From: Protula sp. h YS-2021
Lineage: Eukaryota; Annelida; Polychaeta; Sabellida; Serpulidae
DNA length: 64,000 nt
Reading direction: 5' to 3'
NCBI GenBank assembly: GCA_949752745.1
Contig: OX457026.1
Location: forward strand, 31,203,411 to 31,267,410
Positions 1 through 64,000 of the stretch are shown one piece after another. Position numbers and translations under genes: made by a program. Each line of letters begins with the position of its first letter. Position 1 is the first letter of the stretch. The notes under the pieces are model-generated. The model did no database searches and was not told the origin of the DNA. It worked only from the letters and a program-made list of their open reading frames with translations.

Positions 1-110
1 GAATTGAACGTTGGATAATCGACGTCTACAGGTAGGCTTTTTTCAACTTCCATAATAAACCAAAACCTGACGTTGAATCGACGTCGGGTTCACTGTGAAT
101 CGGGTGGCAG
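1..110. repeat. GACGTC-rich dispersed repeat, fragment
   Basis: Short piece rich in the words ATCGACGTC and GACGTTGAATCGACGTC. Related word-rich pieces occur at 3770-3990, 4290-4480, 16380-16610, 31160-31290, 50620-50850 and 52630-52720, so this is one dispersed repeat family. No coding content is visible. Confidence 0.5.
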
Positions 111-1660
111 AGCCTTTAAATGTCTTTTGCTGGTCCTTCAAATATCTTGCTGGACAAATTTCGCCATTGGGCTTTGAGCGTTGAGCATTAAGCTAGGTGA
201 GGTGAAACATACCCAAAACTAAAATAATGCAATGTCGACAAATAACATTCAAAACACATCAAGCAGTTTACAAAAGGAAAGCGTAGAAAGAAAATCTGTA
301 TTTTACGCGTATTTTTACATTTCTAGAATTCACACTAAGTCTTGGCTTATCAAAATCTATATACACCTCTGTGTGATATATTCCGAACCAAAAATTCCAC
401 GATACCATTTAAAATGCCAGATTATCTTTTCACTTACCAAATTCAAGTTTTACGATATTTTAAATTAATTTTAAAATTGATTTTAAATTAATTTAAATTG
501 ATTTTAAAATCACAAAATTTTAATCAACGCCTGCTGTGTTTCACATACTAAGGTTAAATGACCACTTCTGTTACAACAAAAATAGAAACTGGATTTCGGG
601 AGAACTTACGTGCAAAAGAAAGTAAATTTGTGGATAAAAGTTCTGTCTTATGAAAAGCACGGACAAATTCTCCAGCGGAGAAACAGGAGTATGAAGAATA
701 CATTTTGCGACAAGGAGCATCTAACTTTACATTTATTTCTCGTACTTATAGTGGGGGGGGGGGGGGGGGGCAATAGTACTACAATGTGGTAAAATATTAT
801 AGGGGCAGGTGCAATGATAGTTTTGACCCCACCGAACCTGGCTCAGTGTCATATATTATTATTGTCGGGGTCGGGGACAATTCTGTTGGCAAGGGAATAG
901 TATTTCGTTACAGCGGCATAAATCATGGGACGCCTTTACGGAGAAATCGTTGGAAAATCCTACATATAACATTGAACAACGGAGATTTGTGCTCAGCTAA
1001 CGATGTGACAAAATAAGAAGTGAAAGGGCGTGGTCGAGTTCCACCTGTAAGGATCGCCGTCTAAATACGGCGCTATTACCTACAGAAGGCAATGCAGCCA
1101 TACTTATATTGCGTATCGTAGACAATACAGCCCTGTTTCGACGGTTACCGTCTAAGTTCCACAGCAAACAAACGAGTAAGCTCCTTTGGTCACGCATGCA
1201 GACTGCTCGAAATACACTCGCGCAACAAGCTTCATATATTAGTCGTCCTGAAGTCGATCAAAGATTATAACACTGCTTATACCACTTTATTAGCACGATT
1301 CAACAATAAATCAAAGAAAATGACACAAAAATTAAATCAATAATCTGATAAACTGCAGTGAAGTGCTCGTGCATGTTCGCCAGGTAAATTGTCTTGGACG
1401 ACTTCCGCAGCTAATTGCAATTGAATAAATTACCCGAGATTTGTATTTAGACGCTTTAATCGTTGCAAAGAGGTACAAATAACAATTATAACAAGGGGGA
1501 TGGGATTCGTCTCATTTCCAAACAGCAGGGGCAGGGGGGTACCTGGACTGGGGGGGGGGGGCAAATAACCCCCGGGAAAGCCACACGGGGGGGGGGGGGT
1601 AGATATCCTATCAACACCGGGCGTAATTGCTGCTTATTCAGAATTCTTCAAGAAGTTGCT
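111..1660. other. Non-coding stretch, nothing recognised
   Basis: No gene or transposon protein was recognised. The stretch holds an AT-rich near-palindromic patch at about 460-520, an 18-base G run at 753-770, and further G runs at 1551-1561 and 1588-1600. The short open frames here carry no family motif and look like chance. Confidence 0.5.
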
Positions 1661-1669
1661 GTGATCGGG

Positions 1670-1990
1670 AGCATTGTGGCAAAAAGGGGTCTGCATCGTG
1701 ACATATGAGGGGTTACAGTGTGACAATATGGGGGCTTCATTGTGACAAAAAGGCCTGCATCGTGGCATATGAGGGGTTACAGTGTGACAATATGGGGGCT
1801 TCATTGTGACAAAAAGGGCTGCATCGTGGCATATGAGGGTTTACAGATTGACATATATGGGACTTCATTGTGGCATATATGGGAGCTGCATCGTGACATC
1901 TATGGGAACTGCATTGTGGCAAAAATGGGTCTGCATCGTGACATACAAGCAGGCTGCATTGAGACATATGGGAACTCCTTACAAAGAAAT
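1670..1990 (+). repeat. Degenerate tandem repeat, about 64 bp
   Basis: About five degraded units, each with a GCATCGTGACATATGAGGG-like part and a TTCATTGTGACAAAAAGG-like part. The two best units (about 1690-1810) are nearly identical and spaced about 64 bp. Short open frames across it are a by-product of the repeat. Confidence 0.7.
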
Positions 1991-4900
1991 ATTCAGTTTT
2001 TAGCTTTACGCGAATAACCGATTATGCCTCCACAAAAGTCAGTATTAATATTATCTCCAATATGAATGAAGGTTCTCTGAGGGGACAGGGTTGAAATTTA
2101 GCTGAAGAATAACTTCGGTGGGTGGGGCAATGCTATTCGGGAAATATATCTCGGTGCAAAATATGCAACTCCAGTGCACCGTACAAACACTCTTTCATGG
2201 TGCAATCCCTCCATATTTCTATTTATTAACTACAATACAGTCATTTAAAATGTTTTAGCTGTAAAAATATTTAAAAGCTGGCCCGGTTTCAACCGATATA
2301 GAAATGCCAAGTGAACAAAACTAAGCACACTTATATGCATAAGATTTAAAAAGTGATACTCTACGAATTATGAGGTGCAAAAAATGTTAGCTGTAATCCG
2401 GGCGGGGTAGGGGTGGGAGCGGTTGTTTGCAGCCCTAAACACCGAGTAGATACCATTCCAGCCTCTCTCCCCCTTTCTCATTCTTTGTGAACAGTGAATT
2501 TTGTGAGCAGAAACAATCAAGAGAGTGTGAGAAACCTGTTAAGCGACACTAGATTAATTATGAAAGAAAATGGCTTTCATATAAATGGAATCATGGATAA
2601 AGGCCTAAATATGCTTAGAAATTTACAATAGAAGTATAGAATTCCCTCTCCAACGAAACTCATTTCTGAGCGTGGAATAAGCAACGTGTTGCGACAAATA
2701 GGAAATCCTTATTATATGGAAATTGGAATTAAATGCTGGACACCAAATAAAACATTTTCCAGGCGATACCAGTAATCTTGTCTTTGTGAAACTTAATCAA
2801 CGAGGTTGATCGCTCTGTATGGAAAGTAAAATAATAGGGCTTTTTGTAGTTTTTATCCATTGGATTCCTTCATTGAGCGTATTCTAAAGAGGGATTTTTA
2901 CTCAAGAAAACGTTGCCACATAGAAAATGAATATAAGTTGCAATCCCTAAGACCAGCCAAACTCAAACAAATATAGGTCAACTTAAGTTAATGGTTTTCT
3001 AACTCGAAAATACGTTTTAAAGTTCATTGAGGATAAAATACATATAAGACTGACTTCGGATTCAAGATCAGTACGATTTAGTAGCAACATCATTCAATTT
3101 AAACATAGTTAAAAAACTTTAAATCCAAAAGTGATTCAATATTGTTGAATATAGCTATATATAATTGCTAAATGATAAAATCAACAGAAAATAAAATGGA
3201 TGGAATTAAAAATGACATGTCGAACTTGCAAATGGGAAAAATATATTCAAATAAGGTAAGACCATACACTATTAAGTCCTGTTATTTAATAATACATTGC
3301 CTAACATCTGAAATGCTAAGTGGATTTTCAAAATATAAAGCAATTCTTACATTTCTCATAAAAAATTGAAATGTGATAGCCGACGACGTAGCTATTTTAT
3401 GTCATAATTTAATAATTTGAATCATTGCTTGACTGTTGAACTATACCAAAAAAAGCAGTTTTCTATGGTAAATTCAAATATTTAATGGACAAGTTACTCA
3501 TAAAGGTTTATTAAATATTTTCAAGAGATTATAACTCCACTGTCTTTCTCTGTATAGCAATAATTTACTTTAACTTTGTTTGATGTTATCAAATAAATTT
3601 TGTAGAAAATTCGTGCGTCTAAATTATTCTACTTTTAGGTTTATAATTTCATCAAAATTATAACAAGCACTTTTCCACCGTTTTAATGGATGGTTTAAAA
3701 AGTTATAAAATTATTGCTTGTTGATTTCTAGTTCAAATGACCATGATCTGAATGAATTTCTAAGGTCAATCCAACGTCGATTTGAGATTTCGACGCCGAT
3801 CCCTCCCACATCGTCTTACCAACGCCACTAATGCAACATTAAATAAACAAGCATCGTTGATTTTGGTCGCAACCGAAATGCAACTTTCTCCGACATCTAA
3901 TCAATGACTTTGCGTAAGTGTGAATAGACGTCGGAAATTGATGCTGGGTAGACGACGAAAAATCGTCGTTGTATAGACGTTAGAATCACAGCCAAAAAAA
4001 CAACAGCCTTGTATTATCGCTCACCGAAAATGGTAGCCCAGACAGATCATTTTGAAGTAAACCTAAAACGAGGACGTAAAATATGAGAATTTAAAGTTTT
4101 TTTCCCACCCAGTTTTGAAAAATATTCATGGAAATCAACATCACACGTAGTCTGTGCTGCGGGATGACCCAAGTGTGGGCGTAATGTGACTGAGAGTGAA
4201 AACACTGTGACAGTCGTTTTCTCGATGATTCTAGATTAATATTTTCTCAATGCCTATACCACGCGGCTTTCCCCGACGCCTGTACGGCGCCGAGAGATAG
4301 ACGTTGTTTCGACGTCCATTTGCAATCTTTACGCAACGCTGATAAAACGTCGGATAGTGTGCGCCTATCCACATTCCGAAGGCAGATTTCGTTTTGCTTT
4401 CCACAAACAAACAAAACCCAGTTTTGATCCGACATTTTGTGCCACATCTTTCCAGCGTTTTCCAACGTCGCAATGTTTACTGCGGAGATCTAGCGCAAAT
4501 ACCTCTATGTATTTTATTTAACAAAAAGGAAAGATCTTTTAAGCACAACGTGGGCCTAATAAATCTACGAAAATTAATTAAAATTAAAATTAAAATGAAT
4601 AAACGAAAATTGATCTAAGTACAGCTGATTTGACGACCCTATTTTTTGCGCGCATGTTTTTATGTGGATAACTGACCCAGTCACTATGACAGATAAGACA
4701 AGCGTTGGCATTAAACGACATTAAATGGATTTACATTTGTGGCGAGCCATACAGTTTGTGAAGTTGCTGTGTGCAGAGAGAGCTCAAATGCACTCCGAAG
4801 TAGTACATAAGTTGAGTGAGTATCACACCTGCAACTCAGACAGGTTAGGCTTTGCTTTGACATCACTCAAAAGACTATTCTTTATGCATAGCAATAAATT

Positions 4901-5035
4901 GTCCATGTGTGCACTGGTGACGAATGGACTCCGGAGTAGTTGACCCTCAAGTTATATTAAAAAGTGTTTTGTGTTCTTGGAAAATCCTGAAAACCGAGCT
5001 CTAAGCAGGAACTCTTTAAAGGTGTAAGAGCTTAA
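1991..5035. other. Intergenic, AT-rich, with two GACGT-word repeat copies
   Basis: No gene recognised. Copies of the GACGTC/AACGTCGG dispersed repeat lie at about 3770-3990 and 4290-4480. The rest is AT-rich sequence with only short open frames. Confidence 0.5.
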
Positions 5036-5044
5036 AAAATTTTT

Positions 5045-5212
5045 AAAACAGGCACGTTCTTATCTAGGTACATTCCGTCCGGGTGCGTTGTGACCTGGGT
5101 ACGTTCTGTCCCGGGTACGTTATGTCCTGGGCGGCACTTTCTGTAACGGGTACATTTTGTTCTGGGTTCGTTCTGTCCTGGGTACGCTTTGTCCGGGGTT
5201 CGTTCTGTCCTG
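5045..5212 (-). repeat. Word array (GGGTACGTTCTGTCC type), solo
   Basis: About ten imperfect units of about 16 bp with consensus near GGGTACGTTCTGTCCT, differing in the TGTCC-flanking bases. It is built like the inverted ends of the foldback elements at 57-63 kb and 11 kb, but I found no inverted partner nearby. It is probably one surviving end of such an element. Confidence 0.6.
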
Positions 5213-5749
5213 CTCACCCTTTTAAATGCTGAAACAAAGATGACAAATGTAAGAGGGTGTATTTTAAAAAAGTAAAATAAAAAATTATTGTTCAGACATC
5301 AAAGTGATTCAAAGTACCACGTTTGTTCTTGAGCTGCGCAGACATTTCGTATCAAAATCCACAAAGTTCATTTAAACAATGTGGATTTTAATATTGCAGA
5401 GCTCACTCAATGTTATATATTCAAGGCTAGTTTATATACATGATTCCTTTTTACAAACGAAACTTTAAAAAATTCGATCATTTCATTTCTTCGACGGCGT
5501 CCTTAGTTATAAAAAGTCCTATTGTCGCAATCCGGATTTCACGACTGTGTTGGTATTCTTTTCTTCAGATCTTCGCCACGTAAAAAAACCGCTGGATCTT
5601 CGTTACATGGAGCTAAAATATGACTGGTAAAATTCCACGCCAACAATGTACATAATTATATGGATAAATATATAAAAAGCAACGAATGGATGTATTTGCA
5701 TATATTCCAACAAAAGTGTCACTACTAGTTCTTTTATATAATTTTTCAG
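5213..5749. other. Upstream region of the sulfotransferase
   Basis: Non-coding. It ends in a pyrimidine-rich TTTTTCAG directly before the ATG at 5750, which is a good 3' splice-site match. The ATG may therefore open a second exon, with a 5' untranslated exon upstream. No core promoter could be assigned. Confidence 0.4.
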
Positions 5750-7159
5750 ATGAAACTCTGCGGGTTGCTTGTGACAGCAGTGATCCTGGCGTTATTTCTT
5801 GCGCAGGCGACAAACGTAACATTTTACGATCGCGAGGGAGTTAAAATCTCCGCTGTGTTAAAAAGAAACTACACTCTTACAGCTCGAAGTACCCAAGTTT
5901 CAAATTTTGAAAATACTTTCAACCGTTCAAGTTGGCATGTTTATTATTTGAAAGTCCACAAGACCGGAAGTACAACATTTTCCATGCTACTGGCACGTGC
6001 TATTATGACGTATGGCTTAACACATGCAGCATTCCATCCCAGAGACCCGTACCCAACGCGAGAAATAGCACGGTATTTATTACCAAGAAATACATCAGGA
6101 TTACAAAAGAAGAAGCATCTTGAAACGGAGTCTCGTGACGTCATGTATGTGCACAGTTTATTTGTGGAGTCGGAAATTCGAAAATTCATGCCAGCCGATA
6201 CAGCATTCATTGCGACCTGTCGGCATCCTTTTGACCAACTCAAGTCATCATTTTACCATTATAATTTACCACGGAAATTTAATTTACCGAAAGTGAACGA
6301 TCCGTTTGAATTGTTTTTATCGAATATGGCTAAATATGATAAACCTAATGTTATGCTTTCCAAAGCCACTCACGCAATAAGTGGTTTCCATGACAAAGTA
6401 TCCTGTACGAAAAACAGAATGGCTTATGACTTTGGTTTGAAACTACATAAAAAGGATAACAAAACCTATGTTGAGGAGTACTTAAAGTATCTCCAAAATA
6501 CCTTCACCAGTGTGATTATCACGGAGTATTATGATGCCTCATTGTTGTTGTTAAGAAAGAAAATGTCATGGTCATATAAAGATATTATTTATCTTCCTCT
6601 ACGTGTCTCGTCCAAGTATAACCACTCTCTGTCGCCGAGGGAACAATACTCGCGGTTTATCCCCGCCCATGAACAATGGTCGGACTTGGACTATCAAATT
6701 TACAACATGTTTTTGAATAAGCACGAAGCCGAAGTCAAGACATTGGGCATCAGTTTTCAACGTGAGTTGAAATATTTTAAAGAAATACTACAAAATATTC
6801 GCACGTTTTGTTCAAGCATTTGTACTGAGATGCACAAAATGAAAAAATCAAATGTGACTGGCTTTATACAAAGCATACACGAGAAATTTATATATATAGA
6901 AACAAATGAGTTTCATTCAAGTTTTTCTTTAAGTGGTACAGACTGTGTAATGCTCATGCTTAGCAGTAAAGTGTGGAACTGGACCGTAAATACTTTCGTT
7001 TATCAAAGTCTTTGCTCTGCATCAAGTGCTATTCGCAAAAAATTTAATATCGTAAAAAAATTTTGTCCAAACAACAACGATAAATTTGTGTATAACATAC
7101 CAATGAAAATATTTGATGATCTGAGTGACAAACATTTTTTATTTCAATGTGACCGGTAA
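5750..7159 (+). CDS. Galactose 3-O-sulfotransferase-like protein
   Basis: Intact 469-codon frame for a Golgi type II membrane sulfotransferase of the Gal3ST family, which transfers sulfate from PAPS to the 3-OH of galactose on glycolipids or glycans. Residues 1-20 form a short hydrophobic signal-anchor. Residues 67-77 (YLKVHKTGSTT) match the family's 5'-phosphosulfate-binding loop with its lysine. Residues 153-170 (IATCRHP..QLKSSF) match the 3'-phosphate-binding site, with Arg158 and Ser166/167. N-glycosylation sequons are present, for example at 22, 40 and 58. The length fits the family. A splice-acceptor-like TTTTTCAG abuts the ATG, so an upstream non-coding exon is likely; the coding part appears intronless. 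Substrate (cerebroside or glycoprotein galactose) cannot be told. The family call is firm on motifs; exact orthology is not claimed. Confidence 0.85.
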   Translation: MKLCGLLVTAVILALFLAQATNVTFYDREGVKISAVLKRNYTLTARSTQVSNFENTFNRSSWHVYYLKVHKTGSTTFSMLLARAIMTYGLTHAAFHPRDPYPTREIARYLLPRNTSGLQKKKHLETESRDVMYVHSLFVESEIRKFMPADTAFIATCRHPFDQLKSSFYHYNLPRKFNLPKVNDPFELFLSNMAKYDKPNVMLSKATHAISGFHDKVSCTKNRMAYDFGLKLHKKDNKTYVEEYLKYLQNTFTSVIITEYYDASLLLLRKKMSWSYKDIIYLPLRVSSKYNHSLSPREQYSRFIPAHEQWSDLDYQIYNMFLNKHEAEVKTLGISFQRELKYFKEILQNIRTFCSSICTEMHKMKKSNVTGFIQSIHEKFIYIETNEFHSSFSLSGTDCVMLMLSSKVWNWTVNTFVYQSLCSASSAIRKKFNIVKKFCPNNNDKFVYNIPMKIFDDLSDKHFLFQCDR

Positions 7160-7210
7160 ACAGTAAAAGTCACTGGACAGAGAAAACAAGGGGCTAATCA
7201 TGAGAATTAA

Positions 7211-7606
7211 GATATTGACTTGTTTTGAGTCAACATTTAGTAGATATTGACTTGCTTTGAGTCAACATTTAGTAGATATTGACTTGTTTTGAGTCAACAT
7301 TTAGTAGATATTGGCTTGTTTTGAGTCAACATTTAGTAGATATTGACTTGTTTTGAGTCAACATTTAGTAGATACTGACTTGTTTTGAGTCAACATTTAG
7401 TAGATATTGACTTGTTTTGAGTCAGCATTTAGTAGATATTGACTTGTTTTGAGTCAACATTTAGTAGATATTGACTTGTTTTGAGTCAACATTTAGTAGA
7501 TATTGGCTTGTTTTGAGTTAACATTTAGCAGATATTGACTTGTTTTGAGTTAACATTTAGCAGATATTATCTTGTTTTGAGTCAACATTTAGCAGATATT
7601 GTCTTG
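7211..7606 (+). repeat. 32-bp minisatellite, about 12 copies
   Basis: Tandem units of 32 bp built on GATATTGACTTGTTTTGAG plus TCAACATTTAGTA. They are nearly identical in the middle and more diverged toward the 3' edge. The array starts about 50 bp after the sulfotransferase stop codon, so it probably lies in the 3' UTR or just past it. A single related piece (TCGTTTTGAGTCAACAT) recurs near 8328. Confidence 0.9.
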
Positions 7607-7740
7607 TGAATCGTCGGATCAGATTCCAGCATTTTCATGTCGAGTAACAATTGCAGATGGTTTGTAAGGTGTGTGGATGCGAATCCCGGACAAAAGTTAA
7701 AACAAAATAACCTACCACTCATCGCTACTTGAAAGTAAAA

Positions 7741-7841
7741 ATGTTGCGGCTTTTGACCATGCGGGCTTTCGTCATCCCTGCACTAGGACTTTTGTCCACT
7801 GTGGCTTTTGACCGCTGGGGTTTTTGTCCGTCTACCGTGTG
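7741..7841 (+). repeat. Word array (GGCTTTTGACC type), solo
   Basis: About six imperfect units of about 16 bp (GCGGCTTTTGACCATGC, ACTTTTGTCCACTGT, GGGTTTTTGTCCGTC). Same architecture as the foldback element ends elsewhere in the window; no inverted partner seen. Confidence 0.5.
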
Positions 7842-7904
7842 AGTGCAGCCAATTGGCATGGTGCTACGGCTGACCTGGATATGATGTATGGCATTTAATG
7901 GAAT

Positions 7905-8010
7905 GATTTTCAATGAGATCAGCTCTGTTATGTGCAGATTAAAATTATGCACATAAAATTATTTTCAATGAGATCAGCTCTGTTATGTGCAGATTAAACG
8001 CCATGTTACC
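7905..8010 (+). repeat. 56-bp tandem duplication
   Basis: Two near-identical copies of a segment containing AGATCAGCTCTGTTATGTGC, about 56 bp apart (about 7907 and 7962). Confidence 0.8.
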
Positions 8011-8980
8011 ACAGTAGAATTACCCCTACTTTATACTTAAACTTAAACAGAACTTTAAAGTAATAAACTTTTGTTATGAAGCAAAGTCGCTTGAAATTGA
8101 AGAAACAATGAGTCTGCAGCCGTTTGGAGTAAAAAAACGTTAGATATGTTTATTGTTCATTTGCAATATTGTTCTTTGTTAGATGGTTTGGGTAAATGCT
8201 GTAATCAGATTGGTCGATGCCCTAGTCAGCAATTTTTCGATGTGGATGAGAAAGCAAATGTTAATGAATGCTGCGGTTATTTGTAATCAAAGCGAAACTG
8301 AAGTCATGCAACAAAGTATACATTGGCTCGTTTTGAGTCAACATGGAGATATTATTAACAGTTGCGACAACAATACTTCATTTTAACTCGAAATAAGTTA
8401 ATGTCTGCCAATTGGTGTGTTTTATTCTTGTGTTGAGCTAATTATTATCTGAACAATACATGATCAAGTGAAAATGTGAGGTCACTGTTGTTGTATGGAT
8501 TTGTTTTCCTAACGCTGTGCTAGTGTATAATAAACTGTATAAGCGTATATGTGCATGTTATAAGTGTATGTGTATAGTTGTTCAGTTGAGTTGGCCTGTT
8601 GTAACTAGTCACAACCTGTTTTTGTGACCATGAGCTTTTTTGGTTGCGCTTTTCGTTTTTCATTCAGTTAAGCCAAATTCCACAACCTTACATTCTAAAC
8701 CTCAAATAGCTTTTTATCCAGTTCTTATTTATTATTCTTTTTTATTATTTACTTTGAACAAGGAAGCCTCAGGTGAAGTGTTGCCGTTACTTCTATTAAA
8801 TATTAATAAAGCAAAATTAATCCTGTTTTCCATAGAGACCTCGAAATGGAACAAACAAAGCTAACTGAAAATAAATATTTCACAATGAGAGATCCATATC
8901 GTTCGATCAGTACTGTGTTTATTTTTTCACCATAAACTCAAAGTTCTTGAAAAACCGGAGAAGTGTCTCTTTGAAAGATT
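8011..8980. other. Intergenic, nothing recognised
   Basis: AT-rich sequence with short chance frames; no motif or repeat assigned beyond the single minisatellite-like word near 8328. Confidence 0.4.
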
Positions 8981-8984
8981 TTTG

Positions 8985-9900
8985 TTCGATGCAAAGTAAG
9001 CATGCCACAGCTTGCGAAACATGCTGTTAGCCAAATTAATGGCATGCTGAAAGCGGGATGTTCTGCGAACAGGAATGATAACAAGTGGATGCACCTGCAC
9101 AACGATATGCCATTTGTAACAGTGATACAAAGAAAAGGAAACCTGAGACATGGTGGGCCATGAGTAACTACTGCTTCACAAAATCGACACATGATTTATC
9201 CACTTGCGCAGCAGAATGGTGCTATGCCAACAAAAATGCCGACTTTGCAGAGACTGGGCGCGAAATTACAACTTCACACAGTGGCTCCACCGCAACTGAT
9301 TGCGAGTAATGTTTCTGATGAATTTCGTTTCAGTTTATACCGACGTGACGGAAGGCCAGCGCGAATATCGGAGAATCGGGCAGCGAAACGTTCCACTATG
9401 CGTTTCCCAAGTTGGCAGATTTAGCTGCGGCTAAATCCCATGGTTTGGGGTGCAATAAATTTCTGCTGGAAGTCGCGGCTGTTAATCAGTGACAGCAATC
9501 TGACCACACATTGTTATATCGACGCCAATACTTACTTGACAGGTGATGCTCTATATCCAGCAAAGCAATGACACAATTTTCATGCAAGATAACGCGCGAC
9601 CACGTATTGCCATGCAGACACAGTTTACAGTACCTGGTAGAGCATGTCAGCCTGTTGCTAGGGCCAACATATTCTCCGGATATGAATCCACTGGAACATC
9701 TCTGGGATCTTCTGGACCCGAAAGTACGAGAAAGAAACCCTCCTCCGAGAGAAATCATACAGAACTTCGACAATCGTTAACTGCAGAGTGACAGCATTAC
9801 CCTCAAATGGGAATCAATCGACTCATTTGCTCAATGCAACGTAAAGTTCAAGCCCTTCATCACGAAGGTGGAGCTCTTATGCGAAACTGGCAAATTGCTG
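8985..9900 (+). pseudogene. Tc1/mariner transposase remnant
   Basis: Decayed DDE transposase of the Tc1/mariner superfamily, which cuts and pastes its element at TA sites. Across three frames, in order: a helix-turn-helix-like start (LAKHAVSQINGML), then GNLRHGGP.VTTASQNRH (AT-hook/linker style), DEFRFSLYRRDGR (first catalytic Asp region), MQDNARP (second Asp region) and SPDMNPLEHLWDLL (third acidic position, E). At least three frameshifts, a stop after GGP and an apparent internal deletion before DEFRF make it non-functional. I could not identify its terminal inverted repeats. Confidence 0.85.
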
Positions 9901-11034
9901 AGTTGACTATACTTCAAGAACGGGTTACAATCTCAGTTGTGTTGTTTACAAACGACATTATCTCAAAATTGAAAGATAGTGTGGTTTTCAGTTTTCCAAT
10001 TTTGTGAGATCTTGATGCAATTAAATTTCATTGAAAATTTCAATGTAATACAGGTAATATTGGTGGAGATACAAAAGTTTAAATATATTCTAACTTAGTA
10101 TACTTTCTTTTGTTCGTCAGTATATTTTTCTTTTAAGCCAACCGACTATCATCAGGTTCACTGGTTTGAGAAATTCATTAATTTGCAATTTAAAAACAAC
10201 AACAGCAACCTCACGGCACACAACTGCAATGACCTGTCTTTATGTGTGAAAGAAACAAACCAAATTGGCTGGACAGTTACTGGGATATGGCCTCATGGCA
10301 AATGTACCACTTCATTATTGATTACTCCTCCGCCATCACGCTTGGCGCAAAGCACCATGAAATGCTTACAGTTATCCGCCCGTTCGTCCATCGGTTTGCT
10401 CTCTACTAACAGTGATGAGTCTATACATGCCATATCTCAGTAACTGCCATTACAGATAAGGACTTTGATATTTTGTACTCCCCAGATTTCAACAAGTATT
10501 GAAAACAATCGTTTCTTTTTTTCAGAAAAAAGACCATATAAAGTGAAATTCTTCCTTACTTGCGTTTTTATTTCTTTCTTTATTTGAGATCTCCCCTGTG
10601 AAACTCTTAACACACATTTCAGACTCGAATGGTAAACAAAGACACTTATCACCGGACAGAGTAACAAACATCAAGGAGCAGATAACAAAAGCTTAACAAT
10701 TGTAACATATTGTTTACCTGTTACAGAATACGGGGATTATTGATTGTGGCAGACCCACTTACATCTTCCAGCACTACGTCTAAACCATGTATCACTAAAA
10801 CAAAATAAACAAAGGGAAGGTTATGATCACTCTTGTCATTTATTGTCATAAAAATTCTAAAATTAACCAGTTTTTAATAAATTATAGTACAAGTCCAGAC
10901 TTGGGTATTTTGTGCATGCTATATCCCAGCAATCATTCAACAAATTCCGTTTCTTTCTTCCATGGTGAAAGGTCATATATTGAAGCTATGCAATGTTAGG
11001 TTATTTTTTCGATTTTCCTTAAAAACTTTTTAAA
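9901..11034. other. Intergenic, nothing recognised
   Basis: No gene, RNA or named repeat recognised. Short open frames lack family motifs. Confidence 0.4.
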
Positions 11035-11450
11035 CAAAGGCCAGATAGAACGATAGAACGTGCAAGGACACAATGTCCACAGATATAACGTGCACGGAGA
11101 GAGCGTCCATAACTAAAAACTTGGACAGAACGTCCACTTCGCAGAATAACATGTGCAAATTATTATTTGAATAGTATATGCAGTACGTTAAGTGATTACA
11201 CATGGGTGGTCATTGAGGTTAAATGAGAACAAAGCACTATTCAGAGAAGTTGAAGCGATTGAGTAATAAATAAAAGTTTCAAATTCAAAGTATGATTTTA
11301 TTTTAACTTTTTTTATGAGGTTTCATGATTTCTACAAAGTGAACGTTTTGCCTCCCAGTATGCATATGTGGACGTTCTGTCCTTGGACGTTGTGTTCATG
11401 GACGTTCTGTTCGTGGACGTTGTGCCTGCGGACGTTCTGTCCCGGATTCT
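11035..11450. mobile_element. Foldback element with GTGGACGTTCTGTCC-word ends
   Basis: Left array (11042-11141) and right array (11338-11447) are reverse complements, each built of about 15-bp words. The right arm reads GTGGACGTTCTGTCC, CTTGGACGTTGTGTTCA and so on; the left arm carries GGACAGAACGTCCAC. A spacer of about 200 bp between the arms has no coding capacity. It is non-autonomous. Flanking target duplications could not be resolved. Confidence 0.7.
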
Positions 11451-11689
11451 CAGCGGCTATTCAACTGATTCAGTTTCTTTTTTCAACATAGACCATATAT
11501 TTGAGCTGTGCCACATGTCAATTTTCGTTTTTCTTTAAAATTGAAACAGTGCAAAATTTAGGGAAAAAGCGTTATTGCAACTGTGAATTTGTATATTTTG
11601 TACACGCAGCATCGCAGCAACTAAGGTCAAACTGGATGTTGATGATTAGATATAGAACGATTTTAGCTCATTTATGACCTTTTAGGCGT

Positions 11690-12530
11690 AAGCATCATTA
11701 CAGACGAGATTGCTTATTGACCTTGATCTCGGTCACGATCAAGTTCAAACACCGGAAGTCATTAACTCGAAAACGGCTAGAGATAAAACAATTTTGAGCT
11801 AGTTTTGGGTCTAGAAGACGTTACATAATAGGTACCTCGTTGGTCTTATTCTTCTCGAAAACGGTTAGATCCTTTGAGCGTAAACATGCGTTGCATGAAA
11901 GGTTCCCTGATTACTTTGATCTTCTCGATCACGGTCGAGGTCAAGAACCGGAAGTTGGCCATTATAGGAAACGGTCAAATAACGAGATCATTTTTGACCG
12001 TTTGCGTACAAATCTCGTAACATAGGACGTGTCTCGGTGATCTTGACCTTCTCAGACAGATTCAAAAAACCGGAAGATGGCCATTGTCTTGAAAACGGCC
12101 AGAGATATTTTAGAGGCGATTTTGAATTCATTTTCGACCTTTTGTGTCTCAGCGACATTACATAAGAATTTTTTTGGCGGCCTGTGATCTTCTCGGTAAC
12201 GGTCAAGGTTAATAAGTTGATCCCTATCTCGAAAATGACCACAGACAAAACGATTTGAGCTTATAATCGAGCCTTTGGGCGTAACCGATGTTACACGAGG
12301 GTGTTTCGGTGACCTTGACCTTTCTGGTCACGATCAAGGTCAAAATTTGGAACTTAAGGCATCTCGGTAACTTGACTTTCTCGGTTACGGTCAAGGTCAC
12401 AAACAGGAAGCTGACCATGATCTCGAAATTGGTTAGAGACACAGTGATTTGGAGCTCATTGTCGACAGTTGGGCCTAAACGACGATACGAAAGGGATACC
12501 TCGGTGACCTTGTCCTTCTCAGTCGTAATG
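11690..12530 (+). repeat. Degenerate tandem array, about 125 bp, 'tgaccttgacctt' type
   Basis: Six to seven diverged units. Each carries GACCTT..CTTCTCGGTCACGGTCAAGGTC, then a CCGGAAG..GGCCAT..CTCGAAAACGG part, then a TTTGAGCTCATTTTCGACC..GTAAC.CGTTAC part. Two to three similar units are seen at 63660-64000. Open frames on the minus strand are by-products. Confidence 0.75.
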
Positions 12531-12604
12531 TAACAGAAACACTTTCCTTTGTGGCTTTTCCAAGTGGGTCATTCTGCTGTCTAGCAGAATTCGTCCAGTT
12601 ATTG

Positions 12605-12656
12605 TAATTATTGTTGTTGCTAGTGTTGCTGTTGTTGTTGTTGTTGTTGTTGTTGT
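12605..12656 (+). repeat. (GTT)n microsatellite
   Basis: About 50 bp of GTT repeats with a few interruptions, giving runs of Leu or Thr in chance frames. Confidence 0.9.
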
Positions 12657-13300
12657 TAGCAAACGATCACTCCAGTTATTCTTTATGTCATACAAAGTTT
12701 GCAAGCTTAAAATTGCTTGTGGGTTTAATGCTGGATACCGCATGTGTTACTATTGCAAATATCGGACTTAAAAACATATCAACAATATCGTTACCACATT
12801 GTAAAGATGTGGTTATATATTGACTCCATACATCATAACATATGTTAACAAATGCACAAATCACACAAAGCTACGCAAACGCAGTTGTTTACCATATGCG
12901 TTTGCGTCATTATGTCTAACATGGAGTAATTCCAGCCGGGGGGGGGGGCACTCTCTTACCAACTGGTTACCATCCGTGTCCATGACTTTTTAAAGCAAGT
13001 CCTAAACGTGGGGTGCGAATTTTGCAACAATACACCCTTTTTAGCCAAGCGAGGAGTACAATTCTGAAAGAACCACCCTTTTGTGGTAAACGGAGACCTG
13101 AATGAAAATTACACCCCCCCTCCAACACCCTCCCCTCTTTATCAAAATTGTTGGTACACGCGGAACGCATCTGACGTTAATACTAGATTGGTCAGTGTTT
13201 TTGTTAAAACAAAAACGGATATGTCTCCCCCCTCCCCCCAATCAGTCACGTGGAAAAAATTCCTCGCTTACAATACAACATTGGCGAGCCCAAAAATACA
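12657..13300. other. Intergenic, nothing recognised
   Basis: Contains short G and C runs (12939-12948, 13113-13118) but no supported gene. Confidence 0.4.
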
Positions 13301-13317
13301 TTTTTACAGAAAACGAA

Positions 13318-13650
13318 TGAAGAAAAACTTCGCAGTAAACATTTACATTTTTTGCAAGTTCTTTTTGCCAAGTTTCAGCCTAATCCAACAAACAGTTTTG
13401 TAGATATCGCAACAATATGGTCAAAAAAGTTCAAAATCAAAAATAAAAAAATTCGCCAAAAATATAGTTTCAGCGGAAATGAAGAAAAACTTCGCAGTAA
13501 ACATTTGCACTATATGTGTGTTGTTCTTGCCACGTTTCAGCCTAATCCAACAAACTGTTTCGGAGATATAGCCTGCCAAAGTGAAAAAAAATGCACGAAC
13601 CCCCCCACCCCCTCTATGTTCAAAAATTTGCCAAAAATATAATTTTTGAG
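13318..13650 (+). repeat. 164-bp tandem duplication
   Basis: Two direct copies. GAAAAACTTCGCAGTAAACA occurs at about 13322 and 13486, and TTTCAGCCTAATCCAACAAA at about 13372 and 13536. A poly-pyrimidine insert (about 13597-13612) follows the second copy. Confidence 0.85.
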
Positions 13651-13744
13651 GAAACGAAAAAAAAAGAACACGGACATCATCTAGACATGTACCCCAATAC
13701 GTATGTTTCGAGAAAAATCGACTCATTAATTTCATAAGAACTCA

Positions 13745-13830
13745 CTGCGGACAGACGGACGGACGGACAGACAGACGGACGGACGGAAGGACAGACACAC
13801 CAAATGCTAGATATGTCTCCCTTACGGGGA
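13745..13830 (+). repeat. GACGGACGGACG array with 'atatgtctcccttacggg' tail
   Basis: About 50 bp of GACG/GACA repeats followed by an AGATATGTCTCCCTTACGGG segment, a combination common in invertebrate repeats. An 18-base C run follows at 13898-13915. Confidence 0.8.
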
Positions 13831-13919
13831 AATATATAATTACCCCCGTTCTCTGCGTTTTTTTTTACACCGATGGTAACACATCTCATAGCACGTGCCC
13901 CCCCCCCCCCCCCCCAGGG

Positions 13920-15797
13920 GATTCCAGGACCAGAGTAAGTTATAAGCATATTCCCTGATAGTAAAGACCAAAAAGAGGATGTTGTATCTGACCTCAATAT
14001 TGAAGTATCAGTATCTTTAATGCAGGTCACTTAAGCACGAACTGTACAACTTGCCCCGTAGTACTCTTGGCCAGCTTTGAAGTGCATTTGTGTCCATAGA
14101 AATAGAACACATACAGCAGAACTTGGGTGAGAAACTGTAACAGCACTTATGGGCGCTGCTAGTGGCGAAAGGGAGCTTCACCTCTGTGTGAGCCAAAAAA
14201 AAACGTATAATTGACTTCTGAAAAAAAGTTGGATGGGCTGATAGCGCCAAAGGTGTGTTTATCCCGTTGCTTCGGATCTCTGTCGGTGAAGTATTAAGGT
14301 ATTATTGTTTATGGATTTGACCATTACTTCTTGAAACGAAGAAATATGTTGTACATTGTTTCATGAAGTACGGATTGATGAAATACTTTTAAGAATTATA
14401 CAACAGGAAAAAGATTTGAAGAAACTGTTCCTAGAGGTAAGCTCTTTAATACGTTTCTCTCTAATGTAGAATTTTCACCAAAAAAAGGTTCACAGTCTTT
14501 TTCTATAAAACCTAGACAATACATGACCAGAGTTTATGGAACGGAATCTTACTTTCTTAGCGAGAACCTTATTCTGAAATATTAAACACTTGGCCAAAAA
14601 TAATATTTTACAATCATTTTCTCCCTTCGAGAAGAAGTGTTCAAAACTTTTCAGCCTGATTTTAACTTTCTTTTCCTTTGCAGACAAGCCAATGTCTTTT
14701 TTTCGGATTCCGAAACCTTTTTGGCCATTTTACTTACTCTATGAAACGGCATCCCTCACCCATCCCCTAGAATCACCAAGAATTGTGTGTAACTGAATCT
14801 GGAAATTTATATGAACATTAAGTATCACTTAAAATGACCAGAAAAGATTTGGCATCCACGCGTCGTACCACCGTCAATGGCATGCCACTAAACTCCCCGT
14901 ATTTTGCGTATGCGAAAATAAAAACCAAGGTTCACATCTTCAGATCAAATACCACATATGTGCGAAATTTGGGGGTCCTAGGGTCAGTTTGGTCAGAGGA
15001 GTACTACAGATAGAAATGACGGACCAGTAAAGAGAAAAAAAGATCCAGAACATCGGCCCCGGACAACTTCAGTATGCTCTATGCAAGCCTTTGACTTCCC
15101 AAGTGTAAATCACCTACTTTTTTCTTTTGTTTCTCTGTCTGTTCCTCTTTTTTTTACTTTTAATCTTTATCTTTTTATTTCATTTTCAAGATCAAATACC
15201 AGTGTTTATCAGCACAGAACAATAGAATAAAAAACATGAAGATAAGTCAAACACAATCTGTCAATCATAGCACTTTCGGACCCACATCAAGCGTCTGCTT
15301 AAAGAGCAATCGACGGGTTCAAAAACTCTTGTTTGATATGACAACACAGTGATATGATTCTAGAAATGTCAAGTTTCATTGAACAAAAACAACAAAGCTG
15401 TACAAGTCATTTTTTAATTAGTGGTGCCTCAGATTTCTGCAAATTTCGCGAATTTGTTCACGGTATGCACACCGATCCCTTCATTTTCTGGGCATGAAAA
15501 TCAGTCATTCTAGTTCTTATTCTTTTACCAAAGTTTCTTCCATTTTAGTGGTCACATTGTAAAAGTTATCATTATCAATAAATAGATCATTTCCTTTAAC
15601 TGGGCTTTAGTGTCCAGTTGAAAATGGTGACAAAGTTCAAAATTTATTTTAAAAAATTACACATAGCCATCGTAAATGACTGACATAATGACGAAAAACA
15701 TGACAATTTCAGGAGCGTGCAAGTTGTTTCCCCATAGAGTTTATTAAAAAAAAATGAAATAGGCTTCACACATATACTGCGGTAGCGGATAATCGAA
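13920..15797. other. Intergenic, nothing recognised
   Basis: About 1.9 kb with no supported gene, transposon protein or repeat array. Confidence 0.4.
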
Positions 15798-16339
15798 GGG
15801 TGAGGTACTGTGACGGAGGGTGACCACACTGTCCAAGGGTGAGGTACTGTGGCGGAGGGTGACCACACTGTCCAAGGGTGAGGCACTGTGACGGAGGGTG
15901 ACCACACTGTCCAAGGGTGAGGCACTGTGACGGAGGGTGACCACACTGTCCAAGGGTGAGGTACTGTGACGGAGGGTGACCACACTGTTCAAAGGTGAGG
16001 TACTGTGACGGAGGGTGACCACACTGTCCAAGGGTGAGGTACTGTGGCGGAGGGTGACCACACTGTCCAAGGGTGAGGTACTGTGACGGAGGGTGACCAC
16101 ACTGTCCAAGGGTGAGGTACTGTGAAGGAGGGTGACCACACTGTCCAAGGGTGAGGTACTGTGACGGAGGGTGACCACACTGTTCAAGGGTGAGGTACTG
16201 TGACGGAGGGCGACCACACTGTTCAAGGGTGGAGGTACTGTGACGGAGGGTGACCACACTGTTGAAGGGTGAGGTACTGTGACGGAGAGGTGACCACACT
16301 GTTGAAGGGTGAGGTACTGTGACGGAGGTTGACCACACT
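15798..16339. repeat. 39-bp minisatellite, about 14 copies
   Basis: Units of 39 bp: GGTGAGGTACTGTGACGGAG followed by GGTGACCACACTGTCCAAG. One-base variants include GGTACTGTGGCGG, and indels near 16230 and 16290 shift the register. Because 39 is a multiple of three and no stop lies in the unit, all three minus-strand frames stay open as 13-residue repeats. I read these frames as a consequence of the repeat, not as a gene. Confidence 0.95.
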
Positions 16340-16620
16340 ATGGTTATCGCTGTCGGAATGGCGATTCCAGGTTATTGTCTCGAGGTCTAAATATCGTCGC
16401 TTCACCGACGTCTATGCAAAGTTGGCAGACAGATGTTGTTTCGATTTCGATTTGCAACCTTTACGCGACGTTCATTGGACGTCGGATTATCGTCGTCTAT
16501 CCACCGTCGGAAGGTAGACATTATTTCGACTTTAATAGACAACCAAAGTCCGGGGTCGATCCGAGGTCGAGTTCGGCGTCTGTCTGGCGTCGATGCAATG
16601 TCGCAATGTTTACTAGGAAC
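16340..16620. repeat. GACGTCGG-word dispersed repeat copy
   Basis: Dense in CGTCG, ACGTCTATG, GACGTCGGATTATCGTCG and CTGTCTGGCGTCGATGC. Matches the family seen at 4290-4480, including the shared TTTGCAA.CTTTACGC.ACG segment. Confidence 0.65.
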
Positions 16621-17169
16621 ATTTTTAAAGTCAATCGTTTCTGTACCAAATAGCTACAGCTTTGCTACTGTAACTGGCACAATATAAAAATAAATTATTA
16701 TTCTAAACCATTATTCAATCAAATGGTGGGCTCTGAATTTCTAATGGCAAAGAAGACAGCCTTTATTTATTGGCCACTAAATTCTATTTTTTCACATTGA
16801 TTTGTTGAATTTATTTGTCTCTGTAAGATAAAAATTTGAAACCTTGCCTTCGGATAGTCGTGGGCATTATTAGCTTAATCTGGATTGCAGATAAATGATA
16901 TCTTATCAGTTGATTTCACAGACAAACACCTGATCACTACACGTCATTTATTTATTTTTATTATTTGCTTTATTTTTATTATTATTGTGTTGGGGGGAGG
17001 GAGGGTTTCCCTGTTCATGGGTATATTCCCCCTATCCTTGGGTAGCGGGGAGAGGGTAAAACAGCTTGCCCCACCTGGCAGACTTAACCCCTCCTCCCTA
17101 CAGAAGCAAATACTCAGGTGATTTAAACAATTCTCCGCTTTCAAGGTAAGAAAATGGCAATAGATTGGG

Positions 17170-17172
<3 letters not shown>
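16621..17172. other. Intergenic, nothing recognised
   Basis: AT-rich, then a G-rich patch (16991-17060). No gene supported. Confidence 0.4.

Positions 17173-17256
<84 letters not shown>
17173..17256 (+). repeat. (AG)n microsatellite, 84 bp
   Basis: Uninterrupted AG dinucleotides. Confidence 0.99.
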
Positions 17257-17260
<4 letters not shown>

Positions 17261-18635
17261 TTGCTTTCTCATTTCAGGTTTAAAATTCGTTGTAGTTTGT
17301 CTAAAAAAAATAAGTCTTATAATTTGTAATTGTAAAAAATTTTCCAAATAAAGTATTCTCTTACACCATCTAACTTAACAGCGACAATGCATATATTGAA
17401 ATTTTCAAAGACAATCCTTTAGGCCCATTTTCACGATCCATTAGCGCTATAATAACTGAATTACCGTAAAAAATTCTATGCACGAGAAAAAAACGAACAC
17501 ATGAATTGAAAGAGGACAATAAAGTGTAATGCCTTTTGAGTGCCTTCAGACATAATAGTCAGACGCCACTGGTGGCCTCAGGACTTAGTCTATTAAAAGA
17601 AACCACTGTACCATACGAAATGCTTCTTGGAAAAGTATAACTACTGGGTGTGTATAAACTGAGCGAGATTTGAATCAAAACAAATCTTCGATACCGCAAT
17701 GTTTGAATGAAAACCAGTTCCTTACGACCTGATCGTTGAATCGCGTATCTCTCTGAGTTAACCTGAGAGAGTCATATCCTGCCTTGAATATCAAAATCGC
17801 TGGGGGTTTTTTTTTTTAAGACTAGCCGAATTCGCCAAGCTGATCTAGTGTAATCAGTAGGGGCTCTATGTACGCATACCCATGTTAACCTTTGCGTAAA
17901 CTCCTTTTTCACCAGCCGATTTTGTCGAATTTATTTCAGATCACTTTTGAATGTTCCCACTGTAGTCATGTGGAAAGTTGCCATCTTGAGGGCTCAAAAT
18001 TTCTATGAAGCTAGGATGGAATTGCAATATTCAGCAAACCAATACAATACGCTTTTCTGCTCACTCAAGTAATCACCAGAATACAATTGCAATTTAATAA
18101 GACGGATCATAATGAAATGAAGATGTAAATTTTTGGCTTTGTAAACAAGAAGCGGGAAGATTCATTAAAGCATGCAAAAATAATAATGTATCTGTGTTCA
18201 CCAATTTTGGCCTGGTTCGATGGTGTTCTTGAGTTACGCATTATTTGAATATATCTTAAATGGTATGCAATATATTGTCTATACAAATAGACAATAGTTA
18301 GTTAAACTTTGTCAGTTTTGCGCTTTGCTAAAAAAAACAGTGATCGGTCCCAACATAAGTAATTTGAGACATAAATTTATACAGCAAATGGGGATTTGTT
18401 TGTATGAATGATTGCCCAGTGTTCCAATACTTGAAGCCCTAGAATAAAACCCGTTGATGGAGCCAGTTGCCCAGATCTGGAAAAAATGGGAAAATAGTAA
18501 AACCTGTTTTAACTGAATAACAAGGAATAAACAGATGTAAAATACGTTACGTAAAAGCAAGGTATGTCATGGTTATTACGCAACACAGCTCAGCTGCAGA
18601 AATTATTTTCATATGTCTGAATCACATAACTAAAA
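17257..18635. other. Intergenic, nothing recognised
   Basis: About 1.4 kb, AT-rich, with no supported gene or repeat. Confidence 0.4.
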
Positions 18636-20470
18636 CTATCGTTTTATTTTCGTAAAACGCGCTTTTACGAGTAAAAGCGCAATTCGCATTCTACACTTTT
18701 AGATGGGTTCCCTTCCGGTTATTTAATACCACGCAAATAGAAATGAAATTTTTCCTTGTGAATAGAATGGTCCCTTCACACTCACTGTCTTCCCTCCATC
18801 TCCAACCAATCAGCATGGGAGAATGATAAGAATTACGTCATTCGAAGACATCAATCATTCCCTTCAAGCCCCAAAAAATGGTGACAACACACCCAGGCTT
18901 GTTGCGGGCTGGTTGGGAGGGAAGGCTAAAAGTGGAGAACCCGAATTGCGCTTTTACTCTTAAAAGCGCGTTTTACGAAAATAAAGCGATAGTTTTACTT
19001 CTTAAAAGCTTTGAATTCGCTTATCTCCACTTTTAGATGGGACTAAAGTCCGGAGTAGGGGAGCCTGTAATTCTGTAAAATTGCATGAAAATAAACTTGC
19101 GAATTACGCTGTAAAGCTCGTCAGAGCGCATTGTCCTTGGACATCTAAAGAAAATAGTATTGAGGCAAATAAAAGGCTCAAACTAAATTCCACTTCTTTT
19201 AATTTTCTTTCAAGACATGGTCGGGGCGAACACTCCCGATCTGTTGACAAAATTCAACAAAATAGACTAGTGGTAACAAAAAGAAGAATAGTCGTGGGCT
19301 GCGTCTAGTGACCAAGTAGCCTGCCCGACTGAGTATCCAATCCATCCCCCTCCTACCTCCCACTGGATGGAGCCCAACCTGGGATATTCCACGTTACATC
19401 TAAAACGTATGAATTTTAAAATAATGATAATAAAGTTTTATTATCTTTGAACAAGTTCTCCCTAAAGGAACAGTAAATCTAAAATGATTTCTGTAAAATA
19501 AAGAATGACACAGGAGAAATTAACTCTGGCTGTGTCCTTAAATGCATGCTGGCTTATCAACCCTGAATAAAAACACATGGGACTCATACTAAAGGCGTTG
19601 TCAAGATTCTGAAACATTAAACGAAATACTGCTAAAATTCGTTATATTTGTGAATATAAAGTTCTACGACACTCACAGAGTGTAAAATTTATCACAGAAA
19701 ACTAAAATTACTGAGATTATCCACAAATCAAGCACTTATGGGCACAGATCCCATAAACGGTACCCTGGGCACTCTTGGTATGGTCACTACAGGATGGGTT
19801 CTCCCTCTCATGGGATCAGATGGTGTCAAGTCTTTGTCTATCGGAAAGACTCCCCCCTTTTTTCTAGGAAAACCTAGAACAAAGGGAGTCACCATGACTG
19901 TTTCCGTGAGAACGGGAGTTTGCTGCAGTGGCAGTACCTTACACACAGTTATATCAGTAAGGAACATGAAAACGTCTCTGGACCCATACATTTGGGTCTT
20001 AAAATAAACTTCGAAAAGGAACCAACAGTCTAGTCAGTGGTTTGAACGAAACGGTGTGGTCACTTCTTGACCTTGTGATGATAGCCGCCACGGCCCTTGG
20101 GTGGAAGGCTCTTCGGTTTGCCTTTGCCCTTAGGTCTAGGAATGGAAGGCCTGTAACCAAAAATGATTTAGGTTTTACTTGCTGCTTCCGCTTCAATAAA
20201 AGGACCTAAAGAATAAATACCTAAAATTTCGTCTTGGGAGAAATCTTTAAGGTAATACTTAATAAACGAGTTTGGTGAAGCCCAGCAACCCGTTTTGAGT
20301 ACCTCGGAAAACGACTCATTGTGAATGGCCCTAAGTGAATTAGCCACTCGTCTGGCTTGATGGGCTTTGACGTTACAGAGTAAGCTTTTACGAATTGTAA
20401 TATTAACTTTAAAGTAACTTTCCTTTCCCTAGTCATTAAGTTCATTGTTTAAGTCTATGCGAAATAATAA
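18636..20470 (-). mobile_element. DIRS-like element, 5'-truncated 3' end (copy 3)
   Basis: On the minus strand this holds the end of a tyrosine recombinase (about 20375-20210), a 3' region, an internal complementary region (about 19045-18931) and the right terminal repeat ending at 18636. The internal region joins two parts at CGATAG|TTTTACTTC. The first part repeats the element's right end (GCGCTTTTACTCTTAAAAGC); the second repeats a left end (AAAGCTTTGAATTCGCTTA). This junction is diagnostic of DIRS elements. The terminal repeat is homologous to that of the 33.7-40.8 kb copy (TGGGTTCCCTTCC). The gag, RT and RNase H parts and the left terminal repeat are absent. The truncation lies close to the (AT)n tract at 20550. 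Confidence 0.85.
20205..20450 (-). pseudogene. Tyrosine recombinase C-terminus, DIRS copy 3
   Basis: In the minus-strand frame opening near 20375 the sequence reads KAHQARRVANSLRAIHN, then LKTGCWASPNSF and IKYYLKDFSQD. These are the H-x-x-R box, the conserved Trp and the nucleophilic Tyr region of DIRS tyrosine recombinases. They align residue for residue with the 38.5-39.2 kb copy. Unlike that copy, the H-x-x-R box is intact. Upstream recombinase sequence is frameshifted and then lost. A basic stretch (PKGKGKPKSLPPKGRGGYHH, about 20135-20070) follows, possibly a tail joined through a small intron (TTACAG acceptor). Confidence 0.8.
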
Positions 20471-20547
20471 GTCGGCAGTGTGTTGACTTATTGTACAGCA
20501 CTGTAAGAAGTGACAGTATGTCACCAAAACGTTTTCTCGTTCTTTAA

Positions 20548-20549
<2 letters not shown>

Positions 20550-20639
<90 letters not shown>
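20550..20639. repeat. (AT)n microsatellite, 90 bp
   Basis: Uninterrupted AT dinucleotides. Confidence 0.99.
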
Positions 20640-20641
<2 letters not shown>

Positions 20642-21000
20642 TACTGTTTTTATTGGAATTTTTTATCATCACAAACTGCCGGTTCATCACTTTTTGGTTC
20701 ATTTTAAAATTATACGAAGCTGTGTATTATCAATATAATTTTTATTGTGTAAAGTTTCTCTCTAAAACTCTCGAGATAAATATCGAGTGTTAAAGGTCAT
20801 TCTTGGTTGCTAGTCTGTTATCTAACTTTCAATTCCTTATGCACATTCAGCCTGCTGCTTGTCCATCTTTGTTAATTCAAAACTTCCGTCTCCTGCCCCA
20901 ATCCCCGGCTCCGCACACATTCTGTAATTTTTTAATTACGTGTTCAATGTGGGTCATATCCTTTGTTCGTAGTTGTGTTCAAATTGAAATTTTCCTATTA
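20640..21000. other. Intergenic, nothing recognised
   Basis: No gene or repeat supported. Confidence 0.4.
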
Positions 21001-21783
21001 CGGGGGGGTTTCCGAAAAAAGCCCAGGGCTCCTATTATGGAAACTGGCCAATTTCAGGCGCTCATTTAGAAACCAAATAGAAGCCCCGGGGCTTTTATCA
21101 AGAAACAGTTTCCTAATTAGAACCCCGGGGCTTCTATTGTTTAGAATGGGGGGTTGTCGATAAGTTTTTATTGGAAAAAAAGAAAATTTACCATCAATGT
21201 CTTATTAAAGAGCTACATGCTGGGGATATCCGCACAAAACACACAAAAACAACAGTAGCTAAAAAAGTCTGTTAAAGTTGGGGTGGGAGGGGTTGACTTG
21301 CGCAAAGCACAGGATTAAGCAACGACGCAGAACGTGTCTAGGGGTTTGCCTCACATCAAAGGATTAAGTGCACCGTGTCCGCATTGCGAGTAAAAACCAG
21401 TTCTTAAAAGACTTGCAGGGAAGGAGGGGCAACATTACGCCGCCCGTTTCAGTACTCGGCCCGTTATATTTCCAGTAATACTCCGGAGTAAAGGTGGAAG
21501 TCGGGAGGGGGTGTCTGTTCGCCTTGTGCAAAGCACAGGATTAACCAACGACGCAGAACAGGTTTAGGGACCGCCTCATAACAAAGGATTAAGTGCACCG
21601 TGTCTGCATGCGAGTAAACACGAGTTCTAAAAAGACTTACAGGGAAGGAGGGGGCTTTTATTAGGAAACATTTGTTCAGGTCTTATGTTATCTCCATATA
21701 GAAGCCCCGGGGCTTCGATTGGGAAACAGTTTCCTAATAAGAGCCCCGGGCTTTTGTATGGGGGGAGCTTCTTTTCGGAAACT
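21001..21783. mobile_element. Foldback element with GGGGCTTNTATT-word ends
   Basis: Left end (21001-21150) and right end (21655-21783) are inverted copies. They are built from a word near AGCCCCGGGGCTTCTATT followed by GGAAACAGTTTCCTAAT, itself partly palindromic. The outermost parts pair GGTTTCCGAAAAAAG with CTTCTTTTCGGAAAC. Between them lie two 150-bp direct repeats (21281-21432 and 21496-21652) sharing CAAAGCACAGGATTAA and AAAGGATTAAGTGCACCGTG. There is no coding capacity. Confidence 0.7.
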
Positions 21784-21907
21784 CTCGGTAAATGTTTAAC
21801 TTGTGCTATAACGAATTGAGCATTGATATAAAAATATATCTTTTGATCAAAAACATATTTAAAGCTGCAAAAAACATTTTTTGAAATTATAGACTATTTA
21901 GAGATAC

Positions 21908-21946
21908 CCTTCCTCCCTCCCTCCCTCCCTCCCTCCCTCCCTCCCT
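21908..21946 (+). repeat. (CCCT)n microsatellite
   Basis: About 39 bp of CCCT/TCCC repeats. Confidence 0.95.
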
Positions 21947-23849
<1,903 letters not shown>

Positions 23850-24095
23850 CCAACTTCCAGATCCGGATGAAAATGTAAGGTAAAACTTGTTTTCGTGATC
23901 CCTTTCAGATTTGGATAAAAAGACGTAGGATAAAACCTGCCTGTCTCGATCAGCTTCCAGACACCTACATAAATGTAACGTGGCATCCGAATTCTAACCC
24001 CATATACAAAAGACATACAGTGAAGCCCGTTTTAGCGCCCACCTTCCAGACTCGGATAAAAAAAGATGCATGGCAAACTCTATTGTAGTGACTAC
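23850..24095 (+). repeat. Degenerate tandem repeat, about 70 bp
   Basis: Three to four diverged units with ACTTCCAGATCCGGAT, then AAAATGTAAGGTAAAAC, then a GTTTTCGTGA-like part. Confidence 0.6.
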
Positions 24096-24144
24096 CAACT
24101 AGTTTTGTTTAGTTTTGAAATTTTGACAATGAGCTGTGATTGTA

Positions 24145-25298
24145 CAGTGAAACCTCTGAAATCGGACCACCCTTGGGACCGAATAAAATGTGCCCTTTTT
24201 CAGAGGTGGTCCTATTTGGGGGACTTGGTCCTACTTGGGTAAAATTTTGCGGGTTGACCGCAGATTCAAGTTTGATGTCCAAACACAAAGAAAGTAATAT
24301 TCATTTATAATAACATCTATCATGTCTCAAATGTATGACAATCTGCACACAAGCATTCTATTTTGCATACTTTTGCAACGATATTTAGCAAACTAGTCCA
24401 GTTTTGTTTCTACCGAAAGTTCGTCTGACAATCAAAGAGTTTCTCTGAAAATAAAACTACACAAAGTAGTCTTTTTACTTAGCAATAACAAATCCATCCA
24501 AGATAATTTGCTTTGAGATAACTTTTGATTTCACGATGGCAGTTTGCAGTTCGGCTTCAATATCCAGAAGCTTATCCAGGATTAAAAGGTTCCCTTTTTC
24601 TCATAATCACAGTTTTCCTCATAGGCATTGACATACTCAATTTTCCGTTTTAATAGTCTTTTCAGCTAATTTTCTTTCACCAATCAATTTACAATTTACT
24701 GTCATTAATTATCTCAATTGTATGTTTGAGGCTAATGTCTTTTCTTTTTCTATTAATTTTTTCTCTGTTTTCCGTTTTGAGAAAGTTTTAACACTTTTTT
24801 CGTATTTAAATTACCTTTATGTGCTTAAATTAACATTTAATTGTCATTATGAATTCGGTGGTATTTGGGTCGGCTTAAATATTAAAAGAATAGGCACCAA
24901 ATAAATTAAATTGTCTCGGGTTTGTATATTGTCAGACGCTATTGTTTCGACAAGGTAGTATAGACAAAAATGTAGATAACAAAACTAAACCCCTGCCTGA
25001 TTACACATTTGCTACCATAATCATTGGCAACAGTATCTAAGACGGCAACATGCTCATTGCTGTAAATAATGTGCCGCAAAAATACAGTGGATTCCCCACT
25101 GACTGATAGTGTTCCGATCTCAGGCATTATGGGGGCTCGGGACCGAACAAAGCGGCCCAAAGTGGTCCGATCCGAGGTGGTCCCAATTGGGAGTTTTCTT
25201 AACCATTAAAGGCTATAGAGCGCATTCGGGACCGAAAAAAGTGCCCTGATTCAGAGGTGGTCCCAAGAGGAAAGTGGTCCGATGCCGAGATTCCACTG
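24145..25298. mobile_element. pogo/Tigger-like non-autonomous DNA transposon
   Basis: Begins CAGTGAAACCTCTGAAATCG and ends CGATGCCGAGATTCCACTG, with a TA dinucleotide on each side (24143-24144, 25299-25300). CAGTG...CACTG ends with TA duplication are the signature of pogo-type Tc1/mariner elements. Subterminal GGACC words (GGTCCGAT, GAGGTGGTCC, GGGACCGAA) repeat at both ends in inverted orientation. The 1.15-kb interior shows no transposase, so it depends on another copy. Confidence 0.8.
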
Positions 25299-25392
25299 TA
25301 TTTGCAGAAACGAATTGAGGAATTATGGTTTTAGTAGGGGAGACAATTGTTTTGGTTTACCAAAAACAAGAAACTAAATAGTTGTCGAATAG

Positions 25393-25710
25393 TTGTAAAC
25401 TAAGCACATCTATCACATATTATCGATAACTATGTTTAACAGTTTTTGAAAGTGTAATGCAATTGTTACTTCTTCTTTCGTCACAAGGCGGATAAGAGCG
25501 GAAATACTACATAATCAAAGTGGATATTACTTTCTAATTGAGGTCTGTGGTACGTGCATATGTGCAAAAAACACCCCCTTCTTTGTGGACACCTTTTCGG
25601 ATTTTTATCCGTATGTTCAAACTGAATAAGAATGAATAAAATGCCGCAATTTTCTTTGTACATGACGGTAAATTTTAATAGCTGTTTCATGGAAATTAGT
25701 AAAACCACGA
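25393..25710 (+). repeat. Direct repeat, copy 1 of 2 (about 0.3 kb)
   Basis: Closely similar to 29241-29600 in the same orientation. Shared stretches include TTTGTAAACTAAGCACATCT and GTACGTGCATATGT. Scattered substitutions and small indels put both copies well past a recent duplication. No coding role assigned. Confidence 0.85.
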
Positions 25711-26555
25711 TCAACTCTACTCTGACAGTTATCTTATCGGTCAGATAAGCCCTGTTTTAAAATCAACTTTTAGTGTATTCAGTAGTCCATATTTATTTTA
25801 TAAAGAGCTTAATAACAAATTTGCAGAGGCCTTGACTAATCACATAACAAAATAGAAGGGCTATTGATGCGACAAGCATTGTTTTTGAGACTGCTCCCAC
25901 GCATCGCATTTATTTTCGAAAGGGGAAAATAATCATTACACAAACAGGCTAAAGGAATCGATTTTTTTTTTAATTTTGCTAAATGTTAGATAAAATGGAC
26001 TCCTTGGTTATTGTTTTCGTTGCACATTACTTTACGACATCAGACTTAAACATTGAAGTTTATTTGAGGGTTTTGCATAATTGAAACTTTGCCATCTATA
26101 CATCATAAGTATTTATTTACTGACAATCACACACAAATCAAACCAGTTATCTTTTCTTCGAGTGCAAATTATGAAATGATAATTGTTTTACAATAAGAGA
26201 CAAATACTTCCCTGCAACTTTTTAAAAAGGGAAAACATGTTTTTAAAAATAAATCTCTAGAGTGCAACTCACTGATCAAACACATGGCTTAAACAGTACA
26301 TACAATTATAAGCGGTTACACTGTGTATAGAACTTCAAATCGGAGTCGTCTGTGGTTGGGACATACACCTTAGCCATGAATGGTGCAAAATTAGCTAGTA
26401 CATAGGTATGGAATTTCAGTCAGCTTTGAGTTCTACTTATTGAGTTCTACGATTTGCTTGAATAACATTGCAGCAACAAACACAAAATCTGACGAGTGAA
26501 TGAAATTAAACACGCAATGTGATGAAACTATAGGTATTGTTTTAATCCAGAGGGT
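25711..26555. other. Intergenic, nothing recognised
   Basis: AT-rich, no supported gene. Confidence 0.4.
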
Positions 26556-26559
26556 ACTA

Positions 26560-26613
26560 ATCAGCGTGGTACGCCTGTTCGTTCCCAGAGGTATCATTTG
26601 TTGCTGGAACACC
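26560..26613 (-). CDS. Exon-like module D (terminal), unknown gene
   Basis: Minus strand: ATTGTTACAG acceptor at 26614-26623, then GT, then VPATNDTSGNEQAYHAD and a stop. It starts in the same phase (G|GT) as modules at 27822, 28089 and 28514. I do not recognise the protein. It may be the last exon of the same minus-strand gene. Tentative. Confidence 0.3.
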
Positions 26614-26858
26614 TGTAACAATTAAATATTTAAACTAATCGTACAATCATGTTTTTGACAAAGTTATAAAAAGCTCAAGTCAGGCAGAAAAAGTAGTTAT
26701 TGGATACATTTCTCTACATCACCTACTTGTTTAACATTTTTATCACGTTCGCAGTATAAATTATCTATCGAGCATTTCTTTTCTGACAAGTTCAATATAT
26801 TATAAAATTACGAATTAAGTTCTTTAAATTATCTAATGAAATTCTAATTCTACAAGTT

Positions 26859-27185
26859 AAAGTTCATGTGGCAGTTGCCCGGATCCATTCCATTCAAATG
26901 TTATCTTTAGCTGTTTTTGAGGCACCTCTTTCGTTGCCACTGCCCTTGTTGGTTTTTATCCACCCGGTCATATGCACAGTTGTGTTTGAAACTTTGGTTG
27001 CAATGCCAATCCAGGGAACCCTTTTGTCCGCAGCGACAGCTGTTTTTGGCATACAGATCAAAACGGCGTTACCTACAGCGATCCGGTATGGTGCCTTCTT
27101 GAGACCTTGTAGAGAAACAATGACAGAACGCAATATAGAAATTGCAAAAAAATTGTGCATTGAACCAATACTTTGGAGGAAATAA
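26859..27185 (+). CDS. Possible sideroflexin-like C-terminal exon
   Basis: Open to a stop at 27185 after an AG acceptor-like site (CATGTGGCAG) near 26874. Two hydrophobic stretches are seen: APLSLPLPLLVFIHPVI and MPIQGTLLSAATAVFGIQ, the second followed by IKTALPTAI. Then comes a charged tail (TERNIEIAKKL). The order of Pro-rich membrane segment, 'PIQ', 'FG...LP' and acidic/basic tail resembles the end of sideroflexins, mitochondrial inner-membrane serine or amino-acid carriers. The ALFPQ motif is missing and no upstream exons were found. It may be a diverged paralogue, a pseudogene or a false match. Confidence 0.3.
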   Translation, partial: KVHVAVARIHSIQMLSLAVFEAPLSLPLPLLVFIHPVICTVVFETLVAMPIQGTLLSAATAVFGIQIKTALPTAIRYGAFLRPCRETMTERNIEIAKKLCIEPILWRK

Positions 27186-27705
27186 AACTTTCAGAATCAT
27201 CCCCATTGGCTGCATAATTCAGTTTGCAGAAATAACACAATTACTATTTTCACAGGTTTGAAAGAATATTTCACCAAAAATATTTTGAGAAAAATAAGCA
27301 TAACCCATAACGCTGGGTTTGACTGGAGATTGGACGAATTTATATATCATTATCATTCGCCTCTTCGCAGCTATGTTTTTCTTTATCTTCTGCGTTACAA
27401 TCGCCCTATGTCTGTTTCCTTTTAACACCTGAAACCGTTTCATGTATATATTTTTTTATCTTTAAATCTTTTAAATCTCTTATCTCCTAAACATATTTTT
27501 TTCAAATGAACTGGATATTTTAACAGGAAAAACAGTTTTTGTGATTTGTATAACATTTTACAGTGAAATTATTTGAATTAGATAAACCACAGGTTTCATT
27601 ACAAAAAATCATATTGTCCTCATGAAATAGCAATGCTATGATATTATTTAAATGATTTATTTAAATGAAGTAAAATTTGTTTAAGGCAAATGACTGTGGA
27701 GTTTT
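27186..27705. other. Non-coding, nothing recognised
   Basis: AT-rich stretch between the possible sideroflexin exon and exon-like module C. Confidence 0.4.
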
Positions 27706-27707
27706 GC

Positions 27708-27823
27708 AGACGGCGATGAAAGTAAAACCTCTGTACCGTCTTGTGTTATTTCTTCGACATTCTTCCGTTTCGCCTTTTTAACAGTTGCTTTTGCTGCTGC
27801 TGCTGCCTTTGTTTTACCTGTAA
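27708..27823 (-). CDS. Exon-like module C, Lys/Ala-rich, unknown gene
   Basis: Minus strand: TATATGTTACAG acceptor, then G|GT phase, then KTKAAAAAKATVKKAKRK, then a segment with EEITQDGTEV, ending at a stop near 27693. The basic Ala/Lys composition suggests a nuclear or nucleolar tail, but no family is recognised. A diverged second copy lies at 28435-28514 (module A). Confidence 0.35.
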
Positions 27824-27994
27824 CATATAAGGCATATGAACTGAGGATGATAATCTAATATCTCAAGGTGTTTGGATGTACAAAAATGTAAAAATCATGA
27901 ATGGTATGGTTATGATTATTTTGTCTCGGATTACAACGGTATTATTTTATTATAATTTATACAAAAGAAATTATACAACTTACAATTTAACTCG

Positions 27995-28089
27995 CCTGTA
28001 ACATCCTCTAAAGGTGTTCGGCCATCTGGAGTCAGCAATTTGGAGTAAGCAATATGGAGAGTAGACTGCTCTGCTGTTGAACCTGTAAC
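27995..28089 (-). CDS. Exon-like module B, unknown gene
   Basis: Minus strand: TTTGTTACAG acceptor, G|GT phase, then STAEQSTLHIAYSKLLTPDG and RTPLEDVTGELN, with TAAGT (donor-like) following. Same acceptor context and phase as modules A, C and D. No family recognised. Confidence 0.35.
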
Positions 28090-28434
28090 AAAGCAAAGGT
28101 ATCACAGTACTTTGAATAGTAAATTATAAATAGCACAAGTGACTAATTGATGAAGTAGCATTCTGTTTTATTTGCAGCTATTTTATATAGTAACAACAGC
28201 ATCCATTTAAATAATTTCTTACATTAAAAAGAGAATATTGTTGAAATGTACTTTTTGTCATAATAGCGATTCAATATGAATTGGAAACATAGTCATTTCC
28301 TCAAACCGTAACACAATAAGCTAACTAGCTAATCAAATTAATACCGATGTTATACTAGTAGATTTATTTAAATCAAGTCAAATGGCTGTGTAGATGGGCA
28401 AACGTTATTAAAATCGAAAAAATTTTTCTTGAAA

Positions 28435-28516
28435 CTCTACCGTCTGGTCTTATTTCTTTGACATTTTTCCTCTTTCTTTGTGGCTGCTGCCGTTGCTGCT
28501 ACTGCCTTTGTTGTAC
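28435..28516 (-). pseudogene. Exon-like module A, diverged copy of module C
   Basis: Minus strand: ATATGTTATAG acceptor, then GTACAACAAAGGCAGTAGCA. It is clearly related to module C (TTKAVAATAATKK versus KTKAAAAAKATVKK) but is frameshifted about 50 bp in. Flanking intron sequence is also shared (ATGATAATCTAATATCTCAAG versus ATGATAATCTTATATCCCAAG), so exon plus intron were duplicated together. Confidence 0.4.
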
Positions 28517-28604
28517 CTATAACATATAAAGCATAACAAATAGGGATGATAATCTTATATCCCAAGACGTTTTTATGTATAGAAATTATTAAAAAATCAC
28601 GAAA

Positions 28605-28782
28605 CTTTACTTTCAGGGGCACGGTTATGATTTTTCAGATGAGAAAAGTATTATTTGATTGTGGGTTGTGCAATAAGAAGAGCAAAATCTTACTCTACTT
28701 TCAAGGGCGCGGTTAAGCTTTTTCGGATGAGAAAAGTATTATTTGATTATGACGTATGCAATAAGAAGAGCATTAATATTGA
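28605..28782 (+). repeat. 88-bp tandem duplication
   Basis: Two adjacent copies. GATGAGAAAAGTATTATTTG occurs at about 28639 and 28728, each preceded by a TACTTTCA.GGGC.CGGTTA segment and the second followed by TGCAATAAGAAGAGCA. Confidence 0.85.
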
Positions 28783-29240
28783 TTGCTATGCCCCTGATAT
28801 TTGCAGAAAAAATAAGCAGTCTATTTTAAGAAGTTTTAGCTCACAGCCACAGTCACAGTACTGTATTACAACCTAATAAGAAATATTTACTGAACACGCT
28901 CGCTATATCTGCTCACTCGATGTCGGCAGTGGAACGATCAATGTGCAAAAATTGGAACTGTACTGTGAGGTATCCTAGCGTGTATGTTGTGTATTCAATT
29001 GCAAATTTTTCAACGTCGTTTTTTCTAATATAAAATGCGAATGCACTTTAATGAATTTAGAGTACAAAGTGGGTGTACTACAGTATATCTGGCAGTTCGG
29101 TTGTCCTAAACGTAATTGCCGACAAAGCTTGTGGCAGGGAAAAAGACAGGGATACACATTCTCGTTGAATATATTATGGATACTATAAACCCCCTCGTGT
29201 AAAAAGCAATGTACATCAGGCCTGTTGTTTGGTCTCTACG
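28783..29240. other. Intergenic, nothing recognised
   Basis: No supported gene or repeat. Confidence 0.4.
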
Positions 29241-29600
29241 GTTTGTAAACTAAGCACATCTATCACATATTATCAATACCTATCTTTAACAGTTTTTGAA
29301 AGTGAAATGCATCCGTTACTTCTTTTTTGTGTCACAAGACGAATAAGAGCGAAAATACTACATAATCATAGTTTATATCACTTTCTAATTGAGGTGTGTG
29401 GTACGTGCATATGTCCAAAAAACGAACACCCTCTTCTTTGTGGACACCTTTTTGGGTTTTATCCGTATGTTCAAACTGAATAAGAATGAATAAATCGCCC
29501 CAATTTTCTTTGTACATGACGGTAAATTTCAATATTCTGTGTTCTGTGGGAAACAACGGGATGTACTGGCAGCTGTTTCTTGGAAATTAGTAAGAACAGT
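29241..29600 (+). repeat. Direct repeat, copy 2 of 2
   Basis: Partner of 25393-25710, about 3.85 kb apart. This copy carries an extra insertion of about 35 bp near 29540-29570 (TTCTGTGTTCTGTGGGAAAC) before the shared AGCTGTTTC.TGGAAATTAG end. Confidence 0.85.
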
Positions 29601-31150
29601 ATCACTTATTAAGGTGTAGTGCCGGACCTTTCGTTATTTAAAACGTTTAGTAAGGAATGTCTCTCATTTTCTTTCGATGAATTTGAGAATTCTGCTCTTT
29701 TTCCCTCAGTGTTCCTTAATTGATTGCGTACACAAAATGTCATGCATGATTTCAAGTTTCAAATTCTTCCGTACTCATTCCTGTGATACGGAGGTCTCCT
29801 TTATTTGGTATAGAACAACTAAGTAGATAAGTATGTGACTTAATTTTATTGACCTGTACACATTCACTTTTACGCTATTTATGACTAGTGATTAGCCAAC
29901 GGAATTCACCTACAACAAAGTCAATTATAAGCCAAATCACACTTTGGGCGTTCCTAATAAAAATGCGCAAAAATTCTGCGTTTCGAATAAAACTAACCGG
30001 GTAAAAATGATTGAAAGATTTTGTCTAAATGTCAAATTGCTCTTGCACCAAAGAGCAATCGGGTTTTAACAACCCGTATGCTATTTTAAAAATTCATTAA
30101 AAGTTTTAACAAATAGTTTCAAGTTTCAGTTTCTTTTATGTTCCGAGTATGAGTGGTTTTGCCATATTTCTTTTATATTTTTCTATCATTTCTTTCATTT
30201 TTTACCTGGTTCAAAATTCTTGCGTATTTTATTCGAAACACCCAAATTCTGATTTGGCTTATCACACGAATTACCGCTTTGCTAATTTTTTTCTGTTTTA
30301 TTTCATGCAACATTTATGTGCCATTGCTTAAACATACTGTCATAATAACATACACATTTTTATTCTATCTAGTTCTTTATTTTGTCAATAAATTATTGAA
30401 GTGATACGATGCGTTTTCCTCTGTCTGATGTTGCACCAAAAACGTTGATAAGTCGTCGGAGGAGGTTGCATTTTGGTATTCTTTCAGTCTGAGGTAGGGG
30501 TTCTGCGTTGTTACCAATCTCATATACTCCTGCAAGTGACTTACTTTACTTTGTTGTATAAATAGCTTGGTAAGGAAGTTCTCATATGTATAATGGAGAA
30601 CGATAGATACATCTCAGTAAACAGTCTAAGGTCCATTCGATATAGATTTCAGGTCGGTCCGACCAAACCAGACCAACATTAGAAACCTTTTGCAGGAAGT
30701 TAACTTTTCAAATTTACGTCTGAGAAGATTTCTCAAATGAGAAGTGAAATCTGTGACATAATTTGAATCAGCTACGCAAACCATAAATATGAACTGAAGC
30801 TGTGTTTTGATTAGCAGAAAGCAAGTATGTGTGTACAAATTCACGAGTTATTTTCTATCGTAATTTACTGCTGATTTTTCTTATTCGAATGTGAATATAA
30901 CACTTAATATGTGTACAAAGGTTTCAGCAACATGATTGATTACACCAATGTGCTAAACAACCAACTGTAAAAAGATATTATGCCAGAAGTAATATTTACT
31001 TTTGAATCGTGTTTGCCAAGTTAAAACTTTTCAAGAAACGTTTCATTCTGCACACGGGACGCACAAGACGTAAAATGGGAAGTAAAATGATAAGTGTTTA
31101 CTTCTTGCAAAAGGTCTCTATTGACTCTAGTTGTACTTTGATTATGATTG
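29601..31150. other. Intergenic, nothing recognised
   Basis: AT-rich, about 1.5 kb. Hydrophobic short frames at 30149-30404 are T-rich chance frames. Confidence 0.4.
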
Positions 31151-31154
31151 GTAG

Positions 31155-31330
31155 CGAACACAGAGTCACGTCTAACCGACCTCTTTAATCAACGTTGTCG
31201 GTGCAATATTGTAGAGACGTTGGGAAATCGGCATCGGATAGACGTTGAAAAATCGATGATGTATATATAAACGTCGTATACACAACCAAAGCAACCTCTG
31301 CATGTCATCGCTCATTGGAAATGGTTGCCT
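31155..31330. repeat. GACGTTG-word dispersed repeat copy
   Basis: TAGAGACGTTGGGAAATCGG, GGATAGACGTTGAAAAATCG and ATAAACGTCGTATACACAACC, followed by a CATCGCTCATTGGAAATGGT tail. The tail is shared with the copies at 4010-4030 and 50870-50890. Confidence 0.7.
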
Positions 31331-31399
31331 TGATATGATATGTGACTTCGAAGACAAGAACGTAAAATATAAGAACTTCAGGAGCGCTTGAGTACCACT

Positions 31400-33663
31400 A
31401 GCGTACTACTAGCTTTTTGGCACTTCTTCAGTGAAACCAGAGACTGTTTTACACGATAGAACAGTTTGGTCAAATTTAATGCTTTCTACAGCGAGTTACA
31501 ACGGTTCTTGTTGTTTTGTAACACGGCGACGCCCAAACATGTGTGCTTGTTTGGTTTTGGGTTTCTATGCGACCAAGTGCAGACTTCGGCTCTCACGACT
31601 TCAGCAGTGTTGCGAAGATAACTAGAATTTCTACAGACGGTTATACTGTCGTAATCGAGGAGTCTCTCACTCAGTAATCAACGATTTTCATTTTGGCAGG
31701 AATGCTCCAACGGTGCGTTAAGATTAGTATTAGAAACGTGGGACTCCTAGATTGTTCACCGCCCAAACTCTCGGCTAAGAGAACGTAGGGAGGCACAGGC
31801 TACGTGTGGTAGTTTTGGCAGCGTGTGATACATTTTAGCCAACTGCTCGCGGGTGGGAGCTTTCCCGCGCTTTATGGATTTCTACGCAGCTACTGAGCAG
31901 CACTCGAGCCACACACGCGTTACCCTTGATTTACTAGCACGTTATTCGGTGGCAGCACGTGGGTAGCACCCTGTTCTTACAAGGGTAGCACATACAGAAT
32001 TCAGTGTTATCAATGGAGACAAATGTCAATAACGAGAGTGTAGCAGTACGGAAATACTGTCTGCGATATTGCACAAAGCAAACCAACGGATTTAGCTTAC
32101 GTGGATGTTATGTGAATCTAATTTGATTTATAGTGAATCATCTTCGTGGGCACCCAGTCTTAAAGACGACCGACACGCTAACCGCCAGGACTGCGTCATA
32201 TGACCTCATCACATGTGTAGTATGTAAACACTTCCCGGATCAAGGCTGGCACGTTTTGAACAGAAAACACAAGCACGAACTGCAAAACAGACGATTCGAA
32301 GATTTGTGGTCAAGTATGTCTTAGGCTGAGACTGTAGTGAATGAGTGGGTGGGAAAAAACCCTAAACATGCGGAGATGTTATCTGGGCAAAAATCTTTGA
32401 CAAATACCTCCCCCCCCCCCACCAGAAGACGTCAAAAACACAAAAGCCTCAAAAGCGAGAAGCATTTCCCAAGCCCGACCGTGGAGGAGAACATTGGGGT
32501 GTCGCTACAGAAGCTCATATAAGAGGCGACACGATGACATCGATAATTACGGCTAGGCCAGCCAAGAGCAAGATGGGAGTCTTCCCAGAAACCGATAGTG
32601 AATCTAATCAAACGGCAGACATATACAAGACCACCGAAATCGCGTTTTGCGGAAAGCCAGCAGATCTGTGTCGAATTGACGACAGCAGACAATTCCTTGT
32701 CACGAGAACTGGTACGTTGTTGGAAAACATCAGAATTCTGGTAAAACTTTTTCCGCTAGGAAGGTGAGAGTGCTTCTTGCGAATACATTACGCGTAGAAG
32801 GCGGACTCACCGATTTGGCAGAAATGGACGGAATTGCCAGGCACTGCTACCCTTAGCCGTTCCAAAAAGTGAGGGGAAAATTACCACCCATTAATCCCAC
32901 ACTAAAGGGAACACGAACTGGTAACCTTATGCGGAAAACGCAGGTGGCTCTCCATAATATACTGGCACAGTTGTTGACAAAAGGGAGAGGTAGAAAATGC
33001 ACCTGCCGGGTAGTGAAATATACGCGAGAGACCAAAACAACTTACTGTACGAGAACGGTAGGATGATTCTAAAACTGATTGCGTACTTTCCGAGGGCGAC
33101 CTGCGCAACCTGCTCTGCCCAGTGGATACATTACACAGGTACACCGAAGCAAGACGGCGATACATCGCCCAGGACAGTAGACACTAATAATTTCTTGCGT
33201 GGTACATAACCATAGCCTCACAGCGAAAGCCACCTTCTGGAATTATATCAGGAGAACTGTCGTAACACCGTATGAACTAACGGCACGTAAAAGAGCAATT
33301 TACGAAAATAAAACGTTCGTTATACTTTGCCAAAGCAATGAATTTGCTTACTTCCAATTTTATACGGAACTACAAACCGGAGCAGATACAACCTGCTTTG
33401 AGAGCTAAGCCGAAAAAAAATTCTCAGAACTCTGTCTTAACTCATAACAAACCTTCCACGACAGGTGATAGCATAAAAAGACAGGGATGAAATACCCACG
33501 ATATCAAATCCATGTATTTTAATTTGCCTAAATCAACTAAAATACAATTGATTTGGCTAGCAGATAAGCAGCAAAGCGGTGAAAGAACGTGCACTAGTGA
33601 CAAAACGTTCCGCCACTTGCTGTCACCACTCCGTCCTTCCACCCACAGAATAGCAGCCCAACT
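31400..33663. other. Unrecognised region, possibly degraded coding
   Basis: Base composition is less AT-rich than the neighbours. Several plus-strand frames look protein-like in patches: 32534-32767 (77 codons, starting MTSIITARPAKSKMG), a segment with VLLANTLRVEGGLTDLAEMD near 32769, and 33199-33408. None carries a motif I can name, and stops separate them. It could be an old mobile element or pseudogene next to the DIRS insertion. Confidence 0.3.
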
Positions 33664-33850
33664 TTTTATTTCGCAAAAGCTTTGAATTCGCTTATCTCCA
33701 CTTTTAATGGGCTCCCTTCCAGTAATATTTACAACGCAAAATACAAAAGAACTTTTTGTGTTGCAGTTCGAGATCACTTATCCTTCCATACATCCTTCGA
33801 CCAATCAGAATGACTGAGACATCGTCTGCTAGGCTCGTGGTATAGCCATT
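33664..33850 (+). repeat. DIRS copy 1 left inverted terminal repeat
   Basis: Complement of 40570-40785 with point differences. Shared stretches include TTCGACCAATCAGAATGACT and GCAGTTCGAGATCACTTATC. The outer about 50 bp differ in sequence from the right end, as expected for DIRS, where the internal complementary region supplies each end separately. Confidence 0.9.
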
Positions 33851-34567
33851 TCCTTTTTGCGCGGCGTCACTGCAACACGCCATTCTGTGTGCTGCCGGTT
33901 TTTTGCAGCAATGGAACTGGATTAAGGTGCGAATTGCTTCATATTTTACTTAATTTACCACCTAATGGATTATTTTATCTATTACCGTGCGTTGGGATAA
34001 ATTTAAGGAGTTTAAGTGACATAAATTCGACACTTTGTTCTTCGGTCAAGTTAGGTTGAGTTTGCGCGATCACAGTGACATTTATCGCCTCTTTCTCAAC
34101 TATCTTTCAGATCGATTAACTTACCAGTTCCACCTCATTTCGTCTAGGGGGGAAAAGAGACGTTTTCTGTGACATCTAGGGGTCTTTTTCCTTGCCCAAG
34201 AAGACCGTTTTCCCGTTGTGGTAACACGGTCCCAGGTGCGAACAGACCATTCTGGACCCAACGGGACCAATTGCCCGTTACGGTCCAATGGTCCCGGGCA
34301 CCACCCGAGGCAAGACGGACCCATGCCGGGAACGGGAAGGCCCAATACGGTCCAGCCCGTTACGGTCCTGGTACGCTAATTCGTTCCAGGAAGCATCCCT
34401 TTTCGTCGGGAATCACCCCATCGAGTCATTGCAGTGATTGGGCGATTTTATACACAGTCTGGAGAGGTAAAGCTTGCAGTTAGAGTAGAACGCCGGGAAA
34501 ATATAATAATTCATGCACGTTTTCTACATTTTCTCATGTTCGTTTTTTCTCTGCTTGCATTTCAGAT

Positions 34568-36415
34568 ATGACAGAGGCCAGCCTACATTCTCCACCGTTG
34601 CTGCCTCAATGTATTCATCCCCCCACACTCCATCTACGATCGCTGCAGACGAAACAACGGAATACCTCTGTGCGAGCAAGACAGCCCGTGCGTGGAGTGT
34701 TTTGCTCACCTCAGAGGATTGGAAAGCCCTTCTACGGAATAGGGACAAGAAAGAACGCAGGAGGGATAAGCGCAAATTTCTCTCTTCAGCCTCGTTTGTT
34801 ACTCGTGAATTCATTCAGGATACCATGAAAAAGGCAAGCCCCGTTATTCTGAGCCAGGTCTCCACTTCTGTTCATGTAGACACCATAGCAGAATGGGATG
34901 CTACGACATCAACCAAGAGACATAAAAAATCAAAGAATAGGGGACGTGCTTTTTCCGAGACTGTAGCAGAAGTGGATATCTCGGATAGGAAAGAACAGGA
35001 TCTTGTCCGAGAGGCATGGGCATCATCACCCAGGATGAAACCAACTGGCAGTCCGGAGAGTGCATTCAAGACTCCTTCCGTGAAACAAGTGACTGTTACA
35101 CAAAAGGACATGGAGACAGTTCTTTCGGCGGTGTCAGATCAGCTAGGCATCCCCCCCGCGAGAGGATTTAACCCCCTCCTGTCCAGCTACAGCGTCTCCC
35201 TAGTGACTTTTCAGCTTTTCTATCCATGCAGTCGCAGCTGCAAAAGCAACTTTTGGATTTACAACATCAAGTACAGAAGCAGAACAATCTGCTTAGTCAG
35301 AAACAGAAGCCCAGACCGTCAGCTACAATTTATCGTCCTCCTCCTCCGGAGGATCATTCAGTGGCAGCGGTGTCGGCCCCCCACCACACCTCCCAGTGGA
35401 TTCGAACACGGAAATTCCCGAGACGGTCACCATCAATGAAGAGGATTCCATGGGCGTGTCCGCCTCGGGCTAAGTCTCTGCCTTGCTAGAGGAGGACAAG
35501 GAAATCGGGCCGATGGAAACTTCCCCTCTCGCTACAGTTCAAAGCAATAGAGAGAGGAAAATTTACACCCCATCTGGGGAACCCAAACGTCAAAGCTACA
35601 ACAATCACAGCTCCCAGAAGCAGTATCTGACGAGCAGGAGTCGGCGGTGGGGCTCCGGGTACTTTGGAGAGACCCAACGGCAGCGGGCAGACGCCCTATC
35701 CGAATTTCCTCTCCACCAGACCTTACCCCGTCGGTCGAGAATGCAACACCCTCGAGTTCCGCTTCTACATCGCAACGGAAGACGTAGCGTTCAGGGATGC
35801 CATTCAAGTGATAGCCCGCTTGGCAGAGATCTCCTGTGGCTCCCCACATTTAGATAAAGAGGATCCACCCATTCGTATGACATCTCAGGTCGCTGGTGAG
35901 GGTCGCACACTGTCACGGTTCTACTTATCTAAGCACTGCATAGTACGACCAGGCCCATATCGGTCAGCATATGAACAGATTCCCCTGGAACAACCTGTAC
36001 AGTCTGGATGCCTACAGTGTGTAGTGACTCGGACATTCCAGTAGATCACACACTCAAGGCACTGAAGACCCGTTTGATTGCGTCAATGTTCTACCTACGT
36101 CGAGACGCCTTTCCCCAGCACTGCTGGTCCAGTGTCAAAGGTTTACGGGATCTGCGCCATGCCCCCATTCTGGAGGAACGAGAACTGTTTCAACCTTGCC
36201 GAGGCCGGGAGGGTGAACCACTTTCTCAGGATTATGCCCTCATGTCCAGGGTGTCTCGTTCCTCGTTCAAGCGTCCTCTGAAGAGGAAACGGCCACAGCA
36301 GTCCTCGCCGACACAGGCCAAACCTAGTGCTGAACCACAACAGCCCCGTGTCAAGAGACCGAAACCCAACTCCGGCAGCAAAGCAGAGGGCCCGTCTCCA
36401 CAGTCGTTCAGGTAG
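34568..36415 (+). pseudogene. DIRS copy 1 gag-like ORF, frameshifted
   Basis: Structural (gag-type) protein of the element, spread over at least four frames. A splice-acceptor-like TGCATTTCAG precedes 34567. Segments in order: a basic N-terminal part (KKERRRDKRKF), a Ser/Thr-rich middle, a coiled-coil-like Gln-rich stretch (SQLQKQLLDLQHQVQKQNN, 35229-35290) entered after a shift at the C run 35151-35157, and a conserved part (RFYIATEDVAFRDAIQVIA). It continues to DHTLKALKTRL, FYLRRDAFPQHCW and KGLRDLRHAPIL (36048-36175). The tail is Lys/Arg-rich (RPLKRKRPQQ). The conserved DHTL..LRRD block is shared with the minus-strand unit at 42.1-42.5 kb. Confidence 0.75.
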
Positions 36416-36429
36416 CAACCAATCGTCAA

Positions 36430-37350
36430 GTACCGTCAGGAGATTCTCTCATCTCCTGGCGATACTTTAACAAACTTAAAAGAGTTGGAAAGTTTGCTCT
36501 CCTTAAAAGCCTCCTTGTCCGTAGGAGGGAGACCAGGAAAGTTTTGGCAGCAATGGGAACAGATGGGGGCTTCTCGAAGGGTAGTTCGTTGGTTGAAGAG
36601 GGGTTACTCTCTACCTTTCAAACGAGACCAAAACGGGCTCAAGTGCCCTATTCCTTCAACCACTCATGCGCCAAAGCAACTGGTCACCTCTTACCCCAAG
36701 GGGTCGGAAAAAGACCTAGCTCTTCAGGAAATGTGGTTCAGCTTGTCACAAAAACAGGCACTCGAGGAAATGCCAGAAAGTCAAATGGTCGTTTTCAGCA
36801 AAGTTTTTATGGTTCCCAAGAAATCCGGGGGGTGGAGGTAAGTAATCGATCTCCCCCCACCCCCCGTTTCTCCGAGTGATCACCTTTCAGATGGACACGG
36901 CCCAGGTGATAAAAGGGTCATTACGGGAAAGGATGTGGGGTACCTCCATAGACATCTGCGATGCTTACCTCCATATCCCTCTCCACCACTCGGCAAGAAA
37001 GCTCTTATCCTTTCAAGTAGGGAAAAGACGTTTTTGGTTTCTGGCACTTCAATTCGGTCTGGCTACGGCCCCGTACGTTTTCTCCAAGGTCACGAAAGTT
37101 TTGAAAACATAGGTACGCCTAGAGGGGATGTTAGCCAAGACAGGCAGGTAACCGAGAACCAGACGATGATGTTAGTTCGCAAAGCACTACAAGTAGGTTT
37201 AGTAGTAAACCTGGCCAAATCCGAACTAACCCCCAAACAGTTTTCTAGCCGAATCTTGGGACCTGACAATAGCAAGAGCGTTCCCTACGCCAGAGCGCTA
37301 CCAGAGAATTGCAAAGGCCATAATGGATATCCCTCCGGAAAAATGTAAGA
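36430..37350 (+). pseudogene. DIRS copy 1 reverse transcriptase, catalytic motif lost
   Basis: DIRS-type RT domain that would copy element RNA to DNA. Visible motifs: VFSKVFMVPKKSGGWR (36790-36840), SIDICDAYLHIPLHH with the first catalytic Asp (36948-36990), then FLALQFGLATAPYVFSKV (37044-37095). The block expected next, containing the second catalytic pair (Y-x-D-D), is missing: KVLKT is followed by a stop and a short scrambled stretch, after which VVNLAKSELTPKQF (37207-37245) resumes in another frame. A deletion of a few tens of bases is the simplest reading. Frameshifts also lie near 36840-36880. Confidence 0.85.
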
Positions 37351-37579
37351 TTACAGGTCATGGAATCCCTTTTAGGTCTGCTAGTGGCAACAGAAAAGGC
37401 GGTCCCTCTGGGTCGTCTCCATTACAGGCCATTCCAAGCCAAGTGAAATGGGCATTGCATCAGGGTCGTTCAGCCACAGCCAAAATGCAAGTTTCACAGG
37501 TAGCCCTACAAACCCTACAGTGGTGGTGCGATGTGCAGGTCATGTCCGAAGGGATGCCGTTTCAGCCCCCACCCCAGAG

Positions 37580-37965
37580 ATAGAGATTCAAACAGACGCA
37601 TCCCACTCGGGGTGGGGAATTTATTGGCACGGTCAGGTATGGAAGGAGAAGTGGCCTCCCTCTCTCCAGACTTATCACATAAATTGGTTGGAGCTCGGGG
37701 TAGTTTGGATTGCCCTGACCAAATTGACCAACCACTCAGAAACAAAGCAGTCCTGTTTCGGTTAGATAATTCCGCAGCCATAGCTTATATGAACAAGCAG
37801 GAAGGTACCAAATCACGGTCCCTTTCAAAACTAGCATTTCAGATTCTCACCAGGGCCCGAGAGGAACAGATAACCGTCTCAGCCCGTCATCTGGTCAGGA
37901 AACTAAACGTTCTAGCGGACTTAGCTTCCAGACAAGGTCAAGTAATAAACACCGAATGGTTGCTC
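37580..37965 (+). pseudogene. DIRS copy 1 RNase H
   Basis: RNase H domain with its acidic residues in order: EIQTDASHSGWGIY (Asp), YHINWLELGVVW (Glu), FRLDNSAAIAYMNKQEG (Asp) and LNVLADLASRQ (Asp). A single frameshift near 37690-37750 separates the second from the third. Downstream LDLFANAMTVQLPRYVS and FPP-like sequence match the usual DIRS extension between RNase H and recombinase. I do not see a methyltransferase domain. Confidence 0.85.
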
Positions 37966-38529
37966 TCTCATCGGTCGTTTCAATGGGCAACACACCAGTC
38001 ACCATGGAGTTCCCGGACACTGGATCTGTTTGCAAATGCTATGACGGTCCAACTTCCCCGGTACGTGTCTCCCTGCCAGGATCTAGCATCCCGGACTGCC
38101 TCAATTGTCAGTGGCCATGGGACGAAGTTCTGTGTATGCATTTCCCCCATAGGCAATCTTAGGGCAAGTATTGCAAAGGGTAATCGAGTTGAAACCACCG
38201 TATCTACTACTCATTGCCCCATGGGCACCGGAAGCTCCATGGTTAGCCCTCCTACTCCATTGCAAGATAGTGAGATCGATACAGATCCCATGCTACAGGG
38301 AGTTGCTATCAGAACCCCACTAGCAACATTTCCACCCCTCCCGACACTTACTGAACCTGCACCTTTGGTGTCTGACCAGTCCTTCTTGAGGAACAAGGGC
38401 TTCTTCAGACAGGTGAGGGAAAAAATAGTAAACAGTCATAAGGGCTCTCGTCTAAGGTTTGCAGGTCTCAGTGGAATAAGTTAGCCACCTGGTGTAGCAG
38501 CTCTAAGCTGGCCCGTTTCAGGCTAGCCC

Positions 38530-39275
38530 AGCAGTGGTAGCGGACTTCCGCGATCACCTATTTACAGATGAGAAGTTGAAGGTAGGTTCCATCCAGGGCT
38601 GTAGGGCCGCTATAAGGTCAAGACTCAAAGTGTCAACAGAGTATGATCCGGGCGAAGATGCAGCCCTCTCACAACTGGTAAGACATTTTAAAGTAAACTC
38701 TCCCAAGTGTCCCCAAAGATAGGGGCATTTGGGAGAAGGTCCCTTAGTCCCAAGGGCAGGATTCATGGGAAAAACCCATATTATGACCCAAGGGATGGGA
38801 ACGTTCGATCACATTACCCTTCCATCCCTACCAGATGACCTCGATACCGACAGCTTAGTCTCTCTGTGTCCCGTCAAGGCCATACGCCAATATTTGGAAA
38901 TGTCAGAGGCCTACAGAACGAAAAATCAGAAGGCACTCATCATTTCTTTTATGGCGAAGTTTAATAAAGATCTTTCGAAACAGTCTATCTCAAATTACAT
39001 TAAAAAGATCATTTTGGCAGCCTATGACGAAGCACAAATTGACCCGAACCCGTCTGGTTAACATATAGTCAAAGCCAATCAGGTTAGGTAAGTAGCTAAT
39101 TCCCTGAGGGCCGTACGTAACGTGTTTCTTTTAAATATATTAAAAACAGGTTGTTGGTCTTCCCCCAACTCTTTTGTAAAACATTATCTGAAAGACTTTT
39201 CGCAGGATAAATTGTCCGGTCTTTATTCATTGGGACCGTTCGTGGCACCAGAAATGACCATTACAGGCTGACGGT
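38530..39275 (+). pseudogene. DIRS copy 1 tyrosine recombinase
   Basis: Integrase of the element. Motifs in order: a charged core-binding part (38534-38722), SLCPVKAIRQYLEMSEAYR (38860-38915), SKQSISNYIKKII, then KANQVR.VANSLRA (H-x-x-R box with His replaced by Asn, interrupted by a stop), LKTGCWSSPNSF with the conserved Trp, and KHYLKDFSQD with the nucleophilic Tyr. The frame ends near 39270 after GLYSLGPFVAPEM. The stop at about 39090 and the His to Asn change would inactivate it. Confidence 0.85.
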
Positions 39276-40383
39276 TTCTGTTGTAGATCTGCGTCCCCCG
39301 AAGGTCACCTTCTCCAAGGAACAGTAGCAACAATAACAAGCCACGAAAGTAACAACCCGCAAGAAGGATTGCCCCTTCTTACTCTCGAGTCCTATCGGAC
39401 CGTTTCGGTCCCGTGCTTATATTAAGCTACGGGCAAACGTGGGACGTTTATTACTTAATTAAGCATTCTATATATTCCGAGGTGTTTATGGTAGTATATG
39501 TAATTGATGCAGCCCAGTCTTCGGTCTTACGGCTACTCGGGTATTTTTAAAATACTGAACTCCTTTCTTCAAGTCTTTCAGAAAGAAAGGGGGACCATTT
39601 CGGTCCCAAACGCAGTGACCATATAGCCGTTTGTGTCCGGAAGACTGAAAGACCGGTAATCATGATGCAGGGTAGCATAGTGTCAGAATGGGCCCATGGG
39701 GCATAACGGCCACATATAAGGAAACAGTCAGAAATTAGCTGAAATTTGTCTGTATTTCATTTTATGCCGATTCTCAGTAGTCTTAGAGCAATCTAGTCAA
39801 TCTTTACAGGTTTATTTCGAACAAACATGGTAAATTCAGAGAATTTCTTGGGGGAAAGAAAGTCTAGAACACAGGGAAGGGAAGTTTAGAGTCTCTTCTT
39901 CTAAGTATTAGCATCATATCTTGTCAAGGCACTTCATTCTTGTTACTGGAAGTGTCAAAGAGTTTTGTTTGCGTAAACCCTATTGATTTACGATTCCTAT
40001 TGTAGAATTGCTAATAAACTTAATTGTTCAAGAATACATGCAAGTGGATAGTGAGAACTTGAGGTAGGGATCCATCCGGTGGGCGGTTGGTGGGGGTGGT
40101 AATAGTTCTCAAATATTAAGTCATTGCTGGAAGCCTTTCTCATCTCGACTTACAGTTGCTGTGATATTTTACATTGTTTCCAATTTTATCTTATGTTACA
40201 AGACCGGAATGGTATTCTTCCGGACTTTATTTGGGAAATCAGTAAAAGAATTGAAACTTCGCTGACAAGTTTTATTTCTTCTTAGCACTCCTTTTATTTA
40301 AATAGCGAGCTTTTGAAGCCATGGTGTAATTCGCGACCTTTATGGGCTGTTCAGAGAATGGCAGGTTCCCCTGCTCCCCTGCT
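39276..40383 (+). other. DIRS copy 1 3' region, non-coding
   Basis: About 1.1 kb between recombinase and internal complementary region. It contains GGACC/GGTCC palindromic words (GGACCGTTTCGGTCCCG near 39398, GGGACCATTTCGGTCCC near 39590) that also occur in the 5' region at 34190-34390. No gene. Confidence 0.5.
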
Positions 40384-40502
40384 CAGGTCCCATTAAAAGT
40401 GGAGAGAAGCGAATTCAAAGCTTTTGCGAAGTAAAACTAACGTTTAATTTAGTAAAACGAGCTTTTACGAGTAAAAGTGCAATTCGCATTCTCCACTTTT
40501 AA
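40384..40502 (+). repeat. DIRS internal complementary region
   Basis: First half is the complement of the element's extreme left end, second half the complement of its extreme right end, abutting at GAAGTAAAA|CTAACGTTT. This reproduces the head-to-tail circle junction and is the defining DIRS feature. Confidence 0.92.
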
Positions 40503-40569
40503 CCTAATTATCCCTCCCATCCTCCCCCAACTAGCCTGGGCATGTTGTCTCGCCGTTAAGGGCTAAAAA

Positions 40570-40785
40570 GAGAATGGCTATACCACGAGAATAGTAGACG
40601 ATGTCTCAGTCATTCTGATTGGTCGAAGCATGGATGGAAGGATAAGTGATCTCGAACTGCAACACAGAAATTTCTGTTGTATTTTGCGTGGTAAATATTA
40701 CTGGAAGGGAACCCATTAAAAGTGGAGAACGCAAATTGCGCTTTTACTCGTTAAAGCTCGTTTTACGAAATAAAACGTTAGTTTT
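40570..40785 (-). repeat. DIRS copy 1 right inverted terminal repeat
   Basis: Inverted partner of 33664-33850; its outer end (TTACGAAATAAAACGTTAG) is the part copied into the internal complementary region. Confidence 0.9.
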
Positions 40786-40789
40786 GCAA

Positions 40790-41279
40790 GAGGGCCAACA
40801 TACGTAAGAAACTAAATCAAAACCGTGTTACTAAGTTTATGACCAAGCACTATATAACTCTGCTTACAGCTTGGTCACTACAGTACACAAAGAAAAATAA
40901 GTGCTGTGGATTTGAGGATGAAAAACGGACAGCTGCCACCATTACACAGACGCGGAGTACCAAACTTGGTTTCCAAAGACTCACAACTAAATCAACAATA
41001 AAGCCTACGTTAATCTCAACCCTATCATTCTGAATACTGAAACGAGTATTTAGGGAAATATACGTTACAGCAAATTTTTCACTTGCATGTGTAACTACAG
41101 CTCTGTGTAGCACTCCTTCTGTAGCGGGTCTTCGTATGAAGTGAGCACTCTATAGGCTTATCCTAGCGGTGTATCTTTATAACTAATACACTATATACAA
41201 TAGATCAGTGAGGGCAATCTCCTTAACACGCTGAGACGTCCCTTTCTCGCGTAAAAGCTTTAAAACTTAGCGCTAGTCA
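40790..41279. other. Non-coding spacer, nothing recognised
   Basis: Sequence between the DIRS right end and the minus-strand recombinase stop. On the minus strand it would be the 3' region of that unit. No terminal repeat found. Confidence 0.4.
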
Positions 41280-41724
41280 CTAGTTCTTCGCCAAGCACAA
41301 GATCGAGTCTGTGTATGAATTAGGGGTCTTCTCGTACACAAAATGCGCGAAAAACATAGATGGGGTCTTCCAACGGCCGATGCGTCTGACTTTATCCGGA
41401 TCTAGCCCTGATTCGACTGCCTGAGTCGCCGCTGACGGTCTGAAACACGTGGCAGAGTATAAACTAATGTCTAACCCTGCAAGATAGATGGCGTCCTCTA
41501 GCATGGTTGACACGGTACTCGCTGTGATAGCCTTATGGGGCTTTTTCACAGACAGAAACACTGGCTTGGCAATCACATGGGCGTATGTGATCTGTGCGTC
41601 GTATATATGTACGCAATGCAGACACGGGGTCGATCTTTTGCACAGATGATAGGGGAATAGTCACCGAAAACCCGTCTGTATGAGTGTCGCCATTAGATAA
41701 CTGTTTACGTTCTGGTGAAGACAT
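41280..41724 (-). pseudogene. Divergent tyrosine recombinase of an RT-less unit
   Basis: Two overlapping frames, joined by a shift near 41545, give one recombinase-like protein. The N-terminal piece includes PVSALRTYIRRTDHIRP. The C-terminal piece includes KAITASTVSTMLEDAIYLAG, then TCFRPSAATQAVESGL (R-x-x-A-A-T box), then DKVRRIGRWKTPSMFFAHFVY with the conserved Gly-Arg-Trp and a terminal Tyr. The box sequence differs sharply from the KAHQ.RRVANSL type of the DIRS copies here and is closer in style to Crypton/Ngaro-type recombinases. Family placement is uncertain. Confidence 0.65.
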
Positions 41725-41959
41725 ATTTTTGTTACATTTTACGCGATAACACGTGAAGTGACCCGCTAGCGGAAGTTAGCACTATACAAAGTAAAAACAT
41801 CTGGAAGGTAAGTTTTCAAATTTGCATAACTCCCATTGACATAAGGTATTCGTATAAGACGACGTACTACAACCAGCTAAAGGGTAAATGGTGATTAAAC
41901 AAGGCAGAGCTCGGTACCTAGCCCTTTGGGACACAAACTAAAGAGCTTTCAAGCTCTTC

Positions 41960-42842
41960 AACTTTCTAAGTTTAAAAAGTGTCGCTTAGAGACGAGACCT
42001 GTACTGCTGCGAGGCTCGAGGCGGTGTCTTGCCCTCGCCCTGCTAATAGACCAAAACCTGTCCTGGCGTTAGTGGTGTGAGCGCTTACGCTTCTGCGGTC
42101 CAGTGTAGGGGTCCGTCGACCTAGTCATAACTGGTCATGTCTTGAAACAAGGCCCTGTTCTCTTGGTCGACCTATTGTACTTCCTCTGGGGTAAACATTT
42201 CTGGCCCAGGATATGGGAGTGGCGAAGGTCACGAAAACTTTTCACGCTCAACCAGCAATGCTGTAAAAAGGAATCGCGTCGCAGAAACACCATGTTAGTT
42301 GTGAGGTACGTCGCTAGCTTAATCACGCCTCAAGCTGCCAATGCCAGGTCCTCCAGGAGCTTGATGACGCTTGATGCGTTGATCAGATGGAGATCGTTCA
42401 GCCGTGTGTTCAAGGCTCTCAGCGTATGATCCCGGAATGACATAATGTTCAAGTGTGATCGCTGAACCCTAAATCGCCTTGGTGTTTCTCTCCGGGTACG
42501 GGTTGTGCTTCACTGCACAGTGCTTCTACAGGTGAAGATAGGAAAGCACTCTGCGTTGGTCACACCTAGTGTGTAAAGCAATGACGACGTCGGGCTGTTG
42601 TGTGCAGCAGCTCTCTGTAACTGGAGATCCAACTTTGTCTCTTTCAGATCGGGGACGACAGCGTCTTCCAGACGTTGGTTAATGAGGATTGACCCGATGG
42701 GGGAATACACATCCTCGCTGACAACGATAGTTTCTACCGTACTCTTGGTTTTGCTCATAGCTTTGTGTAACTCCTGGATTTGTCTCTGGAGGTGCGAGTC
42801 GGTTTGAGAAAACACTAGGATATCCACATCCGAACTCTGCAC
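41960..42842 (-). pseudogene. DIRS-like gag of the RT-less unit
   Basis: Minus strand. The first frame (42842-42510) has SQTDSHLQRQIQELHKAMSK, coiled-coil-like, then PIGSILINQRLEDAVVPDLK. After a stop, DHTLRALNTRLNDL (about 42435-42390) and, in another frame, MVFLRRDSFLQHCW plus SFRDLRHSHIL (42285-42205) match the gag of DIRS copy 1 (DHTLKALKTRL, FYLRRDAFPQHCW, GLRDLRHAPIL). A basic tail (PQKRKRSHH, about 42100) ends the protein. Several frameshifts are present. Confidence 0.65.
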
Positions 42843-42918
42843 CCCTATCTAAGAGCACCGGGAAGACACCTTACCTGAGGATAAGTGTACTCACCTTGGG
42901 TGTAATGTCTAAAGATAA

Positions 42919-43108
42919 CTACACCTTTTGACGAACCCTTTTCTTAATGTTTTTCGCTCTCAGCTTATCCAATGTGTCGAATAATTGCGCACCCTCCGAG
43001 CACAAATGCAATGAGTGACACAACGGTCTGTCTAGGTCTCTGCTGCACCGCCCCGTGATTGGCAAACTTTTGGCACTCTAAATTCTCAATAGTGACCACC
43101 CCAGACAT
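42919..43108 (-). pseudogene. Small ORF upstream of the RT-less gag
   Basis: Minus strand ATG at 43108: MSGVVTIENLECQKFANHG, then with one frame change LCSEGAQLFDTLDKLRAK and IKKRVRQKV before a stop at 42919. A TATATA-containing stretch lies about 80 bp upstream. A CAG|GTAAGG donor-like site lies between it and the gag, so it might be a first exon. Function unknown. Confidence 0.35.
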
Positions 43109-43660
43109 GTTTTCGCAATTTCGGTATGCCGTTATGTGTCGCGATTGGGCTCATTGGCCAAGCGTCTAGTCTCCAGAGATATCCCGTCATATATAAATCA
43201 CCTTTTTCACTCACTATTCAGTAATTGCATCCATTCAGCACAGGGGACAGCAACCAAAATTCTGAGCGAAGCTGAAGGTCGATCATGTGAAACGTCTGTT
43301 GAGTAAAATGGGGAATAAAGTTAAAAATTAGCGATACATTGAAGGAGAAAGTCTAGAAAGAAAATATGAAATGCATATTATGAATATGTGATGCAAACAA
43401 GTGAGAAAAGTGTTTCCAGTTAAGTCACGGATAAAGTACCAAATACTTGAGAAACAAAAGTGTAATGAAACGATCTAAAGTACAGACATATAAACATGGC
43501 GGACAGCAAGAAATGCATGTAGGAATAAATAGGTAACATGAGCAGTTGGAAACAGACTCTCAGAGAGACTCAATTAGGTGCAATGTGATACGAGCAAAAA
43601 AGAACATATAATTATATATAGCTAAGAGATATATTTTACAATAGACCAAACGTAACAAGC

Positions 43661-44957
43661 GTCGATGCGTGGAATAGAATTCTAAACATAGCCGATATCA
43701 GTGAACAAGTGCTGGAACCCAAAGGTTCGGAGATCGAAGAAAACAAAATGGATAACCAAAGTAAAACCGTCCCAGATATATCTACGGAAAACGGTGAGAT
43801 ATTTAATGGCATATCCAGAGAAAATGACCATAAAAACGGCACCTTCGAAAATTGAAACAAAGGCTAAAGGGAAAAGTCCTAAAAAGAGAAGCACGTTAAC
43901 TGCCGTCAGGAAGAGAAAAAAATTGACGCAAAATTTGAGGAAAGTGAAGAATGTGAGGAGGAATGCGAAGACTGTCAGGTATTTTAAAAAATTGAAAAGA
44001 AAATGGAGATTACAGTAGACAGTTTGTTTGAAAGAATAGTAAAAAAGTGGAATACAAGCTAGACGAAAAGCTTACAGAAATGACTGAAAAAGCGGGAAAA
44101 AGCTTCTAGCTAAAATAGGCAACATTATAGACGATAAAATAAATGCTCAAACTGAACGGTTGGATAAACGAATAGACTCTGTGTGTACAAAACTGGATAT
44201 TTATCAATCAGCGACGATGGTCATTAGCGATCGCGTTGATGAGCTATCGAGCAGGAGCATGCCTCACAATTTAAATTACAGACTTGAAGCAATTGAAAAC
44301 ACTCTGTCAGAGGACAATGGCGTAGCTGAGCTGCGAATGAAATTACACAGTGTACAGATGCAAGTAAAGGCCATGTCAAAGGACATTGAACATAAAGCTG
44401 AGACCCTAAAAATGCATGGTCGCAAACTTAACGTTGTCTTCAAAGGAATTGCACAAAAAGAAGGTAAAAACTGTTTGCAACTAGTAGAATGTATCATCAG
44501 GAAAGAAATGCATCTGGACATTAGAAATGGGATAAATATAACCCACCGCCTAGCTCAGCCTAATGCCACAAAACCACCGGGAATAATAGTGCGCTTTAAG
44601 ACAGTGACGGATAGAAGCAAGGTGCTACAAAATGGCCACCTTTTGAGAGGAACCAGTGTGTTCGTGCGACCGGACCTGCCACAGACCTACCTACAACGAC
44701 GTGAATTTCTGGCAAAATTCCTACCGGGCGCTAGATTGGTCAACCCCAAAGTCAAGCTGGTGAGAGATAAACTCACATCTCGTGGTCGTTTTTATACAGT
44801 TGAGAACATTCACCAAGCTGGCATAACAGGTCACGGACATACAGATTCCACTGAGACTCGGGTCAGATTCTATGGGTATTTATCTCCATTCAGCATTTTT
44901 TTTATATCGCCAGTGGAAATGGATGGCATGGTCTTCAATTGCGTTGAACAAGCATAA
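43661..44957 (+). pseudogene. LINE ORF1 (coiled coil, RRM, CTD)
   Basis: RNA-binding ORF1 protein. The N-terminal part is in two frames: SVDAWNRILNIADISEQVLE (43663-), then shifts near 43850 and 44040-44110. The frame 44160-44957 holds a coiled-coil stretch (IENTLSEDNGVAELRMKL, SVQMQVKAMSKDIEHKAETL). An RRM-like domain follows (KLNVVFKGIAQKEG, then ITHRL, then PGIIVRFKTVTDRSKVLQ). After that comes the L1-type C-terminal domain (GTSVFVRPDLPQTYLQRREF, then KLTSRGRFYTVENI). This order and these motifs are typical of L1/Tx1 ORF1. The frame then continues without a break into the NADAR-like domain. Confidence 0.85.
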
Positions 44958-45225
44958 AAATGTCAAAAAACTAATCGAAATAGAAATTTTCTGGTGGCTC
45001 AGCAGATTCTGAAAGAATCTAATCCTGCTATCATGAGAATCAGAAAATTAGACATACTGGAATTTGGGGGTGAAAATCACATGGGGTCCATTCTCGAGGA
45101 AGTCAGAGGGCAGCTAGCAAACCAGACATTGGTGTAATTTAAAAGGTGCGATGCTTGGCTCGGGCATTGTGTTTGACAGGGACCGCAAGGTTGAAGTAAA
45201 TTTAATCAGGGTCTGAGATTCCGAT
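44859..45225 (+). pseudogene. NADAR/YbiA-like domain fused to LINE ORF1
   Basis: In frame with the ORF1 C-terminal domain: RFYGYLSPFSIFFISPVEMD, then MVFNCVEQA, a stop at 44955, and in the same frame RNFLVAQQILKESNPAIM and ENHMGSILEEVRGQLANQTL. NADAR (DUF1768, YbiA-like) proteins show this pattern: LSNF-P-S-P-hydrophobic-G-F-x-x-V/A-E-Q/H-A, then A..IL..x..P..., then W....M...L..K...N..L. The conserved Glu of the EQA motif is present. The final W-G-I-G segment is not recognisable; sequence after 45136 is frameshifted. Family members act on ADP-ribose- or riboflavin-pathway-type N-glycosidic bonds, and some reverse guanine ADP-ribosylation. A role in this element is inference. Confidence 0.7.
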
Positions 45226-46612
45226 AGATTCGCATAACAAGTCACAAGTATAGATGTCAAAATGAATGATTAAAAACATTGTTGGCTATTAGCGCAGTGG
45301 AGCGTGGAATTATGCCAGAGCCAAATATCAACAACATGTGCATGCATGCGAAATAAGTGAAGCGTTAATAAGTGGTATGATGTGAGCGGTTATCCATGGG
45401 GTATATTACACAATTACATAAAGTTTCTTTTTACACCGGTAGAGGTAAATGCACCGCTTGCATCAGACCATATTAACGGTTTGTTGGCAGGTGCTGAAAG
45501 ACACAAATATTCTGAACCTATGTTGGTAAATTTATATTCTATGGATAACGTTATAATGTTAAATTATAGGTACATATATATGCATGTAAAACCATTTAAG
45601 CGCCTTAAAATAGTTGAGCGTAGTAAAGACCATCCATGGAATATATTCCCATCTAAACAGTAAAAAGTGCATTCGGAATGGAACCCATAGAATATTCTGA
45701 CCGTATGTGGCCAAGTTTAGATTCCATGGGTACCTTTATGTTATTAAATTACCAGAATAAATGCATGCATGTAAAACCAGCGGAATGTTCTGAGAATGTA
45801 GTACGGTCTTCCATCAAATACATTGCAGTGTAGCAGGGACTTCCATGGAATATAATCTCATATAAATAAACATTTTCAAACTGACGCAGACCAATTTGCC
45901 ACTCACAAAGGAACACGAATACACGGCACGTGCCTGCAGGCAGGGGTAACAATACTAGTATGTGCATTTCAGTTAGGGTGTAAAAAAGCCAATATATCTA
46001 GCATACATTCCATGGGTGACCATGTAATAGAGATATTAACATACAAAAAAGCACGAGGCGTATCTGATATTATCTTATTAGCATTAGGTTAAAACACACA
46101 GTATATACTTATACAGGTAAACCGAGCGTTTGCTCTAAAAAGGAGTGTTTGAAGATGGTGTATATCCATGGAAAACATTACAAAATTACTACAGAATTAC
46201 TCTCTGCAAACTTTCAAAACTTCGTGAAGGAGCGCTGTATTAAAACCATATTGTATATTATTGTTCTATTGACAACTAGCTGATAGCTCATACTCAGATT
46301 CCATAAATAGGCCACCAAAACATGTAATGTAACCATACTCAGAAACATACCTATTATTGTTTTGCTATCATGAAATAGTTCATGGCGAAAATTCATAATA
46401 TACCCTTTAAGTCCAATGTTTTAACATATTAGAAACACCCTAAACACAACCACACAAGGACACAATGAATGTGTTACATGAATCGACACTCACTACATTT
46501 AATTTCTACTTTTTGGGTATAAACAGGGTATTTAAAGGGCAGGCTCTCACTATGGTGCCTTTGCATCTTGCAGGAAGCTGGTATGTTGCAAAAACAGACG
46601 CAGACATTACTT
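45226..46612 (+). other. Inter-ORF region of the LINE, degenerate repeat
   Basis: Not coding for a recognised protein. TCCATGGAATAT-like words recur at about 45394, 45632, 45839 and 46165, each followed by an AT-rich AATTACATAAA-like tail. This suggests three to four degenerate units of roughly 220-300 bp. A short frame at 45382-45663 spans the first unit. Confidence 0.45.
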
Positions 46613-46965
46613 ATGGCTAGTCTTACAGTTGTAAGCTATAATATGCGTGAAGGAAGAAATATTCCCAAAAGAATCTGCATTCTTGAATTTTTAAAACGCA
46701 AAAATGCGGACTTTCTGTTTCTGCAAGAGACGCACGCATTTGAGGAAGACTTGAACAGCTGGCTAAACATCTGGGTGCGGGTAACATATGGCTTAACCCA
46801 GGTACGACCAGAAGCGCAGGACAAGCTATTCTAACAACTCAAAACTTAACAATAATAGAACACAAGATTGTAATGGATGGTAGATTGCATGTCCTTAAAT
46901 TGCACAGAACAGGTTTCATGAGCGATCATTCAGTCATTGAGTTGGTCATTACGCTAGGGGCTAAT
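46613..46965 (+). pseudogene. LINE ORF2 endonuclease, internally deleted
   Basis: The ATG at 46613 opens MASLTVVSYNMREGRN, then KNADFLFLQETHAFEED: the Asn and Glu motifs of the L1 AP-like endonuclease, which nicks target DNA. After a frameshift near 46780, GTTRSAGQAILTTQNLTIIE follows. It then jumps straight to RTGFMSDHSVIE, the C-terminal Ser-Asp-His motif. The central part, normally carrying the N-x-Y and G-D-F-N motifs (roughly 120-140 residues), is absent, so this copy could not have nicked DNA itself. Confidence 0.85.
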
Positions 46966-49941
46966 AAAAGAGGACCGGGTCTTTGGAAGCTTAATTCGAG
47001 TATAATCATGGAAGATGATTACAAAAACAATATGCAATCACCAATAGACCAAGTAAGGGAGGAAAATATAAGCGATTTAAGACTAAAATTTGACTGGCTA
47101 AAACACAACATAATGACTTACTCCATAACCTACTGCAAGAAAAGGTGTAAGGCAAATAGAGAGCGGGAAAATAACCTTAGGTTTCGACTCAAATGCATTG
47201 ATACAAAAATTTGTAAGGGAACAGCCAGTGATAATGAAATAACCCATTTTAATGATTTAAAAACGGATCTTGAAACTTTCGAAATAGAGAAAGCCAGAGG
47301 AGCTTGGATACGTTCCAGGCTCCAGCACATCGAATTGAATGAAAAAAGCAATGCATTCTTTTCTAACCGGTCCAAGACTAGCTATGAGAAGAAAACCATC
47401 AGTAAATTAAATACCAGCAATGGTGAAATAAACGACCCTAAACAAATACTTCAAGAAATACAGACATACTATGAATATCTATATAGCTCAAAGAAAACCA
47501 ATACATCTAATCTTTTCAACGAACTTAATATACCAAGGATTCAAAAGGAATCTTGCGAGGGTACAATCACTCTACAAGAATGTCATGAAGAATTCAGTCT
47601 AAACAAATCGCTTGGAAGTGAAGGCTAACCGTTGAGTTCTACCAAGCTTTTTGGGAACAAATTGGTCCGAAGCTGGCTGCCTGCTTAAACTATTCCCTTC
47701 AAAAGGGAGAATTATCTATGTCACAAAGAAGGGGAGTGATAGTATTGTTAGAGAAAAAAAAGGGAAAGATAGTACTCAAATTAAAAACTGGAGACCAGTA
47801 TCACTTCTCAATATAAACTATAAAATACTCACCAAGACACTGGCAAAAGGTTAGCAAAACACATCTCTACGGTTATTCACTCAGACCAAGCGGGGTTTAT
47901 AAAAGGGAGATATATAGGGGAAAATAGTAGATTTGTTGAAGATGTTATAGCAATATATGACGCTTACAATCTACCTGGCCTTCTGTTACAGCTGGATTTT
48001 GAAAAGGCTTTTGACTCAATAGAATGGCCCTTTCTATTTTCTACATTGCGAAAGTTTAACCTAGGAAGCAATTTTATAACATGGATAAAGTGCTGCTACA
48101 CTAATATTTTCAGTTGTGTTAGCAACAATGGTTATAATACCGATTGGTTTCAGTTACATCATGGCATGCGCCAGGGTTGCCCGCTGTCAAGTCTTCTTTT
48201 CATTATGTGCGCAGAAATTTTGGGTATTATGATACGTGCAAATGATGACATTATAGGATTAAATATAGGAAACAAAATGCATAAAATTAAACAATTTGCA
48301 GATGACTGGACATGCATGGTAAGAACTATCCCATCCATTTACACGCTAATTGAAACCATCCGCGGTTTTTCCAAAGTTTTCAGGGCTGAAATTAAACACC
48401 GAGAAATGCTGTATCTTTTATCTAGGATGCTGGAGGGACAAAAATGACAAAATTTTAAATGTGAATGTTGTAAAGGGTTCTTTCGATATGCTGGGAGTAC
48501 ATGTAGGGCGAAATGAGTCGGTAAAAAAGCAGAAAAATTTTGATGATAAAGTCAAAAACTTAACCGCTTTACTTAATCAGCACAGGCAAAGAGAATTAAG
48601 TATTTGTGGTAAAATTCTATTTACAAAAACGTTCGGTGTGTCAAAATTTGTGCATACATTCTCGATTGTCGAAGCTAATACTGAAATAAAGAAACAGGTA
48701 CAACAAGATATAAACTCCTTTCTGTGGAAATCTAAACCCCCAAAAGTAAAACACACGGTTTTTATTCGACAGTATAATGAGGGGGCTCAGAGCGGTAGAT
48801 GCAGAATGCACAGTGAAGGCCCTGAGAATGCCTTGGCTGGGGCGAATTATTTCAGGCACTGGATGGACGGACACTGCCCATCAATATTTCGAACCCATGG
48901 GAGGACTATTGTTCCTCCTAAGGTGTAACTACCATGTTGATAGTCTTCCTACGATTCCGGCCTTTTATACAAAAATATGATTCGATACGCAGCTGAAACT
49001 ATTCGCCATCAAAACTCTGAGCATGTGTTGTGGAACAATCAATTCATTGTCGCGGGTCAACAAAGCCTATTTATTAAAGAGTGGTATGAAAAAGGGGTGG
49101 TGTACATACAAGATCTGTTAAAAGATGACGGCTCCTGGTTGTCGTTTGAAGCCTTTTCTTCAAAATTCAATATACGAGTAAACTTCCTTTGATACATGGG
49201 AGTGGTCAGTGCTGTTAGAAATGCGATAAAAAACACCCATTGATAAGCCATGCCTTAACCACTCCCACACCCAGTATCAACTTCAACAGCTATAATTTTA
49301 CACTAAAAAGTGGGAAAAGGGTTAATTTAGCTAACACGAAAAGCTGGGATTTCTATTGGGATTTCATCAATCTTATTAAATCTCCGCCCGCTAACATTAT
49401 AAAATGGCGCGATGAATTAAATGTGCAAGAAGATGTAATACATAGAAGTTTAACACTCGCTAGAAGATCGGTAAAAGAACCAAAATTGCTCGCGTTACAA
49501 TTTAAAATTGTACACAATGTAATCAATTGTGGCTCAAATTTGGTAAAGTGGAAAATAAAGGAAGACGATACATGTCATTTGTGTAATTTAACAAGAGATG
49601 CATTAATGCATGCATTAATTGATTGTCCCACAACTAAAGAGTGGATTCGAGAAATTTGTAATAGAATAAACCCTACAGAAAATATTGTAATATCACCTAT
49701 GGAATTTTTCTTTGGTGTCGAGAATTCAGCCCTGAATCTAATGCTTATGGTAATAAAAAACTACATTTGCATAATGCGAGGATACAACAAATTTGAGTCG
49801 CCCTTCGTCATCATGAATGAAATATACAAAAGAATACATGTTGATAAGCAATCGCTTTCGGTGAAAAATTTCAATAAAAAATGGGGAAATTATGCATCAC
49901 TATGCCATAAAAGTAAACGTTTTATTCAGCAGTATTTCTGA
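46966..49941 (+). pseudogene. LINE ORF2 linker, reverse transcriptase and C-terminus
   Basis: Linker (46966-47560) is followed by the RT in two to four frames: TVEFYQAFWEQIGPKLA (47630-), IKNWRPVSLLNINYKIL (47785-), DQAGFIKGRYIGENSRF (47884-), LLQLDFEKAFDSIEW with the first catalytic Asp (47987-), HHGMRQGCPLSSLLFI (48155-) and KQFADDW with the F-A-D-D catalytic pair (48290-48310). Shifts occur near 47625, 47730, 47850 and 48385. The C-terminal part is shredded at 48780-49240, then open to 49941 with a C-x2-C...H...C finger (DTCHLCN...HALIDC, 49570-49630). The RT motifs themselves are all present. Confidence 0.88.
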
Positions 49942-50595
49942 GAGATGTTATAGGTGCTGGTGAGAGCCTGGACACATAAAGGGGCAGGGGAGAGGGTTCT
50001 CTATTCACTTCGGCGTTTTCTTTTTATTATTCATTTAAAAAAACTTTCTAAATGGACAAAATCAAGTAATTTAAACTTGGTGTTATGATATGCTTGTACG
50101 TTATTATTGTATGCAAGTTTGATTATGTATTTTATATTTATAAAGAGAATAAAGGGAAAATAATTCTGCCTACCTCCATTACCTCCCCCCCCCCCCTCAA
50201 TCCTTTGCGTAAGCGTATCTTTGCTTTTTCGCCCGCTTCCTTCCCCATCTTCCTCCCTCCTTTGCTGCATTAGGTTTTGATGTTATTATAGTTTTGTTTT
50301 TCTATGCCACGCTCGCTCCAGACATCACTTGTCGTTTTAATGCGTAAGTTTCATCCTTCCCAGCCTGGTCTCTCTTTTCTTCTCATTATTTGTGTGTAAG
50401 GTATATGTAGGACATTTGTTGTCTTTGTTGCCCCCCCCCTCCCCCATCCCACTCCCTTCTCCTATTGTACTTATAAAATGTATACGTTACTTCTTAATTA
50501 TACAGCCCTTCTGTCTGGATACCATTTCATGCTTATATACAAATTCAACATTTCATCCCTAATCCTTGACCTCGGATGTTGATTCGAGTGCAGAC
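49942..50595 (+). other. LINE 3' UTR, C/T-rich
   Basis: Non-coding, with CCCTCC-type runs (50187-50198, 50432-50450) and AATAAAG at about 50145. Long pyrimidine-rich 3' UTRs are usual for L1-type elements. The exact 3' end is not clear. Confidence 0.5.
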
Positions 50596-50599
50596 ATTC

Positions 50600-50900
50600 G
50601 TGAACAATACTCAGTAAATATTCTAAGGTCGATCTAACGTCGATTTGGTTGTGGTTGGTCGCGACCACAGGTCATCGTCTAGTCAACGTCATTCAAACAA
50701 TGTTGAATAGACGTTGGGTAAAAAACGTTGTTTAGCAGTTGCTTTTGGTCCCAAACAAACGTAAATTCCCTCACGTCTAATCAGCGTTTTTGTAGCGTTG
50801 AGTAAACGTCGTAAAATGGACGTTTGATAGATGTCGAAAAAAATCAACCAAAGAAAAAACATCCCCTGATGCTATCGCTTACCGGAAATGGTAGCCATGT
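50600..50900. repeat. GACGTT-word dispersed repeat copy
   Basis: TCGATCTAACGTCGATTTGG, ATAGACGTTGGG, TAAACGTCGTAAAATGGACG and CGGAAATGGTAGCCATG. Head (AAGGTC.ATC.AACGTCGATTT) and tail (GAAATGGTAGCC) match the copy at 3760-4035, so this pair defines the repeat's ends at about 250-300 bp. Confidence 0.75.
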
Positions 50901-50969
50901 CATTTCACTTGGTAAATAAATGTTGAATCGAGCAAGTTTTTCCCATCCACATATATACGTATTGTTCAC

Positions 50970-51097
<128 letters not shown>

Positions 51098-51163
51098 TTG
51101 CACACTGAAGGCTGGCAACATCCAAATTAAAAGTGATTATTTCTTGTTTAAAGGTAGCTTTGC

Positions 51164-51294
51164 CATGATTGACGAGAAACAGAAACGCGCCACATGGGGT
51201 TCTAAGGCTGATTTCCTTCTTACCTGTATTGGATGGTGTGTTGGCTTGTCAAATGTTTGGAGATTTCCGTATCTGTGTTACAAGAACGGTGGAG
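51164..51294 (+). CDS. SLC6 transporter exon 1 (TM1)
   Basis: Sodium- and chloride-dependent neurotransmitter/amino-acid symporter of the SLC6 family, plasma membrane. The ATG at 51164 opens [19 protein letters not shown], then TM1 [20 protein letters not shown]. The unwound NVWRFPY segment that binds sodium and substrate is intact. The residue equal to the Asp of monoamine transporters is Gly, as in glycine and GABA-type members, so an amino-acid-like substrate is likely. The exon ends GGAG|GTAGGC at 51294 in phase 1. The N-terminus would be unusually short from this Met. The exon may instead continue from an upstream exon through the TTTAAAGGTAG acceptor-like site. Confidence 0.85.
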
Positions 51295-51812
51295 GTAGGC
51301 TGTCTTTTAGTTCTATTTTGCTATCACTGCTTGTATTTTAGATAACAAAACATTATTTTTGAGATCAAAAATCAACTTTATATACTTAAAATTCTTAAAT
51401 TCTTAAAATTCGTTAACTTACTTTTAGAGATGTAATTTATTAATATCAACAAAAGCAACACAATTATTGAGCTCAAGAAATGTTATTTCTATATTGCATC
51501 AAATAAAGATTTGTCGGTTTTTGTAGCATAGTATGTTTAAATAAAACAATTAAAATTTAGTTATGAAAATTAACCAGGTCAGTCAGCCATCTTTTTATAT
51601 TTTCAAAGCACTGTCAGTAGAAATTCAGCGATCTTTTTCAAATTTTACGAGTTTCTATCACCCTACAGTCATAAACTTTGACCATTTCCAAGACAAACTA
51701 CCCCCACACTACCAACTATCGTGTCATTGAAATAATAATAAAAAATTATGTGATTATATTGGCTCATAATTTTCAATGTTCATACCCTTTCTAAAACACG
51801 TGCATTTTGCAG

Positions 51813-51944
51813 GAGCCTTCTTGATCCCATATACTCTGACTCTGGTGTGCTGCGGGATACCCTTGCTGTGCCTCGAGTTCTTCATTGGCCAGTACTCGGG
51901 AATGGGAGCCCTGCCACTGTGGGAGATATGTCCTCTATTCAAAG
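51813..51944 (+). CDS. SLC6 transporter exon 2 (TM2)
   Basis: 132 bp, acceptor TTTTGCAG, donor AAAG|GTACTC. Encodes GAFLIPYTLTLVCCGIPLLC then LEFFIGQYSGMGALPLWEIC and PLFKG: the end of TM1, TM2 with the conserved P-L...LE..-GQ block, and the following intracellular loop. Phase 1 at both ends joins cleanly to exons 1 and 3. In-frame sequence past the donor is intron, not protein. Confidence 0.92.
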
Positions 51945-52217
51945 GTACTCCGCAACATCTACTACAATTAAGGGACCTTTTGGTTGTTTATACAAATGAG
52001 AAAAGAAAAGTTTCCATGGAGATAATCAATGAAATCGTACAGTACCAATGATTATCAGTTTCATTACATTAAGGTGCAATAATGTTTTTTTCTTCTTAAA
52101 TTAGAGAGTTGTTATTCTAAAGTTTTTTTTCCAATAGGTGAAATATAAAATAATATACTAATGCATGATAGTCAGTGAATGATTTTAAATGGAACTTGAT
52201 CTGCGTATAACTTGCAG

Positions 52218-52418
52218 GCATTGGTTATGGATTTGTCATGGTAAACACCATCATTGCCACGTACTACATCTTTGTATTGGCTCTCGCACTGCGTTACCTA
52301 GCAGCCTCATTCACGTATACGTTGCCATGGACGCATTGTGATAACGAATGGAATACTGAGTTCTGCAGAGAAGTTTCACGAAATGAGCACGTTGCTGTTG
52401 GTAACGAGACATTATCAG
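52218..52418 (+). CDS. SLC6 transporter exon 3 (TM3, start of EL2)
   Basis: 201 bp, acceptor CTTGCAG, donor TCAG|GTAAAT. Encodes GIGYGFVMVNTIIATYYI, then TM3 and SFTYTLPWTHCDNEWNTEFC. The two Cys are the conserved pair that forms a disulfide in extracellular loop 2 of SLC6 proteins. A sequon (NET) follows in the loop. Phase 1 at the 3' end. Confidence 0.92.
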
Positions 52419-53277
52419 GTAAATCAAACTAGAGCCAAGAGTTTGTCTTGTCGTCCGTGCACTGGAAAGATTTGCATAATTTAATTGGGTCTTTTTTTTC
52501 AAACATTTTACAATGTGTATTCTATAAAATGTTAAATTATTACCAAGCAGAGCATGTACTAACCACATGATAAAGAATTGGGAATTGTGCATTGCTCCCA
52601 TTGTGACATTGGAACAAAGTTAAATGGACGTGCGCAACCGTCGGATCAACATTGAGCTTTGGTTGATGATGGTTGAAACAACGTCTGCCTGCCAACGTCG
52701 GATAGATGCCGATTATCAGGCTAATTCAAAACAATGTCTATTTGTAAAAGTTGTATAGATTTCGGGAAAATATATTTGAGAACAACGAAAAATTTAAACT
52801 GAAAATAGAGCCACAAAATTGAGCAATTGTTTTAGAAAATTACAACACAGCAAACAAATTGCATCTGAAACACAGGAGGGGCAAATTTTTTACCGTTTCA
52901 AAATTTTGATGGTTGAGAATCTTACTCAGTAGCATGAGTGCGAACTGTTTGCTTGCCGAAAAGCATAATTTTTATTTAAAACGAATGGTTGTTAGCGCCA
53001 TCCTAATATTTGGCGCCACAAATTATTACAGTTTCATTTCGCTGGCGCTCAACTAATCAGCGAAGCTGGAACGGGGACTTGCCACTAAAGCGACACGTTT
53101 CCAAGGACTCGTTTGATTGTGATTGTTCGCCAAACGCATTCAAGCTTAATATCGTCGGTCGTTCAACACCATTTCGATGTGTGGTCAATGTGCCCAGACT
53201 CCGTTTTCAAAAATAACTGGTTTGCACAGTAAAGCGAGCTGTGTCATGATAAAGCCTCCGCAGCTTGTAAACAACAG
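52419..53277 (+). other. SLC6 intron 3, 5' part
   Basis: Non-coding. Holds a GACGTCGG-word repeat fragment at about 52630-52720. Ends at the left boundary of the DIRS copy 2 insertion. Confidence 0.6.
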
Positions 53278-53482
53278 TTTTACTTCGCAAAAGCTAACGT
53301 TCGCTTATCTACACTTTTAGACGAGATTTCACTTATTTACGGCAATCGACTCATAATCATGATTTGAACTTTTCTACACGTGTAAACATACAATCTAAAC
53401 AAGTATGTTAGTAAAACCGGCTAAGTCCTCCGCTGAAGTGCAATCACTGGATTTAAATGCTACAAATACCAAGTGAATAGTT

Positions 53483-53805
53483 CAGTTGTGCTGTATTTTC
53501 GAAGTTTTGCCATTTCTCCAATTTTTGCGAAAATCTAAAAATAACTCCTCCTTACACAGCTCCATTATATAGTCTTTGTATGTGCAAGAGAACAATTGAT
53601 TCGCTTCAATTGTTACGGAGATATGGCGCCAACAAACACCCATTGAATAGGTCGGTTGTGTTAAATTTTCAAAGTTTTGCCATTTTCTCAATTTTTGAAA
53701 AATAAACCCTCGTTGCACAGCTCCACTATATAGTCTTTGCATGTGCAAGAGAACAATTGAATCGATTCAGTGGTTATGGAGATGTGGCGCCAACAAAAAA
53801 GGCGA
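53483..53805 (+). repeat. Tandem duplication of about 165 bp inside DIRS copy 2
   Basis: Two diverged copies sharing TGTGCAAGAGAACAATTGA and ATGGCGCCAACAAA. Confidence 0.8.
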
Positions 53806-55139
53806 GGGACTAATAAATATTGCCAAAATTGTCTTTTTATGTGAAACCAGAAATACCGAGTGACAGCACATTACCCACATTCCTTTTTTATGCGATGAAC
53901 AATGCAGACATATTTGCAAAAAAAAGAAATATTTGAAGACTTTTCACCAAGTTTCCAGGATAAGAGATGTTTATATAACGTTCGGATACTTTAATACTTA
54001 AGTTTGCAGTGTTTGATGTTACGACGGAATATTTGAGGTGTTTTGAATGCCAAAGCTACTTAGCACCAAGAATCATAGTGTTGGCCACTACCAAGCAATA
54101 TCACTGTTTTAACATGTTTCTCTTTTTTCCTCCATCGGTCAGCAGATTCATCTTTAGCTGAAAAAGAAAGGGTCAGTGTCATTCTGACCGTCCGTTGGGT
54201 GTTCGGTGTCAGACTGGGTTTTGGAAAGTTACGGAGACAGGCGATGGCGTAGTTCTCTTTTGATAAGTTGTCTTTTCCTCACTGCTCCACATAACCTCAG
54301 CTTGTCAGGGCTGCAATGTTTGATATAGCAGCTTAATTCACTGGTCTGTCCAACTGTGAGCTTGTCTGGGGACGAAGTGGCTCTATCCACCTGGGTTGAG
54401 GCATAAGAATGAAAGAGAAGAGCCAAGTGGCTCTAACCACTTCCCCACCAGAGTTAGCAAGTGTTAGTATACCCAAGTGGGTTACCCCCACACGGGTATC
54501 CCCTCTCGACCCTGCTGGCGAAGTCGTGACTAGGAGAGAGTGTCGAGTTAACAAAGTGTAGATTTGGGCTAGTTTAATTGCATATCGTTGTCCAGTTATT
54601 TATCAGGTTTTTCTGATGAAGGCATGGTGGAAGTAGAAGGCTCTGTTCACAAGGCGGCAAGTGATAAACAATCGTTTGCTGGCAACCACACTCCTTCTGC
54701 AACAAGTGCAGGATTACTTGGGATTATTGAGGGTCTGGTCTTGTGGGACGAAGAGAATACCTATATGGAGTGTGAGCACTTCACCCATTACAGAGTAGAA
54801 GGCGACAGAGACAAATCACATTAAGTACCAGGGTCAGAAGGAGTTGCCTGAAGAACGGAGGTGTGAAAAGGCGCCTACTTCTGCCCAACCACACCGAGTC
54901 GAAGGAAGTTGGTCATCCCGTTATCGCAGCAATTAGAAGCATTGCGATCCACCTCTCTCAGCGCAGTATGCAGACCAGGCCTGATGACTGCTCGGAGCCA
55001 TCCTGAGCACAGGAGATGGCTGCAGTGAGAGCCATGCAGGGGCAAACGTAAGTCCAGTTGACCTCTCTTCATGTGAACATACTGGAGAATAACCGTCGAC
55101 AGCTGTGTCACCGCGCTTTCAAGTGCCAGTGGCCGGGAC

Positions 55140-55935
55140 AGGTTTCGTATGTTTTGTCACCAGGATAGAGAAGTGCTTCCAAATCCCATGCCATCCGGGG
55201 CTCCTGTTCCAGTCCCACTGGAAACATCTCCAACTCGCTCCACATTCCCTGGACCTAAGAGTCTGGTACATATCCCTTCAATTCTGAAAAATAAACGGTT
55301 TTCGGGCGGTTTGATAAAGAAAGTGGCTCAACCATCCACTACAAAGGTCTGTCGATTAGAGTGGAATAATATATAGGACTACTGTGAGAATCAAAGTTGG
55401 ACCTATTCATTCATTGAATTATTTGCATAAAGAGATGCATCTCAGAATATCTTCAATACAGGGGTATAGCTCAAGCATCGTTAGTGTTGCCCCCATGCCC
55501 AGGTCAAACGTGTCGCAGTGCAATCTGGGATTGGTTCTTCCATCCCTACCCTGCCTTGAGACACAGGAGGAGCCACTATCCACGCTATGCCCTGTGCGTG
55601 CCCTCCGAAAATACATAGAGTTATCCCAAGAGTATGGGGCGCCAAGTCAAAAGGCTCTAATTAGTTCTTTCAGAACTCACGTGCCCAATGACATTTCTAA
55701 GCAAACCTTTTCTAATTATATTAAACGTATGACCTTAGAGGCGTATGCTAAAGCTCAAACCAATCCGAATTTCCTGTCGGAATGTAAAATCAAAGCTCAT
55801 CAAATGAGGCAGGTAGCTAGCTCGTTGAATGCGTTACATAATGTTTCTTGAGATGATATTTTACGTGCGGGTTGTTGGTCTTCTCTGAATATCTTCATTA
55901 AATTCTACTTGACAGATCACGCTCTGAACGGATTA
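55140..55935 (+). pseudogene. Tyrosine recombinase of DIRS copy 2
   Basis: 55140-55300 matches the region between RNase H and recombinase of copy 1 at the DNA level (CAAATCCCATGC versus CAGATCCCATGC). The frame 55384-55851 then gives TLCPVRALRKYIELSQEYG, SKQTFSNYIKRMTLEAY, KIKAHQMRQVASSLNA (H-x-x-R box intact), a stop after NVS, and RAGCWSSLNIFIKFYL with the Trp and nucleophilic Tyr. The N-terminal recombinase part is missing, so it is not functional. Confidence 0.85.
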
Positions 55936-57282
55936 ACGGCACTTTTCACATTGGCTTTTTAAAAACTGGTTCGATGTCTTTTACAACAAGAACTACTTTC
56001 AAAGTCAGAGGAGAGCCACCTGAAGCAAGCGAAGACGCAGCTTCATGCAATCCCCGAAGCCCAATCACAGAGGTCGAAAGCAGCCCCGAGGTGACTAGTC
56101 CTGAAACACCCTTTGACTGTGACATTTTTCAGTAAAGCTATCTGGAGAATGCCTGGCTCTACTGAACAGCAGACGGTCGTCTTAGAGAAGTGGGCAGAGG
56201 CATTTTCTTCCACTTCTCAGATTTTGATTCATGTATGTACATTTATCTGTTCTCACTGCGAGATAAATTTAAGTGCGAAAGCATTTATCTTGCATTTTGT
56301 TGTGAGAACATTGCGTAATATCCATTTACAAGTCTGTCAAATTTTTGAGTCGATCTCTCGCAAGTGCCCATACTGTGGGAATCTTGGGCGTACCACCCAT
56401 GGGAGGTGAGGCAAGGATGATAGTGAGGCACAGGTGTGCAAGGCATTATTTTTGCACTGTCTTTAAGCCTGGTTAATTGAAGTTTGTGCGTTTGTCTGTA
56501 GCTGCGTTTCTTTTTATCGAGGCTCTGCTTTATCGCTGTTCTTGGACGACGGGGAGCCAAGTTTGAAAATGAATGCTGCCATCTCAGATGTTGGCTCATC
56601 CCACATGGCTATACCCAGTAGCTATTTTGGCCCTCTTGGTTATAGCCACTCTTAACAGATGGCTCCACGTACATGGTTGAAGCCATATGGATTGGTAATT
56701 GCATGAATGGTGCCATTCTTGGTTTGGCTCTACCCATTAGGGATAACACTGTCGTTCTTTGTTTATATGGTATTTTACTTTAAGTATATGATACTGTACA
56801 GCGACATTGTTATTTTGTTGAAAACTCATTAAAACCTCAACGGCACTTTGGTGTCTTTTATTTGTTCGTTCAATACATATATCAGTAAAGTGCAGTTCAT
56901 ATTGAAACTTTACTACATGAGGTGTGCCTATAAAGGGGTTTACCCAAACACCGGTTTCTAACACCGTCCACAGGTGGCGATAAAGCGAAAGTTAGCTTTT
57001 GCGAAGAAAAACTGTCTTTTTATTTCGTAAAACGCTTTGCTCGCGTTCTCCAGCTTTAGACCTTTCTCACATCCGCCCTATTCCACCCCACCTCAAACCT
57101 CAAACTGGGATAAAAAGGAATGTGGGTTATGTGTAGTCACTCACTCTTTCAGACTCTAGTGTTTCCGGTTTCAACTAATAAAGCAATTTTGGCAATGATT
57201 ATTTGCAATATACACCTACACGTGTAGAAAAGCTAATTTCATGATTTATTAGTCGATTACAATAAATAAGTGAAATCTAAAG

Positions 57283-58536
57283 AAGGAAAAAGAGAACTAT
57301 ACTCTTGCGCGATGTAAAATTGAATTATTGATATCAATAACAAAACAATTTTTGAGCTCAAGAATTGCTTATTTTTGGTACAGTAAACAATTAAGTCAAA
57401 GATTCAGTATCCTGGGACCAGGGTATCCCGACCTTTCGTCGAGCGACCTTTCATCGAGCGACTTTTCGTCGAAAGTAGCAAGTGCGACTTTTCGTCGGAA
57501 TTCTTCAGAAGTTAGTAAAGCGTAACAAAATACAAGTACATCAATGACCTCTAAGATCTCACTGAAAGAAACATATTGCAATTAACAAATTGCAAAATCA
57601 TGGTACTGCCTTCAGATAATGCTGTTTAGGAAAGATTACTCATACATATCCATCAATGGCCGGAGTTGCTCTAAGATCTCAAGATTAATATAATTGCAAC
57701 TGACAAATTCCAAATTAATATTAAACCGGACGAATCAAATCTTTGATGTTCCTTTCAAGAGAGTGCTGTTTAAGAAGCATTGCGCAATCATATCCATCAA
57801 TGACCAGAGTCGCTCTTAGATCACACTGGTTGATACAAATTTAAATTATTAAACTGAATAAACACTTGTGAAGTTGTGAAAATTACGGATGTGGGATTCT
57901 CAAACACGACGAATTCGATGTTTTTGTGTCAATGTATAAAATAAAAGTTGTGCTGTTTAAAAAGTTGCATTTCTCTTTTTAGTCGTGGGGCATAACGCCA
58001 CAAAAACTTAATTACAAAAGGTTATCTTGAATTCTACATAGCAAAAATTTATTCCTATAAAATAACACACTTCGACGAAAAGTGGCACTGGCCACTTTCG
58101 ACGAAAAGTCGTGGATTCTGGGAGCAGTCATTATTTTATTCACCAATGTTTGCTTCTTAATTTTTATATATGATATATTTTGATATCAATAATTAATTTT
58201 TGAGATAAAAAAATCATTAGCGGATTTCGAAATATAAATTTTAAAAGTTTCATTTTGATGTAATATTATTTAAATAAATCCCTTTTTTATATCAATAAAA
58301 AGAAAATTAAGAAATCCCTGAGCTCGAGATTTTGCTATCGAATATTTAATATTTGCTATCAAGAACTGAAATTTTGATCTTAAAAAATTCAATTTTAGAT
58401 ATCATTAATTATTTTTGATATCAATCGACTGTTTACTGGTGGTGAGGAGACCTAAAAATTTTAGTTCGGTTCCACCATGTTTTTTGAGTTGACTGAGATA
58501 ACCAGCGAGATATCGTGTTTACATTTCTGTCTGCAG
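57283..58536 (+). other. SLC6 intron 3, 3' part
   Basis: Non-coding; holds the foldback element at 57422-58121 and AT-rich sequence up to the TTTCTGTCTGCAG acceptor at 58536. Confidence 0.6.
57422..58121. mobile_element. Foldback element with GACTTTTCGTCGAGC-word ends
   Basis: Left arm (57422-57501) carries GACCTTTCGTCGAGC, GACCTTTCATCGAGC and GACTTTTCGTCGAAAG. The right arm (58069-58121) is its complement (CTTTCGACGAAAAGTC). Outer edges are GGGTATCCCGAC and, complemented, AATCCACGAC. The 0.57-kb interior has no coding capacity and shows its own short repeat (CATATCCATCAATG twice, about 57650 and 57790). Confidence 0.75.
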
Positions 58537-58621
58537 TTGACGAATACACCAGCTCAGAGAATCAGTCAGAGATTGACAATTCGACAGCTATATACTTCAC
58601 TCCATCTGAAGAATATTTCAG
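58537..58621 (+). CDS. SLC6 transporter exon 4 (EL2)
   Basis: 85 bp, acceptor GTCTGCAG, donor TTCAG|GTGATT. In phase with exon 3 it encodes VDEYTSSENQSEIDNST then YFTPSEEYF. The SEEYF-type block is the conserved end of SLC6 extracellular loop 2, before TM4. Phase agreement across a 6.1-kb intron that contains a transposon supports the call. The next exons (TM4 onward) are not in the window, so the gene continues past 64000 or is cut short. Confidence 0.8.
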
Positions 58622-58823
58622 GTGATTATGTTATTGCAGTTTGGCCAGCTGGAATGGCTTGCTCTTCTTTTTCCGTCTGCCTTGTATTAGCACATGCAGC
58701 TGTGTTGTTTTTTTCTGATTTGACCGGGGGCGGTTAAGGGGGGGGGGGTGGGGCGTGGGCAAAACAGAACTCGAGACTCGTGTTAGAATAAAGGGATTTT
58801 TTTACCACAGGATTCCTTTCGTC

Positions 58824-58938
58824 GGGGAACGAATCCGCGACATTTGGTCGAGCGACAATTGGTCGACGACAGTTGGTCGAGCGACAGTTGGTCGAGCGAC
58901 ATTTGGTCGAAAATGCAAATTGCGACAATTGGTCGAAA
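58824..58938 (+). repeat. Word array (CGACAATTGGTCGAG type), solo foldback end
   Basis: About seven units near GCGACATTTGGTCGA or GACAGTTGGTCGAG, starting after GGGAACGAATCC. That edge resembles the ends of the elements at 57422 and 60163. No inverted partner found. Confidence 0.65.
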
Positions 58939-59052
58939 TTTTTTTAGATCGAAATTTCAAACTAAATGTTCATTTTTTTAAGAAAATCATCTTGCTTGAA
59001 TTGTTTTGATTACACATCAAACATCATGTGTTAATTGCACTTAGCATACAGT

Positions 59053-59200
59053 ATAACGTCCGGGGGTTGCACTTGTCGCCGTTTTGGCGGTCTCCGTTAT
59101 GGCCGTCCGAGGTTGCACTTGTCGACGTTTTGACCATCGCTGTTTTGGCCGTCGCCGTTTTGGTCCTCTCCGTTATGGCCGTCGCCGTTATGATCGGATA
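59053..59200 (+). repeat. Word array (GTCGCCGTTTTGGCC type), solo foldback end
   Basis: About nine units near GCCGTCGCCGTTTTGG or CTCCGTTATGGCCGTC, closing at GATCGGATACC. The GGTATCC edge (complemented) again resembles the other elements. Confidence 0.65.
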
Positions 59201-59232
59201 CCAGTTAAAGCACATAGATATCTTGACATGTA

Positions 59233-59320
59233 GGTACGGTAGAGTCTGTCATATCCGAACTCGGCGAGGAAAATGGATTTTGTTCGGATATGAGAGAGTT
59301 CGGATGTGAGAATTTCGGTC
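59233..59320 (+). repeat. pogo-like inverted end, fragment
   Basis: TACGGTAGAGTCTGTCATAT then CGAACTC...GTTCGGATATGAGAGAGTTC resembles a pogo-type TIR with subterminal repeats. No right end found. Confidence 0.35.
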
Positions 59321-59342
59321 GTGTATGAGTACCAATAAAGCG

Positions 59343-60789
59343 GAATCCGAAACAGAAGGGCCCTGGACAAAAGGGCCTTGGACATAATGGCCTTTCCCAA
59401 AACGGTCTTTTCCAAAAGGGCCTTTCCCAAAACGGCCCTAAATGGAAAGTTGGACAAAAGGGCCTTGATAAAATTTTGTTTGGATATGATTTTTATCTTT
59501 TTGTGTAATAAAATAACAACTCCAAAAAGCAATTTTTGATTGTCCTTTATTACTTTGTATTATATCCATTGCTGTTGGTCACAGTTCAAGGAAAGACCTC
59601 ATATTCAGAACTCCTTATATATCGGCAAGATACTGACACGCCAACATCATCCGGATTAGCGAGTGTGTTTAAACAGCAAAGTGCAGAGGAACGAAACAAA
59701 AGACAGAGATTATCTTTTGTGGCACAATGACTCTGAAATCTAGCATCTAAGGACAGTGATGATAAGTAATTGAAAGAGTCTATGCAATGAGTAAAACATC
59801 AAGGCAGTGATTGGTACAAACAGGGATTATCCTGTAGCGCAGGCATTCGAAAATCTCAAGAGAGTGATGGGGAATAATTGAAACAAAACATCAAGGCAGT
59901 TATCTGTAAAAACACACATGTTTACTTGTTATTTTACTTCATATTTTATTAAATAATTAAAACTCAAAATTCTGTTTCTTTACTTGTTATTTTACTACAT
60001 ATTTTATTAAACAATTAAAAACTAAAAATCCTAGAAAAAATTCTCAAGGCCCTTATGTCTAACTTTTCATTTAGGGCCGTTTTGGGAAAGGCCGTTTTGG
60101 AAAAGGCCGTTTTGGGAAAGGCCCTTATGTCCAAGGCCCTTTTGTTCAAGGCCCTTCTGTCTGGGGTATCCCGACAAAAGGCCTCGCGACAAAAGGCCTC
60201 GCGACATAACGCCTCGCGATAAAACGCCTAGCGACATAAGGCCTCGCGACAAAACATCTCAAAATGTAAAGTGCGACAAAACGCCTCACTATAAACTCCC
60301 TATTTTCCCCATTTTTCTTACTTCCACTAAATGACTTGTTTTTTAGCCAGTCTGGCGACTTTTGAGGATTAGATGCCATGCAATACTCCGATATCTCTGA
60401 CATTCAGTGACTCTGATCGGACTACTCTTTGGATGCAAGACCAGCAAAGGAAGCATTTCTTTGTCTTTGCTCTGCTTCCTTTGTAGAATAAAATATATAA
60501 CAAGCATCTTGGCGTAGAAAAAAATGAGCAAAAATGTCAGAAAAAAATGGAAAAACAGTACGAGCAAAAATTCAGAAACAAGTTCAATGACAAATGTGTA
60601 ATGGGCGAACAATGAGTGTACGATAAAAAGTAAGAAAAATGGGGGGAAATAGGGAGTTTATACGAGTGAGGCGTTTTGTCGCACTTTACATTTTGAGGCG
60701 TTTTGTCGCGAGGCCTTATGTCGCGAGGTGTTTTATCGCGAGACGTTATGTCGCGAGGCGTTTTGTCGTGGAATCTCTGTCTGGATACC
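59343..60789. mobile_element. Foldback element C (GGCCTTGGACAAAAG words), interrupted
   Basis: Left arm 59343-59470 (AAGGGCCTTGGACATAATGG, CCTTTCCCAAAACGG) is the complement of 60047-60162. The right arm is split near its end by element B (60163-60775); a short tail, TCTGTCTGGATACC, lies beyond B. The whole is flanked by an exact AATAAAGCG on both sides (59334-59342, 60790-60798), inside a 13-bp direct repeat TACCAATAAAGCG. A 9-bp target duplication fits a Mutator- or Drosophila FB-like mode of insertion. The interior is AT-rich and non-coding. Confidence 0.75.
60163..60775. mobile_element. Foldback element B (GACAAAAGGCCTCGC words), nested in C
   Basis: Arms 60172-60295 and 60655-60767 are reverse complements built of CGACAAAAGGCCTCG and CGACATAACGCCTCG words. 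Both end inward at a shared TAAACTCCCTATTTCCCC-like boundary. It is flanked by CTTCTGTCT and TCTCTGTCT (7 of 9 match), consistent with insertion into the right arm of C. The interior of about 350 bp is non-coding. Confidence 0.75.
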
Positions 60790-61279
60790 AATAAAGCGAT
60801 TTCTGTGTATGTTACATTTGTGGTATAATTTGAAAAAGACAAGAAACAAAATAACAGTATGCAAAGTCGGTCGCTTCTACGGTATATTCACACTGAACTT
60901 GTCTTTTTGCAACAAATGAGATTTTGTGCTTGACGATATTAACTCCAAAACCTAAGTTATTTGAGTAAATCTACTGAAAAAACTCAGTTCAGTTTACGGA
61001 GTAATTCAAGACTTAGACTTACATTTGTACTCAGTGAATGCCATAGTGAGTGGTTCAACGTTCGGTGCAGCGCGAATCCACTTATGCTAATCCCTCGAGA
61101 GAGGCACTTAAAAGCATGAAGGATTTAATGAACTGCGGCCGATCAGTATTAAGAATGAATCCACATCCACTAATCCCACTGATCTATTCAATTTTTAAAA
61201 ATTTATCTTTGATGCACGGTTTGGAAGGGAAACGTGCACAGGTTCGAAAATGCGGCGGGTAAGATGTAGTCACAAATCC

Positions 61280-61878
61280 GGGAACCGGGCAAAATACCAC
61301 CGGACATAATGCCACCGGGCAAAATACCACCGGACATAATACCACCAAGGAAATGAAGGAGAGAACTAGGAGAAAATACCACCAACGATATCTTTTTATT
61401 ATACAGCGTAACAACGCAGACTAGGTGGCGTCCAGTCGTGGAAGAAGCTCAAATAAGACGCGAAACGGAGACTGCTTAGGGATTATAAAAATCAGATGCA
61501 GTAGGTCGCAGAGAATGAGAGCAAATACTCCATTATGTCATTAGTGATAAGGGATTGCCATAGCGCGAGACAAAATAGGGCACTAAAATGAGTAGAATTT
61601 AAACCAATATCAACGGCAATAAACCACGACAAAAAACTAAGATCAACAAAAAAAAGAACAGTTACAGTAAAATAGAATGTCCTCAGTGAATGTAATTTTA
61701 CGTTTGTTTTAGCTACATTCAGTTATAACTAGCTCCGGTGATCAGAGAAAGCATTAGAAGATTGTGGTGATATTTTGTCCTAGTTTTCATTTCCTTGGTG
61801 GTATTATGTCCGGTGGTATTTTTCCCGGTGGTATTACGTCCGCTGGTATTATGTCCGGTGGTATTTTTTCCTACACCC
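61280..61878. mobile_element. Foldback element A, copy 1 (GGTGGTATTATGTCC words)
   Basis: 599 bp. Begins GGGAACCGGGCAAAATACC and ends with the complement of GGGTGTAGG. The left arm has CCGGACATAATACCACC words; the right arm is the inverse. Both arms share AAGGAAATGAA / TTCATTTCCTT next to the array. Flanks CACAAATCC and CACGAATCC match at 8 of 9, a 9-bp target duplication. The interior is homologous to copy 2 (AGCGTAACAACGCAGACT, GAGCAAATACTCCATT). Confidence 0.85.
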
Positions 61879-62042
61879 CACGAATCCACATCCCTTAAGG
61901 TAGGGTATATAAAGGGAAGATATTGAAGTGCAAAATCATGGGTTTTGCTATTGAATGTTATATTGACAGTATTTTGACAGTATGTTCAGTTTTTTAGTCG
62001 ATCTTAGCAGTCTTAGATTCGTGGTAAACATGTGATGTCGAT

Positions 62043-62931
62043 GGGAACCGGACAAAATACCACCGGACATAATACCACCGGACAAAACACCACCGGACAT
62101 AATACCACCAAGGAAATGAAAACTAGGACAAAATACAACCAAAGATATCTTTTTATTATAAAGCGTAACAACGCAGACTGGCAGGGGTCCAGTCATGCAA
62201 GCATCTGAAAAAGGCGCGAAACGGAGACGGCTTAGGGCTTATAAGAGATACACACTCACGTGGCTCAACATGCAGCGTAATAAACCCAGACAGGGTGGTA
62301 GGTCGCAGGGAATAAGAGCAAATACTCCATTCTGTCATTATTGATAAGGGATTACCATAGCGCGAGACTTCTCGCATATAAATAGGGCACTAAAATGAGC
62401 AGAATTTAAACCAATATCAACAGCAATAAACCACTTCAATAAACTAACTAGGATCTACAAAAAAAATGGAAATAATTACATCCCAAAAGTTATAGTAAAG
62501 TAGAATGTCCTCAGTGAATGTAATTTCACGTTTGTTTTAGTTACATTCAGTTATAAATAGCTTCGGTGATCAGAGAAAGCAATAAAAGATTGTGGTGGTA
62601 TTTTGTCCTAGTTTTCATTTCCTTGGAGGTATTATGTCCGGTGGTATTTTGTACGGTGGTATTATGTCCGGTGGTATTTTGTACGGTGGTATTATGTCCG
62701 GTGGTATTTTGTCCGGTGGTATTTTGTACGGTGGTATTATGTCCGGTGGTATTTTGTACGGTGGTATTATGTCCGGTGGTATTTTGTACGGTGGTATTAT
62801 GTCCGGTGGTATTTTGTACGGTGGTATTATGTCCGGTGGTATTTTGTACGGTGGTATTATGTCCGGTGGTATTTTGTCCGGTGGTATTTTGTACGGTGGT
62901 ATTATGTCCGGTGGTATTTTGCCCTACACCC
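62043..62931. mobile_element. Foldback element A, copy 2, with expanded right arm
   Basis: 889 bp, same ends and interior as copy 1. It is flanked by a perfect 9-bp duplication GATGTCGAT (62034-62042, 62932-62940). The right arm is expanded to about 20 tandem 15-bp words (62622-62920), alternating GGTGGTATTATGTCC and GGTGGTATTTTGTAC; the left arm has only about five. The long open frames across the array are by-products of the 15-bp period. Confidence 0.9.
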
Positions 62932-63659
62932 GATGTCGATAGCTGATTGCTGTTTAGTGTTAAATTAGAATAAAATCTGATGCATCGAGAAAATGTTATT
63001 CATTCCACGAAGTAGCATACAGTTTCAAAACAATTACATAAAATTTTATTCCACCATCAAAAAAAGACCATGACAAATCGTAGTAAAGTACAGTGTCAAA
63101 ACACACTAGATAAAATGATTACCACGTACCCCCCCCCCCCCCCCCCCCCCACCGCTAAAACACAATGATAAATCAAGCAAAAAATCACGGAATACACTGA
63201 ACTCAACTTGTCTTTTTGTACACAATTGTTATTGAATAATAATATCTTCTTTTCACTAAAACTCACAATGGACGCAATTAAACTGAATAAAACTATCTTG
63301 AACTACTTTGTTGACTAAATTCAACACAATTCAAACAAAAATATAAAAAGGCATCCTTGATCAGAAAATTCTTTGTTTTTCTCTTAATATGCTTTTTAGC
63401 ATTTATAGATAGCCCATAGATAACATCCACATTATCCAAAAAGCGCTTTCTTGTACGTTCAAATTTATCTTCCTTTTAGACAGTGATAGCAATGGGGGGG
63501 GGGGGGCAAAAAATACTAGGTGGGGGAGGGGGAGAGATATCCTAGTCCATCTTCCCCCCCCCCCCCCCGGGGTGGAAGCTGTACAGGGGGCAAGATATAC
63601 TGTTATACCTATACCGGTAGAGTTCATATTGGGCAATCTGAACTTGACCTTAATTTTCG

Positions 63660-64000
63660 TATTCATAGGTCACATCACACAGTGAATCTCGAAAACTGTT
63701 AGAGAGAGATTTTGACCTCATTTTTAGTCTCCACCACATTTTGCGTTACAATGAGAGTATATTCTCTATCTGAACTTTTGAAGTACATTTCAAGGTCAAA
63801 GGTCACATGACCTATGTCATCTCGAAAACCGTGAAATACCGTTGAGATATAGTTTGACCTCATTTTCGGTCTCCATCTATTCGGCAGAATTACATTAAGG
63901 GTCCCTTCGTTAAATGAACTTTGGCCCTGATCATCAAGGTCACAGATCACGCGAATAGCGATATATTGGAAACAACCAGAGATAGAACTATTTTGATCTG
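63660..64000 (+). repeat. Degenerate tandem repeat, about 135 bp, runs off the window
   Basis: Two to three units with GATTTTGACCTCATTTTTAG, TCTCGAAAACCGT, TTACAATGAGAG-like and CAAGGTCA.AGGTCAC parts. Same general type as 11690-12530. Confidence 0.75.

Follow-up and report, generated by a model that had tools for sequence, protein, structure and literature searches.

The LINE copy in the window

The window, a stretch of 64 kb (C3:31203411-31267410), contains on its forward strand a broken L1-like LINE whose ORF1 ends in the remnant of a NADAR domain. The parts of this element, with the evidence by which each was placed, are as follows:

43821..45137 (+): broken L1-like LINE ORF1 with coiled coil, RRM, C-terminal domain and NADAR remnant; matched from 43821 by tblastn with the ORF1 of locus L020
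44871..45134 (+): NADAR remnant, in frame with ORF1; the PF08719 match starts at residue 261 of P0001, which is position 44871; also placed by TIGR02464 and by alignment to L016 and L028
44955..44957 (+): premature TAA within NADAR; the frame is open across this point in three relatives (ORFs of 409-512 aa)
45039..45041 (+): junction of an in-frame deletion of about 192 bp net, with loss of the positions of E125 and D130; placed by split matches at query 640/642 and by block coordinates
45135..45137 (+): natural ORF1 stop (TAA), level with the ORF1 end in L016 and L070
45138..46612 (+): stretch separating ORF1 from ORF2, with six CCATGG sites; in L031 the two ORFs are about 1.26 kb apart
46613..49896 (+): broken ORF2 (parts of the endonuclease, reverse transcriptase and C-terminal part) in several frames; tblastn with the ORF2s of L031 and L032

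For profile searches the frame at 44091-45134 was translated with X at stops. It leads from the coiled-coil, RRM and C-terminal part of ORF1 into the NADAR blocks, and the order of blocks given in the first-pass annotation of this DNA was correct. That annotation had also described ORF1 as running into NADAR without a break, which did not hold: the TAA at 44955 lies between the second and third blocks, and about 192 bp are missing at 45039-45041. Of the extent it had given to the domain (44859..45225), positions 44871-45134 are NADAR, but 45138-45225 are not, the domain ending with the ORF1 stop.

The remnant matched NCBIfam TIGR02464 at 6.7e-8 (32.9 bits, against a curated cut-off of 73.7) and Pfam PF08719 at 8.7e-4 (20 bits, against 35.1). 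Because both bit scores fall under the curated cut-offs, the window copy alone is not callable as a NADAR under Pfam or NCBIfam rules. When the 599-aa ORF1 of locus L028 was used in tblastn, it matched 44100-45038 with an E value of 8.9e-80, a stretch that takes in the C-terminal domain and reaches 56 residues into NADAR; the final 30 residues (45045-45134) matched the L016 ORF1 at 60%. E43 and K50 are present in the remnant and E125 is deleted. With a stop at 44955 and active-site residues deleted, the window copy is dead.

The 5' end of the element was not found within the window copy and its true end lies upstream of 43821; on the 3' side there is only an AATAAA, at 50148. A search for a target-site duplication around the LINE gave nothing convincing, an 11-bp A-rich match being the only one and left unused, and an Rfam scan of the window gave no family at the gathering score.

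We compared the window copy with its own family. A DNA search of the same genome with window positions 44400-45300 gave 31 matches from 19 candidates, the window itself counted, and the relatives matched in two pieces of 85-96% identity with a common break point. Seven relatives (L070-L076), 88-94% identical to the window in the first piece, were fetched; close relatives align across the whole queried stretch from 43500 onward. At the break the window has 1 bp against 193 bp in five of them (L070, L071, L073, L074 and L075) and 192 bp in L076; against L072, with 190 bp, it has 10. All seven kept the segment, so that among the copies read the window copy alone has the deletion of about 192 bp. 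The missing segment includes the sites equivalent to E125 and D130 in the P. nicotianae NADAR.

Several family members are better preserved. In L070 the frame stays open for 512 aa, beginning at the coiled coil and reaching the end of NADAR, and E43, K50, K75, E125 and D130 are all present by eye. L071 and L072 have open frames of 412 and 409 aa, and L074 and L075 have 167-aa frames spanning NADAR. The same scan found no such ORF1/NADAR frame in L073 or L076; the PF08719 match at the L073 locus contains two stops. Four members of the family scored over the Pfam cut-off: C2:65218942 (94 bits), C4:29255622 (92.5), C4:91438044 (93.8) and C9:7704654 (90.4, with two stops).

Other features of the window were recorded in passing. 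The six CCATGG sites between ORF1 and ORF2 lie at 45394-46166, and the whole window has 20; the seven close relatives have 4-7 per fetched stretch, L031 has one, behind ORF2, and L032 has none. A galactose-3-O-sulfotransferase-like ORF lies at 5729-7159 (+) (PF06990, 1.1e-29). A tyrosine-recombinase-like ORF at 41283-41660 (-) (PF00589, 2.7e-5, under the cut-off) and an ORF at 37504-38484 (+), resembling by eye the RNase H part of a DIRS-type element, are possibly one decayed element. Positions 51200-51341 (+) resemble an SLC6 transporter exon by eye, and tandem arrays lie at 15796-16339 (39-bp units), 7210-7607 (32-bp) and 62628-62921 (15-bp).

NADAR-bearing elements in the genome and in other sources

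A well-preserved element, L031, has an ORF1 at 732-2528 (599 aa stop to stop) with NADAR at residues 453-598 (1.6e-28), about 1.26 kb between the ORFs, and an ORF2 at 3796-7488 (1231 aa) with Exo_endo_phos (5.4e-12) and RVT_1 (5.5e-37) domains; a zf-RVT match (5.2e-5) was under its cut-off. Its 3' end reads AATAAATAAA, followed by poly-A. The closest solved structure to this ORF2 is human L1 ORF2p (3.7e-85). In a second family, L032, the ORF1-NADAR has 421 aa, and ORF2 is divided between two frames that overlap. A profile built from ten ORF1s matched two NADAR structures (7.2e-29 and 4.2e-23) and LINE-1 ORF1p (4.4e-8). In having an ORF2 with APE endonuclease and reverse transcriptase (in L031) and an ORF1 with coiled coil, RRM and C-terminal domain, the element agrees with LINEs of the L1 superfamily. 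The clade name Tx1 is taken for it from PMC12477816.

An AlphaFold2 model of P0003, a protein of the same kind from another source, had low overall confidence (mean pLDDT 57, pTM 0.31), with blocks at pLDDT 66-90 over residues 401-490 and 25-37 over residues 491-520. A Foldseek search with this model gave eight PDB matches at E <= 0.001: E. coli YbiA (2b3w, 2.9e-5), the P. nicotianae NADAR (8bau, 1.4e-4) and six L1 ORF1p chains.

A search of the whole 863-Mb genome with PF08719 gave 2193 first-look candidates. The best 150 were scored and 150/150 were over the Pfam cut-off, 129 of them without an internal stop (counted by hand); these counts are lower bounds that favor intact copies, as only the best candidates were scored, and the window copy is outside the 150. 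The PF08719 search of the window that the first-pass annotation suggested gave a match under the cut-off; the relatives scored over it. ORF1-like sequence lay directly upstream of NADAR at all 30 best loci, many of which are near-copies of each other and of which L013 (8.8e-14) and L017 (1.5e-16) had the weakest ORF1 matches. Among 20 further loci, hand-picked from rank 31 to about 104, it was found at 18 and was absent at L060 and L063; it was weak at L051 and L067 and spread over two frames at L053 and L062. The linkage was counted from NADAR matches outward, and LINEs of the same clade without NADAR may exist.

The fusion is also found in other sources. When residues 300-599 of the L031 ORF1 were compared with 5.8 billion proteins, there were four matches, P0003-P0006, of 533-588 aa and 47-48% identity; each has coiled-coil/RRM-like sequence followed by a Pfam NADAR and comes from a source other than this genome. 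A NADAR-only query against the same proteins gave one fragment, P0007.

The broken state of the window copy and its scores under both curated cut-offs are what would be expected if a LINE had met a NADAR-like stretch in a chance or one-off junction. Copies 88-94% identical to the window have the same junction, however; the fusion is present in 14 sequence clusters from this genome and in 3 from elsewhere, and ORF1 lies upstream at 30/30 of the best loci. A chance junction is refuted by these family copies, clusters and counts, and we give it practically no credence. The ORF1-NADAR fusion is real and common to many LINE families. In this the first-pass annotation, which had proposed a NADAR fused to an L1-type ORF1 and a search for the same domain order elsewhere, was borne out: the order recurs at many loci of this genome (30/30 and 18/20) and in P0003-P0006, in 17 clusters altogether.

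NADAR was also found outside LINEs. Eleven other loci, picked mostly for odd frame length or low rank, comprised two LINEs (L041, L047), two broken Gypsy-type copies with Pol upstream (L040, L045), three with an SGNH/GDSL-like domain (L039, L046, L048), three with a zinc knuckle (L042-L044) and one RS-rich protein (L038). Some of these loci may be host genes. The principal frames of these kinds are:

L033:2962-5901 and L035:2937-5711: third ORF with NADAR and TatD, Gypsy-type
L039:1240-2280 (-), L046:775-1647 and L048:589-1452 (-): SGNH/GDSL-like domain with NADAR, GDSL under the Pfam cut-off in all three
L042:1017-1607, L043, L044 and L063: zinc-knuckle-like Cys/His motif followed by NADAR (by eye)

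In L033 and L035, which were read in part, a third ORF (979 and 924 aa, respectively) comes after a Pol-like ORF and has NADAR towards the N-terminus and a TatD nuclease at the C-terminus (9.8e-24 and 1.1e-33 in L033). We use the label Gypsy-type on the basis of the reverse transcriptase, RNase H and integrase domains of L033. By hand-matched lists there are 19 open frames of 924-1122 aa with both NADAR and TatD, these two being the ones read, and the two domains also occur together in P0008, a protein of 858 aa from another source. LTRs were not located: the 3' part of the Gypsy-type element had no match in the 4.5 kb before L033. One dedicated, limited literature search found no paper on NADAR-TatD elements of this type. 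L039 adjoins a histone H2A-like ORF, and an ORF upstream in L042 resembles the zinc-finger end of a reverse transcriptase, both by eye. A PF01026 search of the genome gave 112 TatD matches. Several of them lie in open frames without NADAR that recur at the same length (467, 487 and 456 aa), as if other repeats had spread TatD too.

A small tree placed the NADARs of the Gypsy-type elements together with the zinc-knuckle, RS-rich and one SGNH-like form (support 100), apart from the LINE NADARs; the unity of the latter was unsupported, with L003 and L006 weakly placed. The tree suggests that the two groups may have been recruited separately. The Gypsy-type copies read in this genome have Ala in place of D130 and His or Cys in place of R79.

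Active site and selection

Active-site conservation was examined in 55 LINE NADARs (51 from this genome and 4 from other sources, without the window copy and its close family), which form 17 clusters at 80% identity, 14 of this genome and 3 of other sources. Residue positions were mapped from PMC11543638 in P. nicotianae numbering. The results were the following: E43 was kept in 54/55; the K50 position was K or R in 53/55 (K in 32, R in 21); K75 was kept in 55/55, E125 in 54/55 (one being truncated) and D130 in 52/55; and the R79 position was K or R in 47/55 and lost in the other 8. By cluster, E43, K75 and E125 were kept in 17/17. The exceptions at key residues include V for K50 in L013, and C and N for D130 in L017 and L058, respectively. 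According to PMC11543638, an E. coli C7 enzyme with K95R, the equivalent of K50, still hydrolyses in vitro and gives no rescue from DarT1.

Three residues at which the P. nicotianae enzyme binds ADP-ribose, Y84, W89 and R93, were not kept in the LINE alignment, where this loop aligns poorly; in some families a Trp lies one or a few columns away. Substrate binding may thus differ in detail from that of the P. nicotianae enzyme. The variable loop residues, and the few families lacking a key residue (L013, L017 and L058), would agree with a NADAR that serves ORF1p as a binding or structural part and has no catalysis. That reading we consider very unlikely in view of the retention of E43, K75 and E125 in every cluster.

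Selection was measured between families. For L070 against four other families, pS was 0.79-0.90 and pN 0.31-0.33 in NADAR; in 160 aligned codons before NADAR, pS was 0.78-0.92 and pN 0.27-0.31. By these values purifying selection acts on the LINE NADAR nearly as strongly as on the RNA-binding part; a test for such selection had been proposed at first pass. Within families, the NADAR dN/dS was 0.28 and 0.17 in two pairs of the window's own family and 0.3-1.0 in five other close pairs; because close pairs have few changes each, the argument rests on the between-family comparison. The earlier suggestion that the element may carry an enzyme can be retained for the relatives, with their active-site residues and purifying selection, but not for the window copy, whose active site is partly lost.

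Distances in the RRM/C-terminal domain and in NADAR were correlated across 11 proteins (Mantel r 0.84, 5000 permutations, p 2e-4), as expected of an old fusion inherited as one piece; individual branches differ between the two trees and have weak support. A recent capture by one element was considered and rejected, because the families are only about 50% identical in NADAR, synonymous sites are saturated and the distances of the parts agree. When NADAR was compared with phages by tblastn, 688 of 50,697 records matched, and the best among the matches listed had 34.6% identity; for that reason no donor of the domain is named.

Proposed role and comparison with known systems

Our preferred reading, to which we give even chances, is that ORF1p carries an ADP-ribosyl hydrolase that would clean the element's RNA or cDNA of host-placed ADP-ribose. 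Fusion, spread, active-site residues, purifying selection and joint divergence are the observations described above, and to these we add activity and substrate as what we infer. ORF1p would coat the element's RNA and place the NADAR beside the RNA and nascent cDNA. There the NADAR would hydrolyse ADP-ribose that host ADP-ribosyltransferases had attached to guanine (or to RNA ends), leaving reverse transcription free to proceed. A clam-type guanine-N2 transferase of the CARP-1 kind would be the most concrete candidate for the opposing enzyme, should the host be a bivalve.

The mark and the eraser are each known chemistry. An activity that ADP-ribosylates DNA at guanine N2 is described from six edible clams, with CARP-1 cloned from one of them (PMC11209040), and NADARs, an oomycete YbiA-type enzyme included, hydrolyse guanine-ADP-ribose (PMC11543638). 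These two reports make a counter-defense by reversal of ADP-ribosylation more plausible; the mark and the eraser might meet in this animal. The authors of PMC11543638 offer NADARs as erasers of the CARP-1 mark as an assumption, not as something shown, and PMC11125620 calls the roles of animal NADARs unclear.

The NADAR might instead be a housekeeping RNA-processing module that strips ADPr-derived groups from element RNA with no host conflict. RNA processing is the role suggested in PMC12477816 for the Ectocarpus and C. gigas elements, and the match to the ORF1p profile is in keeping with RNA binding by L1 ORF1. We think this unlikely, since a housekeeping role alone leaves the NADARs in other element types of the same genome unexplained. 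Alternatively, the NADAR may act on small ADP-ribose- or NAD-derived signals of host immunity and not on nucleic acid. Although such substrates are preferred for many viral NADARs in PMC9503650, the same source allows macromolecular targets in animal RNA viruses, and a domain joined to an RNA-binding protein would be expected to have its substrate close to the element's RNA; we regard this explanation as quite unlikely.

A broader form of the hydrolase reading is possible but doubtful: NADAR would be a shared tool of retroelements (LINE ORF1, the Gypsy-type third ORF and the SGNH-like and zinc-knuckle forms), selected in different lineages to undo host guanine ADP-ribosylation of RNA or cDNA, and thus an answer by transposons to an animal anti-transposon defense. 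Active LINE NADARs would mean that an animal retrotransposon has its own eraser of nucleic-acid ADP-ribosylation. They would also give animal NADARs a natural setting and make the guanine ADP-ribosylation found in clams (PMC11209040) a possible anti-transposon defense. Well-preserved copies at several loci make this directly testable.

A LINE ORF1-NADAR fusion is already known in kind. In one sentence, PMC12477816 reports that several Tx1 LINE families from Crassostrea gigas in Repbase have NADAR in ORF1; these likewise have a YbiA-type NADAR in a LINE ORF1 and, by their description, are very likely of the same kind as ours. That paper gives the LINE fusion this single sentence, whereas here the spread of copies in another genome dataset, active-site retention, selection and the L1-type ORF1 parts were measured, and other NADAR-bearing elements were added. 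The same paper (2025) describes one Gypsy lineage of Ectocarpus whose Pol contains NADAR; the Gypsy-type elements here have it in a separate third ORF with TatD. With human L1 ORF1p the element has coiled coil, RRM and C-terminal domain in common (4.4e-8), and with ORF2p the ORF2 (3.7e-85), but neither matched L1 ORF1p structure extends over the NADAR part. The esterase in a non-LTR retrotransposon ORF1, for which a lipid role is suggested (PMC3905857), is an earlier example of a LINE ORF1 with an enzyme domain, although the enzyme is a different one. E. coli YbiA and the P. nicotianae NADAR (2b3w, 8bau) share the fold and active-site residues of the LINE NADARs, but they are stand-alone proteins and differ in the loop residues of the ADP-ribose site. 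The NADARs of DarT1-NADAR toxin-antitoxin systems, for which hydrolysis of guanine-ADPr is known, have the E43 and K50 positions in common with the LINE NADARs; at the E125 position the transposable-element NADARs have Glu, as in the YbiA type, whereas those linked to DarT1 have Asp (PMC11543638).
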